64,000 nt of DNA. Origin: Anaerolineae bacterium. Lineage in GTDB: Bacteria > Chloroflexota > Anaerolineae > Aggregatilineales > Ch27. The stretch lies in NCBI GenBank assembly GCA_013178165.1, contig JABLXG010000004.1:310001-374000 (forward strand), in the 5' to 3' direction. This document shows positions 1 through 64,000 of this stretch, piece after piece. The notes beneath the pieces were generated by a model. The model did no database searches, was not told the DNA's origin, and saw only the letters and a list, made by a program, of their open reading frames with translations. Made by a program: the position numbers and the translations under genes. Positions within the stretch are counted from its first letter, which is position 1, and each line of letters begins with the position of its first letter.

Positions 1-545
1 TCGGGCGGCACCCGCACGATGGCAGTGACGCGGTAGGGATATTCCCGCTCGCCATCGAGCAGGATCACCTCATCGCCGATCTGCGCCTCAAACAGGTAGG
101 CGAAGGGTCCCGGCTCGCCGCGCTCGTTGGTCACATGCCCGGCCAGGACGATGTTGCCACCTGGCTCGCCGATCCAGCTGGTGCCCTGCAGATGGCCGAC
201 CGAGTCGCCCAGATAGCGCGTCTCCCAGCTCTGGGCGGTGCGGGCAGCGTTGATGATGCGGGAGGTAACCAGCGCGCCGGGGAAAGTGATTGCTCGCGGT
301 ATGGCCACCGGATCGATGGTTGGCGTGGGCAGGACATCGGCGCGAGTCAGCCGTTCCGGCATGGTTGGGGTGAGGCCAGGGGCTAGTTCTGGCGGCAGGG
401 TAGGTGTTGAGGCCGGGCGCGGGCTGAGCAGCGGCGTGCCAAGGTGCTCCCAGCCGATCACGATCAGCACAACGATCAGGGCCATCAGGGCGAGTTGCCA
501 CCAGAGGATGCGGCGGAGTCTTCGCCGCTGGTAGGGAGAGTACAT
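1..545 (-). CDS. sortase (class D/E-like), C-terminal part outside window
   Basis: Sortases are membrane-anchored cysteine transpeptidases that cut a sorting signal and attach surface proteins or assemble pili. The frame starts at ATG 545 (AGGAAA ribosome site 8 bases upstream) and stays open to base 1, giving 181 visible residues. It begins with a basic stretch and one membrane helix (about residues 14-32), then a Pro/Thr-rich linker (about 40-75). The start of the sortase beta-barrel follows: the pattern G-N-I-V-L-A-G-H-V-T carries the presumed catalytic His at residue 137, followed by GPFAYLF and IGDEV, all typical of the family. The catalytic Cys and Arg would lie beyond the window edge and cannot be checked. 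It diverges from the AAA+ ATPase gene. Confidence 0.85.
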   Translation of the reverse strand, partial: MYSPYQRRRLRRILWWQLALMALIVVLIVIGWEHLGTPLLSPRPASTPTLPPELAPGLTPTMPERLTRADVLPTPTIDPVAIPRAITFPGALVTSRIINAARTAQSWETRYLGDSVGHLQGTSWIGEPGGNIVLAGHVTNERGEPGPFAYLFEAQIGDEVILLDGEREYPYRVTAIVRVPP

Positions 546-583
546 GGCTGGTTTCCTGAGCCTGCTCGCAGCACGTAATGGTG

Positions 584-611
584 ATTGTAGTTCGGGCAGG
601 CCGAAACACAA
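584..611 (-). promoter_or_regulatory. candidate promoter for the sortase gene
   Basis: On the minus strand there is a TACAAT -10 hexamer (584-589) with a weak TTGTGT -35 (606-611) 16 bases upstream. The -10 matches well, the -35 only in TTG. Confidence 0.35.
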
Positions 612-619
612 CAGCTGGC

Positions 620-648
620 TGGTCGGAATCCCCGCCTGTCACTATACT
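620..648 (+). promoter_or_regulatory. candidate promoter for the AAA+ ATPase gene
   Basis: TATACT (643-648) is a good -10 about 58 bases upstream of the GTG start. The -35 position (620-625, TGGTCG) is poor, so this rests on the -10 alone. Confidence 0.35.
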
Positions 649-705
649 GATGGGCAACGCTGTACAGCTGAACCCTCAACCGAAGTGTAGCGGGGAGTTT
701 GAGCC

Positions 706-2004
706 GTGGCCCTGAAAGATCTCACCCTGACCGATGTGATCGCCGCTGCTGAGACGGTGGAAGAGCTGGACATCCCGGTTATCATTGTCAATGATCTCCT
801 GCTGCGGCTGCTGTATAACGAAGGGCAGGTCAGCCTGAGCCGGGCGACCGAAGTCATCCGTGTGCATGGCCACGTGCTTGATTCGCTGCTCCAACAGATG
901 CAGTACGAGCATATGGTGGAGGTCGCCTCGGCGGGGGTAGTTGGCCGCATGAGCTACGTCTATTCCCTGACCGAAGAAGGACGCGCCCGCGCCCGTGAGG
1001 CGTTTGAGCGCAGCGCTTATGTCGGCCCGGCCCCCCTCTCCTTGGAGCGCTACAGCCAGGCCATTCTGATGCAGACGGAACAGGCGGAGGTCGTCCGACC
1101 GGAGACGGTCAGGCAGGCCCTGAGCGATCTGGTGCTGCCCGATAACTTCCACCGCCGGATCGGGCCGGCGATCAATGCCGGGCATTCGCTGTTTCTCTAT
1201 GGCCCGCCTGGCAACGGTAAGTCGACCATTGCCGCCTCTATCGCCCGCCTGCTCAGCGGCGAAAGCCCGATCTGGCTGCCTTATGCTGTCACCGTCGCCG
1301 GGCAGATCATCACCATCTTCGATCCGCTGATCCACCGCTCAGCCTCTTTGCCGCCGGAGCGGGCCGCACTGCTGAACGTTGACCGGCGCTGGGGGCTGTT
1401 CTATCGCCCGGCGGTGACGGTGGGCGGTGAACTGACGCTGGACGCGCTGGAGTTGCGCTACGATGAGGTGGCCAAATTCTACGAAGCGCCACTACAGATG
1501 AAGGCCAACGGCGGTATGTTCCTGATCGACGACTTCGGGCGGCAGCGGATCAGCCCGGCGGCGCTACTTAACCGCTGGATTGTGCCGCTGGAATCGCGGG
1601 TGGACTACCTGCGCCTGCGCACCGGCCAGACCATGCAGGTACCCTTCCGTCAGTTCCTGGTGTTTAGCACTAACCTCGATCCCCAGGACCTGGTTGACGA
1701 TGCTTTCCTGCGCCGTATCCAGGTCAAGGTGGCCGTGACCCGGCCCGATGAGCGGATGTTCTACCAGATCTTTACCCGTGTCTGTGAGCAGTTGAACCTG
1801 CCCTTTGATCGCGATTCATTTGTTCATCTGCTGCAACGCTGGTACCGCGAACCGCAACGCAAGCTGCAGGCCGTTCATCCACGGGATATCCTGAGCATTG
1901 TGGCGGCGATGTGCGAGTATGAGGGTCAGCCACGCCATATGACGCCGGAATTGATCGATGACGCGTGCGAGAGCTACTTTGTCAAGGAAGCCAGCGCCAT
2001 GTAG
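706..2004 (+). CDS. AAA+ ATPase with N-terminal winged-helix-like region
   Basis: A 432-residue protein starting at GTG 706 behind a GGGGAG ribosome site. Residues about 20-110 are helical and resemble a winged helix. The ATPase core follows: Walker A GPPGNGKST near residue 166, Walker B-like F-L-I-D-D-F-G near 270, a sensor-1-like STNLDP stretch and DAFLRR, an arginine-finger-type motif, near 330. This fits the AAA_5/MoxR-like group of soluble ATPases that remodel other proteins. The substrate cannot be told from sequence. It diverges from the sortase gene, so a link with the cell surface is possible but unproven. There is no signal peptide or membrane helix. Confidence 0.8.
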   Translation: MALKDLTLTDVIAAAETVEELDIPVIIVNDLLLRLLYNEGQVSLSRATEVIRVHGHVLDSLLQQMQYEHMVEVASAGVVGRMSYVYSLTEEGRARAREAFERSAYVGPAPLSLERYSQAILMQTEQAEVVRPETVRQALSDLVLPDNFHRRIGPAINAGHSLFLYGPPGNGKSTIAASIARLLSGESPIWLPYAVTVAGQIITIFDPLIHRSASLPPERAALLNVDRRWGLFYRPAVTVGGELTLDALELRYDEVAKFYEAPLQMKANGGMFLIDDFGRQRISPAALLNRWIVPLESRVDYLRLRTGQTMQVPFRQFLVFSTNLDPQDLVDDAFLRRIQVKVAVTRPDERMFYQIFTRVCEQLNLPFDRDSFVHLLQRWYREPQRKLQAVHPRDILSIVAAMCEYEGQPRHMTPELIDDACESYFVKEASAM

Positions 2005-2047
2005 CGGCAGAGGGCTGCTGTGCATCGCCCTGCATCTCTCATCCGGC

Positions 2048-3517
2048 TCATGGCCTGGGCGCCCTGCGTAGCTTGTCCAGCGCCACATGACCTGTTTGCC
2101 CGTTGACCAGCACCAGCCGGGTGTCGCCGTCAATCTCGATCAGTTGCCCTACCCATACCGGCAGCAGCGCCAGGCGGTAGGTCATGAACTGGGTATAAGC
2201 GCTAATTTGCAGCGAGCCGGGATCGTTGTTATAGCCGGTGTTGCGCGGACGGTGCAGGCGCAGACTCACCCCGGCACGATGCAGGGCTTCCCGCGTCAGG
2301 CGCGGGCGGACATCCAGCGAGGCCTGAGTCATGTCGGTCGCGTAAATCTGGGCCGGGAAGGCGGCTAGCAGGCGTGGATCATAGTCTACGCCGCGCCGGA
2401 GATCGTACGGCTCCAACTGCCTCAGCAGGGCAGGGGATGGGTTTGGCACGGCAGGATGCAGCACATCGCTGAGTAGCACGGGGTGTTGGCCGCTCGCCGC
2501 CGCCCGTGTCCATGACCAGTTGACGATCATGTCCGCATCGAAGACCCAGAAGGGCAGGTAGCTCCCCTGCAGGTCAATACGGGCTATGTCATCGGCGAAG
2601 AGGCGAGTGATCCGCCGCAACCCGCTACGCAGGAATTCCTCGACCGCCTGTTGCGCCTCCGCCTGGCTGAGCGTGAACGGCACGATCACATCAGGCTGTT
2701 CAAAGGTGTGGCTGACACTCTCCTGCACCAGATGTTGCGACTGACAGAACCGGCAGGTGGTGGTCAGGGTGGTGGGGGCCAGGGTAGTGATCGCCCCGCA
2801 CGACTGGCAACGCAGCCAGCGCGGGCCAATATGCCACTCGTGGGCCGCAGTCTTGCGCCGGAGGTTGCCTTCCAGAACGGTTTCATGGCGGTCGGTGCGG
2901 TCCAGCGCGTCGGCGTCCACGATCTGGTAACCACAGAAGCGGCAGTAGACCAGACGCTCAGCCTCGTTGTAGGTCAATTGCCCGCCACACTGCGGGCAGA
3001 CCAGGCGCTCGGTCGGGACCTGGCCGGGAGCCAGATTGGCGGCAGGGCGCGACGGTTTCTCCGGTTGCAGCGCGCCATCCAGTTCAGCCAGCAAGCGCAT
3101 AGCCAGCGGATGGCCGGGCTTGAGGGCGATCACATGTTCCAGGCAGCGGCGCTGTTCGTCCGCATCAGCAGCCAGCGCGGCCAGATGTAGCCAGGTGTCG
3201 GCGTGCTCGTCGCTGATCTCCAGGACGGCTTCCAGCTTGCGGCGGACTTCGTCCTGATTGCCCCTCGCCAGCGCCCACATCACGTCCTGCAGCCGCCCGC
3301 GCAGGCGTACACGGGTGAAGTCGTCCAGGGTGGCGGGCAGATCGTCCAGATCGAGGCCGGGGGGCGGCGGGAAGGCGACCGGAGGTCGGGGGGGCGCGTT
3401 GGCAGGGCGTTCCGCGCCGTGCGCTGCGTCAGGGCGAAAGCCACAGGCCGGGCAGCGCATCGTCCCAATGCTCCAGTCAAAGGCCAGATCAGCGGCATGA
3501 CAGCGGGGGCAGTTCAT
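2048..3517 (-). CDS. multi-zinc-ribbon protein with TPR-like segment
   Basis: A 489-residue protein. ATG 3517 was chosen because AGGGG lies just upstream and the first zinc ribbon begins at once. Three Cys4 ribbons are visible: CPRC...CPAC (about residues 3-25), CPQC...CRFC (about 174-195) and CQSC...CRFC (about 238-260). Between the first two are helical repeats like a TPR, with the phrases DEHADTWLHLAALA and ALKPGHPLAMRLLAEL. The C-terminal half (about 275-480) is a mixed region with WVFDAD, a Trp-rich strand and LALLPVWV. Its context gives no role. It could be an assembly or scaffolding protein; I do not recognise a characterised homologue. Confidence 0.75.
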   Translation of the reverse strand: MNCPRCHAADLAFDWSIGTMRCPACGFRPDAAHGAERPANAPPRPPVAFPPPPGLDLDDLPATLDDFTRVRLRGRLQDVMWALARGNQDEVRRKLEAVLEISDEHADTWLHLAALAADADEQRRCLEHVIALKPGHPLAMRLLAELDGALQPEKPSRPAANLAPGQVPTERLVCPQCGGQLTYNEAERLVYCRFCGYQIVDADALDRTDRHETVLEGNLRRKTAAHEWHIGPRWLRCQSCGAITTLAPTTLTTTCRFCQSQHLVQESVSHTFEQPDVIVPFTLSQAEAQQAVEEFLRSGLRRITRLFADDIARIDLQGSYLPFWVFDADMIVNWSWTRAAASGQHPVLLSDVLHPAVPNPSPALLRQLEPYDLRRGVDYDPRLLAAFPAQIYATDMTQASLDVRPRLTREALHRAGVSLRLHRPRNTGYNNDPGSLQISAYTQFMTYRLALLPVWVGQLIEIDGDTRLVLVNGQTGHVALDKLRRAPRP

Positions 3518-3555
3518 CAGACAACCCCTTTTGCGATCAGTCGGATGATACTGCC

Positions 3556-3561
3556 ATTGTA
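3556..3561 (-). promoter_or_regulatory. extended -10 upstream of the zinc-ribbon gene
   Basis: The minus strand reads TGCTACAAT, an extended -10, about 40 bases upstream of ATG 3517. No convincing -35 is present at 16-18 bases, which is acceptable for a TGn promoter. Confidence 0.45.
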
Positions 3562-3724
3562 GCATGGCGCGGGGTGTGTCAGGCGGATGTCAAACGCCTG
3601 TCGGCCCGGTTTCAGGACGGACACGGCAGGGCGAGATGGGACGTTTTTGCCTCTGCAAGCCAGATGTGTGATGATCGGTTGCAGGTCGGTCGTCCGGGTG
3701 GAAAAATCACGCGCAGGGGGAGCC

Positions 3725-5284
3725 ATGCAGACGCTTGTACTTGACGGTGAGAGCCTGAAAATCGAGGACGTGTGGGCGGTAGCGATGGAGGGGGCTGACG
3801 CCGTCCTCAGCCCGCCGGCAAGAGCGCGCGTCCAGGCCTGCCATGAGGCTGTGCAGCGGCTGGTGGCGGCGGGCGAGATCGCCTACGGCATCACGACAGG
3901 CTTTGGTGCGTTTAAGAAAAAGCTGATCCGCCCGGAACAGACGGCAGCGCTCCAGGTAAACCTGCTTCGCAGCCACGCGGCGGGCGTCGGCCCGCTGGCC
4001 GACGAGGCGACGGTACGGGCGATGCTGGTTGTCCGCGCCAATACCCTGGCCAAAGGCTTTTCCGGCGTGCGCCCCGTGATCATCGACACGTTGCTGGACA
4101 TGCTGCGCAGGGGCGTCTACCCGGTCGTGCCGCAGCAGGGATCGCTGGGCGCATCCGGCGACTTGGCTCCGCTGGCCCACCTGGCGCTTGTCCTGATCGG
4201 CGAAGGCGAGGCCGTGTACCAGGGCGAGCGGCTGCCCGGCGGGGAGGCGCTGCGGCGGGCGGGCATCACCCCGGTGACGCTGCAGGCCAAAGAAGGGCTG
4301 GCCCTGCTCAATGGCACGGCCTTCATGACCGCTCTGGGGGCGCTGACCACCTACCGCGCCGAGCGGCTGGTGTGCCTGGCGGATGTAGCCGGGGCGATGT
4401 CGCTGGAGGCGATGCGCGGCACGCCGGCAGCCTTTGACGCGCGGCTGATGATGGTCCGCCCGCATCCCCGCGCCATCGACGCAGCGGCCCACCTGCGTGA
4501 GATCATCGCCGGTAGCACCTTCCTGCGCCCGCACGACCCGACTGACATTCAGGACGCCTATTCGTTGCGCTGCATGCCGCAGGTACATGGCGCTGTGCGC
4601 GATGCCGTGGCTTACGCCAGCTGGGTACTGAACATCGAATTGAACTCCGCCAACGATAATCCGCTGGTGTTTGTTGGGGAAGATGGCCGGGCGGAGGTGA
4701 TCAGCGGCGGTAATTTCCACGGCGCGCCGGTGGCGATGGCGATGGACTATCTGGGTATGGCCCTGACCGACCTGGCCAGCATCAGCGAGCGGCGGCAGGC
4801 CCGGCTGGTCGATCCCTCCAAGCATGACGGCGCGTTGCCGCTGTTCCTGACCGAACACGGTGGGCTGGAAAACGGCCTGATGATCGCTCAGTACACCTCG
4901 GCGGCGCTGGTGGCGGAGAATAAGGTGCTGGCCCATCCGGCGGTGGTGGACAACGCCTCGACTTCGGCTGACGTGGAGGATCACGTCAGCATGGGTGCGA
5001 CCGCTGCCCGCCAGGCCCATGAAATCCTGATCAATGCTGAGACTGTCGTGGCTATCGAGTTGTTGTGTGCAGCGCAGGCGATCGACTTCCGGCGGCGGAC
5101 ACTGCCGGAGGGGGCGAAGCTGGGGCGGGGCACGCAGGCGGCCTATGATCTGGTGCGGGGAGCCGTGCGCTTCTGGGATCACGATCATGTACTGGCGCCG
5201 GATATTGAGGCAGTGCGGCGCATGGTGGCCGATGGCACACTAGTGGAGGCGGTGCGAGCGGTGGTAGACCGCCCACAGACGTGA
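3725..5284 (+). CDS. hutH: histidine ammonia-lyase
   Basis: Converts L-histidine to trans-urocanate and ammonia, the first step of histidine breakdown, in the cytoplasm. ATG 3725 gives 519 residues, the usual family length (about 500-520); an upstream in-frame extension looks non-coding. The self-forming MIO electrophile motif Ala-Ser-Gly is at residues 143-145 inside GSLGASGDLAPLAH. The pair Ser-His in RSHAAGVG is the histidine-selective signature, as opposed to the residues of Phe or Tyr lyases. NSANDNPLVF and EDHVSMGATAARQ, both conserved in HALs, are present. No hutU, hutI or hutG lies nearby, so the rest of the pathway must be elsewhere, or urocanate has another use. Confidence 0.93.
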   Translation: MQTLVLDGESLKIEDVWAVAMEGADAVLSPPARARVQACHEAVQRLVAAGEIAYGITTGFGAFKKKLIRPEQTAALQVNLLRSHAAGVGPLADEATVRAMLVVRANTLAKGFSGVRPVIIDTLLDMLRRGVYPVVPQQGSLGASGDLAPLAHLALVLIGEGEAVYQGERLPGGEALRRAGITPVTLQAKEGLALLNGTAFMTALGALTTYRAERLVCLADVAGAMSLEAMRGTPAAFDARLMMVRPHPRAIDAAAHLREIIAGSTFLRPHDPTDIQDAYSLRCMPQVHGAVRDAVAYASWVLNIELNSANDNPLVFVGEDGRAEVISGGNFHGAPVAMAMDYLGMALTDLASISERRQARLVDPSKHDGALPLFLTEHGGLENGLMIAQYTSAALVAENKVLAHPAVVDNASTSADVEDHVSMGATAARQAHEILINAETVVAIELLCAAQAIDFRRRTLPEGAKLGRGTQAAYDLVRGAVRFWDHDHVLAPDIEAVRRMVADGTLVEAVRAVVDRPQT

Positions 5285-5489
5285 ATGGAGACCAGGAGGC
5301 CAGGAAACCGGGAAGCCGGGAGGTCAGGTGAGGAGCGTGCAACAGTATATTGCTATATAGCGGCCTCGCCATAGTAGGCAAGGCTACCGGGCAGGTCAGA
5401 CCTGGCTTGGTCAGGACCGGCGGATGGATGCCTGCACGCCCTGGCCGTTTTCTCCGCAGCATCGCGGGCAAGCCGGAGTAGGGCGTCAC
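5285..5489. other. convergent intergenic region between hutH and the exonuclease gene
   Basis: Both flanking genes end here. The first 50 bases contain purine-rich imperfect repeats of the form CCAGGA/CCGGGA (about 5290-5328), followed by an AT-rich spot near 5345-5360. I see no clear terminator with a U tract. Confidence 0.5.
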
Positions 5490-6059
5490 TCAGAACAAAC
5501 GCGGCTGGGTCGGGGCGGCAGCAGCGGCCATCTTCCTGACCAGCGCCAGCGTGAGCAGGACATCACCGAGGGCGCGGTGGACATTCTCGACTGGGATTCC
5601 TTCGCGGCGGCAGGCATCGCCCAGGCGGGTGTAACGCAGCGCTCCGATGAAGGTGGTGTAGGCGCGCATAGCGCACCACCACTCGGCGGGCTTCGGCTCC
5701 GGCAGCATGTGGCGGCGGCACACATGGCGTAGCACGCCCTGCTCGAATTCGTGATTGTAGGCAATGACCACCCGGCCATTGAGCAAATTGACGATCTGCG
5801 GGTAGACCGCCGGGAAAGGCGGTTTGTCAGCCACGTCGGCGTCGTAGATACGGTTGATACGGGATGCATCGGGCGGGATGCGCCCTTGTGGTCTGACCAG
5901 CGTGTTGAGTAGGACCGTGCCCGCCGCGTCAATGATAGCCACCTCAATGACCTGCACGCCGGGATCATCGGCCATGCCGGTTGTTTCCAGGTCTATCAGC
6001 ACGCAACCCGCCTGCAATAGTTCGGCGGCGCGGGCTGCGACTTCCTGCGGGGTGTTCAT
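5490..6059 (-). CDS. DEDDh-family 3'-5' exonuclease (DnaQ-like)
   Basis: A 189-residue nuclease of the DnaQ/RNase T fold that removes nucleotides from 3' ends using two metal ions. ATG 6059 was preferred to an upstream GTG because AGGGGA lies about 8 bases before it. ExoI is D-L-E-T-T near residue 25, ExoII is in the YNHEFEQG segment near 100, and ExoIII is H-R-A-L-G-D near 160, with the His that defines the DEDDh class. It has no polymerase or helicase domain, so it is either a free proofreading subunit or a repair/RNA nuclease; sequence does not decide. It follows the MFS gene by 48 bases on the same strand. Confidence 0.85.
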   Translation of the reverse strand: MNTPQEVAARAAELLQAGCVLIDLETTGMADDPGVQVIEVAIIDAAGTVLLNTLVRPQGRIPPDASRINRIYDADVADKPPFPAVYPQIVNLLNGRVVIAYNHEFEQGVLRHVCRRHMLPEPKPAEWWCAMRAYTTFIGALRYTRLGDACRREGIPVENVHRALGDVLLTLALVRKMAAAAAPTQPRLF

Positions 6060-6107
6060 CGGTATTTCCCCTTTCTCAACCACTTTGCGCCTGTCGCCTA
6101 GCGTAAC

Positions 6108-7343
6108 TCACGCAGCGCGGGCGGTCTCTTCCCCGGTCTTGCGGATCGTACGGCCCCGGCTCAGCCAGGCGAAGCCACCCGCCGCCAGCAGCGAGGCTGC
6201 CGTGCCGAAGTACCAGATGGCAGCAGGCAGGAAGCGATCCCCCAGCCAGCCGCCGATAACCGGGCCGATCCCGCCACCAATGCGGTAGGACAGGCCGTAT
6301 ACGCCCATGTATCGCCCGCGCATATCCGCCGGGGCCAGCGCCGCAACCAGTGTGGTAGCGGTCGGGGCGATGATCAGTTCCCCGATGGTCATGATCACGA
6401 TGCCCACCCAGAAGGCCAGAAAGACCTGACCCGTGGCAAAGATCGCCAGCCCTCCGGCATAGAACAGGGCGCTGACGGCCATCACACTCAACGGACGGTA
6501 GCGGCGCGTGATCCGGGTCACCGCGTACTGGAACAGGACGACCATTACAGCATTGGTGCCGATGATGAAGCCGAACTGATTCTCCGGGATACGGTACTGC
6601 TCCTTGACGTAGACCGAAAGCAGGGTGAAGACCAGTGAGGCGGCCATCTCCAGTAGCAGGTAGACCCCCCAGAAGGACATGAAGGCACTATCCCGGAAGA
6701 GCGGCCCGTAACCCCGGCTGGCTCCCCGGGCCGAGTCCTGCCGCTGGCGAATCTCGTCGGTAAGCGTCTCCCGCAGCAGGAACAGGGCAGTCAGGCCCAG
6801 GCCGATCTGGATCGTCGCCGCTGTCAGGAAGGAGATGGCATATGACAGGGTGATGATGAATCCGCCGATGGCCGGGCCGACAGCGATCCCGCTGTTGGAC
6901 GCCATGCGCATCAGCGCGTAGGCTTCTGTGCGCTGTTCGGGCGGGATCATGTCGGCGATCATCGCCTGGCTGCCCAGCGAAAAACCGACGCCTGCTGAGG
7001 CGTACAGCACCAGCAACACCGCCCAGGCCGCATAGGTATCAGCGCCTGCCATCATGATCTGCGCCCCGGCGCTGATCAGCGGGCCGATCACCATCACCCA
7101 CTTGCGGCCAAAGCGATCTACCGCCGGGCCGAGCGCGGCGGTGGCCGCCATCGTGCCCAGCGATTGCAGCGTAAATAGCAGCGTGATCTGCGTTAGCGGG
7201 ACACCGAGCTGCTGGCGGATGTGAATCGTCAGGAATGGCCAGACCAGGCTCTGGCCGGTGATGCTGATCAGCGTCCCCCAGAAGAGCACCCACATCTGGC
7301 GAGGGTAACGCTGAGCAAAGAGGCGGCGGGGCAGGATGGTCAC
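6108..7343 (-). CDS. MFS transporter
   Basis: A 411-residue integral membrane protein with about 12 predicted helices in two six-helix halves. The loop after helix 2, D-R-F-G-R-K (about residue 77), is the MFS motif A. The second half repeats the pattern with ADMRGRYMGVY near residue 340. This resembles drug-exporter-type (DHA1/MdtG-like) carriers that swap a substrate for protons. The substrate is unknown. It sits between a PhzF-like enzyme and an exonuclease on the same strand with gaps of 40-50 bases, so they may share a transcript. Confidence 0.88.
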   Translation of the reverse strand: MTILPRRLFAQRYPRQMWVLFWGTLISITGQSLVWPFLTIHIRQQLGVPLTQITLLFTLQSLGTMAATAALGPAVDRFGRKWVMVIGPLISAGAQIMMAGADTYAAWAVLLVLYASAGVGFSLGSQAMIADMIPPEQRTEAYALMRMASNSGIAVGPAIGGFIITLSYAISFLTAATIQIGLGLTALFLLRETLTDEIRQRQDSARGASRGYGPLFRDSAFMSFWGVYLLLEMAASLVFTLLSVYVKEQYRIPENQFGFIIGTNAVMVVLFQYAVTRITRRYRPLSVMAVSALFYAGGLAIFATGQVFLAFWVGIVIMTIGELIIAPTATTLVAALAPADMRGRYMGVYGLSYRIGGGIGPVIGGWLGDRFLPAAIWYFGTAASLLAAGGFAWLSRGRTIRKTGEETARAA

Positions 7344-7382
7344 AGTGTTCGGTTCACCTTGCTGATCTGGCGCGGCAGGGCG

Positions 7383-8270
7383 CTACAGGTACAGTTCCCC
7401 CCGGATGACTGTCACGGCGGAGCCAGCGATACGCACAGCGGTGATGGCCTCCGGGGCGCCTTCCAGCTCAACATCCACCAGGCCAGGGCGGTTCATCAGG
7501 TGGCCCTGCTCGACGGTGAAAATGCGCCGGTCGATCAGGCCGTAGCGGAACAGGTAGGCCGCCATGTTGCCGGTAGCCGAGCCGGTCACCGGGTCCTCGA
7601 AGACATTATCGCCGGGGGCGAAGTGCCGGGCATGAGCGGCGTGGGCCGGATCCAGAGCTTCCAGCGTAAAGATATGCACGCTGAACCAGTCGCCTTCCGT
7701 CCGCAGGGCCTTGAGCGCGCTGGTGCTGGCTTCCACGCGCCGCAGTACATCCAGCGAGCGCACCGGGATCATGATCTGCGGCGTACCTGTGGAGACTGTC
7801 TGAATCGGGTAGCCGGGCAGCAGATCATCCGGTGTGATGCCCAGGGCGGCTGTCCAGGGTTCCGGGGCATAGGTGCGCAGGAAGACAGGCGGCTTCTGCG
7901 ACATGATCACCCGCTGTGGGCGACCATCCCACAGGTCGATCTCCACCGGCAGGACGCCGATCCCCAGTTCCTGGGTGGCCCGGACACGCCCTTCACCCCG
8001 GATGCGCCCGGCTTCCGCCAGGGCGTGGAAGGTGGCGATGGTCGGATGCCCGGCCAGCGGGATTTCCCCGAAGGTGGTGAAGTAGCGGACGCGGAAGTCA
8101 GCAACCGATGAGCGCATGACAAATGCAGTTTCGGAGAGGTTCATCTCGATGGCGATGGCCTGCATCTGCGCTTCGGTCAGGTCATCGGCGTCAAAGACGA
8201 TGGCGGCGGCGTTGCCGCCGAGCGGCTGCCGCGTAAAGGCATCAACCTGCCAGAAGGGATAGGTAGGCAT
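7383..8270 (-). CDS. PhzF-family epimerase/isomerase
   Basis: A 295-residue protein with the diaminopimelate-epimerase fold of the PhzF family. ATG 8270 was selected because GGGAG lies immediately upstream and MPTYPFWQVDAFT is the usual N terminus. Landmarks: GNAAAIV near residue 19, the catalytic-type Glu in M-N-L-S-E-T-A-F near 45, GEIPLAGHPT near 75, and EDPVTGSATG near 220. PhzF itself isomerises a phenazine precursor, but most members have no known substrate, and no phenazine genes occur here. It is the first gene of a minus-strand trio with the MFS transporter and exonuclease. Confidence 0.88.
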   Translation of the reverse strand: MPTYPFWQVDAFTRQPLGGNAAAIVFDADDLTEAQMQAIAIEMNLSETAFVMRSSVADFRVRYFTTFGEIPLAGHPTIATFHALAEAGRIRGEGRVRATQELGIGVLPVEIDLWDGRPQRVIMSQKPPVFLRTYAPEPWTAALGITPDDLLPGYPIQTVSTGTPQIMIPVRSLDVLRRVEASTSALKALRTEGDWFSVHIFTLEALDPAHAAHARHFAPGDNVFEDPVTGSATGNMAAYLFRYGLIDRRIFTVEQGHLMNRPGLVDVELEGAPEAITAVRIAGSAVTVIRGELYL

Positions 8271-8715
8271 AGGGATCACTCCCTCGTAAGTCACTCCGCT
8301 GATCGCGCCCACTGACATTACCAGAGGATGGCCGAAAGCACGAGTGATTGGCGGTGGCAAACAGCAGGTGGCGGCTGCGTCTTCTTGACGGATTTGCTGT
8401 ATAATGCGGTCAGGTTGTACATTCTGGCGCTGAGCCTGCTTTTCTTACATCTGCGGGCATGCCACAGGAGGCAAAGCAGCCGATTCGGTGGCGGTCTAGC
8501 TGCGGGCCAGTACACAATAATACCTTTTGACAGGACAGTCGCTCCTGCGCTCATCGCTGTTTTTGCGGAAGAATACCCTGTTTGCTGGCAAGAGTGCTTT
8601 TGCTTGGTGGGGCATCCAGCCTGATCGCTGGCGGCAGTGCGCTGGATGATCGGCGCGGGTCGGGCATGGCCGGATGGGTTCCCCGACAAGGGGCCGACGG
8701 GGGAGATGAGACGCT
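8271..8715. other. divergent intergenic region between the phzF-like and anmK-like genes
   Basis: A 445-base gap. It holds a perfect plus-strand TATAAT at 8400-8405. The 17-base-spaced -35 position is poor, and a TTGACG (8385-8390) is only 9 bases away, too close to be its partner. If used, it would give a leader of about 300 bases before ATG 8716. Near 8660-8700 are GC-rich complementary stretches without a U tract. A short open frame across 8328-8624 does not look like a protein. Confidence 0.4.
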
Positions 8716-9888
8716 ATGATCGTGGTAGGAGTGATGTCCGATGCATCGATCGCCGGGATCGATGTCGCCGTCTGCGAGATCAATGGCGCGCCACCTGATC
8801 TGCGCGCCGAGGTGCTTTCCGCGTTATCCATTCCCTGGCCGCAGGAACTGAGCAAGCTGGTGATTGCCGCTCGCCAGCCCGAAGGCATTGACATTGCCGA
8901 CCTGTGTCTGCTGGACGTGGCCATCGGAGAGACCTTTGCCGCTGCCGTGCTGGAAGGCATTGCCGCCGCCGGGTATTACCCGGAGCAGGTCGATCTGATT
9001 GGCGTTAAGGGGCACAACATCCGTCATGAGGTCGGCGATGACGGGCGGGTGATGACCTCGCTGCAACTTGGCCAGGCGTCCATCGTGGCGGAGTGGACGG
9101 GGATCACGACGATCGGCGGTTTCCGCCAGCGCGATATGGCGGCTGGCGGGCAGGGCGCGCCGCTGATTGGGTACGTGGACTGGTTGCTGCTGCGCCATCC
9201 TACCGCTTACCGGGCCGTTCTCTACCTGGATCGTATTGCCAGCATGGTGTTGATCCCGCCGCGGTCGTCTACTGACCAGCCGCTCGCCTTTGAAGTCGGG
9301 CCGGGTACGGCCCTGGTTGACGTTGCGGAAGCTCACCTGAGCCAGATGGCGGAGGAAGACCGTAGCGACGGCGGTGTCAATCAAGCTTTTCTGGCTCATC
9401 TGCTGGCGGATCCGTATCTCAGACGCCGCCCCCCCAAGACGCTCAGCGAGTATGCGTTCGCTGAGTCGGCGGCGCAACGACTGTGGGAAGAGGCGCGCGC
9501 CGCCGGGTTGACCCCCCCCAGCATCCTGGAGACGTTCGTGGCGTTTACGGTTAATGCTATTGTGAGCGCCCTGCGGAGCTTTTCCCCGGCGCCGCCGGAT
9601 GAGGTCATTGTTGGCAGCAAGGGGCGGCGCTACCCGCTGCTGATGCGCCCGTTGCGGGAAGCCCTGGGCAACCTGCCGCTGCTGACCCACGAAGACCTGG
9701 GCCTGGATTCAGACAGCAAGTTCGGACTGGGATACGCGGTTCTGGCTCATGAAACCTGGCATAACCGCCCCGGCTCGTTGCCGTCGCTGACCGGGGTGCA
9801 TCAGCCCACGCCGCTCGGCTATATCATCCCCGGTCGCAATTACGAGTCGCTGTTGCGGCGGACCTGGCTCAATACATCGCGGACGTAA
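8716..9888 (+). CDS. divergent anhydro-N-acetylmuramic acid kinase homologue
   Basis: A 390-residue member of the AnmK family (ASKHA fold), which phosphorylates and hydrates anhydro-MurNAc during peptidoglycan recycling. GGGGGAGATGAG precedes ATG 8716. The strongest match is TLQLGQASIVAEWTG with R-D-M-A-A-G-G-Q-G-A-P-L (about residues 115-150). Two motifs are altered. The N-terminal phosphate loop, normally GLMSGTSxDGID, reads GVMSDASIAGID (residues 5-16). The D-F-R that precedes the R-D pair is G-F-R (residues 135-137). The C-terminal part retains DEVIVGSKGRRYPLLM. It is therefore either a kinase with changed chemistry or an inactive relative. Confidence 0.75.
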   Translation: MIVVGVMSDASIAGIDVAVCEINGAPPDLRAEVLSALSIPWPQELSKLVIAARQPEGIDIADLCLLDVAIGETFAAAVLEGIAAAGYYPEQVDLIGVKGHNIRHEVGDDGRVMTSLQLGQASIVAEWTGITTIGGFRQRDMAAGGQGAPLIGYVDWLLLRHPTAYRAVLYLDRIASMVLIPPRSSTDQPLAFEVGPGTALVDVAEAHLSQMAEEDRSDGGVNQAFLAHLLADPYLRRRPPKTLSEYAFAESAAQRLWEEARAAGLTPPSILETFVAFTVNAIVSALRSFSPAPPDEVIVGSKGRRYPLLMRPLREALGNLPLLTHEDLGLDSDSKFGLGYAVLAHETWHNRPGSLPSLTGVHQPTPLGYIIPGRNYESLLRRTWLNTSRT

Positions 9889-10184
9889 CACGCTGCCGCC
9901 CTGATGCCGCGCCGGATTGCCCAATGCGACGGCGTAGGGCGGCGCTGCATGTATCTGAGGGAACGCTCGACGAGCTGGTGTTGAGATAGCTGCGCTGAGG
10001 CGTATGACCTGCACAAGGCCGCTGGTGTCCTGGCGGCCTTGCTGCGCTGATCGGCCGCCCGGCCATGACATCGACGTGCCCTCGCAATCTGGTTACAATG
10101 GGCTGCTGCGCGGTGCGCCGGGAGACAACCTGGTGGCCCGGCATTCCAGGCTATGCTGCGCAGGCACAGGGCTGAAAAGCGTCA
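9889..10184. other. intergenic region upstream of the FtsX-permease operon
   Basis: Contains a long imperfect inverted repeat near 9893-9958 (GCCGCCCT paired with AGGGCGGC) without a U run, then the promoter described at 10071-10099. Nothing else is evident. Confidence 0.4.
10071..10099 (+). promoter_or_regulatory. candidate promoter of the FtsX-permease operon
   Basis: TCGACG (10071-10076), a 17-base spacer and TACAAT (10094-10099). Transcription would start near 10106, about 80 bases before the first ATG. Confidence 0.5.
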
Positions 10185-13100
10185 ATGTTGCGTTCCCTCA
10201 TCCATCAACTTCCGCTGGGCTGGGCGTTGCGGCTGGCGCTGTTGCGGCTGACGGCGCAATGGCAATCCCTGTTGACGATTGTGATCGGTGTGCTGCTGGC
10301 AGCGGTGATCGGAGCCAACGCGCCGCTGTATACCGCCGCCATTGCTCAGGTGGGCATGGTACAGCGGCTGGAGCGCCAGCCGGCCAGCGAGACCAACATC
10401 TTTTGCCGGATCAGCCTGACTTCACAGGAAGTTGACGATCTGAGCGCAACCTGGCAGGCGGCTGATGCCGTGGTCAGGGATCAGGTACAGCGTGTCTTCC
10501 AGGACGCACTGCCGGGTTGGGTAAGCCGCACGGTAACGTGGGGCGAATCCGCGCCGATGCTGCTGGTCGTGAATGGCGAGGATGTGGCAAGCACGCGCAT
10601 CCGCGTGGCCTACTACGAAGGCTGGCAGGAAACTGCTCGGCTGATCGAAGGGCAGTGGCCGGCGGAGCCGACCGAAGCGGGGATCGATATGGAGATCGCG
10701 CTGCCGCTGCAGGCAGCGATCGGACTGAACCTGCAGGTCGGGGACTCTGTGGTTCTGGATCAGCGGGGATGGGAGACCAGTGTGCCGATCCGGGCGCGGA
10801 TCACGGCGCTGATCGCCGCGCAGGACGAGGCCGATCCCTACTGGATGCCTCCTTCGCCGCTGCGGGTCGATAGCTCCAGCCAGTGGAACGTCGAGGCCAA
10901 CGCCCTGACCACGCGGGAGAGCTTCCTGCGGGCGGTGACGGCCTATGTGCCACAGACGCGCTCACTGCTCGGCTGGCGAATACTGTTTGATCCGGAGCAG
11001 TTGCCCTACACGGCCATCCCGCAGGCAGTCGCCCACCTGAACGGTTTCAGCGCTAACCTGACGACGCTGTTCAGCGCGCCCGGTTCGCCGCCGGTGAACT
11101 TCGTCTACAGCACCAATCTCATCCCGCTGCTGCGCCAGTACGCGGCGGAGGTCAGCCTGCTGGGTGCGCCGTTTGGCCTGTTGCTGCTCCAGGTCGGCGC
11201 GCTGGTGATCTTCTTCCTGGTAGCGATGGCGACGCTGGTCCGGCGGGGGGAGCGCCGTGAACTGGCCATGCTGCAGAGTCGCGGTGCGTTTGACCGGCAG
11301 ATTCTGTTGCTGCGCGGCGTGGAAGCGCTGCTGATCGTGATCCTGGCGGCGCTGCTGGGGCCACCGCTGGCCCGCCGCCTGCTGATCTGGCTGGCGCCGA
11401 TCTTCACCGGGCTGGAGCGCCTGCCGCTGATCCTGGATGCCAGCGCTTTCCTGTATGCCGGGCTGGCAGCGGCAGTCGCCCTGGTGGCATTGATGGGTAC
11501 GCTGCCGCCTGTCCTGCGTCTGCCGCTGACCCTGGCCGGAGGGAGCGCTGCTCGCGCTGCCCGTCAGCCCTGGTGGCAGCAGGCCTACCTGGACGTGGTC
11601 CTGCTGGTGGTGGGCGGCGCGGCGCTCTGGCGGCTGATCAGCACGGCTTCGCCGCTCTCCGGGACGCAGCTTGGCGGGCTGGAAGCAGATCCGCTGCTCC
11701 TGCTGGCCCCGGCGTTGCTGTTTGTGGCGCTGGGCAGCATGTTGCTGCGCCTGTTTCCCGCTGTGATGAGCTTGCTGGCTCGCCTTTTTGCCCGGCAGGA
11801 TGGGCTGAGCCGTGTCCTGGCTGCCTGGCAGGTCAGCCGCGAGCCGGTGCACTATGGCCGGATTGCGCTGTTGCTGACCCTGGCCATTGGCACTGGCTGG
11901 TTCGCCACCAGTTTCCGGGCGACGGTCAGCCGTAGCCAGGTTGACCAGGCTCGCTATGCTGTGGGGACGGACATCCGCCTGCAGGAGCGCAATATTGTTC
12001 TTGATGCTGACCGCGCCCGCCCGCCGGAAGCGTACCTGGCGCTGGAAGGGGTGGTCGCTGCCAGCCCGGTGATACGCTTTTTTAACGTCGATGTAGCCCG
12101 TGACCGGCAGAACCCGGTCCCCGGCGAGGTGCTGGCGATCGACGCTGACACGTTCAGCAGCACGCTCTACTGGCGCGACGATCTTGGCCCGGTCAAGACG
12201 CCACGACCGCCGGGGGAGCCGCTTGCTTTGCCCCTGCCAGGGCGCGCCCTGCCGGGCAAGCCGGCCCGGCTTGGTCTGTGGGCGCGGATCGACGTGCGCG
12301 GCTCCGGCTTTTCGGCAGCGACCCTGTACCGGCCTGACCTCGACCGGCTGTTGCGGCGGACAACGCTGACCGCCCGTCTGTGCGATGCGGCGGGCACCTT
12401 CCTTCATGCGCCGTTTGAGGTGGTCGAAGTTGAGTGGACGCGGCGCGGGATCGACCGTCCGGGCCTGGATATGCGCTCCTTCAACACGACCGGCTGGGTT
12501 TACCTGGAAGCGGCGCTTGACGGCCTGCAGGCGCAGGGTGAGTTGCGGTTGGAAGCGCTTTACTGGAAGCATCGTGCCCGCGACACCCAGGAGCGCGATC
12601 TGCGGCTATCGCTGGCCAATCTGACGCTGATCGGGGTGGACGGAAGCGTAACTCCGCTGGACTGGCTGCAGCAACCCGGCTGGGAGGTGGTCTACGATTC
12701 AGGGGCGTTGATCCGCGACGGCTTCACGTATCCCGCCGCTATCCCGGACCGGGCGACGGTGGGACGCCAGGTGATCTGGGATCAACTTGGCGTGCTGAGC
12801 ACGCTGGGGTTGATCCTCGATTACCCGGAAGCGCCGCCTATCCCGGCCATCGCCAGCACAGGTCTGATGCGTCTCAACGGGTTGCAGCCGGGAGATAGCT
12901 ACCGGCTGATCAATGTGGGCGGCGTCAGCCCGCTGGTACAGATGGTGGACACCACCGAATACTACCCGTCGTTGTATGGCGATAAGCGGCCTTTTCTGGT
13001 GGTCGATCAGGCGGCGCTGTTATATGCAATCAATCGCCGGCCGGGCGCGTCGGTTTACCCGGCGGAGATGTGGCTGCGCCTGGCCCCCGGTGTCGCCGAG

Positions 13101-13634
13101 GAAGATATCCTGCGCGCCGCTGACACGGACGGCGACGACACGGCGATCATCTACACCGAGACGCTGCAGCGCACCCTGCATGGTTTACAGACCAACCCGC
13201 TGGCCCTTGGCCTGATGGGGCTGCTGTTTCTGGCGTTTGCTGTGGCACTGGCGCTGAGTGTGGTAGGGCTGGTGACCTACGCTGCACTGACCGCCCAGAG
13301 TCGCCGCAATGAATTCGGCGTGCTGCGGGCGCTGGGGATGTCGCTCGGTCGCCTGGCGGCCAGCCTGGCCCTGGAACAGGCGCTGGTGATGCTGACCGGC
13401 GCGCTGCTGGGGGCGGCCCTGGGCGCGGTCCTCAGCGATCGGGTCGTGCCGACGTTAGCGATTGGCGCAACAGGCGAGGCGATCACGCCGCCCTTCATTG
13501 TGCAGGTGGAAGTCGCCGCGCTGGCGCAGTACGGGTTGCTTATGACCGGTGTGCTGCTGACCGTGCTGGTCGCCAGCCTGCTGCTGGTGCGACGTCTATC
13601 CCTGGCGCAGACGTTGCGCTTCGGTGAGGAGTAA
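10185..13634 (+). CDS. FtsX/MacB-type ABC permease, very large
   Basis: A 1149-residue permease. It has an N-terminal helix (about residues 25-48), a large extracytoplasmic domain (50-320), a group of helices (about 325-540), a second large extracytoplasmic region (about 590-1000) and a C-terminal FtsX-type helix block (about 1005-1140) with LRALGMSLGRL. In the second outer region, around residues 743-840, is a beta-sandwich-like segment (FEVVEVEWTRRGIDRP, then GWVYLEAALDG). This duplicated FtsX layout is typical of MacB/LolC-like systems that do mechanical work on outside substrates rather than import. It begins an operon with a paralogue and two ATPases. The substrate is unknown. Confidence 0.85.
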   Translation: MLRSLIHQLPLGWALRLALLRLTAQWQSLLTIVIGVLLAAVIGANAPLYTAAIAQVGMVQRLERQPASETNIFCRISLTSQEVDDLSATWQAADAVVRDQVQRVFQDALPGWVSRTVTWGESAPMLLVVNGEDVASTRIRVAYYEGWQETARLIEGQWPAEPTEAGIDMEIALPLQAAIGLNLQVGDSVVLDQRGWETSVPIRARITALIAAQDEADPYWMPPSPLRVDSSSQWNVEANALTTRESFLRAVTAYVPQTRSLLGWRILFDPEQLPYTAIPQAVAHLNGFSANLTTLFSAPGSPPVNFVYSTNLIPLLRQYAAEVSLLGAPFGLLLLQVGALVIFFLVAMATLVRRGERRELAMLQSRGAFDRQILLLRGVEALLIVILAALLGPPLARRLLIWLAPIFTGLERLPLILDASAFLYAGLAAAVALVALMGTLPPVLRLPLTLAGGSAARAARQPWWQQAYLDVVLLVVGGAALWRLISTASPLSGTQLGGLEADPLLLLAPALLFVALGSMLLRLFPAVMSLLARLFARQDGLSRVLAAWQVSREPVHYGRIALLLTLAIGTGWFATSFRATVSRSQVDQARYAVGTDIRLQERNIVLDADRARPPEAYLALEGVVAASPVIRFFNVDVARDRQNPVPGEVLAIDADTFSSTLYWRDDLGPVKTPRPPGEPLALPLPGRALPGKPARLGLWARIDVRGSGFSAATLYRPDLDRLLRRTTLTARLCDAAGTFLHAPFEVVEVEWTRRGIDRPGLDMRSFNTTGWVYLEAALDGLQAQGELRLEALYWKHRARDTQERDLRLSLANLTLIGVDGSVTPLDWLQQPGWEVVYDSGALIRDGFTYPAAIPDRATVGRQVIWDQLGVLSTLGLILDYPEAPPIPAIASTGLMRLNGLQPGDSYRLINVGGVSPLVQMVDTTEYYPSLYGDKRPFLVVDQAALLYAINRRPGASVYPAEMWLRLAPGVAEEDILRAADTDGDDTAIIYTETLQRTLHGLQTNPLALGLMGLLFLAFAVALALSVVGLVTYAALTAQSRRNEFGVLRALGMSLGRLAASLALEQALVMLTGALLGAALGAVLSDRVVPTLAIGATGEAITPPFIVQVEVAALAQYGLLMTGVLLTVLVASLLLVRRLSLAQTLRFGEE

Positions 13635-13637
13635 GCG

Positions 13638-16600
13638 ATGCCGCTGCGGATGATCGTGCACCGGATGTGGCGGGAGCGGCGCTTGCTGGGCGTGCTGCTG
13701 ATCGCCATTTGTCTGGTGACGGCCTTCTTCTCGCTGGGGCCGCTGTATGTGCAGGCAGTCTCGGAGGCCGGGCTGCGCTATGCGGTGGAGGGCCTTACCC
13801 GGCACCAACTGGACATCACCCTCAGCAACAGTGAGCCGTTTGGGCCGGAAACGTGGGCGCTGCTGAACCAGGAACTGCGCGGTGGGGTGACCGAACTGCA
13901 GCGCAGCGCCCGGTCAGCGGGGGTAGTCAACGGGTATGAGTACGCGCTGGGTGAACCGCTGACGATCTTCGCCCGTCCCACGCCCAATGACTACCTGATT
14001 ACCGCTTATTCCAACCTGCAGGAGATTTTCACCCTGGTCGATGGCCGCTGGCCGGAGCGCCTGCCGCCGCCGACAGCCGGGCTAGGGGCGGGTCTATCAG
14101 CGGAGGAGCAGGCGGCCAACCAGGTCGGTCTCTACAGTCGGGGGCAGGTGGAAGCCGTGGTCGCTGCGGCAGCGGCGCGGGAGGCCCGCATTGAGGTCGG
14201 CAACCGGCTGGTGATCGGCGCGGAACCGACTGGCCCGACAGCCATTGTGCACATCGTTGGGCTGGTGGAGCCAGTCTTGCCGCTGGACGATCCCTTCTGG
14301 GATGGGCAGCGGCTGGTAGTGCAGGGTCAGCATGTGCAGGTTTCCCTGACAAGCGAGCGTTTTGACTTCGGCCTCATTGTGCCGGAGGGAGCCTTTGACG
14401 ACTGGATCGCTCCGGCAACGCGCGGCAATACCTACCTCTGGACGCTCAGGGTTGACCCGGCGGTGATCCACACCGACACGCTGGACGCGCTGGAGGAGCG
14501 CCTGTCGCGCCTGCAGAGCGCGCTACGCGCCCGCTACCCGGACATCTTGATCTTCAGCGGTCTGTTCGACCTGATCGCGCAGTTCCGGACCGGCCTGGTC
14601 GAGACTGAGGGACCGACACTGCTGCTTTCCGGCGCGGTGATGGTGCTCATGCTCTACCATCTGGTGACAACCGTAGCGCTGGTGCTTGAGCAGCAAAACG
14701 CTGAGTGGGCCTCCATCGCCAGCCGGGGCGGGAGCGTGGCCCAGTTGATCGGGATGCAGGCCCTGACAATGGGCATGTTGGGTGCGATCGGTATGGTCGC
14801 CGGGCCGTTTATCGCCCAGGGGATGCTGTTATTGCTGGGGCGGGTCGGGCCGCTGGCGCGCGTGCTGCCGGGCGCCGGTTCGTTACCGGCGCGGGTCTTC
14901 GGTCTGAGCGCCATGGCAGCGCTGGCGGCGATTGTGGTGCTAACCCTCCCCGCGTGGCCAGCGGCGCGGCGCAGCCTGTTACGGCTCAAGCAGTTGATCA
15001 GCCGCCCCCCGACTCACCCGATCTGGGCGCGCTACTTCCTCGATATTGCCCTGCTGTTGATTGGTCTGGCTTTGCTGTTGCGGTTGTATTTCCTGGTCGG
15101 CGGCGATGCTGCGGCCAGCCTGGGTGTCCTGTGGCGCGATCCGACGGCGCTGATCCGCCAGATTGCCTCCAGCGCGGCTGAGACCGGTGGACTGAATGAT
15201 CCGTTCAATCTACTTGCTCCGGCGCTGTTTCTGACCGGCGCGGCGCTGTTGTGGTTGCGAGTCTTCCCGCTGCTGATGCGCCTGATCAGGCGGTTGTTCC
15301 GCGCTGATAATGGCCTGACCGTACCGCTGGCCCTGTGGACAGTCGAGCGCGATCCGGGTCATTACGGCCAGCTGGTGCTGCTGCTGATCGGGACGCTGGC
15401 GCTGGGGACAGCGTCGTTGGCGCTGGAAGCCACCCGCGACGCCGGGGCATGGGCGGCGGCTCACCGCGAAACCGGCGCTTCCGCCCGGCTGGAGTTTGAC
15501 CCGGTTCAGGTACGGGAACAGCCGGTATGGGGTGCCCTGCCGGGAGTAACGGCGGCGCAATCCCTGCTGGTAACGGCTACCCCACACCGCGCCGGGCAGC
15601 GCGACACCACGGTTTTCGGCGTAGAGCCGAGCGCATTTGCCGCGTCCTTTCCTGCCTGGGCGGAGGCGGTGGCCCCGCTGCAACACCTGAGTGCACCGTC
15701 GTTGCCGGGTCTGCCCCTGCCGGAGGATGCTGTCGCGCTGACGCTGCAGGTCTATGCCGACCCGACGCCGGATTCCGGGCCGCCGACCGAGACGCAGCTG
15801 GCGGCAGAACTGATCGACGCGCTGGGTATTCCGCTATCGCTGGCGTTGACGACGGTCGATCCGGCGGTCGCCGGGCGTTTTGCCCTGTACGAGGCAACCC
15901 TGCCGTCCGGGGTGGGTCATCTCCCCTGGCGGCTGACTGGCATCCGGCTGAGCAGTCAACGCGGCGAACTGGCGGATTTCAGCCACCGCGTATACCTGGA
16001 CGCGATCACCGCCCGGCTGGCAGATGGATCGGAGGCGCTGCTTGAGGACTTTGAAGCAGGGCAAATGGCGGTCTGGGGTGCATCGGTGACGGGTTTCCAG
16101 CATGGCGGGGCATTACGCGCCGCCCCGGATGAACGCCGCGCCGCCTCCGGACGGGCCAGCCTGGCGGTGGATTACCGTATCCAGCGGCGAGGTACGGCGG
16201 TCACCCAGCCGCTGCTGGCCATCAATGAGACGGGCGAGGCAGCCGTCCCACTGGTGATCTCGCGCGGGTTCGCCGAGTACTTCGGCGGTCGCAGCCGCCG
16301 CGCGCCGCTGGCCGTGGGTGATGAAGACCTGTTTGACCTGGCGCTGGGCGCCGGCCAGGTTCGCTTTCGCTACCGGGTCGTCGGGATCGTCGAAGACTTT
16401 CCAACGCTCGGCGCGGGCGATAACTTTGTGATCGGCCGGCTTGATCAGTTGCTCCCGGCGCTCAACCGGGCGGCCAGCTGGCAGGGTTTCTACGATCGGA
16501 ATCAGGTATGGTTTGAACTGGCCGGGCGTGAGCCATCCCCGGATTTCCGGGCAGCGATTGCGGCTCTGCCCGGTCTGACCGGAATGACCTATGCCTGGGA

Positions 16601-17042
16601 TCGCTACAACGCCATCCAGCGCGATCCGCTGGCGAACGCGGTGACAGGGATGCTGTTTGCCGCGTTTTGGGTGTCACTGCTGCTTAGCGCGTTGGATTTT
16701 GGCTTTTATCTGGCGGTGACAGCCCGGCGGCGAGCGCTCTCCTTTGCTGTGTTGCAGGCGATGGGCTGGCCAGCACGCAGCATCTGGGGTGTGCTGGCGG
16801 TCGAACAGACGGCGCTGGTGATGCCAGCGCTGCTTGTTGGTGTTGGTCTGGGAATGGGGCTGGCCTACCTGCTATTGCCCTTCCTGGAACTGGTGGGCGG
16901 GCAGGCCCTGCGTTTTCCGGCGAGTGGCGTGATCGGGCTGCTGGCGGCGCTGATCGCTGTGTTTGCGGTTCTGCTGGGCGTGACGGCGTTGATGTCGCGA
17001 CGGCAGAGCGTTCATCAGACGTTGCGGCTGGGCGAGGAGTGA
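13638..17042 (+). CDS. FtsX/MacB-type ABC permease, paralogue of the preceding gene
   Basis: An 1134-residue permease that starts three bases after its neighbour stops. The layout is the same: an N-terminal helix, an outer domain, a central helix block (about 315-580) and a C-terminal FtsX block (about 1005-1130) with VLQAMGWPARSIWGV. An outer segment near residues 795-870 reads like a carbohydrate-binding beta sandwich (E-D-F-E-A-G near 803, then a W and an F-Q-H-G-G-A-L-R-A stretch). The two permeases probably form a heterodimer served by the two ATPases downstream. Its last codons overlap the region before the zinc-ribbon gene. Confidence 0.85.
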   Translation: MPLRMIVHRMWRERRLLGVLLIAICLVTAFFSLGPLYVQAVSEAGLRYAVEGLTRHQLDITLSNSEPFGPETWALLNQELRGGVTELQRSARSAGVVNGYEYALGEPLTIFARPTPNDYLITAYSNLQEIFTLVDGRWPERLPPPTAGLGAGLSAEEQAANQVGLYSRGQVEAVVAAAAAREARIEVGNRLVIGAEPTGPTAIVHIVGLVEPVLPLDDPFWDGQRLVVQGQHVQVSLTSERFDFGLIVPEGAFDDWIAPATRGNTYLWTLRVDPAVIHTDTLDALEERLSRLQSALRARYPDILIFSGLFDLIAQFRTGLVETEGPTLLLSGAVMVLMLYHLVTTVALVLEQQNAEWASIASRGGSVAQLIGMQALTMGMLGAIGMVAGPFIAQGMLLLLGRVGPLARVLPGAGSLPARVFGLSAMAALAAIVVLTLPAWPAARRSLLRLKQLISRPPTHPIWARYFLDIALLLIGLALLLRLYFLVGGDAAASLGVLWRDPTALIRQIASSAAETGGLNDPFNLLAPALFLTGAALLWLRVFPLLMRLIRRLFRADNGLTVPLALWTVERDPGHYGQLVLLLIGTLALGTASLALEATRDAGAWAAAHRETGASARLEFDPVQVREQPVWGALPGVTAAQSLLVTATPHRAGQRDTTVFGVEPSAFAASFPAWAEAVAPLQHLSAPSLPGLPLPEDAVALTLQVYADPTPDSGPPTETQLAAELIDALGIPLSLALTTVDPAVAGRFALYEATLPSGVGHLPWRLTGIRLSSQRGELADFSHRVYLDAITARLADGSEALLEDFEAGQMAVWGASVTGFQHGGALRAAPDERRAASGRASLAVDYRIQRRGTAVTQPLLAINETGEAAVPLVISRGFAEYFGGRSRRAPLAVGDEDLFDLALGAGQVRFRYRVVGIVEDFPTLGAGDNFVIGRLDQLLPALNRAASWQGFYDRNQVWFELAGREPSPDFRAAIAALPGLTGMTYAWDRYNAIQRDPLANAVTGMLFAAFWVSLLLSALDFGFYLAVTARRRALSFAVLQAMGWPARSIWGVLAVEQTALVMPALLVGVGLGMGLAYLLLPFLELVGGQALRFPASGVIGLLAALIAVFAVLLGVTALMSRRQSVHQTLRLGEE

Positions 17043-17047
17043 AAGCG

Positions 17048-17521
17048 ATGATTATCTTTGGCACACGGGCCAAAACGCAGGTGTTGGAGGAAGGTGAATT
17101 TACCTGTCCACAGTGCCGGGCGCGACGGCGTTACCAGCGCAAACAGGCCCGCCCGTACTTTGCTCTGTACTTCATCCCGATCTTTCCGGTGGGGAAGGGC
17201 ATGGAGTATATCGAATGCCAGACCTGTGGTCGGGCTTTTGAGCCGGGAGTGCTCAACCTGAAATTGCCGGAGCCAAGGCCCGACCTAGCCTTTGTGCTGA
17301 ACACAATCGGGGAGCGGCTGGCGGATGGTGCACCGATCGAATTCGTGATCCGCGACCTGACCGCCGCCGGGCTGGACTTTGACGTGGCCCGCGCGATCGT
17401 GGAGGCGCAGGCCGGGGCGGATCGTCAGCATTGTCCGGTTTGCGGGCTGACCTATACAGCTGTCCCCCGTGCCTGCACTTCGTGTGATGGCTTGCTGCAG
17501 GACGGCCCGGCCCGCCGCTGA
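17048..17521 (+). CDS. small zinc-ribbon protein within the ABC operon
   Basis: A 157-residue soluble protein. ATG 17048 has GAGGAG eight bases upstream; an overlapping GTG at 17039 is less likely. The N-terminal ribbon is CPQC (about residue 17) paired with CQTCG (about 51), with an aromatic stretch ALYFIPIFPVGKG between, typical of the zinc_ribbon_15-type family. A second ribbon near the C terminus is CPVC...CTSC. The middle is helical. It lies between the permease and ATPase genes with short spacing, so it may be co-expressed, but no ABC role is known for it. Confidence 0.75.
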   Translation: MIIFGTRAKTQVLEEGEFTCPQCRARRRYQRKQARPYFALYFIPIFPVGKGMEYIECQTCGRAFEPGVLNLKLPEPRPDLAFVLNTIGERLADGAPIEFVIRDLTAAGLDFDVARAIVEAQAGADRQHCPVCGLTYTAVPRACTSCDGLLQDGPARR

Positions 17522-17533
17522 AAAGGATGGCCC

Positions 17534-18433
17534 ATGAGCGAGCGTTTTATCGTCTGTGAAAACCTGGTCAAGATTTACCGGGTGGCTGACCTGGAAGTGG
17601 TTGCCCTGCAGGGGCTGGACCTGGAGATTGCCAGAGGGGAGATGATGGCCATGGTGGGGCCGTCGGGGTCGGGTAAATCCACGCTAATGAACATCCTGGG
17701 CGGGTTGGACACGCCGACCGCCGGGCGTGTGTTTGTGGGTCAGTACAACCTGCTGGCCCTGAACCGCCGCCAGCAGGTGCTTTACCGCCGCCAGGTTGTG
17801 GGCTTCGTCTGGCAGCAGACGGCGCGTAATTTGCTCCCCTACCTGACCGCGCTGGAGAATGTGGAGTTGCCGATGGCGCTCAACCATGTTCCGGCGCGGG
17901 AGCGCCGCGCCCGCGCCGCGGAGTTACTGACCAGCGTTGGCCTGGGCGACCGCCTGAATCATCTACCTGATCGTCTGAGCGGCGGGGAACAGCAGCGAGT
18001 AGCAATCGCGGTAGCAATGGCCAACCGACCGGCGCTGCTTTTGGCCGATGAACCGACCGGCGAAGTCGACAGCGAAGCGTCAACCGCGATCTTCCATGTG
18101 TTGCGGGCGCTGAATGAGCAATTCGGCGTGACAGTGGTGATCGTGACCCATGATTACAACGTAGCCAGCCGGGTTGACCGCGTGGTAGGCTTCCGCGATG
18201 GTCGGACGAGTATCGAGGTACTGCGCCGGCGAGGGACAGACGGCGCGCCGCTGACCGAGGAGGAGTTCGCCATTCTGGATCGGGCTGGACGGCTGCAACT
18301 GCCTCAGGCCTATATTGAGGCACTGGAGATGCGCGATCGGGTCAAGCTGCGCCTGCGTGAGGATCATGTGGGCGTCTACCCGGATCGCAACGGGGACGCG
18401 CCAGGTGTGGGCGAGCAGGAGAGCAGCGTATGA
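17534..18433 (+). CDS. ABC transporter ATP-binding protein (LolD/MacB-type)
   Basis: A 299-residue ATPase. Walker A is G-P-S-G-S-G-K-S-T near residue 43, the Q-loop sits in FVWQQ near 95, the signature is LSGGEQQRVAIA near 152, Walker B is LLLADEPTGEVD near 172 and the switch His is in VTHD near 206. It has a 60-residue C-terminal extension beyond the usual ~230 residues. The motif E-P-T-G-E-V-D is typical of ATPases serving FtsX permeases. Its stop overlaps the start of the next ATPase as ATGA. Confidence 0.92.
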   Translation: MSERFIVCENLVKIYRVADLEVVALQGLDLEIARGEMMAMVGPSGSGKSTLMNILGGLDTPTAGRVFVGQYNLLALNRRQQVLYRRQVVGFVWQQTARNLLPYLTALENVELPMALNHVPARERRARAAELLTSVGLGDRLNHLPDRLSGGEQQRVAIAVAMANRPALLLADEPTGEVDSEASTAIFHVLRALNEQFGVTVVIVTHDYNVASRVDRVVGFRDGRTSIEVLRRRGTDGAPLTEEEFAILDRAGRLQLPQAYIEALEMRDRVKLRLREDHVGVYPDRNGDAPGVGEQESSV

Positions 18434-19146
18434 GCCAGCCTGACATCGCGCCGATCATCCAGACGGAACATCTGAGCCGGGTCTACCATCTGGCCGGGGA
18501 AGATATCCACGCCCTGACCGATGTTTCGCTGGCGATCTATCCGGGGCAGATGACGGCCATTGTCGGGCGTTCTGGCTCCGGCAAGACGACCCTGCTCAAC
18601 CTGATCGCTGGCCTGGATGAGCCAACGGATGGCGCTGTCTGGTTCGAGGGGCAAAAGCTGGCGGAACTGGACGGCGAGGTGCGGCTACAATTGCGCCGCG
18701 AGCGGATTGGCTTTGTGTTTCAGTCGTTCGGCCTGTTGCCGCTGCTCAGCGCAGCGGAGAATGTCGGCGTACCCCTGCGGATGCGCCGCCTTCCTCGCCA
18801 GGAACGCGAGGCGCGGGTGGCCGGGGCGCTGGCCTGGGTCGGCCTGACCGATCGCCAGCGGCATCGGCCCTACGAATTGAGCGGCGGCGAGCAACAGCGC
18901 GTCGCTCTGGCCCGCGCCCTGGCCGCTCGCCCGCATGTCATCCTGGCGGATGAGCCGACCGGCCAGCTGGACAGCCAGACCGGGCGCAAGATCATCGGTC
19001 TGCTGCGGCGGCTGGTGGCAGAACAGAACATCACTGTGGTGATTGTGTCCCACGATCCGCTGGTGATGGAGGAAGCTGACGTGATCCACGAGTTGCGTGA
19101 TGGCCGCCTGATCGCCACACGCCAGAAGGAAAATGGTGGATCCTGA
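18430..19146 (+). CDS. ABC transporter ATP-binding protein (LolD/MacB-type)
   Basis: A 238-residue ATPase with Walker A G-R-S-G-S-G-K-T-T near residue 45, FVFQSFGLLP as Q-loop, LSGGEQQRVALA signature, Walker B VILADEPTGQLD and switch His VSHD. The start overlaps the previous stop by four bases, so translation is coupled. With two ATPases and two permeases, the operon could encode one hetero-tetramer or two alternative pairings. A strong terminator follows 24 bases after the stop. Confidence 0.92.
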   Translation: MSQPDIAPIIQTEHLSRVYHLAGEDIHALTDVSLAIYPGQMTAIVGRSGSGKTTLLNLIAGLDEPTDGAVWFEGQKLAELDGEVRLQLRRERIGFVFQSFGLLPLLSAAENVGVPLRMRRLPRQEREARVAGALAWVGLTDRQRHRPYELSGGEQQRVALARALAARPHVILADEPTGQLDSQTGRKIIGLLRRLVAEQNITVVIVSHDPLVMEEADVIHELRDGRLIATRQKENGGS

Positions 19147-19169
19147 CCGGCAGCGCCGGAGGGAATGCA

Positions 19170-19204
19170 AACCGCGCCCGATGCTGAGGGCGCGGTTGTT
19201 TTTT
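19170..19204 (+). terminator. intrinsic terminator of the FtsX-permease operon
   Basis: AACCGCGCCC (19170-19179) pairs perfectly with GGGCGCGGTT (19188-19197) around an 8-base loop, followed by a run of six T. Oriented on the plus strand. Confidence 0.92.
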
Positions 19205-19215
19205 GGGGTGCTGAT

Positions 19216-20130
19216 CTATTCCCGCCGAGCTTCGATGGCTACCCAGTCGACCATGGTGTGGCGTTTGTATGGCTTCAATCCGGTGCGGCGTAGCGCTGCC
19301 TCGACATCAGCCGCCTGTTCGTCGATGATGCCGCTGAAGATGCCGATGCCGCCCGGTCGGACAAGCGTCCCCAGGCCGCTGTCGCACATCGGGATGATCG
19401 TCTTAGCCAGGATATTGACCAGGATCAAGTCAAAATAGGCTGGCCGGTCGAGCAGGTTTTCCAGGCTGCCCTGGGCGATCAGGAAGCGATCGGCGACGCC
19501 ATTGAGGTTGGCGTTTTCCGTGGTGGACTTGATTGCCAGCGGGTCCGTGTCGACTGCGACAATCTCGGCGGCCCCCAGCCGCGCTGCTGCGATCCCCAGG
19601 ATGCCAGAACCACAGCCCAGGTCAAGGACACGCGCCCCGGCTACCGGCTGGCTTTCCAGGGCGATCAGGCAGAGCTGGGTGCTGGGGTGCGTGCCGGTGC
19701 CAAAGGCCATGCCGGGGTCGAGCACGATCTCGATATCACCCTCGCCTGGCTGGACTTCCGTCCATTCCGGGCGGATGAAGAAGTTCTCGCCCACACGCAG
19801 CGGGCGGTAATGCACCTTCCAGGCTTCGGCCCAGTCTTCTTCATGCACGGTGGTATAGCGCGGTTGCACCGGCACGCCGGGCGAAATGGTGTGCAGGTAG
19901 CGCAGGCCGGTTTCCAGCTTTTCGATCAGCCCGGTGGCCTGCTCATCAGCGGGCAGGTAGGCGCGCACGATCACATTTGGTGAAAGCAACCTGACCGTTT
20001 CTTCCCACGATTCGCCATCGATACCGGTCTGTTCGATAGCGACGCCCTGATAACCGTACTGGTGCAGCAAATCGGCGATGGCTTCGGCAAGCTCACCGTC
20101 CGTTTCAAGCGACACTTCGATCCAGTCCAT
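19216..20130 (-). CDS. prmA: ribosomal protein L11 methyltransferase
   Basis: Methylates amino groups of ribosomal protein L11 using S-adenosylmethionine. ATG 20130 gives 304 residues, the standard length; an upstream in-frame extension lacks family sequence. The substrate-recognition domain (about 1-100) is followed by the Rossmann methyltransferase domain with the SAM loop V-L-D-L-G-C-G-S-G-I-L-G near residue 170 and a post-motif LVNILAKTI stretch (N-I-L-A being the PrmA equivalent of NPPY). DPGMAFGTGTHPST near 140 is a PrmA hallmark. It lies downstream of the small secreted-protein gene, from which a terminator separates it. Confidence 0.93.
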   Translation of the reverse strand: MDWIEVSLETDGELAEAIADLLHQYGYQGVAIEQTGIDGESWEETVRLLSPNVIVRAYLPADEQATGLIEKLETGLRYLHTISPGVPVQPRYTTVHEEDWAEAWKVHYRPLRVGENFFIRPEWTEVQPGEGDIEIVLDPGMAFGTGTHPSTQLCLIALESQPVAGARVLDLGCGSGILGIAAARLGAAEIVAVDTDPLAIKSTTENANLNGVADRFLIAQGSLENLLDRPAYFDLILVNILAKTIIPMCDSGLGTLVRPGGIGIFSGIIDEQAADVEAALRRTGLKPYKRHTMVDWVAIEARRE

Positions 20131-20197
20131 CCGCGATGACTTTCCTTTGAGACATGTCGCGGTTACCCCGGCGGATTTTCTCCTGCCGGGCCGCCGC

Positions 20198-20227
20198 AAA
20201 AAAACAGGTGAGCGGTCTCGCTACCTG
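20198..20227 (-). terminator. intrinsic terminator after the small secreted protein
   Basis: On the minus strand CAGGTAGCG pairs with CGCTCACCTG (one bulged base) and is followed by seven T. It would stop the transcript of the 20254-20634 gene, and of the dnaJ unit, before prmA. Confidence 0.75.
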
Positions 20228-20253
20228 CCTGCTGCACAGGGTAGCAGGACTGT

Positions 20254-20634
20254 TTACTGCCGCTCAGAATACGACAGTTTGACCACGTTGGTGTAAGGGA
20301 TGCAGTCCACGTTGGTAGTACGGCTGAAACGCCGGGCAACGCAGAAATAGTCCTCCCCCGCTTCCTGCAGGCGCAGGGTATCCAGCCCCTGGCCGAACGT
20401 GACGCTGTTTCCCAATCCGGAGATCGACGTGTTAAAAGCAACCGTAAATACGAAGCCGGAGGTCGTACTGGTGGTCTGTTCCTGCAGGACTCGTTCCCAC
20501 AACTGGCCCATCAGTTCGGCGATGCCGCCGGGCGCGGGCTGGGCGGCAGCGCGGGAAGCGGGCAGGCCAGGGACGATCACAACCAGGGCAGCCGCCAGCA
20601 GAAGAAGGCCGACAAAAATCACTATTGTGCGCAT
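20254..20634 (-). CDS. small secreted protein of unknown function
   Basis: A 126-residue protein. ATG 20634 has GAGGAACGGG directly upstream; a TTG 15 bases earlier is less likely. Residues 1-30 form a signal peptide (basic start, long hydrophobic core, A-S-R-A-A-A near the cleavage site). The mature ~95 residues contain two Cys (in DYFCVAR and VDCIPY) that could form a disulfide. I recognise no family. It lies 52 bases after dnaJ on the same strand and could be read through from the chaperone operon. Confidence 0.7.
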   Translation of the reverse strand: MRTIVIFVGLLLLAAALVVIVPGLPASRAAAQPAPGGIAELMGQLWERVLQEQTTSTTSGFVFTVAFNTSISGLGNSVTFGQGLDTLRLQEAGEDYFCVARRFSRTTNVDCIPYTNVVKLSYSERQ

Positions 20635-20686
20635 AGTCCCGTTCCTCAAAGCTATTCAGGCGAGCGATACTGGCGGGACTCCTCCC

Positions 20687-21832
20687 TCAGGAGGTCGGCT
20701 CACCGCTCAGGAAATCCATGACACGGTCAAAGAAGCCTTTGCTCTGCGGGCGGATGACCTGCGTGTCCAGGGTCTTGGCCAGTTCCTCAAAGAGCGCCCG
20801 CTGTTTTTCGGTCAGATTGCGCGGGATGGCCACCTGTACGATCACCCACTGGTCGCCGCGGCCCGCGCTGGAGCCATCCCGCCGCAAGCGCGGGAAGCCC
20901 TTGCCCCGCATGCGGAAGGATTCGCCGGTCTGGGTGCCGGGCGGGATGCGCAACTGGGCGTCGCCGTCGACAGTGGGAACGGTGATAGTATCCCCCAGGG
21001 CGGCCTGGGCAACGTTGATCGTGATTTCCAGCAGGATATCATCGTTGCGCCGCTTGAAATATTCATGTTCCCTGACGCGGATGATCACGTACAGGTTGCC
21101 AGGTGGGCCGCCATAATCGCCCGGTTCGCCTTCCCCCTGAATACGGATCTTCATCCCGTCGTCAACGCCAGCAGGAATGGCGACATTCAAGCGACGGGTA
21201 GCGCGCATCCGGCCCGTACCCGCACATTTCTCGCACGGGGTGGTGATGACCTCGCCGCGTCCCTGGCAGCGCGGGCAGGTGTTGACACTGATCATGGAGC
21301 CGAGGAAGGTCTGGCGGACGGTGCGCACCTCGCCGCTGCCGTTACATTCCGGGCAACGCACAGGCGATGTGCCCGGCTGGGAGCCATCACCGCGGCAGAG
21401 ATCGCAGACCTCCTGGCGGGTGATTTCGATCTCTTTCTCGCTACCGGTGACCGCTTCCACAAAGTCGATGGCGAGTTCGTAGGAAAGGTCGCGTCCCTGG
21501 CGCGGTGTGCGCCGCTGGGAGGCGCGCCGTGTACCGGTAAAACCGGCAAAAAGATCCTCGAAGATATCAAAGCCACTGAAATCGCTGAAGCCCCCAAAGC
21601 CGGTCTCGCCGTCGACGCCCGCATGACCGAAGCGGTCATAGCGCGATCGCCGGTCGGGATCGCTCAGCACCTGGTAAGCGGTGTTGATCTCCTTGAAGCG
21701 CTCTTCAGCGTCCGGCTCTTTGCTGACATCCGGGTGGTAGCGCTGCGCCAGCTGGCGGAAGGCCTTCTTGATTTGCTGGGTGGATGCGTTACGCGGCACC
21801 CCCAGAATGTCGTAGTAGTCCCTGGGTGTCAT
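20687..21832 (-). CDS. dnaJ: chaperone DnaJ
   Basis: Hsp40 co-chaperone that delivers clients to DnaK and stimulates its ATPase. It has 381 residues. The J domain occupies about 1-70 with His-Pro-Asp near 33. A Gly/Phe-rich segment (GGFSDFSGFDIFEDLFAGF) follows. The zinc domain has four CxxCxGxG repeats: CDLCRGDG, CPECNGSG, CPRCQGRG and CEKCAGTG, then the C-terminal beta domain. Last chaperone gene of the hrcA-grpE-dnaK-dnaJ order, 160 bases after dnaK. Confidence 0.96.
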   Translation of the reverse strand: MTPRDYYDILGVPRNASTQQIKKAFRQLAQRYHPDVSKEPDAEERFKEINTAYQVLSDPDRRSRYDRFGHAGVDGETGFGGFSDFSGFDIFEDLFAGFTGTRRASQRRTPRQGRDLSYELAIDFVEAVTGSEKEIEITRQEVCDLCRGDGSQPGTSPVRCPECNGSGEVRTVRQTFLGSMISVNTCPRCQGRGEVITTPCEKCAGTGRMRATRRLNVAIPAGVDDGMKIRIQGEGEPGDYGGPPGNLYVIIRVREHEYFKRRNDDILLEITINVAQAALGDTITVPTVDGDAQLRIPPGTQTGESFRMRGKGFPRLRRDGSSAGRGDQWVIVQVAIPRNLTEKQRALFEELAKTLDTQVIRPQSKGFFDRVMDFLSGEPTS

Positions 21833-21928
21833 GCTGCGATCTGGCCTTTGTCGCCTGAATCGTCGGTCTACTTTTGAATTGTTTTAGCGCGAAGCGGCAA
21901 ATTTTGCTACGGCTGACACACAGGTGAC

Positions 21929-21966
21929 GCCCCCGCCAACCCGCCTGCTGGCAGGTTAACGGGGGC
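21929..21966 (-). other. GC-rich hairpin between dnaK and dnaJ
   Basis: GCCCCCG (21929-21935) pairs with CGGGGGC (21960-21966), with further pairing in the interior. There is no U tract on either side, so it looks like an mRNA-processing or stability hairpin rather than a terminator. Confidence 0.6.
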
Positions 21967-21992
21967 AACTCAGGTTGAAGCTGTGGCCAGCG

Positions 21993-23876
21993 TCAAGCCT
22001 CAGTGAATTCGCCGTCAATCACGTCTTCACCTGCACGATCGCCGCCGGTCTGGGCCGGGCCGCTGCCGTCGGGCTGCTGCTGGTACATGCTGGCACCGAT
22101 CGCCTGAAGCTGCTGAGCCAGCGCTTCCGCCTCCCGACGGATGGCGTCAGTGTTGTTGCCTTCCAGAGCCTTACGGACGGCCTCGATCCGTTCCTGCGTA
22201 CGGGCCTTGACATCTGCCGGAATACGGTCGGCGAAGTCGCGCAGGGTCTTCTCGGCGGCGTGGATACCCGCTTCCGCCTGGTTGCGGATTTCGACCGCTT
22301 CACGGCGCTTGGCGTCCTCGGAGGCGTGTTCCTGCGCCTCCCGGATCATGCGCTGGATTTCCTGCTCGCTCAGGCCGCTGGAGGCAGTGATGGTGATGCT
22401 CTGCTCGCGACCGGTGGCCTTATCCTTGGCGCTGACGTTGAGGATGCCGTTAGCATCGATGTCAAAAGTGACTTCGATCTGCGGCACGCCGCGCGGCGCG
22501 GGAGGGATGCCGTCCAGGATGAAGCGGCCCAGCGTCTTGTTGTCGGCGGCCATGGGGCGTTCGCCCTGCAGGACATGGATTTCTACCTGCGTCTGGCCGT
22601 CGGCGGCGGTGGAGAAGATCTGGCTCTTGCGGGCCGGGATCGTGGTGTTGCGCTCGATCAGCGGGGTGGCCACGCCGCCCAGCGTCTCGATGCTCAGGGT
22701 CAGCGGCGTCACGTCCAGCAACAGGACATCCTTAACATCGCCGCGCAGCACGCCGCCCTGGATGGCCGCGCCAATCGCTACGACCTCGTCAGGGTTCACG
22801 CCCTTGTGCGGTTCCTTGCCAAAGAAGCGGCGCACCGCTTCCTGAACCGCCGGCATACGCGTCATACCACCAACCAGCACGACCTCGTCAATGTCGGCGG
22901 GCTTAAGGCCAGCGTCGCGCAGAGCCGCCTCGCAGGGCTTGATCGTGCGCTCGATCAGGTCTTCCACCAGCGCCTCCAGCTTGGCGCGGGTCAGCGTCAT
23001 GTTGAGGTGCTTGGGGCCGCTGGCGTCGGCGGTGATGAAGGGCAGGTTGATGTCGGTGCTCATCGTGCTCGACAGCTCAATCTTGGCCTTCTCCGCCGCT
23101 TCCTTCAGGCGCTGGAGCGCCTGGCGATCCTCGCGCAGATCGATGCCGTGCTCTTTCTTAAATTCGTTGGCCACGTAGTCGATGATGCGCTGGTCGAAGT
23201 CGTCGCCGCCCAGGAAGGTATCGCCGTTAGTGCTGCGCACTTCAAACACGCCATCGCCCACGTCCAGGATCGAGATATCAAAGGTACCGCCGCCAAGGTC
23301 GTAGACGGCGATCGTCTCGTCCTTCTTCTCACCCAGGCCGTAAGCCAGGCTGGAAGCCGTCGGCTCGTTGATGATACGCTTGACATCCAGGCCGGCGATG
23401 CGACCGGCGTCCTTGGTGGCGTTACGCTGGGCGTCATTGAAGTAGGCCGGGACAGTGATCACAGCTTCCGTGACCGGCTCGCCCAGGTAAGCTTCGGCGT
23501 CCGCCTTGATCTTCTGCAGGATCATGGCGGAGATTTCCGGCGGGCTGTAAGCTTTGCCGCCCATGTGCACGCGGACATCACCGTTAGGCGCGGCGGAAAC
23601 CTTGTACGGCACCAGGCTGATGGCCTTTTGTACCTCAGGGTCGGTGAACTTGCGGCCCATGAACCGCTTGATCGAAAAGATAGTGTTCTCCGGGTTGACC
23701 ACTGCCTGATTGCGGGCGATCTTCCCGACCAGGCGTTCGCCCTTGTTGCTGATCGCTACGACAGAAGGGATCAGACGCCCGCCTTCCGCCGAAGGGATGA
23801 CCGTGGCTTCGCCGCCTTCCATCACGGCGACCACAGAGTTGGTAGTGCCCAGATCAATGCCGATGATTTTTCCCAT
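21993..23876 (-). CDS. dnaK: chaperone DnaK (Hsp70)
   Basis: ATP-dependent cytoplasmic chaperone of 627 residues. The nucleotide domain begins [19 protein letters not shown] and contains [16 protein letters not shown] near 185 and the phosphate-2 loop [12 protein letters not shown] near 330. The linker [10 protein letters not shown] leads to the substrate-binding domain with [16 protein letters not shown] and a C-terminal helical lid ending in an acidic tail. Third gene of the CIRCE-controlled locus; 75 bases separate it from grpE. Confidence 0.97.
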
Positions 23877-23951
23877 AGTTAATGTGTCTCCTGCTGTGTC
23901 TGCTTGCCAGGTCTAGTGGCAGTCTCCAGAAAAAGCGCAAACCAACACTGC

Positions 23952-24539
23952 TCAGTTGGCCACCCGGACCAGCGCGGGGCGGAGCACCTTGTCTCCGCAG
24001 GCATAGCCCTTTTGCACGACGGCGGTGATCTGACCGCTGTTGCCACCCTCAGGGTTGTCGTCTGTACCGACCGCCTGGTGACGGATGGGGTCAAAGGCTT
24101 CGCCGAGCGGGTCGATCACCTGCAGGCCATGAGCATCCAGGATGGCGTTGAATTTGTCCTCAATGAGCCGGATGCCGTGCACCCAGGGGTGATCGGCCAG
24201 TTCAGCGGGCACGTTGGCCATGGCCCGTTCCAGGTCATCGATCACCGGCAGCAGCTTGATCAGCATGCTGTTGCGGGCATCCTGAAAGCTCTCCTCGCGC
24301 TCGCGCTCGACGCGCTTGCGGTAGTTGGCAAATTCTGCCCTGGCTCGCTGCCAGCCGTCCAGGTATTCGGCGGCTTCGGCGCGCGCCTTTTCCAGCTCAG
24401 CCGCCAGATCAGGCGCTGGCGCTTCCGTGGCAGCGCCGCCATCGCCTGGGGCTGCCTGCTGGCCCTGCGGCTGGGATGCCCCGGCGGCGGCCTGTTCTGC
24501 TTGGGGGGTGGGTTCCTCTACTGATTTGCGTTTACTCAC
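23952..24539 (-). CDS. grpE: nucleotide exchange factor GrpE
   Basis: Releases ADP from DnaK. It has 195 residues. A low-complexity acidic/Ala/Gln N-terminal part (1-50) precedes the long dimerisation helix with ARAEFANYRKRVEREREE (about 65-82). The C-terminal beta domain has DPLGEAFDPIRHQAV, the GrpE counterpart of the usual F-D-P-x-x-H-x-A-V signature, and GYACGDKVLRPALVRVAN at the end. Between hrcA and dnaK as in many Gram-positives and Chloroflexota. Confidence 0.95.
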   Translation of the reverse strand: MSKRKSVEEPTPQAEQAAAGASQPQGQQAAPGDGGAATEAPAPDLAAELEKARAEAAEYLDGWQRARAEFANYRKRVEREREESFQDARNSMLIKLLPVIDDLERAMANVPAELADHPWVHGIRLIEDKFNAILDAHGLQVIDPLGEAFDPIRHQAVGTDDNPEGGNSGQITAVVQKGYACGDKVLRPALVRVAN

Positions 24540-24670
24540 GGTTCTGCTCCATCAGGCAAGTAGTATTGGGCAGCCTTACGCTGCCGACTGAAGTGTAGAC
24601 TGCTTGCAATAGAATCACATTAGCGAAACGCCAGAAAAGCGTAAGACTTGCGGCGATCCAGGCCACCGGG

Positions 24671-25726
24671 TCACGCGCCGGAGGACTCGGTATCGCCGCC
24701 ATAGATGCCGACCATCAGGGTGCTCATCAGGTCAGACATGTAACGCACGGCGCTGATCGCCCGCCCATAGCTCATGCGCGTTGGGCCAAGGACGCCCAGC
24801 GTGCCGGTGGCCTGCCCGGCGACACCGTAGCGGCCCAGCACAATGCTGAGCAGGCTGATGTTGTCCCAGCGCCCCTCGCCGGCGATCAGGACGCGGATGT
24901 TGCCGATCGAGGGGTTGGCCTCGTTGATCAGGTCCTCCAGCAGCGTCTGCTCCTCCAGGACACGTAGGGCCTGCTGGGCGCCTTCGCTTTCGCCAAACCG
25001 GCTGAGCAGTTCGGCCAGCCCGTCGCGGTAGACCAGTTGCGGACGATCTGATTCCTGCTCGATCAGGGTGATGACCAGGGAGAGGACTTCTTCCTCCAGC
25101 GCGTTCAGGCCATACAGCTTGGCGCGGAGTTGCTGGGCGGTCAACCCCAGGGCAAGCTGGGTCAGGCGGGCGGCAGTTTCGCTCAGGCGTTCCTGGCTGA
25201 TTGGCTCGGCCAGGGTGAGCATGCGCTGGCGCACTTCGCCATTGTGCAGCACCAGCACCATCAGCACCATCCGGCCCTGTGTGGCGATCAGTTCCAGGTG
25301 CTTGAAGCGGTTGATCTTGCTGTAAGGCGCGGTCACCAGGGAGGCGCTGCGCGCCGTCCGGGAGAGCACCGCCGCTGCCAATCTCATCCACTGTTCAAGG
25401 TCCAGCGGCGCCTGGTGGAACTGGTGGGCGATCGTGCGCCGTTCAACAGCTGTAAGCTGATCATCATCCAGCAGGTGTTGCACGAAGTAGCGGTAGCCCT
25501 TCTCGGTGGGGACACGACCAGCGGAGGTGTGCGGCGAGCTAATGTAGCCAGTTTCCTCCAGCACGCCCATATCGTTGCGGATGGTGGCCGAGCTGACGCC
25601 GAGCAGGCTGACCAGCGACTTCGAGCTTACCGGGTGGCCGGTTTCGATGTAGTGCTTGATGATCAACTCCAGCGTGTGCTTCTGGCGTTCAGTCAGTTCC
25701 GAAGGGGAAAGGACTTCCGCTTCCAT
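24671..25726 (-). CDS. hrcA: heat-inducible transcription repressor HrcA
   Basis: Binds CIRCE operators and represses chaperone genes at normal temperature; its folding depends on the chaperonin machine. It has 351 residues. The N-terminal winged helix includes LTERQKHTLELIIKHYIETGHPVSSKSL and VSSATIRNDMGVLEETGYI (recognition helix, about 47-65). The middle and C-terminal dimerisation regions include SAGRVPTEKGYRYFV and near the end VLGPTRMSYGRAISAVRYMSDLM. A promoter and CIRCE lie just upstream, so the gene represses itself. Confidence 0.96.
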   Translation of the reverse strand: MEAEVLSPSELTERQKHTLELIIKHYIETGHPVSSKSLVSLLGVSSATIRNDMGVLEETGYISSPHTSAGRVPTEKGYRYFVQHLLDDDQLTAVERRTIAHQFHQAPLDLEQWMRLAAAVLSRTARSASLVTAPYSKINRFKHLELIATQGRMVLMVLVLHNGEVRQRMLTLAEPISQERLSETAARLTQLALGLTAQQLRAKLYGLNALEEEVLSLVITLIEQESDRPQLVYRDGLAELLSRFGESEGAQQALRVLEEQTLLEDLINEANPSIGNIRVLIAGEGRWDNISLLSIVLGRYGVAGQATGTLGVLGPTRMSYGRAISAVRYMSDLMSTLMVGIYGGDTESSGA

Positions 25727-25746
25727 ACCATCTCACCAGAGACTCG

Positions 25747-25773
25747 TTAGCACTCTCGGTATGTGAGTGCTAT
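25747..25773 (-). promoter_or_regulatory. CIRCE operator (HrcA binding site)
   Basis: TTAGCACTC, nine bases, GAGTGCTAT: 17 of 18 arm positions match the TTAGCACTC-N9-GAGTGCTAA consensus. It lies about 20 bases upstream of hrcA and covers roughly +9 to +35 of the predicted transcript, where a bound repressor would block the polymerase. Confidence 0.96.
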
Positions 25774-25788
25774 TCGTACGGTTGTCTC

Positions 25789-25817
25789 ATCATACCATGC
25801 GCTCCGCCTGGCGTCAA
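25789..25817 (-). promoter_or_regulatory. promoter of the hrcA-grpE-dnaK-dnaJ locus
   Basis: TTGACG (25812-25817), a 17-base spacer and TATGAT (25789-25794) preceded by TGG (extended -10). This is a vegetative-type promoter immediately upstream of CIRCE. Confidence 0.9.
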
Positions 25818-25945
25818 AGGCGGGTGGCGGGCGCGGGAAATCCTGTCAGCGATTCCAACGGCGGAGCAGCACGCGAACATAGAGACGAGCAGGCTATGCA
25901 GGATGCAACACAACTAACTCCCCGGCAATCAGACTCCTGCAACCC

Positions 25946-25974
25946 TTGACACCGCCTGCCATCCTGTTTACTCT
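25946..25974 (+). promoter_or_regulatory. promoter of the thioredoxin gene
   Basis: Perfect TTGACA (25946-25951), 17-base spacer and TACTCT (25969-25974), about 40 bases before the chosen ATG. Confidence 0.75.
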
Positions 25975-26012
25975 ATGGCCACGGTTGATTCTTGATGAGG
26001 AGTGTTTCTCTG

Positions 26013-26345
26013 ATGGCTGGCTCCAAGACGTTTGATGTGACCGAAGCGACTTTTCAGCAGGAAGTACTGGAATCGGATCTGCCGGTGCTGGTGGATTTCT
26101 GGGCGGAGTGGTGCGGCCCGTGCAAAATGATCGAGCCGCATGTGATGGCCCTGGCGGAAGAATATGAAGGGCGGATGCGCGTTGGCCGGATGGACGCGGA
26201 CGCCAACCCCAATGTGCTGATGGATCTGGGCATCATGGGCATCCCCACGCTGATCCTGTTCAAGAACGGCCAGCCGGTCGAACGACTGACGGGATATATG
26301 CCCAAAGAGCGGATCATCGGCAAGCTGGAACCGCACCTGGACTGA
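26013..26345 (+). CDS. trxA: thioredoxin
   Basis: A 110-residue cytoplasmic disulfide reductase. ATG 26013 was chosen because GAGGAG lies 10 bases upstream; in-frame TTG 25992 and ATG 25995 overlap or precede that site. The active site W-C-G-P-C-K is preceded by VLVDFWAEWCG, and the cis-Pro segment GIMGIPTLILFKNG is intact. It stands alone between the heat-shock locus and the nucleoside importer, with its own promoter and terminator. Confidence 0.95.
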   Translation: MAGSKTFDVTEATFQQEVLESDLPVLVDFWAEWCGPCKMIEPHVMALAEEYEGRMRVGRMDADANPNVLMDLGIMGIPTLILFKNGQPVERLTGYMPKERIIGKLEPHLD

Positions 26346-26381
26346 CGCGATCTGCCTGTCGCAGGCTTTTGCTGGCAGGCG

Positions 26382-26417
26382 CAGCGCAGCCCCGGCCAAC
26401 CGGGCTGCGCTGTTTTG
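26382..26417 (+). terminator. intrinsic terminator of the thioredoxin gene
   Basis: CAGCGCAGCCC (26382-26392) pairs with GGGCTGCGCTG (26402-26412), then TTTTGTTG. Confidence 0.85.
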
Positions 26418-26661
26418 TTGTCTGCTGGCAGTCCGTTGCCGCGATGTCGCCTCCTTATTTTGGGGGCGGGGGCCGCTGTCGGGTGTAATGGCTGTGCCTT
26501 GTGCAGATTAGCCTAAGAAATTCATCCGAACAGGCTGCGCCAGGGTGCTTGGAGTTTTAGGCGGATTCCTTGTACACTGATAAATGTCAGGCCGTTAGTT
26601 CCGTCGACGCCACAGGCCTGGCAGGATCGTATTCGCGCAGCAGGAGGAGAGGGAAGCACAG
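26418..26661 (+). promoter_or_regulatory. upstream region and weak promoter of the BMP importer
   Basis: This stretch holds no gene. The best promoter is TTGGAG (26549-26554), 18 bases, TACACT (26573-26578), giving a leader of about 80 bases. AGGAGGAG directly precedes ATG 26662. I saw no repressor palindrome. Confidence 0.45.
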
Positions 26662-27888
26662 ATGGCACGCAGATCTGCAGTGGTCCTGATTGTGGCGGCC
26701 GCCATGCTGCTGGCTGCAACAGGCGGCTTTGCCCAGGGTGAGGAATTTGTCTTCGGTATGGTTCTTGTCGGGCCGCGCAACGATCATGGCTGGAGCGAGG
26801 CCCACTATACCGCCGGGCAGTATGTCGAGCAGCAGGTGCCCGGTACGCGGATGGTCTTCTTTGAGAGCCTGAACCCCGCTGATGCGCCAGAAACCACCCT
26901 GGAGCAGGTGGTGGAGGAGATGCTGGCTGAAGGGGCCAAGGTGATCTTCACCACATCCGACGAATTCGAGGAAGATACGCTGTTTGTGGCTCAGAAGTAT
27001 CCGGACACCATCTTCGTTAATGTTTCCGGCGATGACGCCCTGACTGGGGAAGCGCCCGCCAACCTGAGCAATGTGATGGGCAACATGGAACTGGGTAAGC
27101 AGATTGCGGGCTGCGCTGCGGCGCTGGCCACCGAGACTGGCAAGCTCGGTTATCTTGGCCCGCTGATCAACTTTGAAACCCGCCGTCTGGCTGCCAGTGT
27201 TTACCTGGGCGCTCGTTACTGCTACGAGCATTATCGCGGCGGCGATCCTGACGACCTGAGCATGACGGTCACCTGGATCGGCTTCTGGTTCAACATCCCC
27301 GGCGTGACCCTTGACCCGACTGAGGAGACGCAGCGCTTCTTTGATGGTGGGGCGGATGTCGTGATCAGCGGCATCGATACCACTGAGGCGCTGGTGGTCG
27401 CCGGTCAGCGAGCTGCAGAAGGCGCAAAGGTGTGGGCGATCCCCTACGATTATGAAGGCGCCTGCGCGGGTGCGCCGGAGGTCTGCCTGGGCGTCCCGTA
27501 CTTCAACTGGGGCCCGGCGTATGTCCAGGTTGTTGAGGCTGTCAAGAACGGCACTTACGAGCAGTTCTGGAACTGGAACCCGCCGTACTTTGAGGACATC
27601 AGCGACAACGACAAGACGGCGGTCGGCTGGGTTAATGGCGACGCCCTGACCGAGGAACAGGCCGCCCAGCTGGATGAATTCATCGCCATGCTGGCAGAGA
27701 CTGATCCCGGTGTCCTGACGGCGGAGAACATCGACGACGAAGGCAAGCAGATCGGCCTGTGGGTGGGGCCGCTGGCGCTGCAGGATGGCACGGTGCTGGC
27801 TGAAGAAGGCGAGATTGTCCCGCCGCGCTCGGTCTGGTACCTGGAGCAACTCCTGCAGGGTATGACGGGCGATAGCTCCGCGCAGTAG
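26662..27888 (+). CDS. BMP-family nucleoside ABC transporter substrate-binding protein
   Basis: A 408-residue extracytoplasmic binding protein of the BmpA/PnrA family, whose studied members bind purine nucleosides. The signal peptide covers about 1-25 and ends GGFAQG. There is no lipobox Cys, so it is probably cleaved by signal peptidase I. The mature start FVFGMVLVGPRNDHGWSEAHYTAG has the family D-x-G-W/F motif. Also visible are VIFTTSDEFEEDTLFVAQKYPD and a C-terminal QAAQLDEFIAML-like helix. First gene of a four-gene importer. A perfect hairpin follows the stop and probably sets its abundance over the membrane subunits. Confidence 0.9.
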   Translation: MARRSAVVLIVAAAMLLAATGGFAQGEEFVFGMVLVGPRNDHGWSEAHYTAGQYVEQQVPGTRMVFFESLNPADAPETTLEQVVEEMLAEGAKVIFTTSDEFEEDTLFVAQKYPDTIFVNVSGDDALTGEAPANLSNVMGNMELGKQIAGCAAALATETGKLGYLGPLINFETRRLAASVYLGARYCYEHYRGGDPDDLSMTVTWIGFWFNIPGVTLDPTEETQRFFDGGADVVISGIDTTEALVVAGQRAAEGAKVWAIPYDYEGACAGAPEVCLGVPYFNWGPAYVQVVEAVKNGTYEQFWNWNPPYFEDISDNDKTAVGWVNGDALTEEQAAQLDEFIAMLAETDPGVLTAENIDDEGKQIGLWVGPLALQDGTVLAEEGEIVPPRSVWYLEQLLQGMTGDSSAQ

Positions 27889-27909
27889 CGATCACAGGGT
27901 TCGAGAGGA

Positions 27910-27943
27910 GGGCGACCACCTTCGCGGGTGGTCGCCCTGTTTA
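27910..27943 (+). terminator. hairpin between binding-protein and ATPase genes (partial terminator or 3' stabiliser)
   Basis: GGGCGACCACC (27910-27920) pairs perfectly with GGTGGTCGCCC (27927-27937) around TTCGCG, followed by TGTTT only. The weak U tract suggests partial termination or protection of the upstream mRNA. Confidence 0.65.
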
Positions 27944-27995
27944 GGCGGAGCGCGCCCCCGCCCGGCTGGCGGCGCATGTTCCTCCAGGAGTCGCG

Positions 27996-29480
27996 ATGAG
28001 CGTTGAGGTACGCCATATCCACAAGACCTTTGGATCAGTCCACGCGAACGACGACATTTCCCTCACTTTTGCTGACGGGCGCATCTACGGCATCCTTGGC
28101 GAAAACGGCGCCGGCAAATCCACATTGATGAAGATTCTCTCCGGCTTTTACCTGGCCGATAGCGGGCAGGTGCTGATCGACGGCCGGCCCGTCCACTACG
28201 ATACACCGCGCGGCGCCATCGAGGTTGGCATTGGGATGCTGGCTCAGGACCCGCTTGATGTCGGCCCCCTGACCGTGCTGGAGAATTTCGTCTACGGTCA
28301 GCCGGTTGGCCCACTGCCGGACTGGCAGGCCGCCCGCCGCCGCTTTACCGAACTGGCTGACCGGCTGGGCTTCAAGCTGGAACCCGATATGCCGGTCGAG
28401 CACCTGAGTATTGGCCAGCGGCAGGAACTGGAGATCGTCCGTCTGCTGGCCCTGGGCGTGCGGGTGCTGATCCTGGACGAGCCGACCACCGGTATCTCTG
28501 CCGAGCAGAAAGGCATCCTGTTCGCTTCCCTGCAGCGGCTGGCGCGGGAAGACGGCCTGACCATCCTGTTTGTGTCCCACAAGCTGGAAGACGTGCTGGA
28601 GTTGTGCGACGAAGTGGCCGTGCTGCGGCTGGGACGGCTGGTCGGGACGGTAGTTCTGCCGGTGACTACTGCCGAACTGGTGGCCATGATGTTCGGCCAG
28701 GTGCTGGCCCCGCCTTCCCGGAGGGCGGTGACGCCGGGTGATACGGTTCTGGAAGTACGGGACCTGTTCATGGCCAGCGAGCGTGTGGTTATGCGCGATT
28801 GCCAGGTCTGTGTGCGGGCCGGCGAGGTTGTCGGGCTGGCCGGGCTGGACGGCAGCGGCCAGCAGTTGCTGACACGAGCCTGTGTCGGTCTGGCCCGTCC
28901 GCTGGGCGGGCGTGTGATCATTAACGGCGTGGATATGACCGGCCGGCCGTACCGCGATTTTCTGGCGGCGGGGGTGAGCTTTGGCGCGGCGGGCCGCCTG
29001 GAAGAAGGACTGGTCGCCGGTTTGACCCTGGCCGAACACTTCATCCTCACCGACGCAGGGCAGGGCTGGTGGATCGACCGCGAGCGCGGGCAGCGGATTG
29101 CCAAGGAACGGATCGCCCATTACCGGATCATGGGGCGGCCCGACAGCCCGATCGAGACGCTTTCCGGCGGCAATCAACAACGGGTGCTGATGGCCCTGAT
29201 CCCACCTGCGCCGCGTCTGCTGGTGCTGGAGCATCCGACTCGCGGCCTGGACGTGGAATCGGCACGCTGGATTTGGGAGCAAATCCTGGCTCGTTGCGCT
29301 GCTGGCACTGCCGTGCTGTTCACATCTGCCGATCTGGATGAACTGGTGACCTACAGCGACCGGATTCTGGTCTTCTACGCCGGGCAGGTTACTGAAGTGC
29401 CCGATGCCCGATCGGTCACCGTAGACGAACTGGGGCACCTGATCGGCGGCCAGCGGGTGGGGGAGGAGACAGGACGATGA
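27996..29480 (+). CDS. nucleoside ABC transporter ATP-binding protein (tandem ATPase)
   Basis: A 494-residue protein with two fused ATPase domains, as in RbsA/NupA-type importers. The first domain has Walker A G-E-N-G-A-G-K-S-T near 39, LSIGQRQELEIV signature and Walker B VLILDEPTTGIS. The second has a degenerate phosphate loop (GLAGLDGSGQQLL), LSGGNQQRVLMAL signature and LLVLEHPTRGLDVE, in which the Walker B Asp and Glu read Glu and His. Asymmetric sites like these are normal for the family. Overlaps the next gene by four bases. Confidence 0.93.
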   Translation: MSVEVRHIHKTFGSVHANDDISLTFADGRIYGILGENGAGKSTLMKILSGFYLADSGQVLIDGRPVHYDTPRGAIEVGIGMLAQDPLDVGPLTVLENFVYGQPVGPLPDWQAARRRFTELADRLGFKLEPDMPVEHLSIGQRQELEIVRLLALGVRVLILDEPTTGISAEQKGILFASLQRLAREDGLTILFVSHKLEDVLELCDEVAVLRLGRLVGTVVLPVTTAELVAMMFGQVLAPPSRRAVTPGDTVLEVRDLFMASERVVMRDCQVCVRAGEVVGLAGLDGSGQQLLTRACVGLARPLGGRVIINGVDMTGRPYRDFLAAGVSFGAAGRLEEGLVAGLTLAEHFILTDAGQGWWIDRERGQRIAKERIAHYRIMGRPDSPIETLSGGNQQRVLMALIPPAPRLLVLEHPTRGLDVESARWIWEQILARCAAGTAVLFTSADLDELVTYSDRILVFYAGQVTEVPDARSVTVDELGHLIGGQRVGEETGR

Positions 29481-30589
29481 CGAGGAGTTCGTTGCTAGGA
29501 CAGCGGGCGCTGGCGCTGGGCATCGGCCTGGCCTCGATTGCCGTTTCGCTGTTGCTCACCGCGCTGATCATCCTGGCGGTGGGCGCTTCCCCGCTGGAAG
29601 TGTTCAACAAGGTGACGGAAGGCATTGGCCTGACCCCGACCGGCCTGGATATAGTGCGCTTCTCCGGTGTGGTCAACTTCTGGATTCCGCTGATGTTTGT
29701 CTGCACTGGTCTGCTGGTAACCTTTACGGCCGGACTGTGGAATATCGGCGTGGAAGGCCAGATGATGTTCGGCGCGGTGTGTGCAACCTGGGTGGCGCAG
29801 GAGGTTTTTCTGCCGACGGTTATTCAGGTGCCGCTGGAGATGCTGGCGGCAGCACTGGGTGGGGCGTTCTGGGCGGCGCTGACCGGCCTGCTTAAGACAC
29901 GGGGCGGTGTGCATGAGATTTTCGGCGGCGTGGCCATGAACAACCTGGCAAATATCTTCAGCATCTACCTGATTTCCGGCCCCTGGGGCAACCAGGGCGG
30001 GCAGGCGACGCCGCCCTTCCGCCCTGAGACGCTGCTGCTGCCGATAAGCAGCGAGTTTCGGGTCAGCGCAGCGGCGCTGATCGTGATGGTGGTCGCTTTT
30101 GGCGGGATATTCCTGGCGCTTTCCGGGACGCGTTGGGGGCTGGAACTGAAGGCGCAGGGACACAGCCAGCGGTCGGCCCTGCTGCTGGGCGTGCCGGTAG
30201 AGCGCAATGTGCTGCTGGCGATGGCGCTATGCGGCTTTATGGCCGGGCTGGCCGGATCGGTGCGCGTGCTGTTCACGTATGGCAATCTGCGCCCGCTGGT
30301 TAGCGGCGGGATTGGCTTCCTGGGGCTGCTGGTGGTGCTGTTGACCGGGACACGGGCACTGTGGGCGCCACCGATCGCCTTCTTCTTCGCGGCTATTCTG
30401 GGCGGTAGCACGCGCCTGAAGATCGCTCTGCAGCTTGATCAGAGCCTGGCCGGGGTGGTGCAGGGCATCCTGGTGCTGATGGTCATCCTGGCTAACGGTG
30501 TGCGCGGGCGGCTGCACGGCAGACATCCGGTACAGGCCCCTGAAGCAAGCGCAAGTCTGGAAGCGGAGGAGGCAGCGATTCATGGATAG
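29477..30589 (+). CDS. nucleoside ABC transporter permease (BPD_transp_2 family)
   Basis: A 370-residue membrane protein with about eight to ten helices, of the branched-chain/ribose/nucleoside permease family. The typical phrases are VEGQMMFGA (about 93) and GGVHEIFGGVAMNNLA (about 140), the latter next to the coupling-loop region. ATGA overlap with the ATPase start codon region indicates coupled translation. The C-terminal tail is hydrophilic. Pairs with the next permease. Confidence 0.9.
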   Translation: MTRSSLLGQRALALGIGLASIAVSLLLTALIILAVGASPLEVFNKVTEGIGLTPTGLDIVRFSGVVNFWIPLMFVCTGLLVTFTAGLWNIGVEGQMMFGAVCATWVAQEVFLPTVIQVPLEMLAAALGGAFWAALTGLLKTRGGVHEIFGGVAMNNLANIFSIYLISGPWGNQGGQATPPFRPETLLLPISSEFRVSAAALIVMVVAFGGIFLALSGTRWGLELKAQGHSQRSALLLGVPVERNVLLAMALCGFMAGLAGSVRVLFTYGNLRPLVSGGIGFLGLLVVLLTGTRALWAPPIAFFFAAILGGSTRLKIALQLDQSLAGVVQGILVLMVILANGVRGRLHGRHPVQAPEASASLEAEEAAIHG

Positions 30590-31553
30590 CGAACTGGCCC
30601 GCGTTCTGGGGTCTGTGGTGGCCAATGCCACGCCACTGGTGATCGCCAGCCTGGGCGAAACCATCACCGAACGGGTTGGCGTGATCAACCTGTCGCTGGA
30701 TGGCAGCCTGCAGCTGGCAGCGATGGTGGCTTTTGTGGCCGCGTATGCTTCCGGCAATGCTATGCTGGGGCTGGCGGCGGGACTGATCGCCGGGCTGCTG
30801 GTGGCGCTGCTGATTCTGTTCTCCAACATCGCGTTGCGGCAGGATCAGGTGGCGGTGGGGTTTGTCCTGACCCTGCTGGCCGCCGATCTGGCGCAGTTCC
30901 TCGGCCAGAACTATACCCGTATCCCCGGCCCAACCTTCCCGACCATACCGATCCCGCTGCTCCGCGATATCCCCTTCCTGGGGACTGTGTTCTTCAACCA
31001 CAACGCGCTGGTGTACTTTAGCTTCATTCTGCTGTTTACTACGTGGTTTGTCATGTACCGGACGCGCTGGGGGCTGGCGTTGCGTGCGGTCGGGGAGCGC
31101 CCGGCGGCGGCCTTCGCCCGCGGCACGAACGTGACGCGCACGCGCTACCTGTACACGGCCATCGGCGGGGCACTGGTGGGTGTGGCCGGGGCCAGCTATT
31201 CCCTGGCGATCAAGGCTGGCTGGGCTAACCCGGCGGTGATGCGCGGCGACGGCTGGATCGCCCTGGCGATCGTGATCTTTGGCGGCTGGCACCCGCTGCG
31301 TGTCGCCTTCGGCGCATACCTGTTCACCGGCCTGCGTGCGCTGGCCAGCACCATCCAGCAGACGACCGAATTCCCGCTGGTGCTGGTCAATGCGGTGCCC
31401 TGGGTGCTGATGATCCTGACTCTGTTGCTGGTCTCCAGCGGTCTGGTGGACCGGCTGATGCTACTCTCACCGCCCTGGGCGCAACGGTTGTTGCGCAACT
31501 TCCTGCGCTCGGCCCCGCCGGTGGCGCTGGGCACGCAGTTCACACGGGAGTGA
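30582..31553 (+). CDS. nucleoside ABC transporter permease (BPD_transp_2 family)
   Basis: A 323-residue permease. ATG 30582 overlaps the previous stop by eight bases and has GGAGGAGG upstream. The family N terminus IASLGETITERVGVINLSLDG is intact, and VAGASYSLAIKAGW and WIALAIVIFGGW near residues 210-240 match YufQ-type nucleoside permeases. Last gene of the importer; together with the binding protein, ATPase and first permease it makes a complete BMP-type system. Confidence 0.9.
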   Translation: MDSELARVLGSVVANATPLVIASLGETITERVGVINLSLDGSLQLAAMVAFVAAYASGNAMLGLAAGLIAGLLVALLILFSNIALRQDQVAVGFVLTLLAADLAQFLGQNYTRIPGPTFPTIPIPLLRDIPFLGTVFFNHNALVYFSFILLFTTWFVMYRTRWGLALRAVGERPAAAFARGTNVTRTRYLYTAIGGALVGVAGASYSLAIKAGWANPAVMRGDGWIALAIVIFGGWHPLRVAFGAYLFTGLRALASTIQQTTEFPLVLVNAVPWVLMILTLLLVSSGLVDRLMLLSPPWAQRLLRNFLRSAPPVALGTQFTRE

Positions 31554-31630
31554 TTCAACGGAGCCGCATTTGTTCAGCGGGGCTGGCAGAATCACCGGGC
31601 GGCGGTCAGGTTGGCTGCTGGCCGCTGCTC

Positions 31631-31660
31631 TTGTTATGGGGGCGCGGATCGGGCTATAAT
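31631..31660 (+). promoter_or_regulatory. promoter of the interrupted AlkZ-related gene
   Basis: TTGTTA (31631-31636), 18 bases, perfect TATAAT (31655-31660), 46 bases before ATG 31706. Confidence 0.6.
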
Positions 31661-31705
31661 GATTTGTACATTTGTTCTGATCGTGCGGGGAGAGGTGTGG
31701 GTGGC

Positions 31706-32590
31706 ATGTTGACCCTGGAGGGCAACTGGATCGCCGCCGAGCGCGATCACCGCTATCGGCGCACACCGGAGCGCCGGGTAAGGAGCATCGACGACGCTGA
31801 GGTATTCATCAACGAGGTCGGCTTTGCGTTCCTGTGGCCGATCAAGGGGGTGGAGGCGCCCAATCTGTTTCAGGCGATCGCCGGGCGGGAGCGCGATGTG
31901 CCGATGGCCCACGACGATCCGGACAACAACCTGTGCTGGGGCTGGAAGGATCAATCGCTGGGCGGACGGCGCTGGTACTATGCCAAGTTGTTGCGCCGCA
32001 AGGCCACGCTGATCGCCCCGCGCCTGTAGGCGGCCTTCTACGCGCTGACCCGCAACTACGGCGACCTGCACGACTACCTGGAGCAGGTGCGCGACGGCGT
32101 GATGACCCACGAGGCCCGTCTGATCTACGAAGCGTTGCTTGACCTGGGGCCGCTGGGGACGGTGGCGCTGCGCAAGGCAACTGGCATGGCCGCCGAGGCC
32201 AACAAGACGCGATTCGAGCGCGGGCTGGTGGAGCTACAGATCGATATGAAAGTGCTGCCGGTTGGCGTGGCGGAGGAAGGCGCGTGGCGCTATAGCTTTA
32301 TCTACGATATCCCCATGCGCCGCTACCCGGAGCTGCCGCTGCAGGCCCGCCAGATCGGGAGCGCGGAGGCGTGGCGGCTGCTGGTCGGCGCATATGTCGA
32401 CGCCGTGATTGCTGCCACGACCCGCCAGATCGCCCAGATCTTCCACATTTTTGAGCCGACCACCCGCGAACTGGAGCGCGCGCTAGACGCTCTGGCGGCC
32501 GCCGGGCGGATTGAGCCGGTCCGCCTGCCCGGTGGGAAGGCAAGCACTCCAACCGGTTGGGTCTCCACTGCCGCGATCAGGGTTAGCTAA
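31706..32590 (+). pseudogene. AlkZ-related winged-helix protein, interrupted by an in-frame TAG
   Basis: From ATG 31706 (GGGAGAGG upstream) the frame runs 107 codons to TAG at 32027-32029. It then continues in the same frame, with no indel, for 187 more codons to TAA at 32590. Joined, the 294-residue product looks like the AlkZ-related family, relatives of winged-helix DNA glycosylases. The first part has EVGFAFLWPIKGVEAPNLF and CWGWKD; the second begins AAFYALTRNYGDLHDYL, helical and well conserved in style. Both sides keep the same codon bias, which suggests a recent nonsense change, a sequencing error or readthrough. A good promoter precedes it. Confidence 0.75.
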
Positions 32591-32619
32591 CGCCCGGCTG
32601 TCGTGCTCGTTGTTGCGGG

Positions 32620-33636
32620 CTATTCGTCGAACAGCGCGCCGACGCTGCGACCCTCATGGGCGCGGATGATCACCTCCGCCAGCAGTGGCGCGACCGAAAG
32701 CACAGTCATGTTGGGCAGCCGCTTTTCCTCCGGGATGTGCACCGTGTTGGTGGTGATGATTTCCTTCAGTTCCAGCTGGCGCAGACGTTCCACGGCCGGG
32801 CCGCTGAGGATGGCGTGGGTGAAGGCGAGGTAAATGTCCTTGGCGCCATGCTTGCGCAGGACTTCCACGGCATTGACCACGCTGCTGCCGGTATTGACCT
32901 CATCATCCACCAGGACGACGTTGCGGTCGCTCACATCGCCGATTAGCGCCAGAAGCTGGGGTTTTTCCTTGTTGTCCGAACGACGCTTTTCCACGAAGGC
33001 CAGCGGGCAGTTGAGGCGGTTGGCGTAATCGCGGGCGCGCTTGGCAAAACCCAGGTCAGTCGTGCTGACGGCGACGTTGGGGATATGGCGGTCGAGCAGG
33101 TAGTCGCTGAGCAGGAAGAACGCCGTAAGCACGTCGCCGGGGATCTTAAAGAAGCCCTGAATCTGGCCAGAGTGCAGATCGATGGTGATGTAGCGATCTG
33201 CCCCGGCGGTTTCGATCAGATCGGCGATCAGGCGGGCGGTAATCGGGACACGTGGCTGATCTTTCTTGTCGGAACGGGCGTAGGTCAGGTAGGGAATAAC
33301 CACGGTGATCCGGCCAGCCGAGTCGCGCTTGAACGTGTCGATCATGATCAGCATTTCCATGATATTGTCGCTGACTGGCGTGCTCATCGACTGTACCAGG
33401 TAGACATCCTGGCCGCGGACGCTTTCCTCCAGCTTGACGAAGATGTTCTCGTTGGAGAACATGGTGCGGGTGTAGTTGCCCGGCTCCAGGCTAAGGTATT
33501 CGCAGATTTCGCGGCCCAGTTCCTGGCTGGCCGATCCACAGAATAGCTTGATTTCGCCGTAGAGGTTGCTCTCGTGACGCGGTTGATACTTACGATAGAA
33601 CTTGGTTCCGGGGACTTTTTGCGCCCTGCCAATCAT
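32620..33636 (-). CDS. prs: ribose-phosphate pyrophosphokinase (PRPP synthetase)
   Basis: Makes PRPP from ribose 5-phosphate and ATP for nucleotide, His and Trp synthesis. It has 338 residues, slightly longer than the usual ~315, mainly from the N-terminal extension. GGAGGAG lies 11 bases before ATG 33636. Motifs: LFCGSASQELGREICEYL, FSNENIFVKLEESVRGQDVYLVQS, YARSDKKDQPRVPITARL, the metal site ITIDLHSGQIQGFF, and a PRPP loop NVVLVDDEVNTGSSV, where VDDxxxTG is conserved although the middle residues differ from the classic form. It follows meaB by 36 bases. Confidence 0.92.
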   Translation of the reverse strand: MIGRAQKVPGTKFYRKYQPRHESNLYGEIKLFCGSASQELGREICEYLSLEPGNYTRTMFSNENIFVKLEESVRGQDVYLVQSMSTPVSDNIMEMLIMIDTFKRDSAGRITVVIPYLTYARSDKKDQPRVPITARLIADLIETAGADRYITIDLHSGQIQGFFKIPGDVLTAFFLLSDYLLDRHIPNVAVSTTDLGFAKRARDYANRLNCPLAFVEKRRSDNKEKPQLLALIGDVSDRNVVLVDDEVNTGSSVVNAVEVLRKHGAKDIYLAFTHAILSGPAVERLRQLELKEIITTNTVHIPEEKRLPNMTVLSVAPLLAEVIIRAHEGRSVGALFDE

Positions 33637-33672
33637 CGGATTCGCTGCTCCTCCACCATGTGAGAGAAGGTG

Positions 33673-34671
33673 TCATCGGTTTCTGAGTAAATAGTCAACG
33701 GCGCTGGCCGGGTCCAGTTCACGCCTGACCAGGCGTGCAATCAGGGACTGCAGGCCGCCGGGATCGATCTGCTGCAACAGTCTGTCCAGTAAAGCGTCGC
33801 GCAGGCGGCTGGCTAGCTCTGCTTCCAGCCGGGTTCGTTCCCGGTCGGCCAGCTGGCCGCTGCGTTGCAGGTGGTCGCGGTGCCGGTCAATAGCAGCGGC
33901 CAGTTCGGCTACGCCGGTGCCGTCTGTAGCAATGGTCTGGATGATCGGAGGCCGCCAGCCGTCCGGTTGCCCATTGTCTGACGGCGTCACAGCGGGCAAT
34001 AGCTGACCATGATGCCAGCGCCGGGGCGGGCGCTCCGCCCCCAGGTCGAGCATCGTCTGCAGGATGCGCACCGTGTTCAGGGCGTCGGGGCGATCGGACT
34101 TGTTGACGACGAGGATATCGGCGATCTCCAGGATGCCAGCTTTGATCGCCTGGATGTCGTCCCCCAGGCCAGGCGCCTCCACGACCAGGGTAGTTTGCGC
34201 CTCGTAGGCGATGTCGACTTCGCTCTGGCCAGCGCCGACTGTCTCAATGAGAATGATGTCAAAGCCGGCAGCGTCCAGCGCCCGGATGGCATCCGCGGTG
34301 GCGCGGGCCAGCCCGCCCAGACTGCCGCGAGTGGCCATACTGCGAATGAAGATACCAGGGTCCCCGGCCAGGTCAACCATCCGGATACGGTCGCCCAGGA
34401 TCGCACCGCCGGAAAACGGGCTGGTGGGATCGACGGCGATGATGCCGACCGTCTGGCCGCGAGCGCGGTAGAACCGGGCCAGGGCGCTGACCAGCGAGCT
34501 TTTGCCCGTGCCGGGTGCGCCGGTCACGCCGATCAGCGCCGCCCGCCCGGTGTGGGAGTACAGCGCGGCCAGCGCCTCCTGCGCCTGCGGGGTTTCGTCC
34601 TCTATGGCGGAGAGAAGTCGGGCCAGCGCCCGCCGGTTGCCCGCCAGAAGCTCGGAGACCAGGGTGGTCAT
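33673..34671 (-). CDS. meaB: methylmalonyl-CoA mutase-associated GTPase MeaB
   Basis: A G3E-type GTPase that guards loading of adenosylcobalamin into methylmalonyl-CoA or related mutases. It has 332 residues. The P-loop is [17 protein letters not shown] near 50; the Switch/Walker-B-like run [18 protein letters not shown] is near 145 and the base-recognition motif NKSD near 193. The C-terminal helical dimerisation arm follows. Its ATG overlaps the stop of the B12-binding subunit gene (ATGA), so the two are translated together. Confidence 0.94.
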
Positions 34672-35081
34672 GGCCGCTCCGCAGGGGCCTGCATGAAACG
34701 CTCGATGTCAGCGATGATGGTGGCCATACTCGCACCGGGGCCGTAGATTCCGGCGACACCGGCGGCCCGCAGCGCAATGCTATCTTCTTCCGGGATGATC
34801 CCGCCCACGATGACCTTCACGTCTTCCAGACCGGCCGAGCGCAGCAATTCCAGGATGCGCGGCACCAGCACCATGTGCGCGCCGCTGAGGATGCTCAGGC
34901 CGACAACATCCACATCTTCCTGCAGGGCAGCCTCGACGATCATCTCCGGTGTCTGGCGCAGGCCGGTATAGATGACTTCCATCCCGGCGTCGCGCAGGGC
35001 GCGGGCAATGACCTTGGCCCCGCGATCGTGGCCGTCCAGGCCCGGCTTGGCGATCAGCACGCGGATCTTGCGGCTGGGCAT
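34668..35081 (-). CDS. B12-binding subunit of a methylmalonyl-CoA-type mutase
   Basis: A 137-residue stand-alone cobalamin-binding domain. ATG 35081 has GGGGGTG upstream and starts the domain directly. The cobalt-ligand motif D-G-H-D-R-G is near residue 15, followed by [14 protein letters not shown] and [11 protein letters not shown], all typical of the small subunit or C-terminal domain of methylmalonyl-CoA mutase. The large catalytic subunit is not in the window. Co-translated with meaB. Confidence 0.93.
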
Positions 35082-35108
35082 AGCAGTTGCACCCCCGGTC
35101 ATGACCAA

Positions 35109-35140
35109 ATAAAAAAGCGGCTACCCGTAGCCCCGCTAGT
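35109..35140 (-). terminator. intrinsic terminator in the leader of the mutase operon
   Basis: On the minus strand GGCTA-CGGG-TAGCC with an outer AGC/GCT pair and a two-base bulge, then TTTTTTATTT. It lies only about 30 bases upstream of ATG 35081, in the same direction, so it must be bypassed for expression. Confidence 0.8.
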
Positions 35141-35234
35141 CGGGTCTGAACCACGCAACAAATACAAAAACCAGAGCATTTTCCCGGTCACCGGGGCAGT
35201 ACTTTCCTGCAGGTGATAGCCTGGCATTCAATCC
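35109..35234 (-). ncRNA. structured leader or small RNA upstream of the B12-mutase operon (candidate)
   Basis: Between the TATAAT promoter and the terminator lie about 125 transcribed bases with no gene. The predicted hairpins are CAGG...CCTG, then CCCGG-TGA-CCGGG, a U-rich single-stranded stretch, then the terminator. CCCG (35141-35144 on the plus strand as CGGG) can pair instead with CGGG (35132-35135), and that alternative hairpin would break the terminator stem. A B12-box-like piece near the 5' end is at the wrong end for a known cobalamin riboswitch, so the class, if any, is unidentified. Confidence 0.5.
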
Positions 35235-35240
35235 GTACCT

Positions 35241-35269
35241 ATTATAGCGGGTTTCAGGGCTGCTTGGAA
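35241..35269 (-). promoter_or_regulatory. promoter of the mutase leader
   Basis: Perfect TATAAT (35241-35246) with a weak TTCCAA (35264-35269) 17 bases upstream. The left end of the IS element begins only nine bases further, so the original upstream region was separated by the insertion. Confidence 0.55.
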
Positions 35270-35277
35270 CCCGCCGC

Positions 35278-35301
35278 ATTCTCTCAAGGCAAATGCGACT
35301 C
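35278..35301. repeat. left terminal inverted repeat of the IS
   Basis: Pairs with 36196-36217: the inner AAATGCGACTC and outer ATTCTC are shared in inverted orientation. The transposase stop codon lies inside it. Confidence 0.8.
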
Positions 35302-36140
35302 AGCGAAACGAGCGGGCGTGAGCATGCCGAGTGAGAGATGGGGGCGCCGGTGGTGATAGTAGTCGAGAAAAGCATCGGCATACTGCTGGGCCAGCTCCAA
35401 TTCATCGCCCCGGAACTTGAGAGCGCCAAACTCCTCACGGCGCAGCGTGCCGTTGAAGGCTTCAATGAAAGCCTGTTCGTTCTTCTTGTAAGCCCGCGCG
35501 ATACGATGCTGATCCGCCCAGCGATGCATGCCCTCAGCGCACTCGGCTTTGAATTCTGACCCGCCATCGGTTTGCAGGAGGGACACGCGCCCGAATACCG
35601 CCATCAACTGCTCCAGGGCAACCCGGCCATCGGCGGCCTGTAAGGAGGGGCGCATGACAATCGCCGCTTCGCGGGTGAAGGTGTCAATCGCCGTGTAGGC
35701 GTACACCTCCCCCAGGTTGACGGTATCGACCTGCACCACCTGGCGCGGTCCGGTGGCACGCTGCACCGGCGCACCCTCGGGCTGGCGGTGATGCTTGCGT
35801 AAGACCAGATGGCGCTTGAGAATGCGATAGACCGTGCTGCGGCTGAGGTCAATGCCTTCCTGCGCCAGCACGTACACGACCTTCTCCCCGCAGCAGTCGC
35901 GATACTCCCGCCGGATACTCAATACCCGCTGCACCACATAGCCCGGCGTCTTGCGACTCGGCGTCCTTTCTTCGCCTGCTTGAAATAGGCCACATAGCCC
36001 CGAATGCCCCGCATCCGAATGCCTTTGAGCCAGCGATAGATCGTCGCCCGATGCTTCCCCAGCTGCTCAGCAATCTCATCCACCCTGTGCCCGACTCTCT
36101 TCAATTCCCATGCCACTTGAATCTGTGTTATAGTGTCCAT
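35284..36140 (-). pseudogene. IS481-like transposase, frameshifted
   Basis: ATG 36140 (AGGAG upstream) opens a helix-turn-helix frame, MDTITQIQVAWELKR...RATIYRWLKG, up to YFKQAKKGRR. It then meets TGA after 73 codons. The -1 frame continues as TPSRKTPGYVVQRVLSIRREYRDCCG and carries a full DDE integrase core: Asp in VQVDTVNLG, Asp in LLQTDGGSEF and Glu in EQAFIEAFNGTLRREEF, ending at 35284. Relatives encode both parts as one protein. Both frames overlap by over 100 bases. No strong slippery heptamer is visible (local GCGAAGAAAGGACG), so I favour a real indel over programmed frameshifting. Confidence 0.75.
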
Positions 36141-36195
36141 CGTGCGGCTCCTGTGATTGGGTTGTTTGTCTCGCAACCACAACAACTTTATCACG

Positions 36196-36217
36196 GAGTC
36201 GCATTTCTATTGAGAAT
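36196..36217. repeat. right terminal inverted repeat of the IS
   Basis: GAGTCGCATTT then GAGAAT, the inverse of the left end at 35278-35301. Confidence 0.8.
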
Positions 36218-36421
36218 ACTGCGCCCGCAGTAGCGCGGCAATGCAGGCGGTGAGCGCAAGGCGCAGATAGCGGGGAAGAGGTCGTCCGCTGGTGGAGAGA
36301 CGAGGGTGATACCCCTCAGCGGTTCCCCTGCCCTCTCCTATAGCGTTTGCCGCCTGGGTTGCTGACCGGCCTTGCCCGTACGTTAAGGCTGGTCCGATAG
36401 CCGGTCGCAGCGGGGCTGTGC

Positions 36422-36427
36422 TAAAAT
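36422..36427 (+). promoter_or_regulatory. extended -10 upstream of the large histidine kinase
   Basis: TGCTAAAAT is an extended -10 about 80 bases before the gene; the 17-spaced -35 is poor. The rest of 36218-36508 shows no other signal. Confidence 0.45.
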
Positions 36428-36508
36428 GAGGCCGGATTGACCGGTGGCCTGCCATCCGGAGCTGTGGTGCGCATGATTGATAGGGGTTGACGGAGCTTGT
36501 CCACACTG

Positions 36509-39500
36509 ATGCAGACGACAGGAGCGATCACAGGACGACGAGTAAGAGTCACCGCCGGTCGTGCGCTGGCGCTGGTGATGCTGGCTGGCACGGCGGCGCT
36601 GTTGATCGTCTACGCTGTGCTGGCGGTGAACTGGCAGCGTAGCCCCTACCTGGGTGTGTTGCTGGCCCCGGACGGGACAGTCGCGCCGGCCTATTCGCTG
36701 GCCCAGGTGCCTGCGCCGGCGGAAGCGGCCAGCCTGCGAATCGGCGACCGGGTCATAGCCATAGCGGATCAGACCCTGCTGCCGGATCACCGCAGCGTTC
36801 GCGACTGCTTGAGCGCTGCGCTGGCCGGTCATCAGCCCGGCGACGCCATTCCGCTGGTCTTCGAACGCCCGGTTACCATGGATGAGCCGATCCCGGCGGG
36901 TTGCACCGGCAACAGCGGCGTTCTCCGCTGCACTGTGGCCGTGACGTTGACGGTGTACCCGGCGGTTGATTTCGTCGTCCAGTTCGGATTGAGCTGGCTG
37001 GTGGGGCTGGCGGCCCTGGGCACGGCTGCTGTAGTGGTGGCACGGGGATGGGGGCGTGAGGCGGCCCGTCTGGTGGCACTCATGCTCATGGTACTGGCGG
37101 TTGTTTCAGCCGGGGTCTTTGACCTGCAGACGGCGCGCCAGCTTAGCCCGCAGGTTACACCGCTGGTGCTGACCCTGCTTGGCGGAGTGCTGCTGGGGCT
37201 GGCGCTGAATTTTCCGGCCCGGCTGTCCATCGTGCGCCGCCGTCCAGCGGTGCAGATCATCCCGGTGCTGGCGACGCTGGTCGTGGCGCTGGTCCTGTTC
37301 GCTTTGCCGGAGGGCGATCTGGGCGGGCGACTGGCGACCGGCGCTGGCTGGGCGGTGGCTGGTGTAGTCGGCTTGGCGGGGACGCAATGGTGGCGGATGC
37401 GGCGGGCCATCTCCCCGACGCTGCGCAGCCAGAGCGCGCTGGTGTTGCTCAGCCTGTTGCTGGCTCTGGTTCCAGTCCTGGTATGGGCGCTCAGTGTCGG
37501 GCTGCGGTTGAGCTTCTTCAGGCAAAGCCTGGGTTTTCATATTGCGCTGGTGACGCCATTCCTGCTGCTTCCGCCTGCGGCGATGCTCTACGCGCTGGCC
37601 CAGGATGTTTCGGCACGCGGTGATCGCCTGATCAGCCAGAGCATCGTCTATGGTACGCTGGCGCTGCTGATCACGCTGGGCTACGGCCTGCTGGTGACCG
37701 GCGTGACCCTGCTGACCGGCTCTGTAGTGCAGGTCAACAATCCGCTGGTCGTTGCCGCGACGCTCTTTCTGGCGGCGGTGGCGTTCGGCCCGTTGCGCAA
37801 CATGCTGGAGCGACAGGTGGAGCAAGCTTACTACCGCACCCGGCGCCGCTACCGGGAGCGCGTAGAGCAACTGGGACGGGACCTGACCCATGCAACGTCA
37901 CTGGGCGAGATTGTGGCGGCGATCCGCGCCCAGATCGACTCCACGCTGGCGCCCACCCACAGCTTTCTGTTCTTCCCCCATGATTCGCTGGCCCAGCTGG
38001 TAGCTTATGGCGAACCTTCCCCGGAGACCGATATCCGCTTCGCCCTAGGCAGCCCGTTGTTGCGCTTTCTGGCAGCCCGCCAGGAAGCCCTGTACCTGGA
38101 CACCGATGATGGTCTGCCGGCGGAGGCGGTCAGTGAGCGCTCGCGGCTGGCCGTGCTGGGTGCGCCGGTGCTGATCGCATTGCGGGGGCACGAGCGCCTG
38201 AGCGGTCTGCTGGCTGTAGGGCCGCGCCGGAGCGGGGAGCGCTACACCTTTGACGATCTGGCTTTCCTGCAGTCGCTGGCCGACCAGGCCGCGCTGGCAG
38301 TAGAACGTGTTCAGGTGGTGGCCAGCCTGGAACAGCGCATGCGGGAGATGAATGTGCTGGGGCAGGTGGCTCAGGCGGCCAACTATGCAACGGACTTTGA
38401 CCAGCTGCTATGGCAGCTCTACAACCAGATTAACCTGCTGGTCAGGGCACCGCACTTTGTCATTGCCCTGCGTGATCCCAATACCGACGAGCTGTACTAC
38501 GCGATCGTGGTGGAAGAGGGCCAGCGGCGGGCGGAATACGAAGGTATTCGCTGGCGGATGGGGCGCGATCTGCTCAGCGAGATTGTCCGTGGTGGGCAGC
38601 CAATCCGCCTGGAGGACTACGGGGCAGAACTGCAGCGGCGCGGACACAGCGCTCCATATGACAACACGGATCTGAAGGCCTGGATCGGCGTGCCGCTCAG
38701 CGGGCCAGCCGGGCCGCTGGGGGTGATGAGTGTGGGCAGTCGCGGCCCCGGCCTGACTTACAGTGATGAACAACTGCGTGTTCTGTGGCAGGTGGCCGAT
38801 CAGGCCGCGGTCGCCATCGACAAGGCGCGGTTGTTCCGGGAAACGGAAACGCGTGCCCGGCAATTGACGGCGCTTAATGAGATCAGCCGGGAACTGGCAA
38901 CAGTGTTTCATGATAGTGAACGCCTGCTGGAACTGATCACCGAGAGCGCAGTGGAGATTCTGGAGGCGGAGGCCGGCTCGCTGCTGATGGTTGTCCCCGA
39001 CACCCAGGAGCTGGAATTCAAAGTGGTGATTGGCAGCCAGGCCCAGTCGCTGGTTGGGACGCGCCTGCCACCGGGGACAGGGCTGGTGGGCACAGTCGCC
39101 GACCGCGGCGAGCCGATCATCGTCAATGACGCTACCCGCGACCCGCGCTGGTTCTCCGGCGTGGATCGCAACCTGGATTTCCGCACCTCGACCGTGCTGG
39201 CTGCGCCGCTGATCGGCAACAGCGGCGTGATCGGTGTGCTGGAGGTGATCAACAAGCGGGATGGTGGCGTGTTTGTGGAAGACGATCGGCGGTTGCTGGT
39301 GGCGTTCGCCGGGCAGGCTTCGATCGCCATTGAGAACGCCCGCCTGTTCCAGATGACTGACGAGCAGCTGGCGGCCCGCGTGGACGAACTGGACACCATG
39401 CAGCGGATCGACCGCGAGTTGAACGAAACGCTCAAGCTGGAGCGTGTCATGGGCATCACCCTGGAATGGGCGATGCGGGAAAGCGCCGCCACCGCTGGCG

Positions 39501-40621
39501 CGCTGGGCATGCTGGTGACTGAGCCGTATGGCCTGCGGGTGATGGTGCACCAGGGTTACCCGCCGGAGACTTTTGCTGGAGACCGTCTGTGGCCGCTGGA
39601 GCGGGGCTGCCTGGAACGGGTGGCCCGCACCGGCCAGCCGGAGGTGGTTTCGGATGTCCTGCTGGATGCTGAGGGAACGGCGATTCTGCCGGGTGCGCGT
39701 TGCCAGATGGTGGTGCCGCTCTTCAGTGAGGGGCAGGTGAGCGGCCTGATCCTGCTGGAGAGCGTGGAGGAAAACGCCTTCAGCCTGCTGCACCTGGACT
39801 TCATCTCCCGTCTGGCCGAACACGCTAGCCCGGCCCTGGCCAACGCTATCCTGCTCTCGCAGCTTGAGCAGGCCAACGAAGCCCGCAGCGAATTCGTGGG
39901 CTTTGTGGCTCATGAACTGAAGACGCCCATGACCAGCATCCAGGGCTTTGCTGACCTGTTGCTGGGCGGCGTGGTAGGACCGCTGAACGAACAGCAGAAG
40001 CGCTTCCTGAGCACGATCCGCTCCAATATTGAGCGCATGAACACGCTGGTCAGCGACCTCAATGACGTGACCAAGCTGCAGACCAACCGGATGTCGATGG
40101 ACAAAACGGCCATCGATTTCCGGGAAGTCGTGCTGGAAACGTTGCGACCCCTGCAGAACCAGATCGATGGTAAGCAACAGACCGTTCGCCTGGAACTGGC
40201 CAGCGCACTCCCTTTGATCTGGGCCGACCAGAACCGTATGATCCAGGTTCTGACCAACCTGATTACCAACGCCAACAAGTACACGCCCGCCGGTGGCGAG
40301 ATTGTGATTCACGCCGCGCCATCCCGCAATCACTGGGATTCTACCGGCGCGCCGGAAGTGCTGCACATTTACGTCAAGGATAACGGGATCGGCATCAGCC
40401 AGGAAGATCAGGCCCGGCTCTTCACGCCGTACTTCCGTACCACCAACCCGCAGGCCATGGAACAGCCGGGCACCGGGCTGGGGCTGGTCATCGTGCGCGG
40501 CATTGTGGAGCAGCACGGCGGGCGTATCTGGGTGGAAAGCCAGCCGGGCCAGGGGTCTACCTTCCACCTGACCGTCCCGCTGGCTTCCGCCGTCCCGGAG
40601 GCGCAGGCCCGCGTCAGCTGA
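36509..40621 (+). CDS. membrane histidine kinase with PDZ-like and multiple GAF domains
   Basis: A 1370-residue sensor kinase (TTG 36497 is an alternative start, but GGAG is too close to it). Order: one helix (about 12-35); a PDZ-like fold (about 45-100, with ASLRIGDRVIAI); about eight to nine membrane helices (150-435); a short coiled segment; three to four GAF-type domains (about 475-1110, the third with GTRLPPGTGLVGTVADRGEPI). Then come HisKA with the phospho-acceptor His in V-A-H-E-L-K-T-P (near 1135) and HATPase_c (N box NLITNANKYTPAGG, G1 DNGIGIS, G2 GTGLGL). No receiver domain and no adjacent response regulator, so its partner is elsewhere. A good terminator follows. Confidence 0.88.
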   Translation: MQTTGAITGRRVRVTAGRALALVMLAGTAALLIVYAVLAVNWQRSPYLGVLLAPDGTVAPAYSLAQVPAPAEAASLRIGDRVIAIADQTLLPDHRSVRDCLSAALAGHQPGDAIPLVFERPVTMDEPIPAGCTGNSGVLRCTVAVTLTVYPAVDFVVQFGLSWLVGLAALGTAAVVVARGWGREAARLVALMLMVLAVVSAGVFDLQTARQLSPQVTPLVLTLLGGVLLGLALNFPARLSIVRRRPAVQIIPVLATLVVALVLFALPEGDLGGRLATGAGWAVAGVVGLAGTQWWRMRRAISPTLRSQSALVLLSLLLALVPVLVWALSVGLRLSFFRQSLGFHIALVTPFLLLPPAAMLYALAQDVSARGDRLISQSIVYGTLALLITLGYGLLVTGVTLLTGSVVQVNNPLVVAATLFLAAVAFGPLRNMLERQVEQAYYRTRRRYRERVEQLGRDLTHATSLGEIVAAIRAQIDSTLAPTHSFLFFPHDSLAQLVAYGEPSPETDIRFALGSPLLRFLAARQEALYLDTDDGLPAEAVSERSRLAVLGAPVLIALRGHERLSGLLAVGPRRSGERYTFDDLAFLQSLADQAALAVERVQVVASLEQRMREMNVLGQVAQAANYATDFDQLLWQLYNQINLLVRAPHFVIALRDPNTDELYYAIVVEEGQRRAEYEGIRWRMGRDLLSEIVRGGQPIRLEDYGAELQRRGHSAPYDNTDLKAWIGVPLSGPAGPLGVMSVGSRGPGLTYSDEQLRVLWQVADQAAVAIDKARLFRETETRARQLTALNEISRELATVFHDSERLLELITESAVEILEAEAGSLLMVVPDTQELEFKVVIGSQAQSLVGTRLPPGTGLVGTVADRGEPIIVNDATRDPRWFSGVDRNLDFRTSTVLAAPLIGNSGVIGVLEVINKRDGGVFVEDDRRLLVAFAGQASIAIENARLFQMTDEQLAARVDELDTMQRIDRELNETLKLERVMGITLEWAMRESAATAGALGMLVTEPYGLRVMVHQGYPPETFAGDRLWPLERGCLERVARTGQPEVVSDVLLDAEGTAILPGARCQMVVPLFSEGQVSGLILLESVEENAFSLLHLDFISRLAEHASPALANAILLSQLEQANEARSEFVGFVAHELKTPMTSIQGFADLLLGGVVGPLNEQQKRFLSTIRSNIERMNTLVSDLNDVTKLQTNRMSMDKTAIDFREVVLETLRPLQNQIDGKQQTVRLELASALPLIWADQNRMIQVLTNLITNANKYTPAGGEIVIHAAPSRNHWDSTGAPEVLHIYVKDNGIGISQEDQARLFTPYFRTTNPQAMEQPGTGLGLVIVRGIVEQHGGRIWVESQPGQGSTFHLTVPLASAVPEAQARVS

Positions 40622-40635
40622 CTCCGCTTACCCCG

Positions 40636-40675
40636 GCGGCCCGCTGCGCCGTGATTGGTCCAGCGGGCCGCTTTT
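40636..40675 (+). terminator. intrinsic terminator of the large histidine kinase gene
   Basis: GCGGCCCGCTG (40636-40646) pairs perfectly with CAGCGGGCCGC (40661-40671), then TTTT. Confidence 0.88.
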
Positions 40676-40764
40676 GATTCGCCGTCTGGGGCGGATCATG
40701 GTGCAGGCCCCGCCGGGAATGGCAGGGCCTGCGGTGGGAGGGAGAAGCGTCGGCTGGACGGCTG

Positions 40765-42147
40765 TCAGCCGATGGTCGCTACCGGGATCTGCGGCAGGCT
40801 GGCCTGCGCCCGCTGGACTTCCTCAACCGGGTATTCATAGTCTTCCAGTTCGCCGTTGAGATAGGCCTGGTAGGACGACATGTCGAAGAAGCCATGCCCG
40901 CTCAGGTTGAAGAGAATCACGCGCTCCTTGCCCTCAGCCTTCGCTTCCAGCGCCTGATCGATGGCGGCGCGGACGGCATGAGCGCTCTCCGGGGCGGGCG
41001 TGATGCCCTCGGCGCGGGTGAAGGTCACCGCCGCCTCAAAGACCGGGTTCTGGTGGTAAGCGACGGCCTCGATGATGCCCTGTTCGTGCAACAGGCTGAC
41101 CAGCGGGGCCATGCCGTGATAGCGCAGGCCACCAGCGTGGATGCCCGCCGGGACAAAGCCATGGCCAAGAGTGTACATCTTGACCAGTGGCGTCATCTGC
41201 ACGGTGTCGCCGAAGTCGTAGGCGTAGACGCCCTTGGTCATGCTGGGGCAGGCCATCGGCTCAACAGCCAGGAAACGCGCCCGGCGGCCGTTGGTCAGAT
41301 GCTCCCGGATGAACGGGAAGAGCAACCCGGCCATGTTGCTGCCGCCACCGGCGCAACCAATCACGATGTCCGGGTAATCGTCAGCCAGGGCCATCTGTAG
41401 CAGGGCCTCCTCGCCGACGACCGTCTGGTGCAGCAGCACATGATTGAGTACGCTGCCCAGACTGTACTTGGTGTCGGGGTTCTTGGCGGCGACTTCTACC
41501 GCCTCGCTGATGGCAATGCCCAGGCTGCCGGGGCTATCGGGGTCTTCCGCCAGGATCTTGCGCCCGGCATCGGTCAGGTTCGTGGGGCTGGCATGGACTT
41601 TCGCGCCGAAGGTTTCCATCAGACTGCGGCGGTAGGGCTTCTGATGGTAGCTGACCTTGACCATGAAAACCTCAACCTCGATCCCGAACATGGCCCCGGC
41701 CATCGCCAGCGATGATCCCCACTGGCCCGCGCCGGTTTCGGTAGCGATCTTGCGGATGCCTTCCTCACGGTTATAGAAGGCCTGGGCAATGGCCGTGTTG
41801 GGTTTGTGGCTGCCAACCGGGCTGGCGCCCTCGTACTTGTAGTAGATGCGGGCGGGGGTATCCAGCGCCTGTTCCAGCCGCCGGGCGCGGAACAGCGGCG
41901 ATGGCCGCCACTGACGATAAATGTCCCGCACTGGCTCCGGGATTTCGATGTAACGCTCGGTGCTGACTTCTTGCAGGATCAGCGCCATCGGGAAGAGCGG
42001 GGCCAGGTCATCCGGGCCGACCGGCTGGCGGGTGGCAGGATGCAGGACAGGGGCGGGTGGTACGGGCAGGTCGGGGACAATGTTGTACCATGCCCGCGGG
42101 AGCTGGTCTTCGGTCAGGACGTATTTGACGTGCTTCTTGTCAGGCAT
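40765..42147 (-). CDS. trpB: TrpB2-type tryptophan synthase beta chain
   Basis: PLP enzyme joining indole and L-serine to make tryptophan. It has 460 residues, longer than classic TrpB1 (~400) and typical of TrpB2, with the N-terminal extension [29 protein letters not shown] precedes ATG 42147. The PLP lysine lies in [11 protein letters not shown] near residue 112, and the phosphate-binding [11 protein letters not shown] near 266. No trpA or other trp gene is next to it. Control by a tRNA-Trp T-box upstream supports a tryptophan role. Confidence 0.9.
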
Positions 42148-42310
42148 GAGGTTCCTCCTCCGGTCCAGAAGCGGTGTGGCGAAAAACGCGCTAGGCGTGT
42201 GGGCCGCGCCGGAGACCTTGCACAGTAGCGGCACTCGCCCGGCATGGCGACCCATGACGAGGACGAGTGCCGTACAGACAGTGGCCCGGCCCCGTGCAAC
42301 GCGTGACCGG

Positions 42311-42345
42311 AAACAAAAAGCCCATCCTCAGTAAAGAGGACGGGC
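42311..42345 (-). terminator. T-box-controlled terminator
   Basis: Ten-base stem with one mismatch, then TTTTTGTTT. It competes with the antiterminator formed by the T-box sequence. Confidence 0.9.
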
Positions 42346-42563
42346 CTGCCTGACGAACCCGCGGTGCCACCTCGCTTGGGATCAATCGCCCGATTGACCC
42401 CCACTCTTGGCCGTATAACGGCGGCTAACCCGGCGCGGGATTCTCCCCCGCGCGACTCCCCGGCCCATTCGGCGCTCGCTCGCACGCCGGCCCTTGCAGC
42501 CCATGGAGCCTGGCTCTCTGGGAGGAGCGTGGCGCTTACTCTTCCGGTTCACAGTCGCTGATC
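42311..42563 (-). promoter_or_regulatory. T-box riboswitch, tRNA-Trp specific
   Basis: Stem I base GCGACT (42553-42558) pairs with AGTCGC (42452-42457), and CCGG with CCGG inside it. The specifier loop has AGUA on its 5' side and GAA-UGG on its 3' side; UGG (42465-42467) is the Trp codon. The T-box GAGGTGGCACCGCG is at 42360-42373. Its UGGC (42366-42369) would pair with the acceptor end of a tRNA whose discriminator base is G, as in bacterial tRNA-Trp. The terminator GCCCGTCCTC/GAGGATGGGC with TTTTTGTTT is at 42311-42345. Uncharged tRNA-Trp should turn on the gene. Confidence 0.93.
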
Positions 42564-42578
42564 TATGCAGTTGAAAAC

Positions 42579-42607
42579 ATGATAGCCACCTGTGCGGGGT
42601 CTGTCAA
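42579..42607 (-). promoter_or_regulatory. promoter of the T-box / trpB transcript
   Basis: Perfect TTGACA (42602-42607), 17 bases, TATCAT (42579-42584). Transcription would begin near 42572, just before stem I. Confidence 0.9.
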
Positions 42608-42637
42608 GCAATTGGCGGGACAATTCGGATTGAAAAG

Positions 42638-42677
42638 GGAAAGAAAAGCGCCGGGGAAGGGGGGATTTCCCCGGCGC
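42638..42677 (-). terminator. intrinsic terminator of the pyruvate dehydrogenase operon
   Basis: On the minus strand GCGCCGGGGAAA pairs with TCCCCGGCGC, followed by TTTTCTTT. It lies 23 bases after the E2 stop and shields the trpB promoter. Confidence 0.9.
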
Positions 42678-42699
42678 ATAAACGGACTACGTCAATGCC

Positions 42700-44028
42700 T
42701 TAGATCAGCAGGCTCATCGGATTCTCGATCAGCTTCTTCATTTCTTGCAGGAAACGGGCCGCCTCTGCGCCGTCGCTGATGCGATGATCAACGCTAATGG
42801 TGACCTTCATGCGCCAGCTGACGCCAAGCGTTCCATCAGGCTGCACGACCGGCACCTGTTTGGCCGCACCAATGGCCAGGATGCCGGCCTCCGGCGGGTT
42901 AATGATGGCGATGAACTGGTCGACGTCATACGGCCCCAGATTGCTGATGGTGAAGGTGGCGCCTTCGATCTCTTCTGGTTTGACCTTGCCATCGCGGGCA
43001 CGGGCGACCATGTCCTTGTTCTGGGCGGCCATGGTGCCCAGGGCGGTTCGGTCGGCGTCGCGGGCGACGACGTTGATCAGACCCTCCTCCAGCGCAACAG
43101 CAATACCGATATGGATGCGCTTGTGGCGGACGATCCGGTCGCCGTAGAAGTGGCTGTTGAGGTTGGGGAACTTGCGCAGCGTCAGGGCGGTCGCTTTGAC
43201 GATCATGTCGTTGACGCTGATCTTGGCTGCGCCTTCCTCCAGACTGGCGTTAAGCTGCTGGCGCAGCTTGAGCAGCGCCTCGACGTCCATCTCTGTGGTG
43301 ACATAGAAGTGTGGAACCTGCTGCTTGGCTTCGACCATGCGCCGTCCAATGCGACCGCGCAGTTTGCTGGTCGGGATGACCTCGATATCGGGGCCTTCCG
43401 GCAGGGGGCCGAAAGATGGCGGCGGTGTGACCGGGGCGGCGGAAGGCGCGGCTGCGGGCGCCACTGCGGGCGCCGTTACCGGTGCGGGAGCAGCCTTCGG
43501 CAGGGCAGCGGGAGCCTGCACGGGTGCGAACCCTTCAACATCACGCCGGACGATCCGTCCGCCGGGGCCGCTGCCCGGAATCTGGCTGAGGTCAAGACCT
43601 TTATCCCTGGCGATGCGGCGGGCCAGCGGGCTGGCCTTGACGCCGCCGGGCAGTTGGCCGTCGCCTGCTTTCACCTGCACCGCTACAGCGGGTTGAGTCG
43701 GGGCCGCGGCAGGAGCTTCCGCCGGGGCAGGTTCGGGCGCTACTTCAGGGGTTGGCCTGGCGGCAGGGGCGGCGCCTGCCGTCGCTTCGCCAGGCTCGCC
43801 GACCAGGGCGATATCCGTGCCGACCGGGACAACGTCACCTTCGTTGACCAGGTGCTTGAGGATGGTGCCGGAGGCGGTGGTTTCGATCTCGATGGTGGCT
43901 TTGTCCGTCTCGATCTCAGCGATGACATCACCCTTGTTGATCGGATCGCCGACCTTCTTCACCCAGCGCACCAGCGTACCTTCTGCCATGTCAAAGCCCA
44001 GCTTGGGCATCTGAATGGTTTCGGCCAT
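42700..44028 (-). CDS. pdhC: dihydrolipoamide acetyltransferase (E2 of pyruvate dehydrogenase)
   Basis: Core subunit that transfers the acetyl group from lipoamide to CoA. It has 442 residues. One lipoyl domain (about 1-76) with Lys in E-I-E-T-D-K-A-T-I near 43; an Ala/Pro/Val linker; the peripheral-subunit-binding domain (about 130-170, KASPLARRIARDKGLDL and GPGGRIVRRDVE); a second Ala/Pro linker; and the catalytic domain with active-site H-R-I-S-D-G near 413. The start overlaps the E1 beta stop (TAATG). E3 is absent here. Confidence 0.94.
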   Translation of the reverse strand: MAETIQMPKLGFDMAEGTLVRWVKKVGDPINKGDVIAEIETDKATIEIETTASGTILKHLVNEGDVVPVGTDIALVGEPGEATAGAAPAARPTPEVAPEPAPAEAPAAAPTQPAVAVQVKAGDGQLPGGVKASPLARRIARDKGLDLSQIPGSGPGGRIVRRDVEGFAPVQAPAALPKAAPAPVTAPAVAPAAAPSAAPVTPPPSFGPLPEGPDIEVIPTSKLRGRIGRRMVEAKQQVPHFYVTTEMDVEALLKLRQQLNASLEEGAAKISVNDMIVKATALTLRKFPNLNSHFYGDRIVRHKRIHIGIAVALEEGLINVVARDADRTALGTMAAQNKDMVARARDGKVKPEEIEGATFTISNLGPYDVDQFIAIINPPEAGILAIGAAKQVPVVQPDGTLGVSWRMKVTISVDHRISDGAEAARFLQEMKKLIENPMSLLI

Positions 44029-45011
44029 TAGAGCACCTCTTTCACAGCTTTGACGACTTTCTGCGCGTCGGGCAGGGCCATCAGCTCGATGTTAGCGGCG
44101 TAGGGCAGCGGCTGATCCATGGCGCTGACGCGCCTGACCGGCGCATCCAGGTAGTCAAAGACCTGCTCCTGTAACTGGGCCGCTACTTCCGCGCCGACAT
44201 TGAACATCGGCAGCGATTCTTCCACAATGACCGCCCGGTTGGTCTTTTTGACACTCTCAAAGACCGGCTCCAGGTCCAGGGGGCGCAACCAGCGCAGGTC
44301 GATGATCTCCGCTTCGATGCCTTCCTGGGCCAGCATCTCCGCCGCCTGCGTCGACCATTCCAAGCCCTTCTGGTAAGTCACGATGGTGACATCTTTGCCA
44401 GTGCGCTTGATGTCGCTCTTGCCGATCGGCAGAAGGAAATCCGGGTCGTCCACAGGGACAGGGCTGCGGCGCTGGAGCATGGTTGAATGCTCCACAAATA
44501 GTACCGGGTTGTCATCACGGATGGCGGCCTTGAGCATCCCTTTGGCGTCGTAGGCTGTGCCCGGCACAGCCACATACATGCCGGGGAAGTGAGCGAAGAT
44601 CACCTCCGGCGCATGGGAGTGGGTGGCGGCGAGTTGCTTGCCGCCGCCGGTTGTCGTCCGGATAACTAGGGGGACAGTGAACTGGCCATTGAACATGTAA
44701 CGCACCTTGGCCATGTGGTTGACGATGGCGTCCATGGCGACAAAGGCGAAGTTGATGGTCATGATCTCGGCGACCGGGCGCAGACCAGCCATCGCCGCGC
44801 CAACAGCAGCCCCGGCGATGACCATCTCGGAGATGGGTGTATCGCGCACGCGGCGGGCGCCAAACTCGTCCAGGAAGCCGCGGGTCACCGCATAAGTGCC
44901 GCCCCAGACGCCGACTTCCTCGCCCATGATAAAGACACGCTCGTCACGCAGCATCTCTTCCCGTAGGGCGCTGCTGAGCGCCTCACGGATGGTGATGATT
45001 TTCTCGGTCAT
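44028..45011 (-). CDS. pdhB: pyruvate dehydrogenase E1 component, beta subunit
   Basis: A 327-residue transketolase-like beta subunit that completes the thiamine-diphosphate active site. ATG 45011 has AGGTG about 10 bases upstream; a GTG nine bases earlier is possible. Motifs: VFIMGEEVGVWGGTYAVTRGFLDEFG, RVRDTPISEMVIAGAAVGAAMAG, and VIVEESLPMFNVGAEVAAQLQE near the C terminus. Sixteen bases after the E1 alpha stop; one operon with E1 alpha and E2. Confidence 0.94.
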   Translation of the reverse strand: MTEKIITIREALSSALREEMLRDERVFIMGEEVGVWGGTYAVTRGFLDEFGARRVRDTPISEMVIAGAAVGAAMAGLRPVAEIMTINFAFVAMDAIVNHMAKVRYMFNGQFTVPLVIRTTTGGGKQLAATHSHAPEVIFAHFPGMYVAVPGTAYDAKGMLKAAIRDDNPVLFVEHSTMLQRRSPVPVDDPDFLLPIGKSDIKRTGKDVTIVTYQKGLEWSTQAAEMLAQEGIEAEIIDLRWLRPLDLEPVFESVKKTNRAVIVEESLPMFNVGAEVAAQLQEQVFDYLDAPVRRVSAMDQPLPYAANIELMALPDAQKVVKAVKEVL

Positions 45012-45026
45012 TCCGCTCACTCACCT

Positions 45027-45989
45027 TTATGCGTACACAAAGCTGACCAGGTCTTCGTAGGTCGGCTCGGGGCTGTTCTCAGCAAATTCTACCGCTTCGG
45101 CGATCGTGGCCTGGACTTCGCGCTCGATCTCGTCCAGCTCAGGGAGCACGTTCTTGAACTTGCCGTCCAGGTAAGTGCGGAAGTGCCCGATGGGATCGCC
45201 TTCAGCGTAGCGGGCAACCTCATCCTTGCTACGATAGCGCTGCGGATCGCCCATGCTGTGGCCCTCAAAGCGGTAGGTCAGCGATTCCATCAGGATCGGG
45301 CCATGTTTGGCAGCGTAGGCGATGGCCTCGCTGACGGCCTCATGGACGGCCAGCACATCCATGCCGTCGACGCGCGGTCCTTCCCGCATGCCGTAGGCGA
45401 TGGCCCGCTTGACCAGCTCCGGTTGGCCGGAGGCGCGTTCAACAGCGGTGCCCATGCCATAGCCGTTGTTCTCGATCAGCCAGACGACGGGCAGGTCCCA
45501 CACCGCGCTCAGGTTGAGCGATTCGTGGAAGTAACCGATGTTGGTTGCGCCGTCGCCCATCAGGGCGACCACGACCTCGTCCTGCTCCAGGTAGCGGGCC
45601 TTCAGGGCAATCCCGGCGGCCAGCGGCAGGTGCCCGCCGACGATGCCATGCCCACCCCAGAAGCGCTTCTCGCGGTCAGCCAGGTGCATGGAGCCGCCCT
45701 TGCCGCCGCTGGTGCCGGTGCGCTTGCCGAGCATCTCGGCCATCACGCGCCTTGGCTCCATGCCCTTGGCCAGGGCGATGCCATGATCGCGGTAAGCAGT
45801 AATGATATGGTCATGGTCGCGCAGGGCGCTGACGACGCCGACCCCGGTCGCTTCCTGGCCGATGTACAGGTGAAGGAAACCGCCGATCTTGCCCTGCTGA
45901 TAGAGTTCAGCGCACTTCTCCTCGAACCGCCGGATCAGTACCATCTGGCGGTACCAGTCTATCAGGGTGTCCTTTTTTGGTGCTGCCAT
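45027..45989 (-). CDS. pdhA: pyruvate dehydrogenase E1 component, alpha subunit
   Basis: Thiamine-diphosphate-binding alpha chain that decarboxylates pyruvate. It has 320 residues; ATG 45989 is preceded by AGGAG. MVLIRRFEEKCAELYQQGKIGGFLHLYIGQEA opens the domain, and the ThDP motif starts G-D-G-A-T-N-I-G near 155 and ends at E-N-N-G-Y-G. The phosphorylation-loop-like YRFEGHSMGDPQRYRSKDE is near 255. A branched-chain or acetoin-type E1 cannot be fully excluded by sequence alone. Confidence 0.92.
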   Translation of the reverse strand: MAAPKKDTLIDWYRQMVLIRRFEEKCAELYQQGKIGGFLHLYIGQEATGVGVVSALRDHDHIITAYRDHGIALAKGMEPRRVMAEMLGKRTGTSGGKGGSMHLADREKRFWGGHGIVGGHLPLAAGIALKARYLEQDEVVVALMGDGATNIGYFHESLNLSAVWDLPVVWLIENNGYGMGTAVERASGQPELVKRAIAYGMREGPRVDGMDVLAVHEAVSEAIAYAAKHGPILMESLTYRFEGHSMGDPQRYRSKDEVARYAEGDPIGHFRTYLDGKFKNVLPELDEIEREVQATIAEAVEFAENSPEPTYEDLVSFVYA

Positions 45990-46158
45990 AATGCTCCTCA
46001 GTTCACACAAAAATGGCGTTGTGCCAAACGCCGGTAAAGAACCAGGCCAAACCCGGTTGGGGAGTGCTCATGAGTGGCCATGCCGCTGTGTCCGGGTCCT
46101 GGCGGGGTTTCCCCGGCCAGCCGTACCTGCGCCGGGTAGCGCCCGGAACCATGACTGA

Positions 46159-46188
46159 AGTTTACCGTAAGGCCGGACTGCTTGGCAA
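46159..46188 (-). promoter_or_regulatory. promoter of the pyruvate dehydrogenase operon
   Basis: TTGCCA (46183-46188), 18 bases, TAAACT (46159-46164). The leader of about 160 bases contains a strong hairpin CTGGC-GGGG-AAA-CCCC-GCCAG near 46099-46122 without a U tract. Confidence 0.6.
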
Positions 46189-46229
46189 CCAGACCGGTCG
46201 AATTTATCGATTTCTAAGCCGCCATGCCG

Positions 46230-46258
46230 TTGAAGCTTCCCATACCGTTGTTTACAAT
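46230..46258 (+). promoter_or_regulatory. promoter of the small membrane protein gene
   Basis: TTGAAG (46230-46235), 17 bases, TACAAT (46253-46258), about 54 bases before ATG 46312. Confidence 0.75.
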
Positions 46259-46311
46259 CGGGCGTGTTTGCCTGGAAGTGCATCTTTTTCTTCTTCCGAA
46301 GGAGCAGTTAG

Positions 46312-46779
46312 ATGTATCTACTCCTGTTGTCCCTGCACTCAATTGTGCGCTGGGTTGTCCTGATTGCTGGCGTGGTGGCCTTTGCTGTGGCGTTACGGGG
46401 CTGGCTGGGAAAACGCCAGTGGACGCGGCTGGATGACCGGCTGGGACTGGTCTTCACCTCAGCGCTGGATACCCAGTTGCTGCTGGGACTGCTGCTGTAT
46501 GTTGTCAGCCCGCTGATTCGGGCCATTTTTGCCGACTTCGGTGCAGCAATGGGCGTAACCGGACAGCGCTTCTTTGCCCTGGAGCATGCCCTGTTGATGG
46601 TGATCGCAGTTGTGCTGGCGCATGTAGGCCGCGCTCGAATCCGTCGCGCTCCGGACTCAGCGGCAAAGTATAAACAGGCGGCGCTGTTCTTCGGTCTGGC
46701 CCTTGTGCTGATCGTGCTAGCGATACCCTGGCCGTTTGCGCCTGCCGCGCGACCACTGTTCCGGCTTCAGATCGGGTAG
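46312..46779 (+). CDS. four-helix membrane protein of unknown function
   Basis: A 155-residue integral membrane protein with four helices (about 8-28, 48-70, 85-107, 125-146). AAGGAG is well placed. Conserved-looking polar residues sit inside or near helices: His-Ser-x-x-R-W (about 9-14) and Glu-His (about 90-91). Membrane His residues like these are seen in cytochrome-b-like proteins, but no heme motif can be asserted. Its gene converges with the CarH-like regulator gene, with only three bases between the stops. Confidence 0.7.
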   Translation: MYLLLLSLHSIVRWVVLIAGVVAFAVALRGWLGKRQWTRLDDRLGLVFTSALDTQLLLGLLLYVVSPLIRAIFADFGAAMGVTGQRFFALEHALLMVIAVVLAHVGRARIRRAPDSAAKYKQAALFFGLALVLIVLAIPWPFAPAARPLFRLQIG

Positions 46780-46782
46780 GTC

Positions 46783-47808
46783 TCAAGCTGGCAGGTGGTA
46801 CAGACCGCGCAGTAGGTGATCCAGGGTCTCGACGCCAGCTTCCAGCGTGTCGCCCAGATACATGCCGGGCATCCGCTGTTGCCAGGCCGGGTCCCGTTCA
46901 AAGATTGCTCCGGCAAAGCCGACGATCGGCTTGCCATGCGCCTGTGCCTCCGGAAGGTGGCGAGGCCAATCCAGCAAGCGGGCAGCGGTTTCCGCGGTCA
47001 TGGCAACCAGGATGATGACATCGGGCCGGGTTTCGGCGACGAAGCTGGCCAGGTCTGGCAGCGGCAGCGCCTGGCCCAGATAGGCTACTGGCCAGCCGCG
47101 GCGGCGTAGCAGCACGCCGAACATCAGCAGCGAGCTTTCGTGCCATTCATCCGGCGCACAGGCCAGGACGACCGGCGGGATGCGCTGCGGCGCCGGGCCG
47201 CTGGTCATCCACTGTAACAACCGATTGCGCAGGAAGTTGGAGGCCAGGTGCTCGGTGGCGACGTTGATCTGGCCGTCGTGCCAGGCCTGTCCAATGGCGA
47301 CCAGCGCTGGCCCAACCATCTCCAGCACGACTCGTTCCAGAGCGTAGAGGGCCAGCGCGTCGGCCAGGGCCAGGCTGGCTGCGTCCAGGTTGTGGGCCAG
47401 CAGAGCTTCGGTCAGCCGCGACCGGAACGATTCCAGCGAACCGCTGGCTGTGGCGCCAATCTCGGTCTGCAAGGCAGGGGCGGTAGCCGGCGCCGGGCGG
47501 CCAAGCGCACTGAAGGGCGGCTCCGGCAGACGATCCTGCTGCTCCAGGTGGCGCAGGGCGCCGATGGCGCGGCCGGTCTGCATCCCTTCGTCGATGCGCG
47601 CCTTGACCCAGCGCAGGCGCATGACCTCGCGTTCGGAATACAGGCGGTGACCGCCGGTAGTGCGCGAGGATTCCGGGAAGTTGTAGCGGCGCTCCCAGAC
47701 GCGCAGGGTAGCAACGGGGATGGCGGTCATACGCGAGACCACGCCGATGTTGTAGAGCGGCTCGTCACTAGGCTGGGAGTACGGATGTCCTGGGGCTGGC
47801 TGGGTCAT
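46783..47808 (-). CDS. CarH/LitR-like MerR regulator with B12-binding light-sensor domain
   Basis: Light-responsive repressors of this family bind DNA in the dark with adenosylcobalamin and release it when light breaks the Co-C bond. It has 341 residues. The MerR helix-turn-helix (about 18-90) reads YNIGVVSRMTAIPVATLRVWERRY. After a linker, the four-helix cap shows the exact W-x9-E-H motif (Trp176, Glu186-His187) in A-W-H-D-G-Q-I-N-V-A-T-E-H that covers the adenosyl group. The Rossmann B12 domain has D-E-W-H-E with the presumed cobalt ligand His223. All key CarH positions are therefore present. Divergent from a photolyase-containing operon. Confidence 0.9.
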   Translation of the reverse strand: MTQPAPGHPYSQPSDEPLYNIGVVSRMTAIPVATLRVWERRYNFPESSRTTGGHRLYSEREVMRLRWVKARIDEGMQTGRAIGALRHLEQQDRLPEPPFSALGRPAPATAPALQTEIGATASGSLESFRSRLTEALLAHNLDAASLALADALALYALERVVLEMVGPALVAIGQAWHDGQINVATEHLASNFLRNRLLQWMTSGPAPQRIPPVVLACAPDEWHESSLLMFGVLLRRRGWPVAYLGQALPLPDLASFVAETRPDVIILVAMTAETAARLLDWPRHLPEAQAHGKPIVGFAGAIFERDPAWQQRMPGMYLGDTLEAGVETLDHLLRGLYHLPA

Positions 47809-47858
47809 GTCCTGTTCCTTTGGCGGCGTTGGTAGGCCAGACTGAATTGTTTGTGTTC

Positions 47859-47887
47859 AGTGTAGCGAATATTAGACAACCTGTCAA
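47859..47887 (-). promoter_or_regulatory. promoter of the CarH-like regulator gene
   Basis: Perfect TTGACA (47882-47887), 17 bases, TACACT (47859-47864). Leader of about 44 bases. Confidence 0.88.
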
Positions 47888-47916
47888 GAATAATTGAACA
47901 TCAGATTGCCAAAAAC

Positions 47917-47945
47917 TTGACATTATCTGTACAAAATGTTATCCT
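47917..47945 (+). promoter_or_regulatory. promoter of the photoprotection operon with candidate operator
   Basis: Perfect TTGACA (47917-47922), 17 bases, TATCCT (47940-47945). The palindrome TGTACA (47928-47933) lies inside the spacer, where a bound MerR-type repressor would block polymerase. Both -35 boxes form TGTCAAG-N27-CTTGACA, an inverted repeat centred between the two promoters. A TACAAT at 48045-48050 might be a minor second start. Confidence 0.85.
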
Positions 47946-48102
47946 GAATGTGGCGACCTGAAGGTAAGCCGGGTAGTTGCCGGACCAGCCGGGCTGTGGT
48001 CCCGGTTTCTGGCTGTTGATTCAGTGAGCCGGTCTGATTCTGCATACAATGGGCATAAGGCGGATTGCGCAGACGCAAGCTGTCAAAAGAGGAGGTGGGA
48101 CT

Positions 48103-49029
48103 ATGCGGGTGATTATCACGGGTGGGACGGGCCTGATTGGCCGCGCACTGGCCAGATCGTTGAGCGCCGATGGGCATGAGGTGATCCTGTTGAGCCGCAG
48201 TCCCGGTAATGCGATTAATTTGCCTCCGGGCGTGCGGGCAGTCTACTGGGATGGGCGCACCGCCGAAGGTTGGGGTGAGCTGGTTGAGGACGCGGGGGCG
48301 GTGATCAACCTGGCTGGCGAGACGATCGGCGGCAATGGCCTGCTGGATGTACGCTGGACGCCGGGCCGCAAGCGCCGCATCCTGGAGAGCAGGGTCAACG
48401 CCGGGCGGGCCGTGACCGAGGCGATCCGCGCCGCTGAGAACAAGCCCGGCGTGCTGATCCAGATGTCCGGTGTGGGCTACTATGGCACGCACGAGGACGA
48501 GCGCCAGATCACGGAGAGCGCGCCGGTTGGCAAGGATTTCCTGGCCAGTGTCTGCATCGCCTGGGAAGACTCTACCAAGGCGGTGGAACGGATGGGCGTT
48601 CGCCGGGTGATTACGCGCACTGCTCCTGCCCTCAGCCGGCGGGGCGGCCCCCTGCCACGCCAGATGATCCCCTTCCGTTTCTTCGTCGGCGGGCCGATCG
48701 GCAGCGGCAGACAATGGTTCCCCTGGATTCACCTCACTGATCTGGTGCGGGCAATCCGCTTTCTGATCGATACGGAAGAAGCGAAGGGCGTCTTTAATGT
48801 CTGTGCGCCTGAGCCGGTTACCAACGCGGAATTCAGCAGGGCGCTGGGCAAAGCGATGCACCGCCCGTTGTTCCTGCCGCTGCCTGCCTTCGCCTTCAAG
48901 CTGGCTTTCGGCGAGGCGGCGACAGTCCTGCTGGAAGGCCAGCGGGTGATCCCGGCCCGGCTGCAGGAGATGGGTTTCACCTTCAACTTCCCGACGGTGG
49001 AGAGCGCGCTGAAGGACCTGATCGGATGA
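48103..49029 (+). CDS. TIGR01777-family epimerase (SDR fold)
   Basis: A 308-residue NAD(P)-binding protein of the extended SDR YfcH type. ATG 48103 has GAGGAGGTGGG upstream; a longer frame lacks homology. The nucleotide loop is G-G-T-G-L-I-G near residue 8, with VINLAGE near 70, SGVGYYG near 125 and [37 protein letters not shown] near 185. The active site of these proteins is not firmly assigned. The gene overlaps the next by four bases; TIGR01777 and SRPBCC genes are often paired or fused, suggesting a shared lipophilic substrate. Confidence 0.88.
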
Positions 49030-49472
49030 GATACACCCACCGCTTTCGAGTCCGGGCTGATGTCCTGACGGTAGCTGAGTTTCACAGCCGGGCCGATGTC
49101 CTGCGTGCGATCACGCCGCCGCCGATCGTGATGCGCCTGCACAGTGCGCCCCCGCGCCTGGGCGAGGGCGATGAGATGGATTTCACCATGTGGGCCGGGC
49201 CGCTGCCCATCCGCTGGGTGGCACGGATCGAGCAGGTCACCGGGAACAGCTTTGTCGATCGCCAGGTGCGCGGGCCGTTCGGTAGCTGGGTGCACACCCA
49301 TACATTTGTCCCGGTTGGTGATGGGTTGACGGAAGTGCGCGACGATATCGAGGCCACCTTCGGCAGGAGCCTCTACGGACGGCTGGTGTCGGTGGTGATG
49401 TGGCTGGGGTTGCCCCTCCTCTTTGCCTTTCGGGGCTGGAAGACACGGCGGTTACTGGGGAGACGCCGTTAA
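49026..49472 (+). CDS. SRPBCC (START-like) ligand-binding protein
   Basis: A 148-residue protein with the START/Bet-v1 pattern: YTHRFRVRADVLTVAEFHSRADVLRAITPPPIVMRLH at the start, repeated beta strands, and a C-terminal helix. This fold encloses hydrophobic ligands. Translation is coupled to the epimerase (ATGA). The ligand is unknown; a lipid, quinone or carotenoid-related molecule is guesswork from the operon. Confidence 0.8.
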   Translation: MRYTHRFRVRADVLTVAEFHSRADVLRAITPPPIVMRLHSAPPRLGEGDEMDFTMWAGPLPIRWVARIEQVTGNSFVDRQVRGPFGSWVHTHTFVPVGDGLTEVRDDIEATFGRSLYGRLVSVVMWLGLPLLFAFRGWKTRRLLGRRR

Positions 49473-49515
49473 CACCTGACGAGGGGCCGCGCTGGCATGG
49501 GCAGTAAGGTGAGCT

Positions 49516-51054
49516 ATGCGCCGTATTGTGATCATTGGGGCGGGGGTTGGCGGTTTAACGGCTGCCGCTGTGCTGACCCGCGCCGGGCTGGATGTGACGG
49601 TACTGGAAGCGCACGTTGATCCGGGCGGGTGCGCCGCGACCTTCTTCCACAAAGGCTACCGCTTTGAGGCCGGCGCGACGCTGGCCGGAGGCTTTTACCC
49701 TGGCGGGCCGATGGATATGGTGGCCCAAGCAGCGGGGATTCCTGCCTGGCCGGCCCGCAGCTACAGCCCGGCGATGGTGGTTCACCTGCCGGATGGCGCT
49801 GCCGTGCCTCGCCCGACTGATGGCACACAGCGCGCGGCTTACCGGGAGGTTTTCGGCCCGGCAGGTGATGCCTTCTGGAATTGGCAGGAGCACACCGCTG
49901 ACGCCCTGTGGGCGCTGGCTCTGCGCCTTCCCCCCTGGCCGCCCCAGATGCCCGTCGAGGCGTTTGATCTGATCGGGCACGGCCTGAGCTGGTTGGGTGC
50001 TGATCTGCGCGCCCACCTGCGCCCGGCGCTGCTGGCTGATGCGTTTCGGTCGGTGGCGGCCCATTTGCGCGACGCACCGGAACGGTTGCGGCTGTTTGTC
50101 GACGCCCAGTTGTTGATCTCCGCCCAGGCGACCAGCGCCACAGCAAACGCCCTCTATGGTGCGTCGGCCCTGGATTTGCCGCGCCGGGGAGTAGTGCATC
50201 TGGAAGGCGGCATCGGGCGCATTGCTGAGGAGCTGGCTGCCGCCGTCCGGCGCAACGGCGGACAGGTGCTCTACCGCCAAGAAGCGACCCGCATCGTCCG
50301 CGCAAAGGGCCGCCCGATCGCGGTGGAGACAAAGCGGGGCGAGTCCTTCCCGGCTGAGGTGGTGATCGCCAACCTGACGCCATGGAACATCAGGGCGCTA
50401 CTGGCTGGTGAGGATGATAGCCATCTGCCTGATCGGCTGCGGCGCTTGCCGCCGCAACCGCGTGACGGCTGGGGCGCGTTTGTTGTCTACGCCGGGCTGG
50501 ATGGTGCGGTGGTGCCTGTCGATCTGCCGCTCCACCATCAGGTGATCCTGCGTGAACCACTGGGCGAGGGCAACACGGCCTTTCTTTCGCTCAGCCCGGC
50601 CTGGGATGAAGGGCGCGCACCCGCGGGCCGCCGCGCTCTGACGATCAGCACCCACACACGCCTGGCCGACTGGTGGCGGCTGTACGAGACCGACCGGGAA
50701 GCCTACGAGGCCCGCAAGGAGGCGTATGTTGGGCGTCTGCTGGAAGCCGCTGGGCGTGTCCTTCCGGGAATCCGGGAGGCGGCAGACCTGGTCCTGCCGG
50801 GCACGCCGATGACTTTTGAGCGGTTCACCCGGCGTGCCTGGGGGTGGGTGGGCGGCTTCCCGCAGGTCAACTTATTCCGGGCGTGGGGGCCACGCCTGGC
50901 ACCGGCGCTGTGGATGGTCGGCGATAGTATCTTTCCGGGGCAGTCGACGGCGGCGGTGGCGCTGGGTGGGCTGCGCGTGGCGCGGATGCTCCTGCGCGAA
51001 GGGGAGCGGGTGGTGGAGACCGATCGGCTGCCTGGGCCGGTGTCTTTCGGGTAA
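49516..51054 (+). CDS. CrtI-like FAD-dependent oxidoreductase
   Basis: A 512-residue flavoprotein of the phytoene desaturase/NAD(P)-binding Rossmann family. AAGGTGA lies just upstream of ATG 49516. The FAD loop is [27 protein letters not shown] (residues 5-32), followed by [25 protein letters not shown]. The C-terminal FAD motif is [25 protein letters not shown] near 470. Family members desaturate or isomerise carotenoids or saturate retinoids; which reaction applies is not visible. No phytoene synthase lies in the window. Confidence 0.82.
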
Positions 51055-51081
51055 GCATTCTTGTCGAAGGAGGGGAGGGCG

Positions 51082-52074
51082 ATGAAAGTCGGGATTGTTG
51101 GCAGTGGTTTTGTTGGGGCGACAGCGGCCTACGCCATGGTCGTGCAGGGCGTGGCCCGCGAGATTGTCCTGATCGATCTGAACACGGCTCGCGCCAAGGC
51201 GGAAGCGGATGATATCGCCCACGCTACGCCGTTCACTCATCCCACGCATGTCTACGCCGGGGACTATGCCGACCTGGCCGGGAGCCAGGTGGTGGTTATC
51301 TGCGCCGGGGTGAATCAAAAACCTGGCGAGACACGCCTGGAACTTCTGGAGCGCAACGCGGCGGTCTTCCGTTCGATCATCCCGCGCATCCTGACCCACG
51401 CACCGAATGCCGTCCTGCTGGTTACCACTAACCCGGTGGATGTGATGACTCATCTGGCGGCGCGCTACGCAGCGGCGCACGGCGTGCCCTCCAGCCGGGT
51501 GATCGGTTCCGGGACGGTGCTGGATACTGGGCGTTTCCAGGCTATGCTGGGGCGTTATCTGGACGTTGATCCGCACCATATTCACGGGTACGTACTGGGT
51601 GAACACGGCGATTCGGAAGTGATCGCCTGGTCGTCGGTGCGGGTAGGCAGCCTGGCACTGGATGACTTCAACCGCAAACGGGGCATCGTGCTGGACGCAG
51701 CTATCCGCAACGAGATCACTCATCGCGTGCGGGATGCTGCCTACAGCATCATCGAGGGCAAGGGGGCAACCTATTACGGGATCGGGGCGGCCCTGGCCGA
51801 GATTGTGGATGTCATCCTGGGAAATCGCCGTTCAATTATGACCGTGTGCAGCCCTGTGCCGGAGGTCGTCGGTGTCAGGGATGTGACGGTGTCCCTGCCG
51901 CATCTGGTAGGCGGGAGTGGGGTGATGGCGACTTTCCCACCGGTGTTGGATGAAGAGGAATGCGAGCTGCTTCGCCGGAGCGCCACGATCATCCGTGAGG
52001 CCATTGCTGAACTGGATCAGGCCACCAGCGACCGTCAGGCTGAAGGGGGCAAAGATGGCGCCCCTGCTGCCTGA
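51082..52074 (+). CDS. ldh: L-lactate dehydrogenase
   Basis: A 330-residue NAD-dependent enzyme interconverting pyruvate and L-lactate. ATG 51082 follows AAGGAGGGGAGG. The NAD loop is [16 protein letters not shown]. The substrate-specificity residue is Gln in [12 protein letters not shown] (near 84), as in lactate rather than malate dehydrogenases. Active-site His is in LGEHGDSEV (near 178) and NPVDVMT is present. An odd member of a photoprotection operon, 27 bases after the FAD oxidoreductase and 29 before the photolyase. Confidence 0.9.
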
Positions 52075-52103
52075 AGCAGAGCGCCGGGCAGAAGGGAATC
52101 GTC

Positions 52104-53525
52104 ATGACCGCCGCGATCTGGTGGATCCGGCGCGACCTGCGCCTGGAAGATAATACCGCGCTGACGCTGGCGCTGGCGCGGGGGCGGGCGGTGCTGCCGG
52201 TCTTTGTACTGGACCCCGCTCTGCTGGCTTCGCCGTATAGCGGGGAGAAACGGCTGGCCTTTCTGCTGGGCGGGCTGCGCGCTCTGGATGCCGATCTGCG
52301 GGCGCGGGGCAGCCGCCTGATCGTCCGCCGGGGACGTCCGGAGGCTATTCTGGCGGTGCTGGCGGAGGAAGCGGGCGCGGGAGAGATTGTCGCCGAGGCC
52401 GATTACTCGCCTTACGCGCTGGCACGGGATGCCCGTGTTGCCGCGGTCCTGCCGCTGACGCTGGTCGAGGGTCTGACCGTTCACCCACCCGGCGCGGTGC
52501 TCAAAAGTGATGGAAGGCCCTATACCGTATTCACCCCGTTCAGCCGGACCTGGAAAGCGATCGGCCTGCCCGGCCATTCTGATCTGCTGCCTGCACCCGC
52601 GCATATCCCGACACCGCCCGCTGTGATCGGTGAACCGTTACCCGATATGCCGGGGCAGCCCACCGGCGTGATATTCCCGCCGGGGGCGGACGAAGCCCGC
52701 CGACGGTTGGAGGCGTTCACTGGTGGAGAAGCTGCGCCGGTCTACTGCTACCGGGATGACCGCAACCGCCTTGATCTGGACGGTACTTCTGGCCTGTCGC
52801 CTTACCTGCGCTTTGGGATGCTTTCCGCGCGGCAGGCTGCTGTCCGCGCCGGGGAGGTGATCGCCGCTGCGCCGGATAGCGCCGCGCGGGAGAGTGCCGA
52901 AACCTGGCTGAATGAGCTGATCTGGCGGGAATTCTATGTGCACATTCTGGCGCAGTTCCCCTTTGTGCGGGAGATAAGCTTCCGGGAGTCTCTGAGGGCG
53001 ATCGCGTGGCGGAATGAAGAGGCTGCCTTTGACGCCTGGCGGGAAGGACGGACGGGCTATCCGGTAGTAGACGCCGCTATGCGCCAGTTGCTGGCGACGG
53101 GCTGGATGCACAACCGGGCGCGGATGGTTGTGGCGTCCTTCCTGACCAAAGACCTGCTGATCGACTGGCGCTGGGGCGAACAGCACTTCATGGCTCACCT
53201 GATCGACGGCGATCCGGCGGCCAATAACGGCGGTTGGCAGTGGACGGCGGGGACAGGCACAGATGCCGCGCCGTACTTTCGCATCTTCAACCCGGTTAGC
53301 CAGGGCCAAAAGTTCGATCCGCAGGGGGAATACGTGCGGCGCTGGGTGCCGGAACTGGCGCGGGTCCCTGCCGCGGTTATCCATGAGCCGTGGCGGATGT
53401 CTGAAACTGAGCAACGGGCGGCTGGCTGCGTGATCGGGCGGGATTACCCGGCGCCGATTATCGATCATGGCCGCGCGCGGCAAAGGGCTTTGGCCGCTTA
53501 TGGCGGGGCCGGGGCGCTACGTTGA
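52104..53525 (+). CDS. phr: CPD photolyase (class I-type deoxyribodipyrimidine photolyase)
   Basis: Repairs UV-made pyrimidine dimers with blue light, FAD and an antenna chromophore. It has 473 residues. The N-terminal antenna domain starts [15 protein letters not shown] (residues 6-20). The FAD domain includes [15 protein letters not shown] near 230, [15 protein letters not shown] near 270, [39 protein letters not shown] (about 320-358) and the C-terminal [22 protein letters not shown]. Trp residues fitting the electron-transfer chain are present. It ends the CarH-linked run. Confidence 0.94.
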
Positions 53526-53563
53526 GGGAGCGCTGGCTGGAAGCCCCGCCAAACTCGCTGGCC

Positions 53564-54523
53564 CTAGCGTGGCAGGTTCTCCAGAAAAGCGATCACATCG
53601 CGGTTGAAGGCTTCAGGAGCCTCTTCCATTGGCAGGTGGCCAACGCCGGGATAGGCGATCCACGCCGCGCCGGGGATCAGGTCCCGCAGCGTTTCGCCAT
53701 CGCTGACTGGTACCCATGTATCGGCCTCCCCCCAGACGATCAGCGTCGGCGTGCTGATTCTCGCTACCGCATTGAGGTCGAGTTGGTTGCGTCCGGCGTC
53801 GCGCACCAGGCCGACAAATCCATTTTGCCATCCTTCCGTTTGCAGGACCCGCCCGTAACCGGCACTGATCTCCTCGGTCACAGTGAAAGCGGGGCCGTAG
53901 GCAGAAGCCAGCAAGCCGTTGAAGCGCTCCGGCGTGACCACCGCCGGGGCCAGCACCTGAATCCAGCGTGTCAGCGGGGGAAAGTGGATCAGGGCGCTGA
54001 GAAAAGCCGGGCCACCCGTCCCGCCGACGATCGCGCCATCGACGATGACCAGCCCGCTAACCCGCGCTGGATGGCGGATGGCCATGTGGGCGATCACATT
54101 GCCGCCGGCGCTGTGACCGATCAGGACGGCTCGCTCAATGCCCAGCACATCCATCAGCGCAATGGCAAAATCGGCCTGAGCGGGTTGGGCGTAGTCCAGG
54201 TCAAGAGGTTTGTCAGAAAGGCCAAAGCCGGGCCGATCGAAGGCGATGACGCGATAGCCCGCTGCCGCCAGCGCCACGATGTTTTCCCGCCAGGAGAACG
54301 TCGAGCCGCCCAGTCCATGTAGCAGGAGGACGGCAGGCCCATCGGCGGGGCCATCCTGCAGGATGTAGACGCGCACACCGTTGACAGTCACAAAACTGCC
54401 CCCGGGATCAGCCAGGGCAACCGGGTCTGTTCCGCCGGGCAGGGGGATCAGGTACGGGGCGATCAGGAGGATAGCCAGGATGGCCAAAGCCAGGATGACG
54501 GGGATTTTGCCCAGGTTTCTCAT
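53564..54523 (-). CDS. alpha/beta hydrolase
   Basis: A 319-residue hydrolase with an N-terminal membrane anchor or signal segment (about residues 7-28). The oxyanion motif is LLLHGLGGSTFSW near 68, the nucleophile elbow G-H-S-A-G-G near 137, the acid probably Asp in V-W-G-E-A-D-T-W near 260, and the His in GVGHLPMEEAPEAF near 290, a complete triad. Substrate unknown. Transcribed toward the photolyase, from its own good promoter. Confidence 0.85.
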   Translation of the reverse strand: MRNLGKIPVILALAILAILLIAPYLIPLPGGTDPVALADPGGSFVTVNGVRVYILQDGPADGPAVLLLHGLGGSTFSWRENIVALAAAGYRVIAFDRPGFGLSDKPLDLDYAQPAQADFAIALMDVLGIERAVLIGHSAGGNVIAHMAIRHPARVSGLVIVDGAIVGGTGGPAFLSALIHFPPLTRWIQVLAPAVVTPERFNGLLASAYGPAFTVTEEISAGYGRVLQTEGWQNGFVGLVRDAGRNQLDLNAVARISTPTLIVWGEADTWVPVSDGETLRDLIPGAAWIAYPGVGHLPMEEAPEAFNRDVIAFLENLPR

Positions 54524-54566
54524 AGTGCTTATTCACAGTTGTTGTTACTGCCCATAAAGTGTCTCA

Positions 54567-54595
54567 ATTGTATCATATTGTAAAGGTTATGTCCA
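54567..54595 (-). promoter_or_regulatory. promoter of the alpha/beta hydrolase gene
   Basis: TGGACA (54590-54595), 17 bases, TACAAT (54567-54572) with an extended TGA. Confidence 0.85.
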
Positions 54596-54675
54596 GTATA
54601 TATCAACATCCTTGAAGATATATATGAGAGCTGGATGAGGAAAGGGGGCAAAAAGCGCTTTTAGAAAAGTCGCCC

Positions 54676-54704
54676 TTGACACGGTTATAGAACAGGAGTA
54701 GAGT
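54676..54704 (+). promoter_or_regulatory. promoter of the cold-shock gene leader
   Basis: Perfect TTGACA (54676-54681), 17 bases, TAGAGT (54699-54704). The start would be near 54711, giving a 143-base leader. Confidence 0.8.
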
Positions 54705-54753
54705 AAGGCCCTGTAGGACACAGGCAGAAGTTGATTGCAGAAACGCAAGACCG

Positions 54754-54778
54754 AACGCCTCGTACCGGGGCGTTTTTT
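54754..54778 (+). terminator. terminator-like hairpin in the cold-shock leader
   Basis: AACGCC (54754-54759) pairs with GGCGTT (54769-54774), then a run of T to 54778. It is only about 45-65 bases after the predicted start and upstream of the coding region. Confidence 0.7.
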
Positions 54779-54853
54779 GTTGGGCGGGACAGTCATTTTG
54801 CGTGTTGGCCTATCAAATCTATCCGGTCATGAATCCAAGTGAGGAACATCAAA

Positions 54854-55066
54854 ATGACTGAACGTGTACAGGGTACAGTGAAGTGGTTCAACGGCACCAA
54901 GGGCTTCGGCTTCATCGAGCAGGCGAACAGCGGCCCGGACGTCTTCGTCCACTACTCGGCGATTGTCGGGCAGGGCTTCCGCAACCTCGAAGAGGGCGAC
55001 CGCGTTGAATTCACCATCACGCAAGGCCCCAAGGGCCTCCAGGCCTCCCAGGTGACCCGCCTGTAA
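54854..55066 (+). CDS. cspA: cold-shock protein (CspA family)
   Basis: A 70-residue single-strand nucleic-acid binding beta-barrel that opens RNA structure. ATG 54854 has GAGGAA seven bases upstream; a GTG at 54839 is less likely. RNP1 is K-G-F-G-F-I (about 16-21) and RNP2 D-V-F-V-H-Y (about 30-35), both intact. [19 protein letters not shown] and [18 protein letters not shown] match the family fully. Its long leader with an internal terminator suggests regulated expression. Confidence 0.96.
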
Positions 55067-55084
55067 TACGGCTGAACACCGCAG

Positions 55085-55116
55085 CGCCGCCATCCGCACC
55101 GGGTGGCGGCGTTTTT
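55085..55116 (+). terminator. intrinsic terminator of the cold-shock gene
   Basis: CGCCGCCATCC (55085-55095) pairs with GGGTGGCGGCG (55101-55111, one T-G pair), then TTTTT. Confidence 0.9.
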
Positions 55117-55396
55117 GATTCCACCGGCCCTGCTTCTGATCCCATCGGCCATCGGGGCGCCGCGGCGCTTCCTTGACAGTCTCCCCTCATTTCACTTACG
55201 CTAAAAGCATAGATTCTTTTCTCCGTCTTTGTACGTAAAGCCCGTTTGTTGGCTCCATGTCGTGTTCATGGCTCGTATGCCCGATCGTGACCACAGTCTG
55301 GTCCAATTAAGGAGGTGACAAGCCCAACGAACTGTTTGCTGCATCGGGTTCGACATGGTGTTTGAGAAGGTTCATTTAAGGGAGAGGAGAAGCAGA
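55117..55396 (+). promoter_or_regulatory. upstream region of the sugar ABC importer
   Basis: A 280-base gap with no gene. TTGACA (55173-55178) is a good -35, but the -10 at 17-18 bases (TACGCT) is poor. A perfect anti-16S sequence AAGGAGGTGA at 55309-55318 is followed by no start codon at normal distance; the real ribosome site is GGAGAGGAG before ATG 55397. Confidence 0.45.
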
Positions 55397-56758
55397 ATGT
55401 CCCGCAAAATGCTACTTATTATGCTGGCCCTCGTTCTGGCGCTGCCTGGCTTTTCTGCAGGAGCGCAGGGGGGATGCGAGGAAGTCGTGACCATCCGCGT
55501 GGATGACTGGTCATCCGGTGACCGCGTGGAATACATGCACCAGGTGGTGGACGCTTTTGAGGAAGAGTATCCCTGCATCAAGGTTGAACTGGTGCCCAAC
55601 ATCGGCGATGACCAGAACACGCGCCGCCTGACCTGGCTGGCCACCGGCGACGCCCCCGATCTGATGGCCATCCCGCCGGAATGGGGAGCGCTGTATGTGC
55701 TTTCCTCGGAGGACGGCGCGTACATCGATCTGCTGCCCTACATTGAGGGCGAGAACGGCCTGAATGTGGAAGAGGAGTTCTTCCCTGCAGTCTATGAGCA
55801 GGGCTTCTATGGCGACAAGTTGCTGGGCCTGCCCAAGGACTACAGCATCAGCGCCTTCTACATCAACACCGCCCTGTTCGATGCAGCGGGCATTCCTTAC
55901 CCGCAGGCAGGCTGGACATGGGATGACGTGCTGGACATCGCGCTGGAGCTGACCCTGGATGCCAACGGCAACAACGCTGCCAGCCCGGACTTTGACCCGA
56001 ACAACGTTGTCCAGTGGGGCATTGACATCGTCAATGATGGCTGGTGGCGCGCTTTCCAGAGCTATATGCTGGCCTGGGGCACCCACACGATCAGTGAGGA
56101 CGGCACCACGACCGTTGGCTACCTGAACAGCGAGGCCGCGGTTGATGCGTTGTCGTTCTACCGCGATCTGGTTTTTGTCCATCATGTCGCTCCTTCAGGC
56201 ACGGTCATTGGCGCCACTGAGGGCGGACGGCTGCAGATGTTCCAGGACGGCAAGATCGCCATTGGTCTGACCTTCCATGGGCCGTGGTGGCAGGATGTGC
56301 TCAATGCAACACCCAATCTGGAATGGGCGGTTGTGCCGCTGCCAGCCGGTCCAGCGGGACGCGGCAGCGCTGTGATGTGGCTGGGCTGGGGTATCACCGC
56401 CCAGTCGGAACATCCGGATGAGGCCTGGGAAGTTCTTAAGTGGCTGACGACGGAGCCGGGCCAGCGGGTGTTTGCTCTCAAGGCTCTTAGCGCCAGTCCT
56501 GCCGTTTCTGAAGAGATGCAGCGGATCGATGACCCGTACTGGGGAGTCTTCATCGAGGAAGCTCAGCATCTCAAGCCACTCGATGATCAGCGCAATGCTT
56601 TCTATGGCCCCTGCGTAGCGACCCCGGCGGGCGATCTGATGAAGCGCCTGCTGGCCGATGGTGGCGATGCGCTGGATATTCAGGCTGAGCTGGATGCCCT
56701 GGCGGCAGCTGCGGATGCCTGCCTGATTGAGTCACTGGAAGAGGCCGGCCAGTCGTAA
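55397..56758 (+). CDS. sugar ABC transporter substrate-binding protein
   Basis: A 453-residue extracytoplasmic solute-binding protein of family 1 (MalE/UgpB type). ATG 55397 starts the signal peptide (about 1-23, ending SAGAQG); no lipobox Cys at the junction. The mature part opens VVTIRVDDWSSGDRVEYMHQVVDAFEEEYPCIKVELV, and further on has WLATGDAPDLMAI, AGWTWDDVLDIALEL and WEVLKWLTTEPGQRVF, typical of the group. Sugar type cannot be read off. A hairpin follows the stop, and the two permease genes come next. Confidence 0.9.
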   Translation: MSRKMLLIMLALVLALPGFSAGAQGGCEEVVTIRVDDWSSGDRVEYMHQVVDAFEEEYPCIKVELVPNIGDDQNTRRLTWLATGDAPDLMAIPPEWGALYVLSSEDGAYIDLLPYIEGENGLNVEEEFFPAVYEQGFYGDKLLGLPKDYSISAFYINTALFDAAGIPYPQAGWTWDDVLDIALELTLDANGNNAASPDFDPNNVVQWGIDIVNDGWWRAFQSYMLAWGTHTISEDGTTTVGYLNSEAAVDALSFYRDLVFVHHVAPSGTVIGATEGGRLQMFQDGKIAIGLTFHGPWWQDVLNATPNLEWAVVPLPAGPAGRGSAVMWLGWGITAQSEHPDEAWEVLKWLTTEPGQRVFALKALSASPAVSEEMQRIDDPYWGVFIEEAQHLKPLDDQRNAFYGPCVATPAGDLMKRLLADGGDALDIQAELDALAAAADACLIESLEEAGQS

Positions 56759-56786
56759 GTTATTGACTGCCCGGACATGTAAGGTA

Positions 56787-56810
56787 GGGGGCAGGCAGGA
56801 ACCTGCCCCC
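56787..56810 (+). other. hairpin between the binding-protein and permease genes
   Basis: GGGGGCAGG (56787-56795) pairs perfectly with CCTGCCCCC (56802-56810), followed by TTGTT. Same placement as the hairpin after the BMP binding-protein gene. Confidence 0.65.
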
Positions 56811-56846
56811 TTGTTCTGGCGTGGGTTGTGGCCCTGGGAGGGGATG

Positions 56847-57767
56847 ATGGTCAGTCAACGGCGCAAGCGTTTTGATCTGGGATCGCCGATGGCCCGGCGG
56901 GAAGCGCTGACCTTCTACATCCTGGTATTGCCCTGGTTGTTGGGCTTCGTGATTTTCCTGGCTTATCCGATGCTACGCTCACTGTATCTGTCATTTACCA
57001 GCTACGACCTGCTCTCGCCGCCTGTCTGGACCGGCATACGCAATCTGGAGCGACTGGTCAACGATCCTGATTTCTGGCAGTCGCTGCGCGTCACCTTCAC
57101 TTATGCCTTGTTCAGTGTACCAACCGGGAACCTGATCGCGCTGGGTGTGGCCATGCTACTGTCCCAGAATCTGCGCGCGATCAACATCTGGCGGACGATC
57201 TTCTTCGTGCCCTCGGTGCTGAGCAGCATTGCGGTTGCTATTCTGTGGTTGTATGTTTTTCGGCCCGATGGCGGCATCCTCAACAGTTTCCTAGCATTCT
57301 TCGGGATTCAAGGCCCCAACTGGTTGCTGAGCGAGCAATGGGCGCTCCCGGCGCTGATCATCATGAGCTGGTGGACTATCGGTGGTCAGGTGGTGATCTA
57401 CCTGGCTGGCCTGAAGGGCATTCCAAGGGTGCTTTATGAAGCGGTAGAAATTGACGGCGGCGGGGCATGGGCGCGTTTCCGTTATGTGACGCTGCCGATG
57501 CTCAGCCCAACGGTGTTCTTCAATGTGGTGCTGGCCATCATCGGCGCGTTGCAGGTCTTTGATGTGGGCTGGGTGATGACGCAGGGTGGCCCCAATAAAG
57601 CAACCTACTTCTACATGATCAATCTCTACGAGCGCGCTTTCAAGTTCATCCAGATGGGCTATGCTTCCGCGCTGGCATGGGTGCTGTTCATCATCATCAT
57701 GGGAATTACATTGCTGGTGGTGCGCTCGTCAGCAATCTGGGTGTTCTACGAAACGGAGGTGAAGTAG
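56847..57767 (+). CDS. sugar ABC transporter permease (MalF-type)
   Basis: A 306-residue permease. ATG 56847 is favoured over the adjacent ATG 56844 by spacing to GGAGG. Six helices are visible. The coupling motif lies in GIPRVLYEAVEIDGGGAWARFRYVTLPMLSP (E-A-A-like loop, about 195-225), as expected for MalF/UgpA partners. Its stop is one base before the next start, so the two permeases are made together. Confidence 0.92.
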   Translation: MVSQRRKRFDLGSPMARREALTFYILVLPWLLGFVIFLAYPMLRSLYLSFTSYDLLSPPVWTGIRNLERLVNDPDFWQSLRVTFTYALFSVPTGNLIALGVAMLLSQNLRAINIWRTIFFVPSVLSSIAVAILWLYVFRPDGGILNSFLAFFGIQGPNWLLSEQWALPALIIMSWWTIGGQVVIYLAGLKGIPRVLYEAVEIDGGGAWARFRYVTLPMLSPTVFFNVVLAIIGALQVFDVGWVMTQGGPNKATYFYMINLYERAFKFIQMGYASALAWVLFIIIMGITLLVVRSSAIWVFYETEVK

Positions 57768-57768
57768 G

Positions 57769-59721
57769 ATGGGGGGCTACACGTGGGCTACTCGCCTGCT
57801 TCCGGTAAGTGTGCGGCACCTGGCGCGCCAGATCGCCTGGCGGCTGAATCCGCGTCACCTGGTCAGCTATCTCCTGCTGACGCTTGGCTCACTTTTCATG
57901 GTTGTGCCTCTGCTGTGGATGATTACGGCCAGCTTCAAACCAGCGTGGCAGATCTTTGCCAACCCGATTATCTGGATACCTCAGCACTGGGAGGAGGTTC
58001 GCGCCGGGACCACCAACCGGATGCTGCCATTGTGGACGGTTGAAGTCGAAGGTGGAACGCGGAAGGTCATCCAGGTGGGGGTGCGCCGTTACACGACGGT
58101 CATTGACGCATCGAAACTGCACGGTCTGCAGGAAGTCCCTGCGGCCCAGTTGAGCGAAGCTGCTACTGCGCCGCTGAGCAACGGGATTACAGCCAACATT
58201 CGCCAGTGGACGACTGATGGGGAAGTGCGGGATGTTGTGGCGGTGGCGCGTGGTAGTGGCGAGAGCATGATGGTGGTTGAGGTGGATGATCTGGTGCCAG
58301 CGGTGACGCGCTTGCCGCTGGACGAAGTCAACGCCGGCCGCCGGGCGACCATTACCGTGGAGGGTGTGGACTTCCGTGGGCGCGAGGTGACCCTGGAGGA
58401 CGGCACCACGCTGCAACTTATCCCGATTGGGCCAGAGTCGGAGTTGAGTGTGGTGGCGGATCCGGAGGTCGCGAAAGATGCGATTCTGGTGCCCGCGGAA
58501 GCGCTGCAAAGCGCCGGTTACGCCGACGTTGGCGCGACAGAAATTGCGCTCTCCCGGCTGAGGGATGATCCCACCGATTATGTGGTGATCGTCAGCGAGC
58601 AATGGCAGCCGGTTATCAATGAGGAGGAGCTGGATGCCTATGCTTTCATTGCTGAGCGCGACCAACTGGGCGAGCGCACGCTGGAGCCAGTGAACGGTGT
58701 GATCATGCAGGTTGCACCGTACAGCGGCGAAGATGGTACCAGTGGGCGCGTTGTGATCCTGGTCAGCGGGACAGCCCGCAGCCTGGTGATACCGGTGGAG
58801 CGAGCGACCACGCTTCGCCTGGCCCAGGCTGGCGGACTGACTACCGCCCGTGGCGATACCTACGGACGTATCCCTTACCGTGTTCAGGATGGCTTTGAAG
58901 AGGGAGAGGAGATTTCATCAGTAGCACTGGTAGGCGACCCTCGTCAGATGTCGCTGGTGGTGCCCCGGGCATCGATCGCTGAGGCATTTGATGCCCCCCC
59001 GGAAAAGATGCAGCGCACCATGTATCCCAGTCTGCGTCTGAAGGCCTATGAGGAGGTTCTGGAGACCAAGATTGGTGAGACGTACTTCGCCAACTTCTTC
59101 CTCAACTCATTCATCCTGGTAGTGTTGAATGTCGCCGGTCATGTGCTTTCGTGCGTGGTTGTGGCCTATGCCTTTGCGCGGCTTCGTGCGCCGGGCAAGA
59201 ACATCCTGTTCTTGGTGTTGCTGGGCACGATGATGCTGCCATTCCCGGTAACCCTGATCCCGGTCTATGAGATTTTCCGCTGGCTGGGGATGATTGACTC
59301 GTGGTGGCCGCTGTTTGTCCGTAGTTTCTTTGGCAATGCCTTCCTGATCTTCATGCTGCGCCAGTTCTTCACGACGATCCCGCGCGAACTGGAAGAGGCA
59401 GCGGTCATTGATGGGGCGAGTGTGGCTCAGGTTATCCTGCGCGTGGTGGTGCCGCTGAGCAAGCCGGCGATCGCAACGGTCGTGATCTTCACCTTCTGGT
59501 GGACCTGGAACAGCTTCCTGGAGCCGTTTATCTTCCTCAGCACGCCGAGTCTATTTCCGGTCTCGGTGGGCCTTAACTTCTTTAAGGACGAGTACGGGGC
59601 GGTTTACTATGACCGGCTGATTGCGGCCTCAGTGCTGAGTATGACACCGATGCTGGTGATCTTCTTCCTGGCGCAGCGTTATTTCATTGAGGGTATCCAG
59701 CTTACTGGGTTGAAGGGGTAA
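57769..59721 (+). CDS. sugar ABC transporter permease (MalG-type) with a ~350-residue insertion
   Basis: A 650-residue protein; MalG-type permeases normally have about 280. Helix 1 (about 32-54) and SFKPAWQIFANP are standard. The usual sequence then stops near residue 75 and resumes near 435 at YFANFFLNSFILVVLNVAGH, with five helices and the coupling loop E-L-E-E-A-A-V-I-D-G-A-S (about 541-552). The extra block is soluble, beta-rich and charged, with repeated phrases such as ITVEGVDFRGREVTLEDG and RVVILVSGTARSLVIPVERATTL. It falls in the first outer loop, so it should be extracytoplasmic. No frame shift marks its edges. The operon has no ATPase gene. Confidence 0.88.
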   Translation: MGGYTWATRLLPVSVRHLARQIAWRLNPRHLVSYLLLTLGSLFMVVPLLWMITASFKPAWQIFANPIIWIPQHWEEVRAGTTNRMLPLWTVEVEGGTRKVIQVGVRRYTTVIDASKLHGLQEVPAAQLSEAATAPLSNGITANIRQWTTDGEVRDVVAVARGSGESMMVVEVDDLVPAVTRLPLDEVNAGRRATITVEGVDFRGREVTLEDGTTLQLIPIGPESELSVVADPEVAKDAILVPAEALQSAGYADVGATEIALSRLRDDPTDYVVIVSEQWQPVINEEELDAYAFIAERDQLGERTLEPVNGVIMQVAPYSGEDGTSGRVVILVSGTARSLVIPVERATTLRLAQAGGLTTARGDTYGRIPYRVQDGFEEGEEISSVALVGDPRQMSLVVPRASIAEAFDAPPEKMQRTMYPSLRLKAYEEVLETKIGETYFANFFLNSFILVVLNVAGHVLSCVVVAYAFARLRAPGKNILFLVLLGTMMLPFPVTLIPVYEIFRWLGMIDSWWPLFVRSFFGNAFLIFMLRQFFTTIPRELEEAAVIDGASVAQVILRVVVPLSKPAIATVVIFTFWWTWNSFLEPFIFLSTPSLFPVSVGLNFFKDEYGAVYYDRLIAASVLSMTPMLVIFFLAQRYFIEGIQLTGLKG

Positions 59722-59821
59722 GAAGAGGGAGCTTAAGCCCCGGCAGTTCCCGCTGAAAGGGCTGGAGGATGATCCTTCAGGAATGGCCTAGCATTGCGTC
59801 AGGGTGTGCAACAGCCGGACA

Positions 59822-59858
59822 ACAAAAAACCATGCCCGCGAACTGCACGGGCATGGTT
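59822..59858 (-). terminator. intrinsic terminator of the tRNA-Glu gene
   Basis: On the minus strand AACCATGCCCG pairs perfectly with CGGGCATGGTT, then TTTTGTT. It starts only seven bases after the tRNA 3' end. Confidence 0.9.
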
Positions 59859-59864
59859 GCTCTG

Positions 59865-59937
59865 TGCCCCCAAGGAGATTCGAACTCCTGTCTTAGCCTT
59901 GAAAGGGCCACGTCCTGGGCCTCTAGACGATGGGGGC
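59865..59937 (-). tRNA. tRNA-Glu (anticodon UUC)
   Basis: A 73-base cloverleaf: acceptor GCCCCCA/TGGGGGC with discriminator A, a D arm containing CTAGAGGCCCAGGAC, anticodon loop CTTTCAA with UUC, and T arm AGGAGTTCGAATCTCCT. It closely resembles bacterial tRNA-Glu. CCA is not encoded. Confidence 0.95.
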
Positions 59938-59950
59938 GTTGACGGGCGTT

Positions 59951-59979
59951 AGTGTACCATGCCGGTCAGGCCCGGTCAA
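59951..59979 (-). promoter_or_regulatory. promoter of tRNA-Glu
   Basis: TTGACC (59974-59979), 17 bases, TACACT (59951-59956) with extended TGG. Confidence 0.88.
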
Positions 59980-60053
59980 GGTTGATTTCCGGCGCCCTGC
60001 GCTAACAACTACCGGGTAGCAGCCACCCATGTTACAGCGCCAGCGACCGGGTT

Positions 60054-60428
60054 TCAGGGCTGGCCAAGATACTTGGCCAGTTTTTGCTGTAGTTCACGCA
60101 GGTCGATGGGCTTGGAGATGTAATCATCACATCCGGCGGCCAGGGCCTTCTCCCGGTCCCCGACCATGGCGTGGGCAGTCAGCGCGATGATCGGGATGTG
60201 CCGCAGACGTTCATCCGCTTTGATGTGGCTGGTCGCCGTCCAGCCATCCATTTGCGGCAGAGAGAGGTCCATCAGGATCAGGTCTGGCTTCTCGCTGGCA
60301 GCGATGGCGAGGCCCTGAGCGCCGTCCCTGGCAGCCAGGACGGTGCAATCCAGCGTGGAGAGAATATCGGTGAGCAGGGTGCGGCTATCGGAATTGTCCT
60401 CAACGATCAGGACACGGCGACTGCCCAT
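60054..60428 (-). CDS. single-domain response regulator
   Basis: A 124-residue receiver without an output domain. The acidic pair is in VLIVEDNSDSR (residues 6-16), the phospho-acceptor Asp54 in LILMDLSLPQMDGW, the Thr in IALTAHAM near 83 and Lys in YISKPIDL near 105. It probably acts as a phosphorelay element or docks to other proteins (CheY/Spo0F type, here most like the DivK/PleD-type receiver). It is 125 bases downstream of the hybrid kinase gene and is a plausible partner. Confidence 0.93.
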   Translation of the reverse strand: MGSRRVLIVEDNSDSRTLLTDILSTLDCTVLAARDGAQGLAIAASEKPDLILMDLSLPQMDGWTATSHIKADERLRHIPIIALTAHAMVGDREKALAAGCDDYISKPIDLRELQQKLAKYLGQP

Positions 60429-60553
60429 ACAGGCTCGCTCCTTGACCGAATCACGGTCATCTTACGCCCGGTCGGGTTGTAATCCCCGCAACCAACCATT
60501 ACCTCAACACCATTATTGTACGGCGGGCAGCCCGCAAGCTGCACCGTGTACTG

Positions 60554-62920
60554 TTATTGTATCGTGCCCGCTGGCCTGTCGTCAGATGCTCCGCCGAGCG
60601 TCTGCTCGATCAGGGCCAGCAGATCGCTGCGCTGCAGCCCTTGCTTGCGAACCAGCGTTGCCAGGTGTTGCTGCAGGAAGATTCGTTCCTGGGCGGACAG
60701 AGTCTTGGCGGTGACCACGAGCACCGGCAGGTCAGCCAGGTATTCCTGCTGGCGAATGTGCTCCAACACCTGGAAGCCGTTGATATCCGGCATCAGCAGG
60801 TCGAGCACAACTGCACTGGCCCGGTTGTGGGCCAGCCAGTCCATGGCCGCCTGGCCGCTGTCAACCGCTACGCTGGCGTGACCGGCTGAACTGAGTACAT
60901 CGGCGACCAGTTGCCGGGCCGAAGGATCATCGTCCACGATCAGGATGGGCCGGTCACCCGGCTGGCCGGTCAACATGCGGGCGATCGCTTCCAGCAGCGC
61001 CTCGCGCTGGATAGGCTTGCTGATGTGGGCGTCGACGGCCGGCCACAGACCCAGCGGCTGGCTGTCGACGATACTGACCGTGACAATCGGGATGGTCGCG
61101 GTGACCGGATCAGACTTGAGTTGTTCGATTAATTCCCAGCCGGTGATGCCGGGCATCATCAGGTCGGTGGTGATCACGTCCGGCTGCAACTGCCGGGCCA
61201 GTTCCAGCCCTGTCGCGCCATCACCGGCCTGAGTGACGCGGTAACCGGCTTCGGTGAGGAAAGCGGTCAGGATGTCCAGTGCCTCCTGGTTGTCGTCGAT
61301 GACCAGGATGTGTGGTTGTTCTCGTGATAGACCGGCCTCAGGTTGCGGTCTGGTCTCGCTGATGGCGCGGCTACTGGCGGGCAAAGCTACGTAGAAGGTG
61401 CTGCCCTGGCCTGGCGCACTGGTCAGCCAGATCGCGCCGCTGTGGAGAGCAACAAGCTTCTTGGTGATGGCCAGGCCCAGCCCTGTGCCCCCGAATTCAC
61501 GGGTGGCGGAGCTGTCCAGCTGGCGGAATTCGTCGAAGATGCGGTCATGATCTTCCGGGGCGATGCCGATACCAGTATCGGTAACCCGGATGATTACCCA
61601 GTTGCCGTCTTTGAGCCAGCCCGGTGCGGGCAGCGTCAGCGCCCGACTGTAGCCGTTCTTGACCTGAGCGTTGAAAACTTCCAGGCGGACGCTGCCCTGC
61701 GGGGTGAATTTGACCGCGTTGCTGAGCAGGTTATGGAGGATCTGCTGGATGCGCTGGGCGTCCCCGTAAACGGCATACAGATCAGGCGCCACGTGGATCT
61801 CCAGCTGCAGACCTTTTGCTGCGGCGGCAGAGGTGAACTCAGGAGCCACACTTTCTACCGTGTCGGAAAGCGCCACCTGCTGAAAGGTGAAATCCATCCG
61901 GCCGGCTTCGATCTTGCTCAGATCAAGGATGTTGTTGATCAGCGCCAGCAACGCCTGTCCATTGCGCAGGATCTTTTCCAGCCGGTCGCTCTGGCGCTCG
62001 TTGAGATCTCCGTAGAGACCCTGCAGCAATAGTTCGCTGTAGCCGACGATGGAGTTCAATGGCGTGCGCAGTTCGTGGCTCATCGTGGCCAGGAATTCCG
62101 ACTTATACTGGCTGACTGTGCGCAATTCCGCGTTGAGGGCGTCAGCCCGTTCTTTCTCGGCGGCCAGGTCTTTGATCAGGGAGCGCAGTTCCTGATTCGC
62201 GTCGGTAAGCTGGCGGTTCATCGTGGTCAGCGAGTCAAAGACCTGTACGCGGATCAGGACGTAGCCGATCAAGCCGGCAGCCAGCGTGGTCAGGATGGCG
62301 TCAAAGGGTGTGCGGCTGAGCGGACCGACCAGATTACCCAGGCTGCCGATGCTCAGCAGCAATGCCGGGATGCGCAGCAGGCGACTCCGCTCTCCCCGGC
62401 GTCGCCAGATCAGGGCCAGAGCCAGCAGCAGATAGCCTGCGCTCAGCACAATCGCCACAGTCCCAACTGGCGTGATGTGCACCGAATCCACGAGTGCGCT
62501 GAACGCGATCGAATCGGCGCTGGGGGTGACTTCCAGGATAAACAGGCGATCGTTCCACAGCAGGATCAGGAACACCACCAGGAGCACAGGCGTAAGCAGG
62601 GCGATCGCCCGCGTGAGCAGTGTCCTGATCCCGCAGAAGGCCACGGCAGCGAAATAGAAGGTGACTGGGATCAGGCCCAGACCCACCAGATAGAGATAGA
62701 AGATGGTGGTGAGGTCCAGCTGGTGAGCAAGACCGGGCAACGTCAGCAGCAATGCGGCGCCACCCCACAGCGCCAGGCTGCTCAGAAAGAGGGCGAACCA
62801 GCCATTGGCAGATTCCCGGTGTGGCTGGAGCACCATGCCAAGCATCAGGCCGATGGCGACGCTCAGACTCAGGATGCTGGCGGTGATAGTGATGAAGTCC
62901 TCAAGGATGACCTGGTTCAT
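60554..62920 (-). CDS. hybrid histidine kinase with two receiver domains
   Basis: A 788-residue protein. AGAGGGG precedes ATG 62920. The N-terminal region has seven to eight membrane helices (about 7-235, 7TM-type sensor). A coiled coil (about 235-270) leads to HisKA with His282 in M-S-H-E-L-R-T-P, HATPase_c (NLLSNAVKF, DTGIGIA, GGTGLGLAI), and two receivers: the first with Asp586 in TTDLMMPG, the second with Asp707 in VLDLLMPDINGF. The second lacks a typical K-P region near its end (VVTAKTL). Follows the upstream kinase gene by 30 bases. Confidence 0.93.
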   Translation of the reverse strand: MNQVILEDFITITASILSLSVAIGLMLGMVLQPHRESANGWFALFLSSLALWGGAALLLTLPGLAHQLDLTTIFYLYLVGLGLIPVTFYFAAVAFCGIRTLLTRAIALLTPVLLVVFLILLWNDRLFILEVTPSADSIAFSALVDSVHITPVGTVAIVLSAGYLLLALALIWRRRGERSRLLRIPALLLSIGSLGNLVGPLSRTPFDAILTTLAAGLIGYVLIRVQVFDSLTTMNRQLTDANQELRSLIKDLAAEKERADALNAELRTVSQYKSEFLATMSHELRTPLNSIVGYSELLLQGLYGDLNERQSDRLEKILRNGQALLALINNILDLSKIEAGRMDFTFQQVALSDTVESVAPEFTSAAAAKGLQLEIHVAPDLYAVYGDAQRIQQILHNLLSNAVKFTPQGSVRLEVFNAQVKNGYSRALTLPAPGWLKDGNWVIIRVTDTGIGIAPEDHDRIFDEFRQLDSSATREFGGTGLGLAITKKLVALHSGAIWLTSAPGQGSTFYVALPASSRAISETRPQPEAGLSREQPHILVIDDNQEALDILTAFLTEAGYRVTQAGDGATGLELARQLQPDVITTDLMMPGITGWELIEQLKSDPVTATIPIVTVSIVDSQPLGLWPAVDAHISKPIQREALLEAIARMLTGQPGDRPILIVDDDPSARQLVADVLSSAGHASVAVDSGQAAMDWLAHNRASAVVLDLLMPDINGFQVLEHIRQQEYLADLPVLVVTAKTLSAQERIFLQQHLATLVRKQGLQRSDLLALIEQTLGGASDDRPAGTIQ

Positions 62921-62950
62921 AGGCCCCTCTTGCTCTGGATGCTGCAGGAC

Positions 62951-64000
62951 TCAGACGGCCCCCGACCGGGCAACTGGCAGCCAGAAGGTGAAGGTGCTGC
63001 CCTGGCCAAGGTTGCTTTCCACCGCAATGCGACCGTTCATCAGGCTTAACAGTCTTTTGGTGATCGCCAATCCCAGCCCGGTGCCCTCATACTGGCGGGT
63101 CGAGGTGCCGTCAACCTGGCGGAATTCGTCGAAGATAATCATCTGATTCTCCGGCGCTATCCCGATTCCTGTGTCGGTCACGCTGCACCAGACTCTGGCC
63201 GGGGCAGCGCCCTCTTCGACCCCGGCGCGGATAGTGATCCCGCCGTAATGGGTGAATTTGATGGCGTTGTCCAGCAGGTTGTTCAGTACCTGGCGCAGGC
63301 GGATTGGGTCCGCTTCGACAGAGGGTAGGTCAGCGGGCACACTGACTTCGATGCTCAACCCCTTGCTGGCAAGTTGCGTTTCTACTGCCTCCACAGCCAG
63401 CCTGATCGTTTCCCCCAGCGCCAGCGGCTCAGGCGCCAGTTGCAGCTTGCCGGTGTCGATCCTGGACAGATCCAGCAGGTCGTCGATGAGGGCCAGCAAC
63501 CCGCGCCCGTTGCGCAGAATCCGCTCCACCCGGTCGGCAGCCGTAGCGTTCAATTCCCCGTAAAGTCCGCTCAGTAATGCCTCGGAGAAGCCAATGATAG
63601 CGTTCATCGGGGTACGTAGCTCATGGCTGATATTGGCCAGGAACTCGCTCTTGAGGCGGTTGGCTTCGCTCAACTCGGCGGCGTGCCGCTCAAGGGTTTC
63701 AATCAGGGTGACGTTCTCCGCGGCGATGCCCGCCTGCTGAGCCAGGCCTTCGAGCAGGGAAAGGTCCTGCTGGTCGGGCGTATAGGCGGGATCGTCAAAG
63801 ACAAGTTCGATAATCCCGATGACGATCCGGCGCTGGAAGATGGGCACCAGCAGATGGCTGCCGGCGAGATCCGGTAACAGGCGCTGCATATCCTCGGCCA
63901 GCGCCTCCGGGATACGCCCCGGCTGCAGGATCAGCGGCTCCGCACGGCGCAGCCAGGCCGCCAGCGCTGGATAGTCTTCGGGATGACTCAGGCGCGTCAC
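62951..64000 (-). CDS. GAF-containing histidine kinase, N-terminal part outside window
   Basis: The visible C-terminal 349 residues start inside a GAF-like domain (HLLVPIFQRRIVIGIIELVF, then LEGLAQQAGIAAENVTLIETLE). HisKA follows with the acceptor His in I-S-H-E-L-R-T-P (126 residues from the window edge), then HATPase_c (NNLLDNAIKFTHYGG, DTGIGIA, GTGLGLAI). The frame is open at base 64000, so the true start lies upstream. It is first in a minus-strand cluster with the hybrid kinase and the lone receiver. Confidence 0.92.
   Translation of the reverse strand: MTRLSHPEDYPALAAWLRRAEPLILQPGRIPEALAEDMQRLLPDLAGSHLLVPIFQRRIVIGIIELVFDDPAYTPDQQDLSLLEGLAQQAGIAAENVTLIETLERHAAELSEANRLKSEFLANISHELRTPMNAIIGFSEALLSGLYGELNATAADRVERILRNGRGLLALIDDLLDLSRIDTGKLQLAPEPLALGETIRLAVEAVETQLASKGLSIEVSVPADLPSVEADPIRLRQVLNNLLDNAIKFTHYGGITIRAGVEEGAAPARVWCSVTDTGIGIAPENQMIIFDEFRQVDGTSTRQYEGTGLGLAITKRLLSLMNGRIAVESNLGQGSTFTFWLPVARSGAV

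Follow-up and report, generated by a model that had tools for sequence, protein, structure and literature searches.

Anatomy of the trpB2 leader

The window, by which we mean the whole stretch of 64,000 nucleotides that was analysed, carries on its minus strand the gene trpB2 (40765..42147; 460 aa), whose ATG start codon at 42147 is preceded by GGAGGAGG, and ahead of this gene a full transcriptional T-box (42318-42607) with promoter, stem I, UGG specifier, UGGC bulge, antiterminator and strong terminator. Upstream of this unit are the ORFs of a pyruvate-dehydrogenase-like operon (E1-alpha, E1-beta, E2; 42700-46010), which ends in an intrinsic terminator at 42648..42677 of the minus strand. Behind that terminator stands a sigma-70-type promoter, TTGACA-17-TATCAT (42579..42607, minus strand), with 11 of 12 consensus matches, in a scan of 701 bases where 0.1 promoter-like sites would be expected by chance. 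The promoter is retained in the near-identical locus L057, and its form is retained in L058, L062, L066 and L076. With its own promoter behind the operon terminator, the T-box unit is therefore transcribed separately, and the position of the promoter would place the start of transcription near 42572.

A sequence-only reading of this DNA had proposed a complete tRNA-Trp T-box in control of a stand-alone TrpB2, and we could locate all the parts that it named (promoter, stem I with AGUA, GAA-UGG, UGGC and terminator) on the minus strand. The Rfam covariance model RF00230 matches 42561-42333 over its full length (model positions 1-219) with 72.4 bits and E = 1.3e-15, which bears out the proposal, though under the gathering score of 93; a default Rfam scan reports no T-box in this leader, while a scan by E-value does. 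In the RF00230 alignment, stem I spans 42457..42561 on the minus strand and contains AGUA (42540-42537), AGAGA (42519-42515) and the apical loop, the specifier UGG (Trp; 42465..42467) comes directly after GAA, and the F-box CCGUUA of stem IIA/B lies at 42416..42421. The discriminator stem III, GAGUG-[10 bp, 4-nt loop]-AA (42376..42406), covaries among relatives and is followed by the T-box sequence AGGUGGCACCGCGG (42359..42372), in which the bulge UGGCACC occupies 42369-42363. The complete switch thus stands as described, with one correction: stem II (42433..42453), which falls in a gap of the alignment, reads as a plain, reduced 7-bp hairpin and has no AGUA S-turn. This S-turn is frequent in T-boxes without being universal, and we did not count it as defining because Gly T-boxes have no stem II, according to the available text of PMC4919913. 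The leader therefore shares with the Trp-specific transcriptional T-boxes of RF00230 the AGUA/AGAGA of stem I, UGG, the F-box, GAGUG-stem III-AA, UGGN and the antiterminator/terminator pair, and differs from RF00230 T-boxes in its low score and in the missing S-turn.

The antiterminator (42336..42373, minus strand) was drawn from sequence reading together with the RF00230 alignment. Its helix A1 pairs 42373-42370 with 42339-42336 and its helix A2 pairs 42362-42358 with 42344-42340, the last pair being G-U. Such an antiterminator G-U pair and an RRRxG-stem III-AA motif are the charging sensors named in the accessible portion of PMC7583486. The intrinsic terminator of the leader (42318..42347, minus strand; 12 bp) folds at -22.2 kcal/mol (z -6.5), with none of 200 shuffles equally stable, and ends 170 nt before the start codon. 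As read from the sequence, terminator and antiterminator both use 42344-42336 and are mutually exclusive. The minimum-energy fold of the whole leader (z -1.8) does not make the T-box visible in the predicted structure, and a single-sequence fold of the 58-nt antiterminator region proved uninformative as well; both were kept out of the evidence.

T-boxes across the genome and its relatives

RF00230 matches the genome six times, upstream of valS, asnS, pheS, leuS, thrS and trpB2, the five synthetase genes having been identified from ORF reading and not by family search. Specifier, bulge and host tRNA discriminator are, in this order, GUC, UGGU and A for valS; AAC, UGGC and G for asnS; UUC, UGGU and A for pheS; CUC, UGGU and A for leuS; ACC, UGGA and U for thrS; and UGG, UGGC and G for trpB2. 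The host tRNA-Trp (CCA) has the 3' end ...CTCCCCT-G-, that is G73, to which the leader bulge UGGC is complementary and which is the discriminator that the sequence-only reading had expected. The agreement that it saw between specifier codon, discriminator fit and gene product, the specifier matching the amino acid of the regulated gene, extends to all six T-boxes, where specifier, discriminator and downstream gene are consistent throughout (6/6). The Chloroflexota-like genome thereby contributes a complete set of six T-boxes. About 100 nt upstream of its asnS T-box, on the same strand, there is a tRNA-Cys gene (L002:1868-1940; G000:C48), perhaps in one transcript with it.

The remark that T-boxes are best known from Firmicutes makes the present case appear more unusual than it is, as the genome holds five others and Chloroflexi T-boxes were described in 2008 (Wels et al., PMC2494555); the phylum is also listed among those with T-boxes in the part of PMC3766115 available to us. 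According to the accessible text of Wels et al., Dehalococcoides has a T-box on ileS and a further two on 'trpE and trpB-like' genes. The trpB2 T-box is, on the strength of that text, a further case of the kind reported in 2008 for a Chloroflexi 'trpB-like' gene, the common feature being a T-box upstream of such a gene, likened by description and not by sequence. It differs in that trpE too has a Trp-related T-box in Dehalococcoides, while trpB2 is here the sole Trp-biosynthesis target among the six, in a genome in which trpA and trpD were not found. Within the partial texts covered by our literature search on T-box and trpB2, no description of a T-box-controlled stand-alone trpB2 was found.

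Among relatives, trpB2 is present in 52 of 81 genomes, and 30 of its loci were read. A T-box motif occurs within 420 nt upstream of the gene in 19 of these 30; the other 11 have no upstream T-box motif, one of them (L078) having no upstream sequence at all. UGG follows GAA in 18 of the 18 leaders, out of 19, that reach this point (once as GAAAUGG), and the F-box CCGUUA was found in 18 of 19. Stem III varies in sequence and keeps its pairing inside the conserved purine frame GAGUG..AA, as in GGGGUCAAUC/GAUUGAUCCC, AGUCCGGCGC/GUGCCGGGCU and AAACCAUC/GAUGGUUU.

These data bear on the possibility that the leader is a decaying relic that no longer switches and leaves trpB2 at a fixed promoter level set by the terminator. 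Such decay might explain the score under the RF00230 gathering cut-off, the reduced stem II and the 170 nt from terminator to start codon. However, four of the six T-boxes of the genome score under that cut-off, those of pheS, leuS and thrS among them, and in the trpB2 leader the terminator, bulge, specifier and GAGUG-stem III-AA are all intact, and relatives conserve them, with covariation. We therefore regard decay as highly improbable, and consider it very probable that this is a canonical transcriptional T-box that senses tRNA-Trp and switches on the stand-alone TrpB2 when this tRNA is uncharged.

The relatives also offer a view on the discriminator rule itself. The bulge is UGGC in 15 of the 19 trpB2 leaders and UGGU in four (L058, L060, L072 and L073). 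Of the 13 relatives' genomes tried, 10 gave a readable tRNA-Trp, with G73 in every case, including the genomes of L058, L060 and L072 (tRNAs L289, L290 and L291). These three leaders are a natural departure from the rule, as their fourth pair with G73 is U-G at best, and a strict general match between UGGN and the discriminator was rejected on their account. The UGGU homologues, three of the four shown to face G73, are thus a natural experiment on the strictness of the rule.

As a separate observation, 7 of the 19 trpB2 leaders (L061, L063, L064, L065, L069, L071 and L073) contain one more terminator-like hairpin (CCGCCATCACCGGCGG and then a T-run) in the loop of stem III, ahead of the antiterminator, and L074 has a similar stretch in reverse complement. 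The CCGCCATCACC repeat of the relatives' stem III loops was considered as a mobile element, and a quick count over the window and the loci collected by then gave no spread.

A tRNA-Ala(GGC) inside the leuS T-box

A sister T-box of this genome, the one on leuS (C1:385002-385315), lies outside the window and contains a tRNA at C1:385184-385256 (L004:1683-1755, genome G000), which ARAGORN identifies as tRNA-Ala(GGC). The tRNA is complete, with 7 of 7 acceptor pairs and G3:U70, and it sits between GAGUG-GAUGGC and GCCAUC-AA, which places it in the stem III loop. When GTDB genomes were scanned by pattern, at least 120 stretches matched, and 80 loci were retrieved. Of these, 72 have a complete tRNA-Ala (71 GGC, 1 CGC) whose end lies 8-33 nt ahead of the T-box motif; the arrangement was not seen in L091, L094, L099 (at the locus end), L111, L119, L122, L140 and L159. 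The 72 loci include 42 from Bacillota, 17 from Chloroflexota, four from Thermomicrobiota, two each from Coprothermobacterota and Atribacterota, and one each from Caldisericota, Actinomycetota and Armatimonadota. With a slightly looser pattern, 36 of 400 genomes (25 of 225 genera) of the window's own phylum were positive, and a reversed control pattern found none.

Taken together, at least 102 loci are on record (our own and, within L086-L165 and L223-L251, 72 from the GTDB scan and 29 from the phylum scan, some genomes being in both scan sets), and the tRNA-Ala of the 102 listed is GGC in 101 and CGC in one. The context of a CUC specifier (GA, optional A or C, CUCRYC) was found by pattern in 92 of them; for the other 10, CUC was seen by eye in seven, two are truncated and one (L163) has no visible stem I. 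RF00230 matched all eight diverse loci tried, at E-values from 3e-26 to 1.5e-8. Around the tRNA, stem III is closed by a helix whose pairs covary: it has on average 4.7 pairs with its own partner strand and 2.0 with partners swapped between loci (maximum 2.4 in 200 swaps); it reaches at least four pairs in 64 of 101 loci and fewer in 37. A leuS signature lies on the same strand within 1.3 kb downstream in 86 of the 102 listed loci and farther away in four, and was not seen in 12, seven of which had less than 1.3 kb of sequence.

A pattern for tRNA-Ala(GGC) from anticodon to T-loop, which fits 94 of the 102 known cases, has a single match in 20 of 27 different genomes (30 entries, three of them repeats) and more than one in six; it missed one, in which another pattern had found one copy. 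The copy in the leuS T-box is thus usually the only tRNA-Ala(GGC) of its genome. An earlier counting pattern, which matched 8 of the 27 genomes, was dropped as too strict. A LeuRS tree of 42 rows places 24 of 25 Bacillota in one starred branch, which fits an old, mainly vertical descent. Some loci lead elsewhere: in L090, L096, L113, L130, L135 and L146 (Desulfotruncus/Desulfofundulus/Desulfallas-like) the gene next to the Leu T-box with its tRNA-Ala is acyl-CoA-ligase-like, with leuS seen farther downstream past this gene in three of the six (L096, L113 and L130), and in L108 and L163 such a T-box stands ahead of a branched-chain-aminotransferase-like gene, the tRNA-Ala of L163 being the CGC one.

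On a bolder reading, the leuS T-box is a conserved hybrid RNA with tRNA-Ala(GGC) built into its discriminator domain, so that one transcript would be both the precursor of an essential tRNA and a sensor of tRNA-Leu; the architecture itself is seen at no fewer than 102 loci. The tRNA-Ala precedes the terminator and should therefore be produced regardless of leuS read-through, so that the supply of an essential tRNA would be independent of the switch. The helix around the tRNA, together with the purine frame, suggests that the tRNA doubles as the body of stem III, a part of the discriminator domain. Whether tRNA-Ala and leuS T-box are functionally coupled we judge to be about an even bet. No publication describing a tRNA-Ala in a leuS T-box was found, in a search outside which most subscription papers lie and which does not establish absence from print; the available portions of PMC7778990, PMC7583486 and PMC4919913 have nothing on a tRNA inside a T-box. 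A tRNA gene within a riboswitch, conserved across several phyla, raises the question of how a single transcript can serve both RNase P processing and T-box sensing, and this hybrid could matter more than the trpB2 T-box.

TrpB2 and the tryptophan pathway

The product of trpB2 scores above the cut-offs of the TrpB-like PLP enzyme families NF009057 (740 bits, cut-off 366) and TIGR01415 (645 bits, cut-off 518.85), and below that of the TrpB1 model TIGR00263 (143 bits, cut-off 392.45); it differs from the TrpB2 enzymes of these families by the lack of a detectable trpA in its genome. Its best PDB matches are 6hul_B (E = 2.7e-146), 4qys_B and 6hte_B. We take all three to be TrpB2-type chains, 4qys and 6hte going by the name 'beta chain 2' and 6hul by 'beta chain 1'. 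TrpB2-type chains can pair with TrpA and prefer phosphoserine. A search of the genome for a second TrpB with P0001 gave nothing beyond a 26-bit match.

The stand-alone state that the sequence-only reading had described for the neighbourhood holds for the whole assembly, a 52-contig draft that is 98.6% complete: trpA (PF00290) has no match anywhere in it, with 14 of 14 control genomes positive in the same search. Furthermore, trpA was found in 67 of the 81 relatives searched and was not found in G001 (same genus, 96% complete) or G002 (same family, 91%). For trpD (TIGR01245, cut-off 199), the genome itself, G001 and G002 give only about 40-45 bits; full matches occur in G003, G004, G020 and G035, and G003 and G004, which are of the same family, have both trpA and trpD. 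The draft state of the assembly and the gene content of these two family members could mean that both genes exist in the organism and fell outside the assembly. We give this a slim chance, given that G001 and G002 lack both genes too.

One gene for an IGPS-like protein remains in the genome, alone and at 128 bits (L214, about 8872-9612 minus; G000:C26:14871-15611). It has RYDFIIDEYQ in frame and lacks EIKKASPSKG. We take the catalytic residues of IGPS to include the lysine of R-K-DFIIDEYQ and the motif EIKKASPSKG; this lysine is missing here. The protein is possibly a pseudoenzyme left behind by loss of the pathway, and the organism seems to have shed most of its Trp pathway, as judged from trpA and trpD, although with this gene left the loss is not total. 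Another way to read a real T-box at this locus is that TrpB2 makes Trp de novo, its partner being either an alpha subunit that escaped recognition or the IGPS-like protein, and the survival of that gene and the ability of TrpB2-type chains, the nearest PDB relatives, to pair with TrpA would be in keeping with it. Against this stand the solitary position of the IGPS-like protein, its low score and missing residues, and the fact that trpD was likewise not found, and we hold a de novo role to be unlikely, if still worth keeping in mind.

Because neither trpA nor trpD was found in the genome, TrpB2 most likely salvages indole, and indole salvage under tRNA-Trp control is the most likely and best reading of this gene absence. 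From the known mechanism of T-boxes we infer tRNA binding, antitermination, enzyme activity and salvage as follows. The UGG of stem I would read the anticodon of tRNA-Trp. When this tRNA is uncharged, its GCCA end would pair with the UGGC of the bulge, the antiterminator would replace the terminator at 42347-42318, and trpB2 would be transcribed; when it is charged, the terminator would win. TrpB2 would then make Trp from scavenged indole and serine, and the switch would act as a starvation-driven valve for indole salvage.

For the lineage as a whole, we lean somewhat towards a history in which de novo Trp synthesis has been lost and cells depend in part on indole that they scavenge; TrpB2 would be the one step kept, and the charge of tRNA-Trp the only gauge. 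The T-box would then be a salvage valve and not a control of a pathway or of a synthetase, guarding a lone salvage enzyme in a genome where trpA and trpD were not found.

Follow-up and report, generated by a model that had tools for sequence, protein, structure and literature searches.

What does a sugar importer do with some 355 additional residues lodged between the first two membrane helices of one of its permeases? The question is raised by a 650-aa protein encoded in a 64,000-nucleotide stretch of DNA (hereafter the window), which serves as the second of two permease subunits in an oligosaccharide ABC importer of the CUT1 type from a Chloroflexota (Aggregatilineales-like Anaerolineae) genome (Table 1). 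A preliminary description of this stretch had recognized a MalG-type fold that is broken after helix 1 and then resumes, and this is borne out by helix 1 itself, by domain models and by structural superposition across the gap. PF00528 (BPD_transp_1) covers residues 465–639 only (Pfam, E 8e-12), the UgpE and MalG models cover the protein from residue ~437 (1.9e-32 and 4e-26, both below the equivalog cut-offs), and in a superposition with E. coli MalG, the model aligns both before and after the insert (3puv_G; Z 13.3, 238 residues aligned, model residues 37–647). Together, the EAA sequence, the hydropathy peaks and the MalG superposition give six helices with the N-terminus inside.

The gene shares its operon with a substrate-binding protein and a second permease, an arrangement kept in orthologues. 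The partner permease, whose start ATG was picked by reading, is normal as the preliminary description had it, with ~307 aa and ordinary PF00528/UgpA matches; the binding protein, too, has a usual size. No ATPase frame was found within 54.5–60 kb of the window, which is not disqualifying, as it is common for CUT1 systems to draw on a shared ATPase. A tRNA-Glu (TTC) gene (59864–59937, minus strand) follows shortly after the operon. Where importers of this genome have no insert, 28 of 28 sugar-binding proteins examined carry AxA-type signal peptides without a lipobox, a difference from many other Chloroflexota (G000 genome-wide; L192–L223; window 55397–55468).

Table 1 Features of the importer operon and of the enlarged permease. 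Coordinates are window positions; residue numbers refer to the 650-aa permease.
Feature	Coordinates	Strand	Basis
Substrate-binding protein (SBP_bac_1)	55397..56758	+	PF01547 E 8.7e-31; AxA-type signal peptide, without lipobox
Partner permease, MalF/UgpA type, ~307 aa, ordinary size	56844..57767	+	PF00528 E 4.6e-13; UgpA model E 1.2e-30
MalG-type permease with insert, 650 aa, single open frame	57769..59721	+	
Transmembrane helix 1, residues 31–49	57859..57915	+	Hydropathy
Whole insert, ~355 residues, ~76–430, outer loop P1 (predicted)	57994..59058	+	28-orthologue alignment; pLDDT 91 folded alone
Module 1, residues ~84–131	58018..58161	+	Module matching one- and two-module permeases
Module 2, residues ~132–190	58162..58338	+	Self-comparison offset ~56
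Module 3, residues ~191–249	58339..58515	+	Self-comparison offset ~116
Module 4, residues ~250–302, with conserved W279-x-P281	58516..58674	+	Self-comparison offset ~173; conservation
Module 5, residues ~303–360	58675..58848	+	Self-comparison offset ~227
Module 6, residues ~361–420	58849..59028	+	Weak alone (score 20, offset ~285); placed by phase and secondary structure
Permease core, helices 2–6, residues 440–650	59086..59718	+	PF00528 and MalG matches
EAA loop (cytoplasmic ATPase contact), residues ~541–566	59389..59466	+	EEAAVIDGA...PLSKP read directly

The insert is predicted to lie on the outer face of the membrane. Hydropathy places three helices between it and the EAA loop, and since the EAA loop contacts the ATPase inside the cell, this count puts the insert outside, in loop P1. 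The assignment rests on homology and helix count; the first full-length model, in which the helices were poor (pLDDT ~55, 17 rows), was not used to place the insert with respect to the membrane. Folded alone, the block is predicted to form one rigid, well-folded outer domain (mean pLDDT 91, pTM 0.73), in agreement with its earlier description as soluble and beta-rich, and the boundaries given there agree with residues ~76–430 (57994–59058). Disorder and a cytoplasmic location, the two outcomes that the same description had set against its reading, are both ruled out by prediction. In composition, the insert is acidic and cysteine-free.

Although initially taken as a single domain, the insert consists of six tandem beta modules of ~57 residues. 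When a profile built from 28 insert sequences was compared to itself, off-diagonal matches appeared at offsets of ~56, 116, 173, and 227 residues, with scores of 74, 73, 62, and 43 (E 2e-9 to 6e-5), while 40 column-shuffled controls reached a maximum of 26. No known domain was recovered above cut-off in Pfam or NCBIfam, nor did a Foldseek search of the insert alone against the PDB return a match at E 1e-3 or better. The best Foldseek rows were beta-trefoil toxin domains, at a probability near 0.1, and were taken as chance.

Twenty-seven further orthologues carry an insert at the same place, so the insert is neither a frameshift nor a chimera. Its length is 350–371 aa in orthologues, with the exception of one contig-truncated copy (344). 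Across the order, the insert profile was present in 28 of 154 genomes from several families, as a single copy in each and without exception within a permease frame; the 16 insert-bearing relatives drawn from the genome collection are all Anaerolineae-type Chloroflexota, and in a class-wide sample of 396 genomes, only the genome under study had the insert. This distribution is patchy, since one genome of the same genus lacks the insert. Compared to the window protein, orthologues are 39–60% identical in the insert vs. 65–84% in the core, i.e. the insert evolves faster than the permease core.

We read the whole as a Chloroflexota CUT1 MalG-type permease in which loop P1 has been enlarged by six modules, most likely as a docking platform for the binding protein, and assign this reading a probability of about 0.5. 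The binding protein of the maltose importer, MalE, is reported to touch both MalF, at loop P2, and MalG, at loop P1 (Daus et al. 2007, as cited in PMC3150292). Because the insert sits in MalG loop P1, i.e. at a binding-protein contact reported through that citation, an enlarged docking platform is its best explanation, and of the three functions previously proposed (built-in substrate receptor, scaffold for the binding protein, or cell-wall contact), the scaffold is for the same reason the best supported, ahead of the other two. By analogy, a large rigid domain at loop P1 would lie at the landing site of the binding protein. The enlarged platform would hold this soluble protein in position above the translocation pathway, as MalF loop P2 (and MalG loop P1) does in the E. 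coli maltose importer. Divergence of the insert tracks that of the permease core (r 0.93), and co-divergence between the insert and the binding protein gave no specific signal (partial r 0.24 vs. 0.33 for the core).

A doubtful alternative is that the six modules form a built-in carbohydrate-binding domain, which would bind a polymer or oligosaccharide substrate and pass it on. The outer location of the insert is compatible with such a role, repeated small beta barrels can act as binding modules, and the GH2, GH65, and other glycoside-hydrolase-like genes in relatives' operons point to oligosaccharide substrates. However, a dedicated binding protein is conserved beside the permease, no carbohydrate-binding family was matched in Pfam or NCBIfam, and the fold comparison likewise gave no carbohydrate-binding domain, although this is not proof of absence.

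Beyond the importer genes, six-module operons of relatives run on into DUF2961 and GH2 genes or into a GH65 gene (L003 7892–11653; L005 7980–10310), which suggests oligosaccharide substrates for these systems; the window operon contains no DUF2961, GH2, or GH65 gene. Elsewhere, frames of ~770 aa without a family match above cut-off lie directly 3′ of six-module permeases (L015 7927–10245; L058 7746–10046; L059 7770–10112).

The insert had been presented as an otherwise isolated case, but many other permeases hold what is apparently the same module, in fewer copies, in the same loop. Within the genome under study, two paralogues have an insert of ~60–70 residues at this site. Across 100 Chloroflexota permeases, the spacing between helix 1 and the core fell into four classes of 31–45, 95–109, 156–163, and 381–402 residues, with one permease at 127; as this sample was drawn with insert-bearing queries, the class sizes do not represent frequencies. 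The lengths of loop P1 are thus quantised, at no addition, +~64, +~122, or +~350 residues, which corresponds to 0, 1, 2, or 6 modules. The single permease at 127 (L088 1186–2361) holds one module and some 25 further residues, which may be part of a second. One permease of the 95–109 class (L028) has an insert of another, helical kind and was excluded from the module set. It adjoins a 652-aa MalF-type partner with several extra helices (L028, G000 C39, 465–2423 and 2389–3546). Permeases with 3–5 modules were not seen among the matches listed for 154 order and 199 class genomes, nor in the 100-permease ladder.

Short modules share the pattern G...plY.V..dG..r.lAlv.....g.fvDP.nP, and when 62 units from one- and two-module permeases were combined in a profile, it matched module 1 of the long insert at a score of 30 (E 1e-4; maximum of 21 in 100 shuffles). 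The next matches of this profile are in phase, at modules 5, 2, and 3, and at noise level. Similarly, a profile of helix 1 plus module 1 matches one-module permeases through the module at E 2e-19, part of this score being supplied by the helix. The L027-type one-module family alone did not separate from its controls when compared to the long insert (score 20, shuffles 22), kinship being seen only with the wider module set. At the sequence level, a kinship of module 1 with the one- and two-module inserts is therefore well supported. Individually, modules 2–6 scored at noise against one-module permeases in sequence-to-profile comparisons, and we infer their kinship with the one-module inserts mainly through the internal repeats.

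The long insert is best read as the outcome of loop growth, in which modules of a short ancestor were multiplied, since the module is apparently found single or paired at the same site in other Chloroflexota importers. In a tree of the permease core with the insert left out, built by a quick method and with long branches flagged, six-module permeases formed one group (support 97) and two-module permeases another (99), while one-module forms were scattered over several places; judging from this tree, the six-module form appears to have arisen once. An unlikely alternative to growth from a short ancestor is independent acquisition, in which the six modules would have no kinship with the short inserts and would have come as a complete block from another protein, set into a permissive loop. 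Such an acquisition would account for the lack of one-by-one matches between modules 2–6 and the short inserts, for the absence of 3–5 module intermediates among the matches listed, and for the third, unrelated-looking insert in the same loop of L028. Against it, site and module length are shared between long and short inserts, the match between module 1 and the short modules is in register, and a search with the insert profile across order and class genomes and a plasmid collection found no stand-alone copy of the six-module block outside permeases. The preliminary description had called for a search for the block as an independent domain; the profile matched inside permease frames only, and the plasmid collection held no relative of the insert.

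Two further readings of the function concern the cell envelope. The first, which we consider rather improbable, is an anchor or spacer, with the domain touching the cell wall, S-layer, or other membrane proteins and thereby placing the importer; the location and rigidity of the insert and its acidic, cysteine-free composition would suit this role, but no known wall-binding family was matched in Pfam or NCBIfam, and of ~35 MalG-type permeases in this genome, a single one carries the long insert. The second, a tether that would hold the unlipidated binding protein close to the membrane and so stand in for a lipid anchor, is highly improbable and was dropped. No lipobox is present in any of the 18 examined binding proteins from six-module operons, but the same is true of 28 of 28 from insert-free importers of the genome under study; in other Chloroflexota, importers with one or two modules mostly have lipidated binding proteins, and lipobox absence thus follows lineage rather than the insert. 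For these comparisons, the signal peptide of the window binding protein was read directly and set beside those of 18 other six-module operons. The insert is not generally needed, since every other importer of this genome whose binding protein likewise lacks a lipid anchor does without it.

Returning to the docking platform, a more specific version can be proposed, tentatively, as one possibility. In Chloroflexota importers, multiplication of a single beta module of ~60 residues in loop P1 (0, 1, 2, or 6 copies) may produce a variable docking domain on the outside, with the six-copy form folding into a closed assembly of interlocked small barrels in which the first and last modules touch, and this new accessory domain might tune the engagement of the binding protein. 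The best structural neighbours of the insert are hybrid or double Tudor domains, which are interlocked small beta barrels; these are eukaryotic chromatin readers and no kinship is claimed. The likeness is weak (ARID4B 7dm4, Z 4.8, 94 residues aligned, rmsd 2.8; JMJD2A 2gfa, Z 3.2, 93 aligned; identity 8%), and at Z 4.8, modules 1 and 6 of the insert match together. A closed assembly would fit this joint match in the predicted model, which is not evidence enough for it.

Among known systems, MalF loop P2 is, to our knowledge, essentially the one established case of an outer domain in a permease receiving the binding protein. Like the insert, E. coli MalF P2 is a large folded outer domain of a maltose-type permease, and it touches the binding protein; however, it belongs to the MalF subunit, lies between helices 3 and 4, and is unrepeated at ~180 residues, whereas the insert lies between helices 1 and 2 of the MalG-type subunit. 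With E. coli and SugB-type MalG, the permease shares its fold and loop P1, which there is the binding-protein contact reported in the cited source, but that loop is short compared to the 355 extra residues here. The copy-number ladder at MalG P1 (0, 1, 2, 6) offers a natural series for testing what such domains do.

The closest precedent in architecture comes from Thermotogales, in which MalG1 and MalG2 have a hydrophilic region of ~500 residues between helices 1 and 2, whose function was unknown in 2008 (Noll et al. 2008, PMC2246101). Like the 650-aa permease, these are MalG-type proteins with a very large hydrophilic helix 1–2 region without similarity to known proteins, and a large insert at this position in MalG is an architecture already known from them. 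Compared by published description only, the Thermotogales insert differs in length (about 500 residues vs. 355), in having no reported repeats, and in belonging to another phylum. As far as our searches go, novelty lies in the construction from six modules, in the ladder of copy numbers, and in the Chloroflexota family, and the module ladder offers a route towards explaining the large Thermotogales MalG insert, the function of which has been listed as unknown since 2008.
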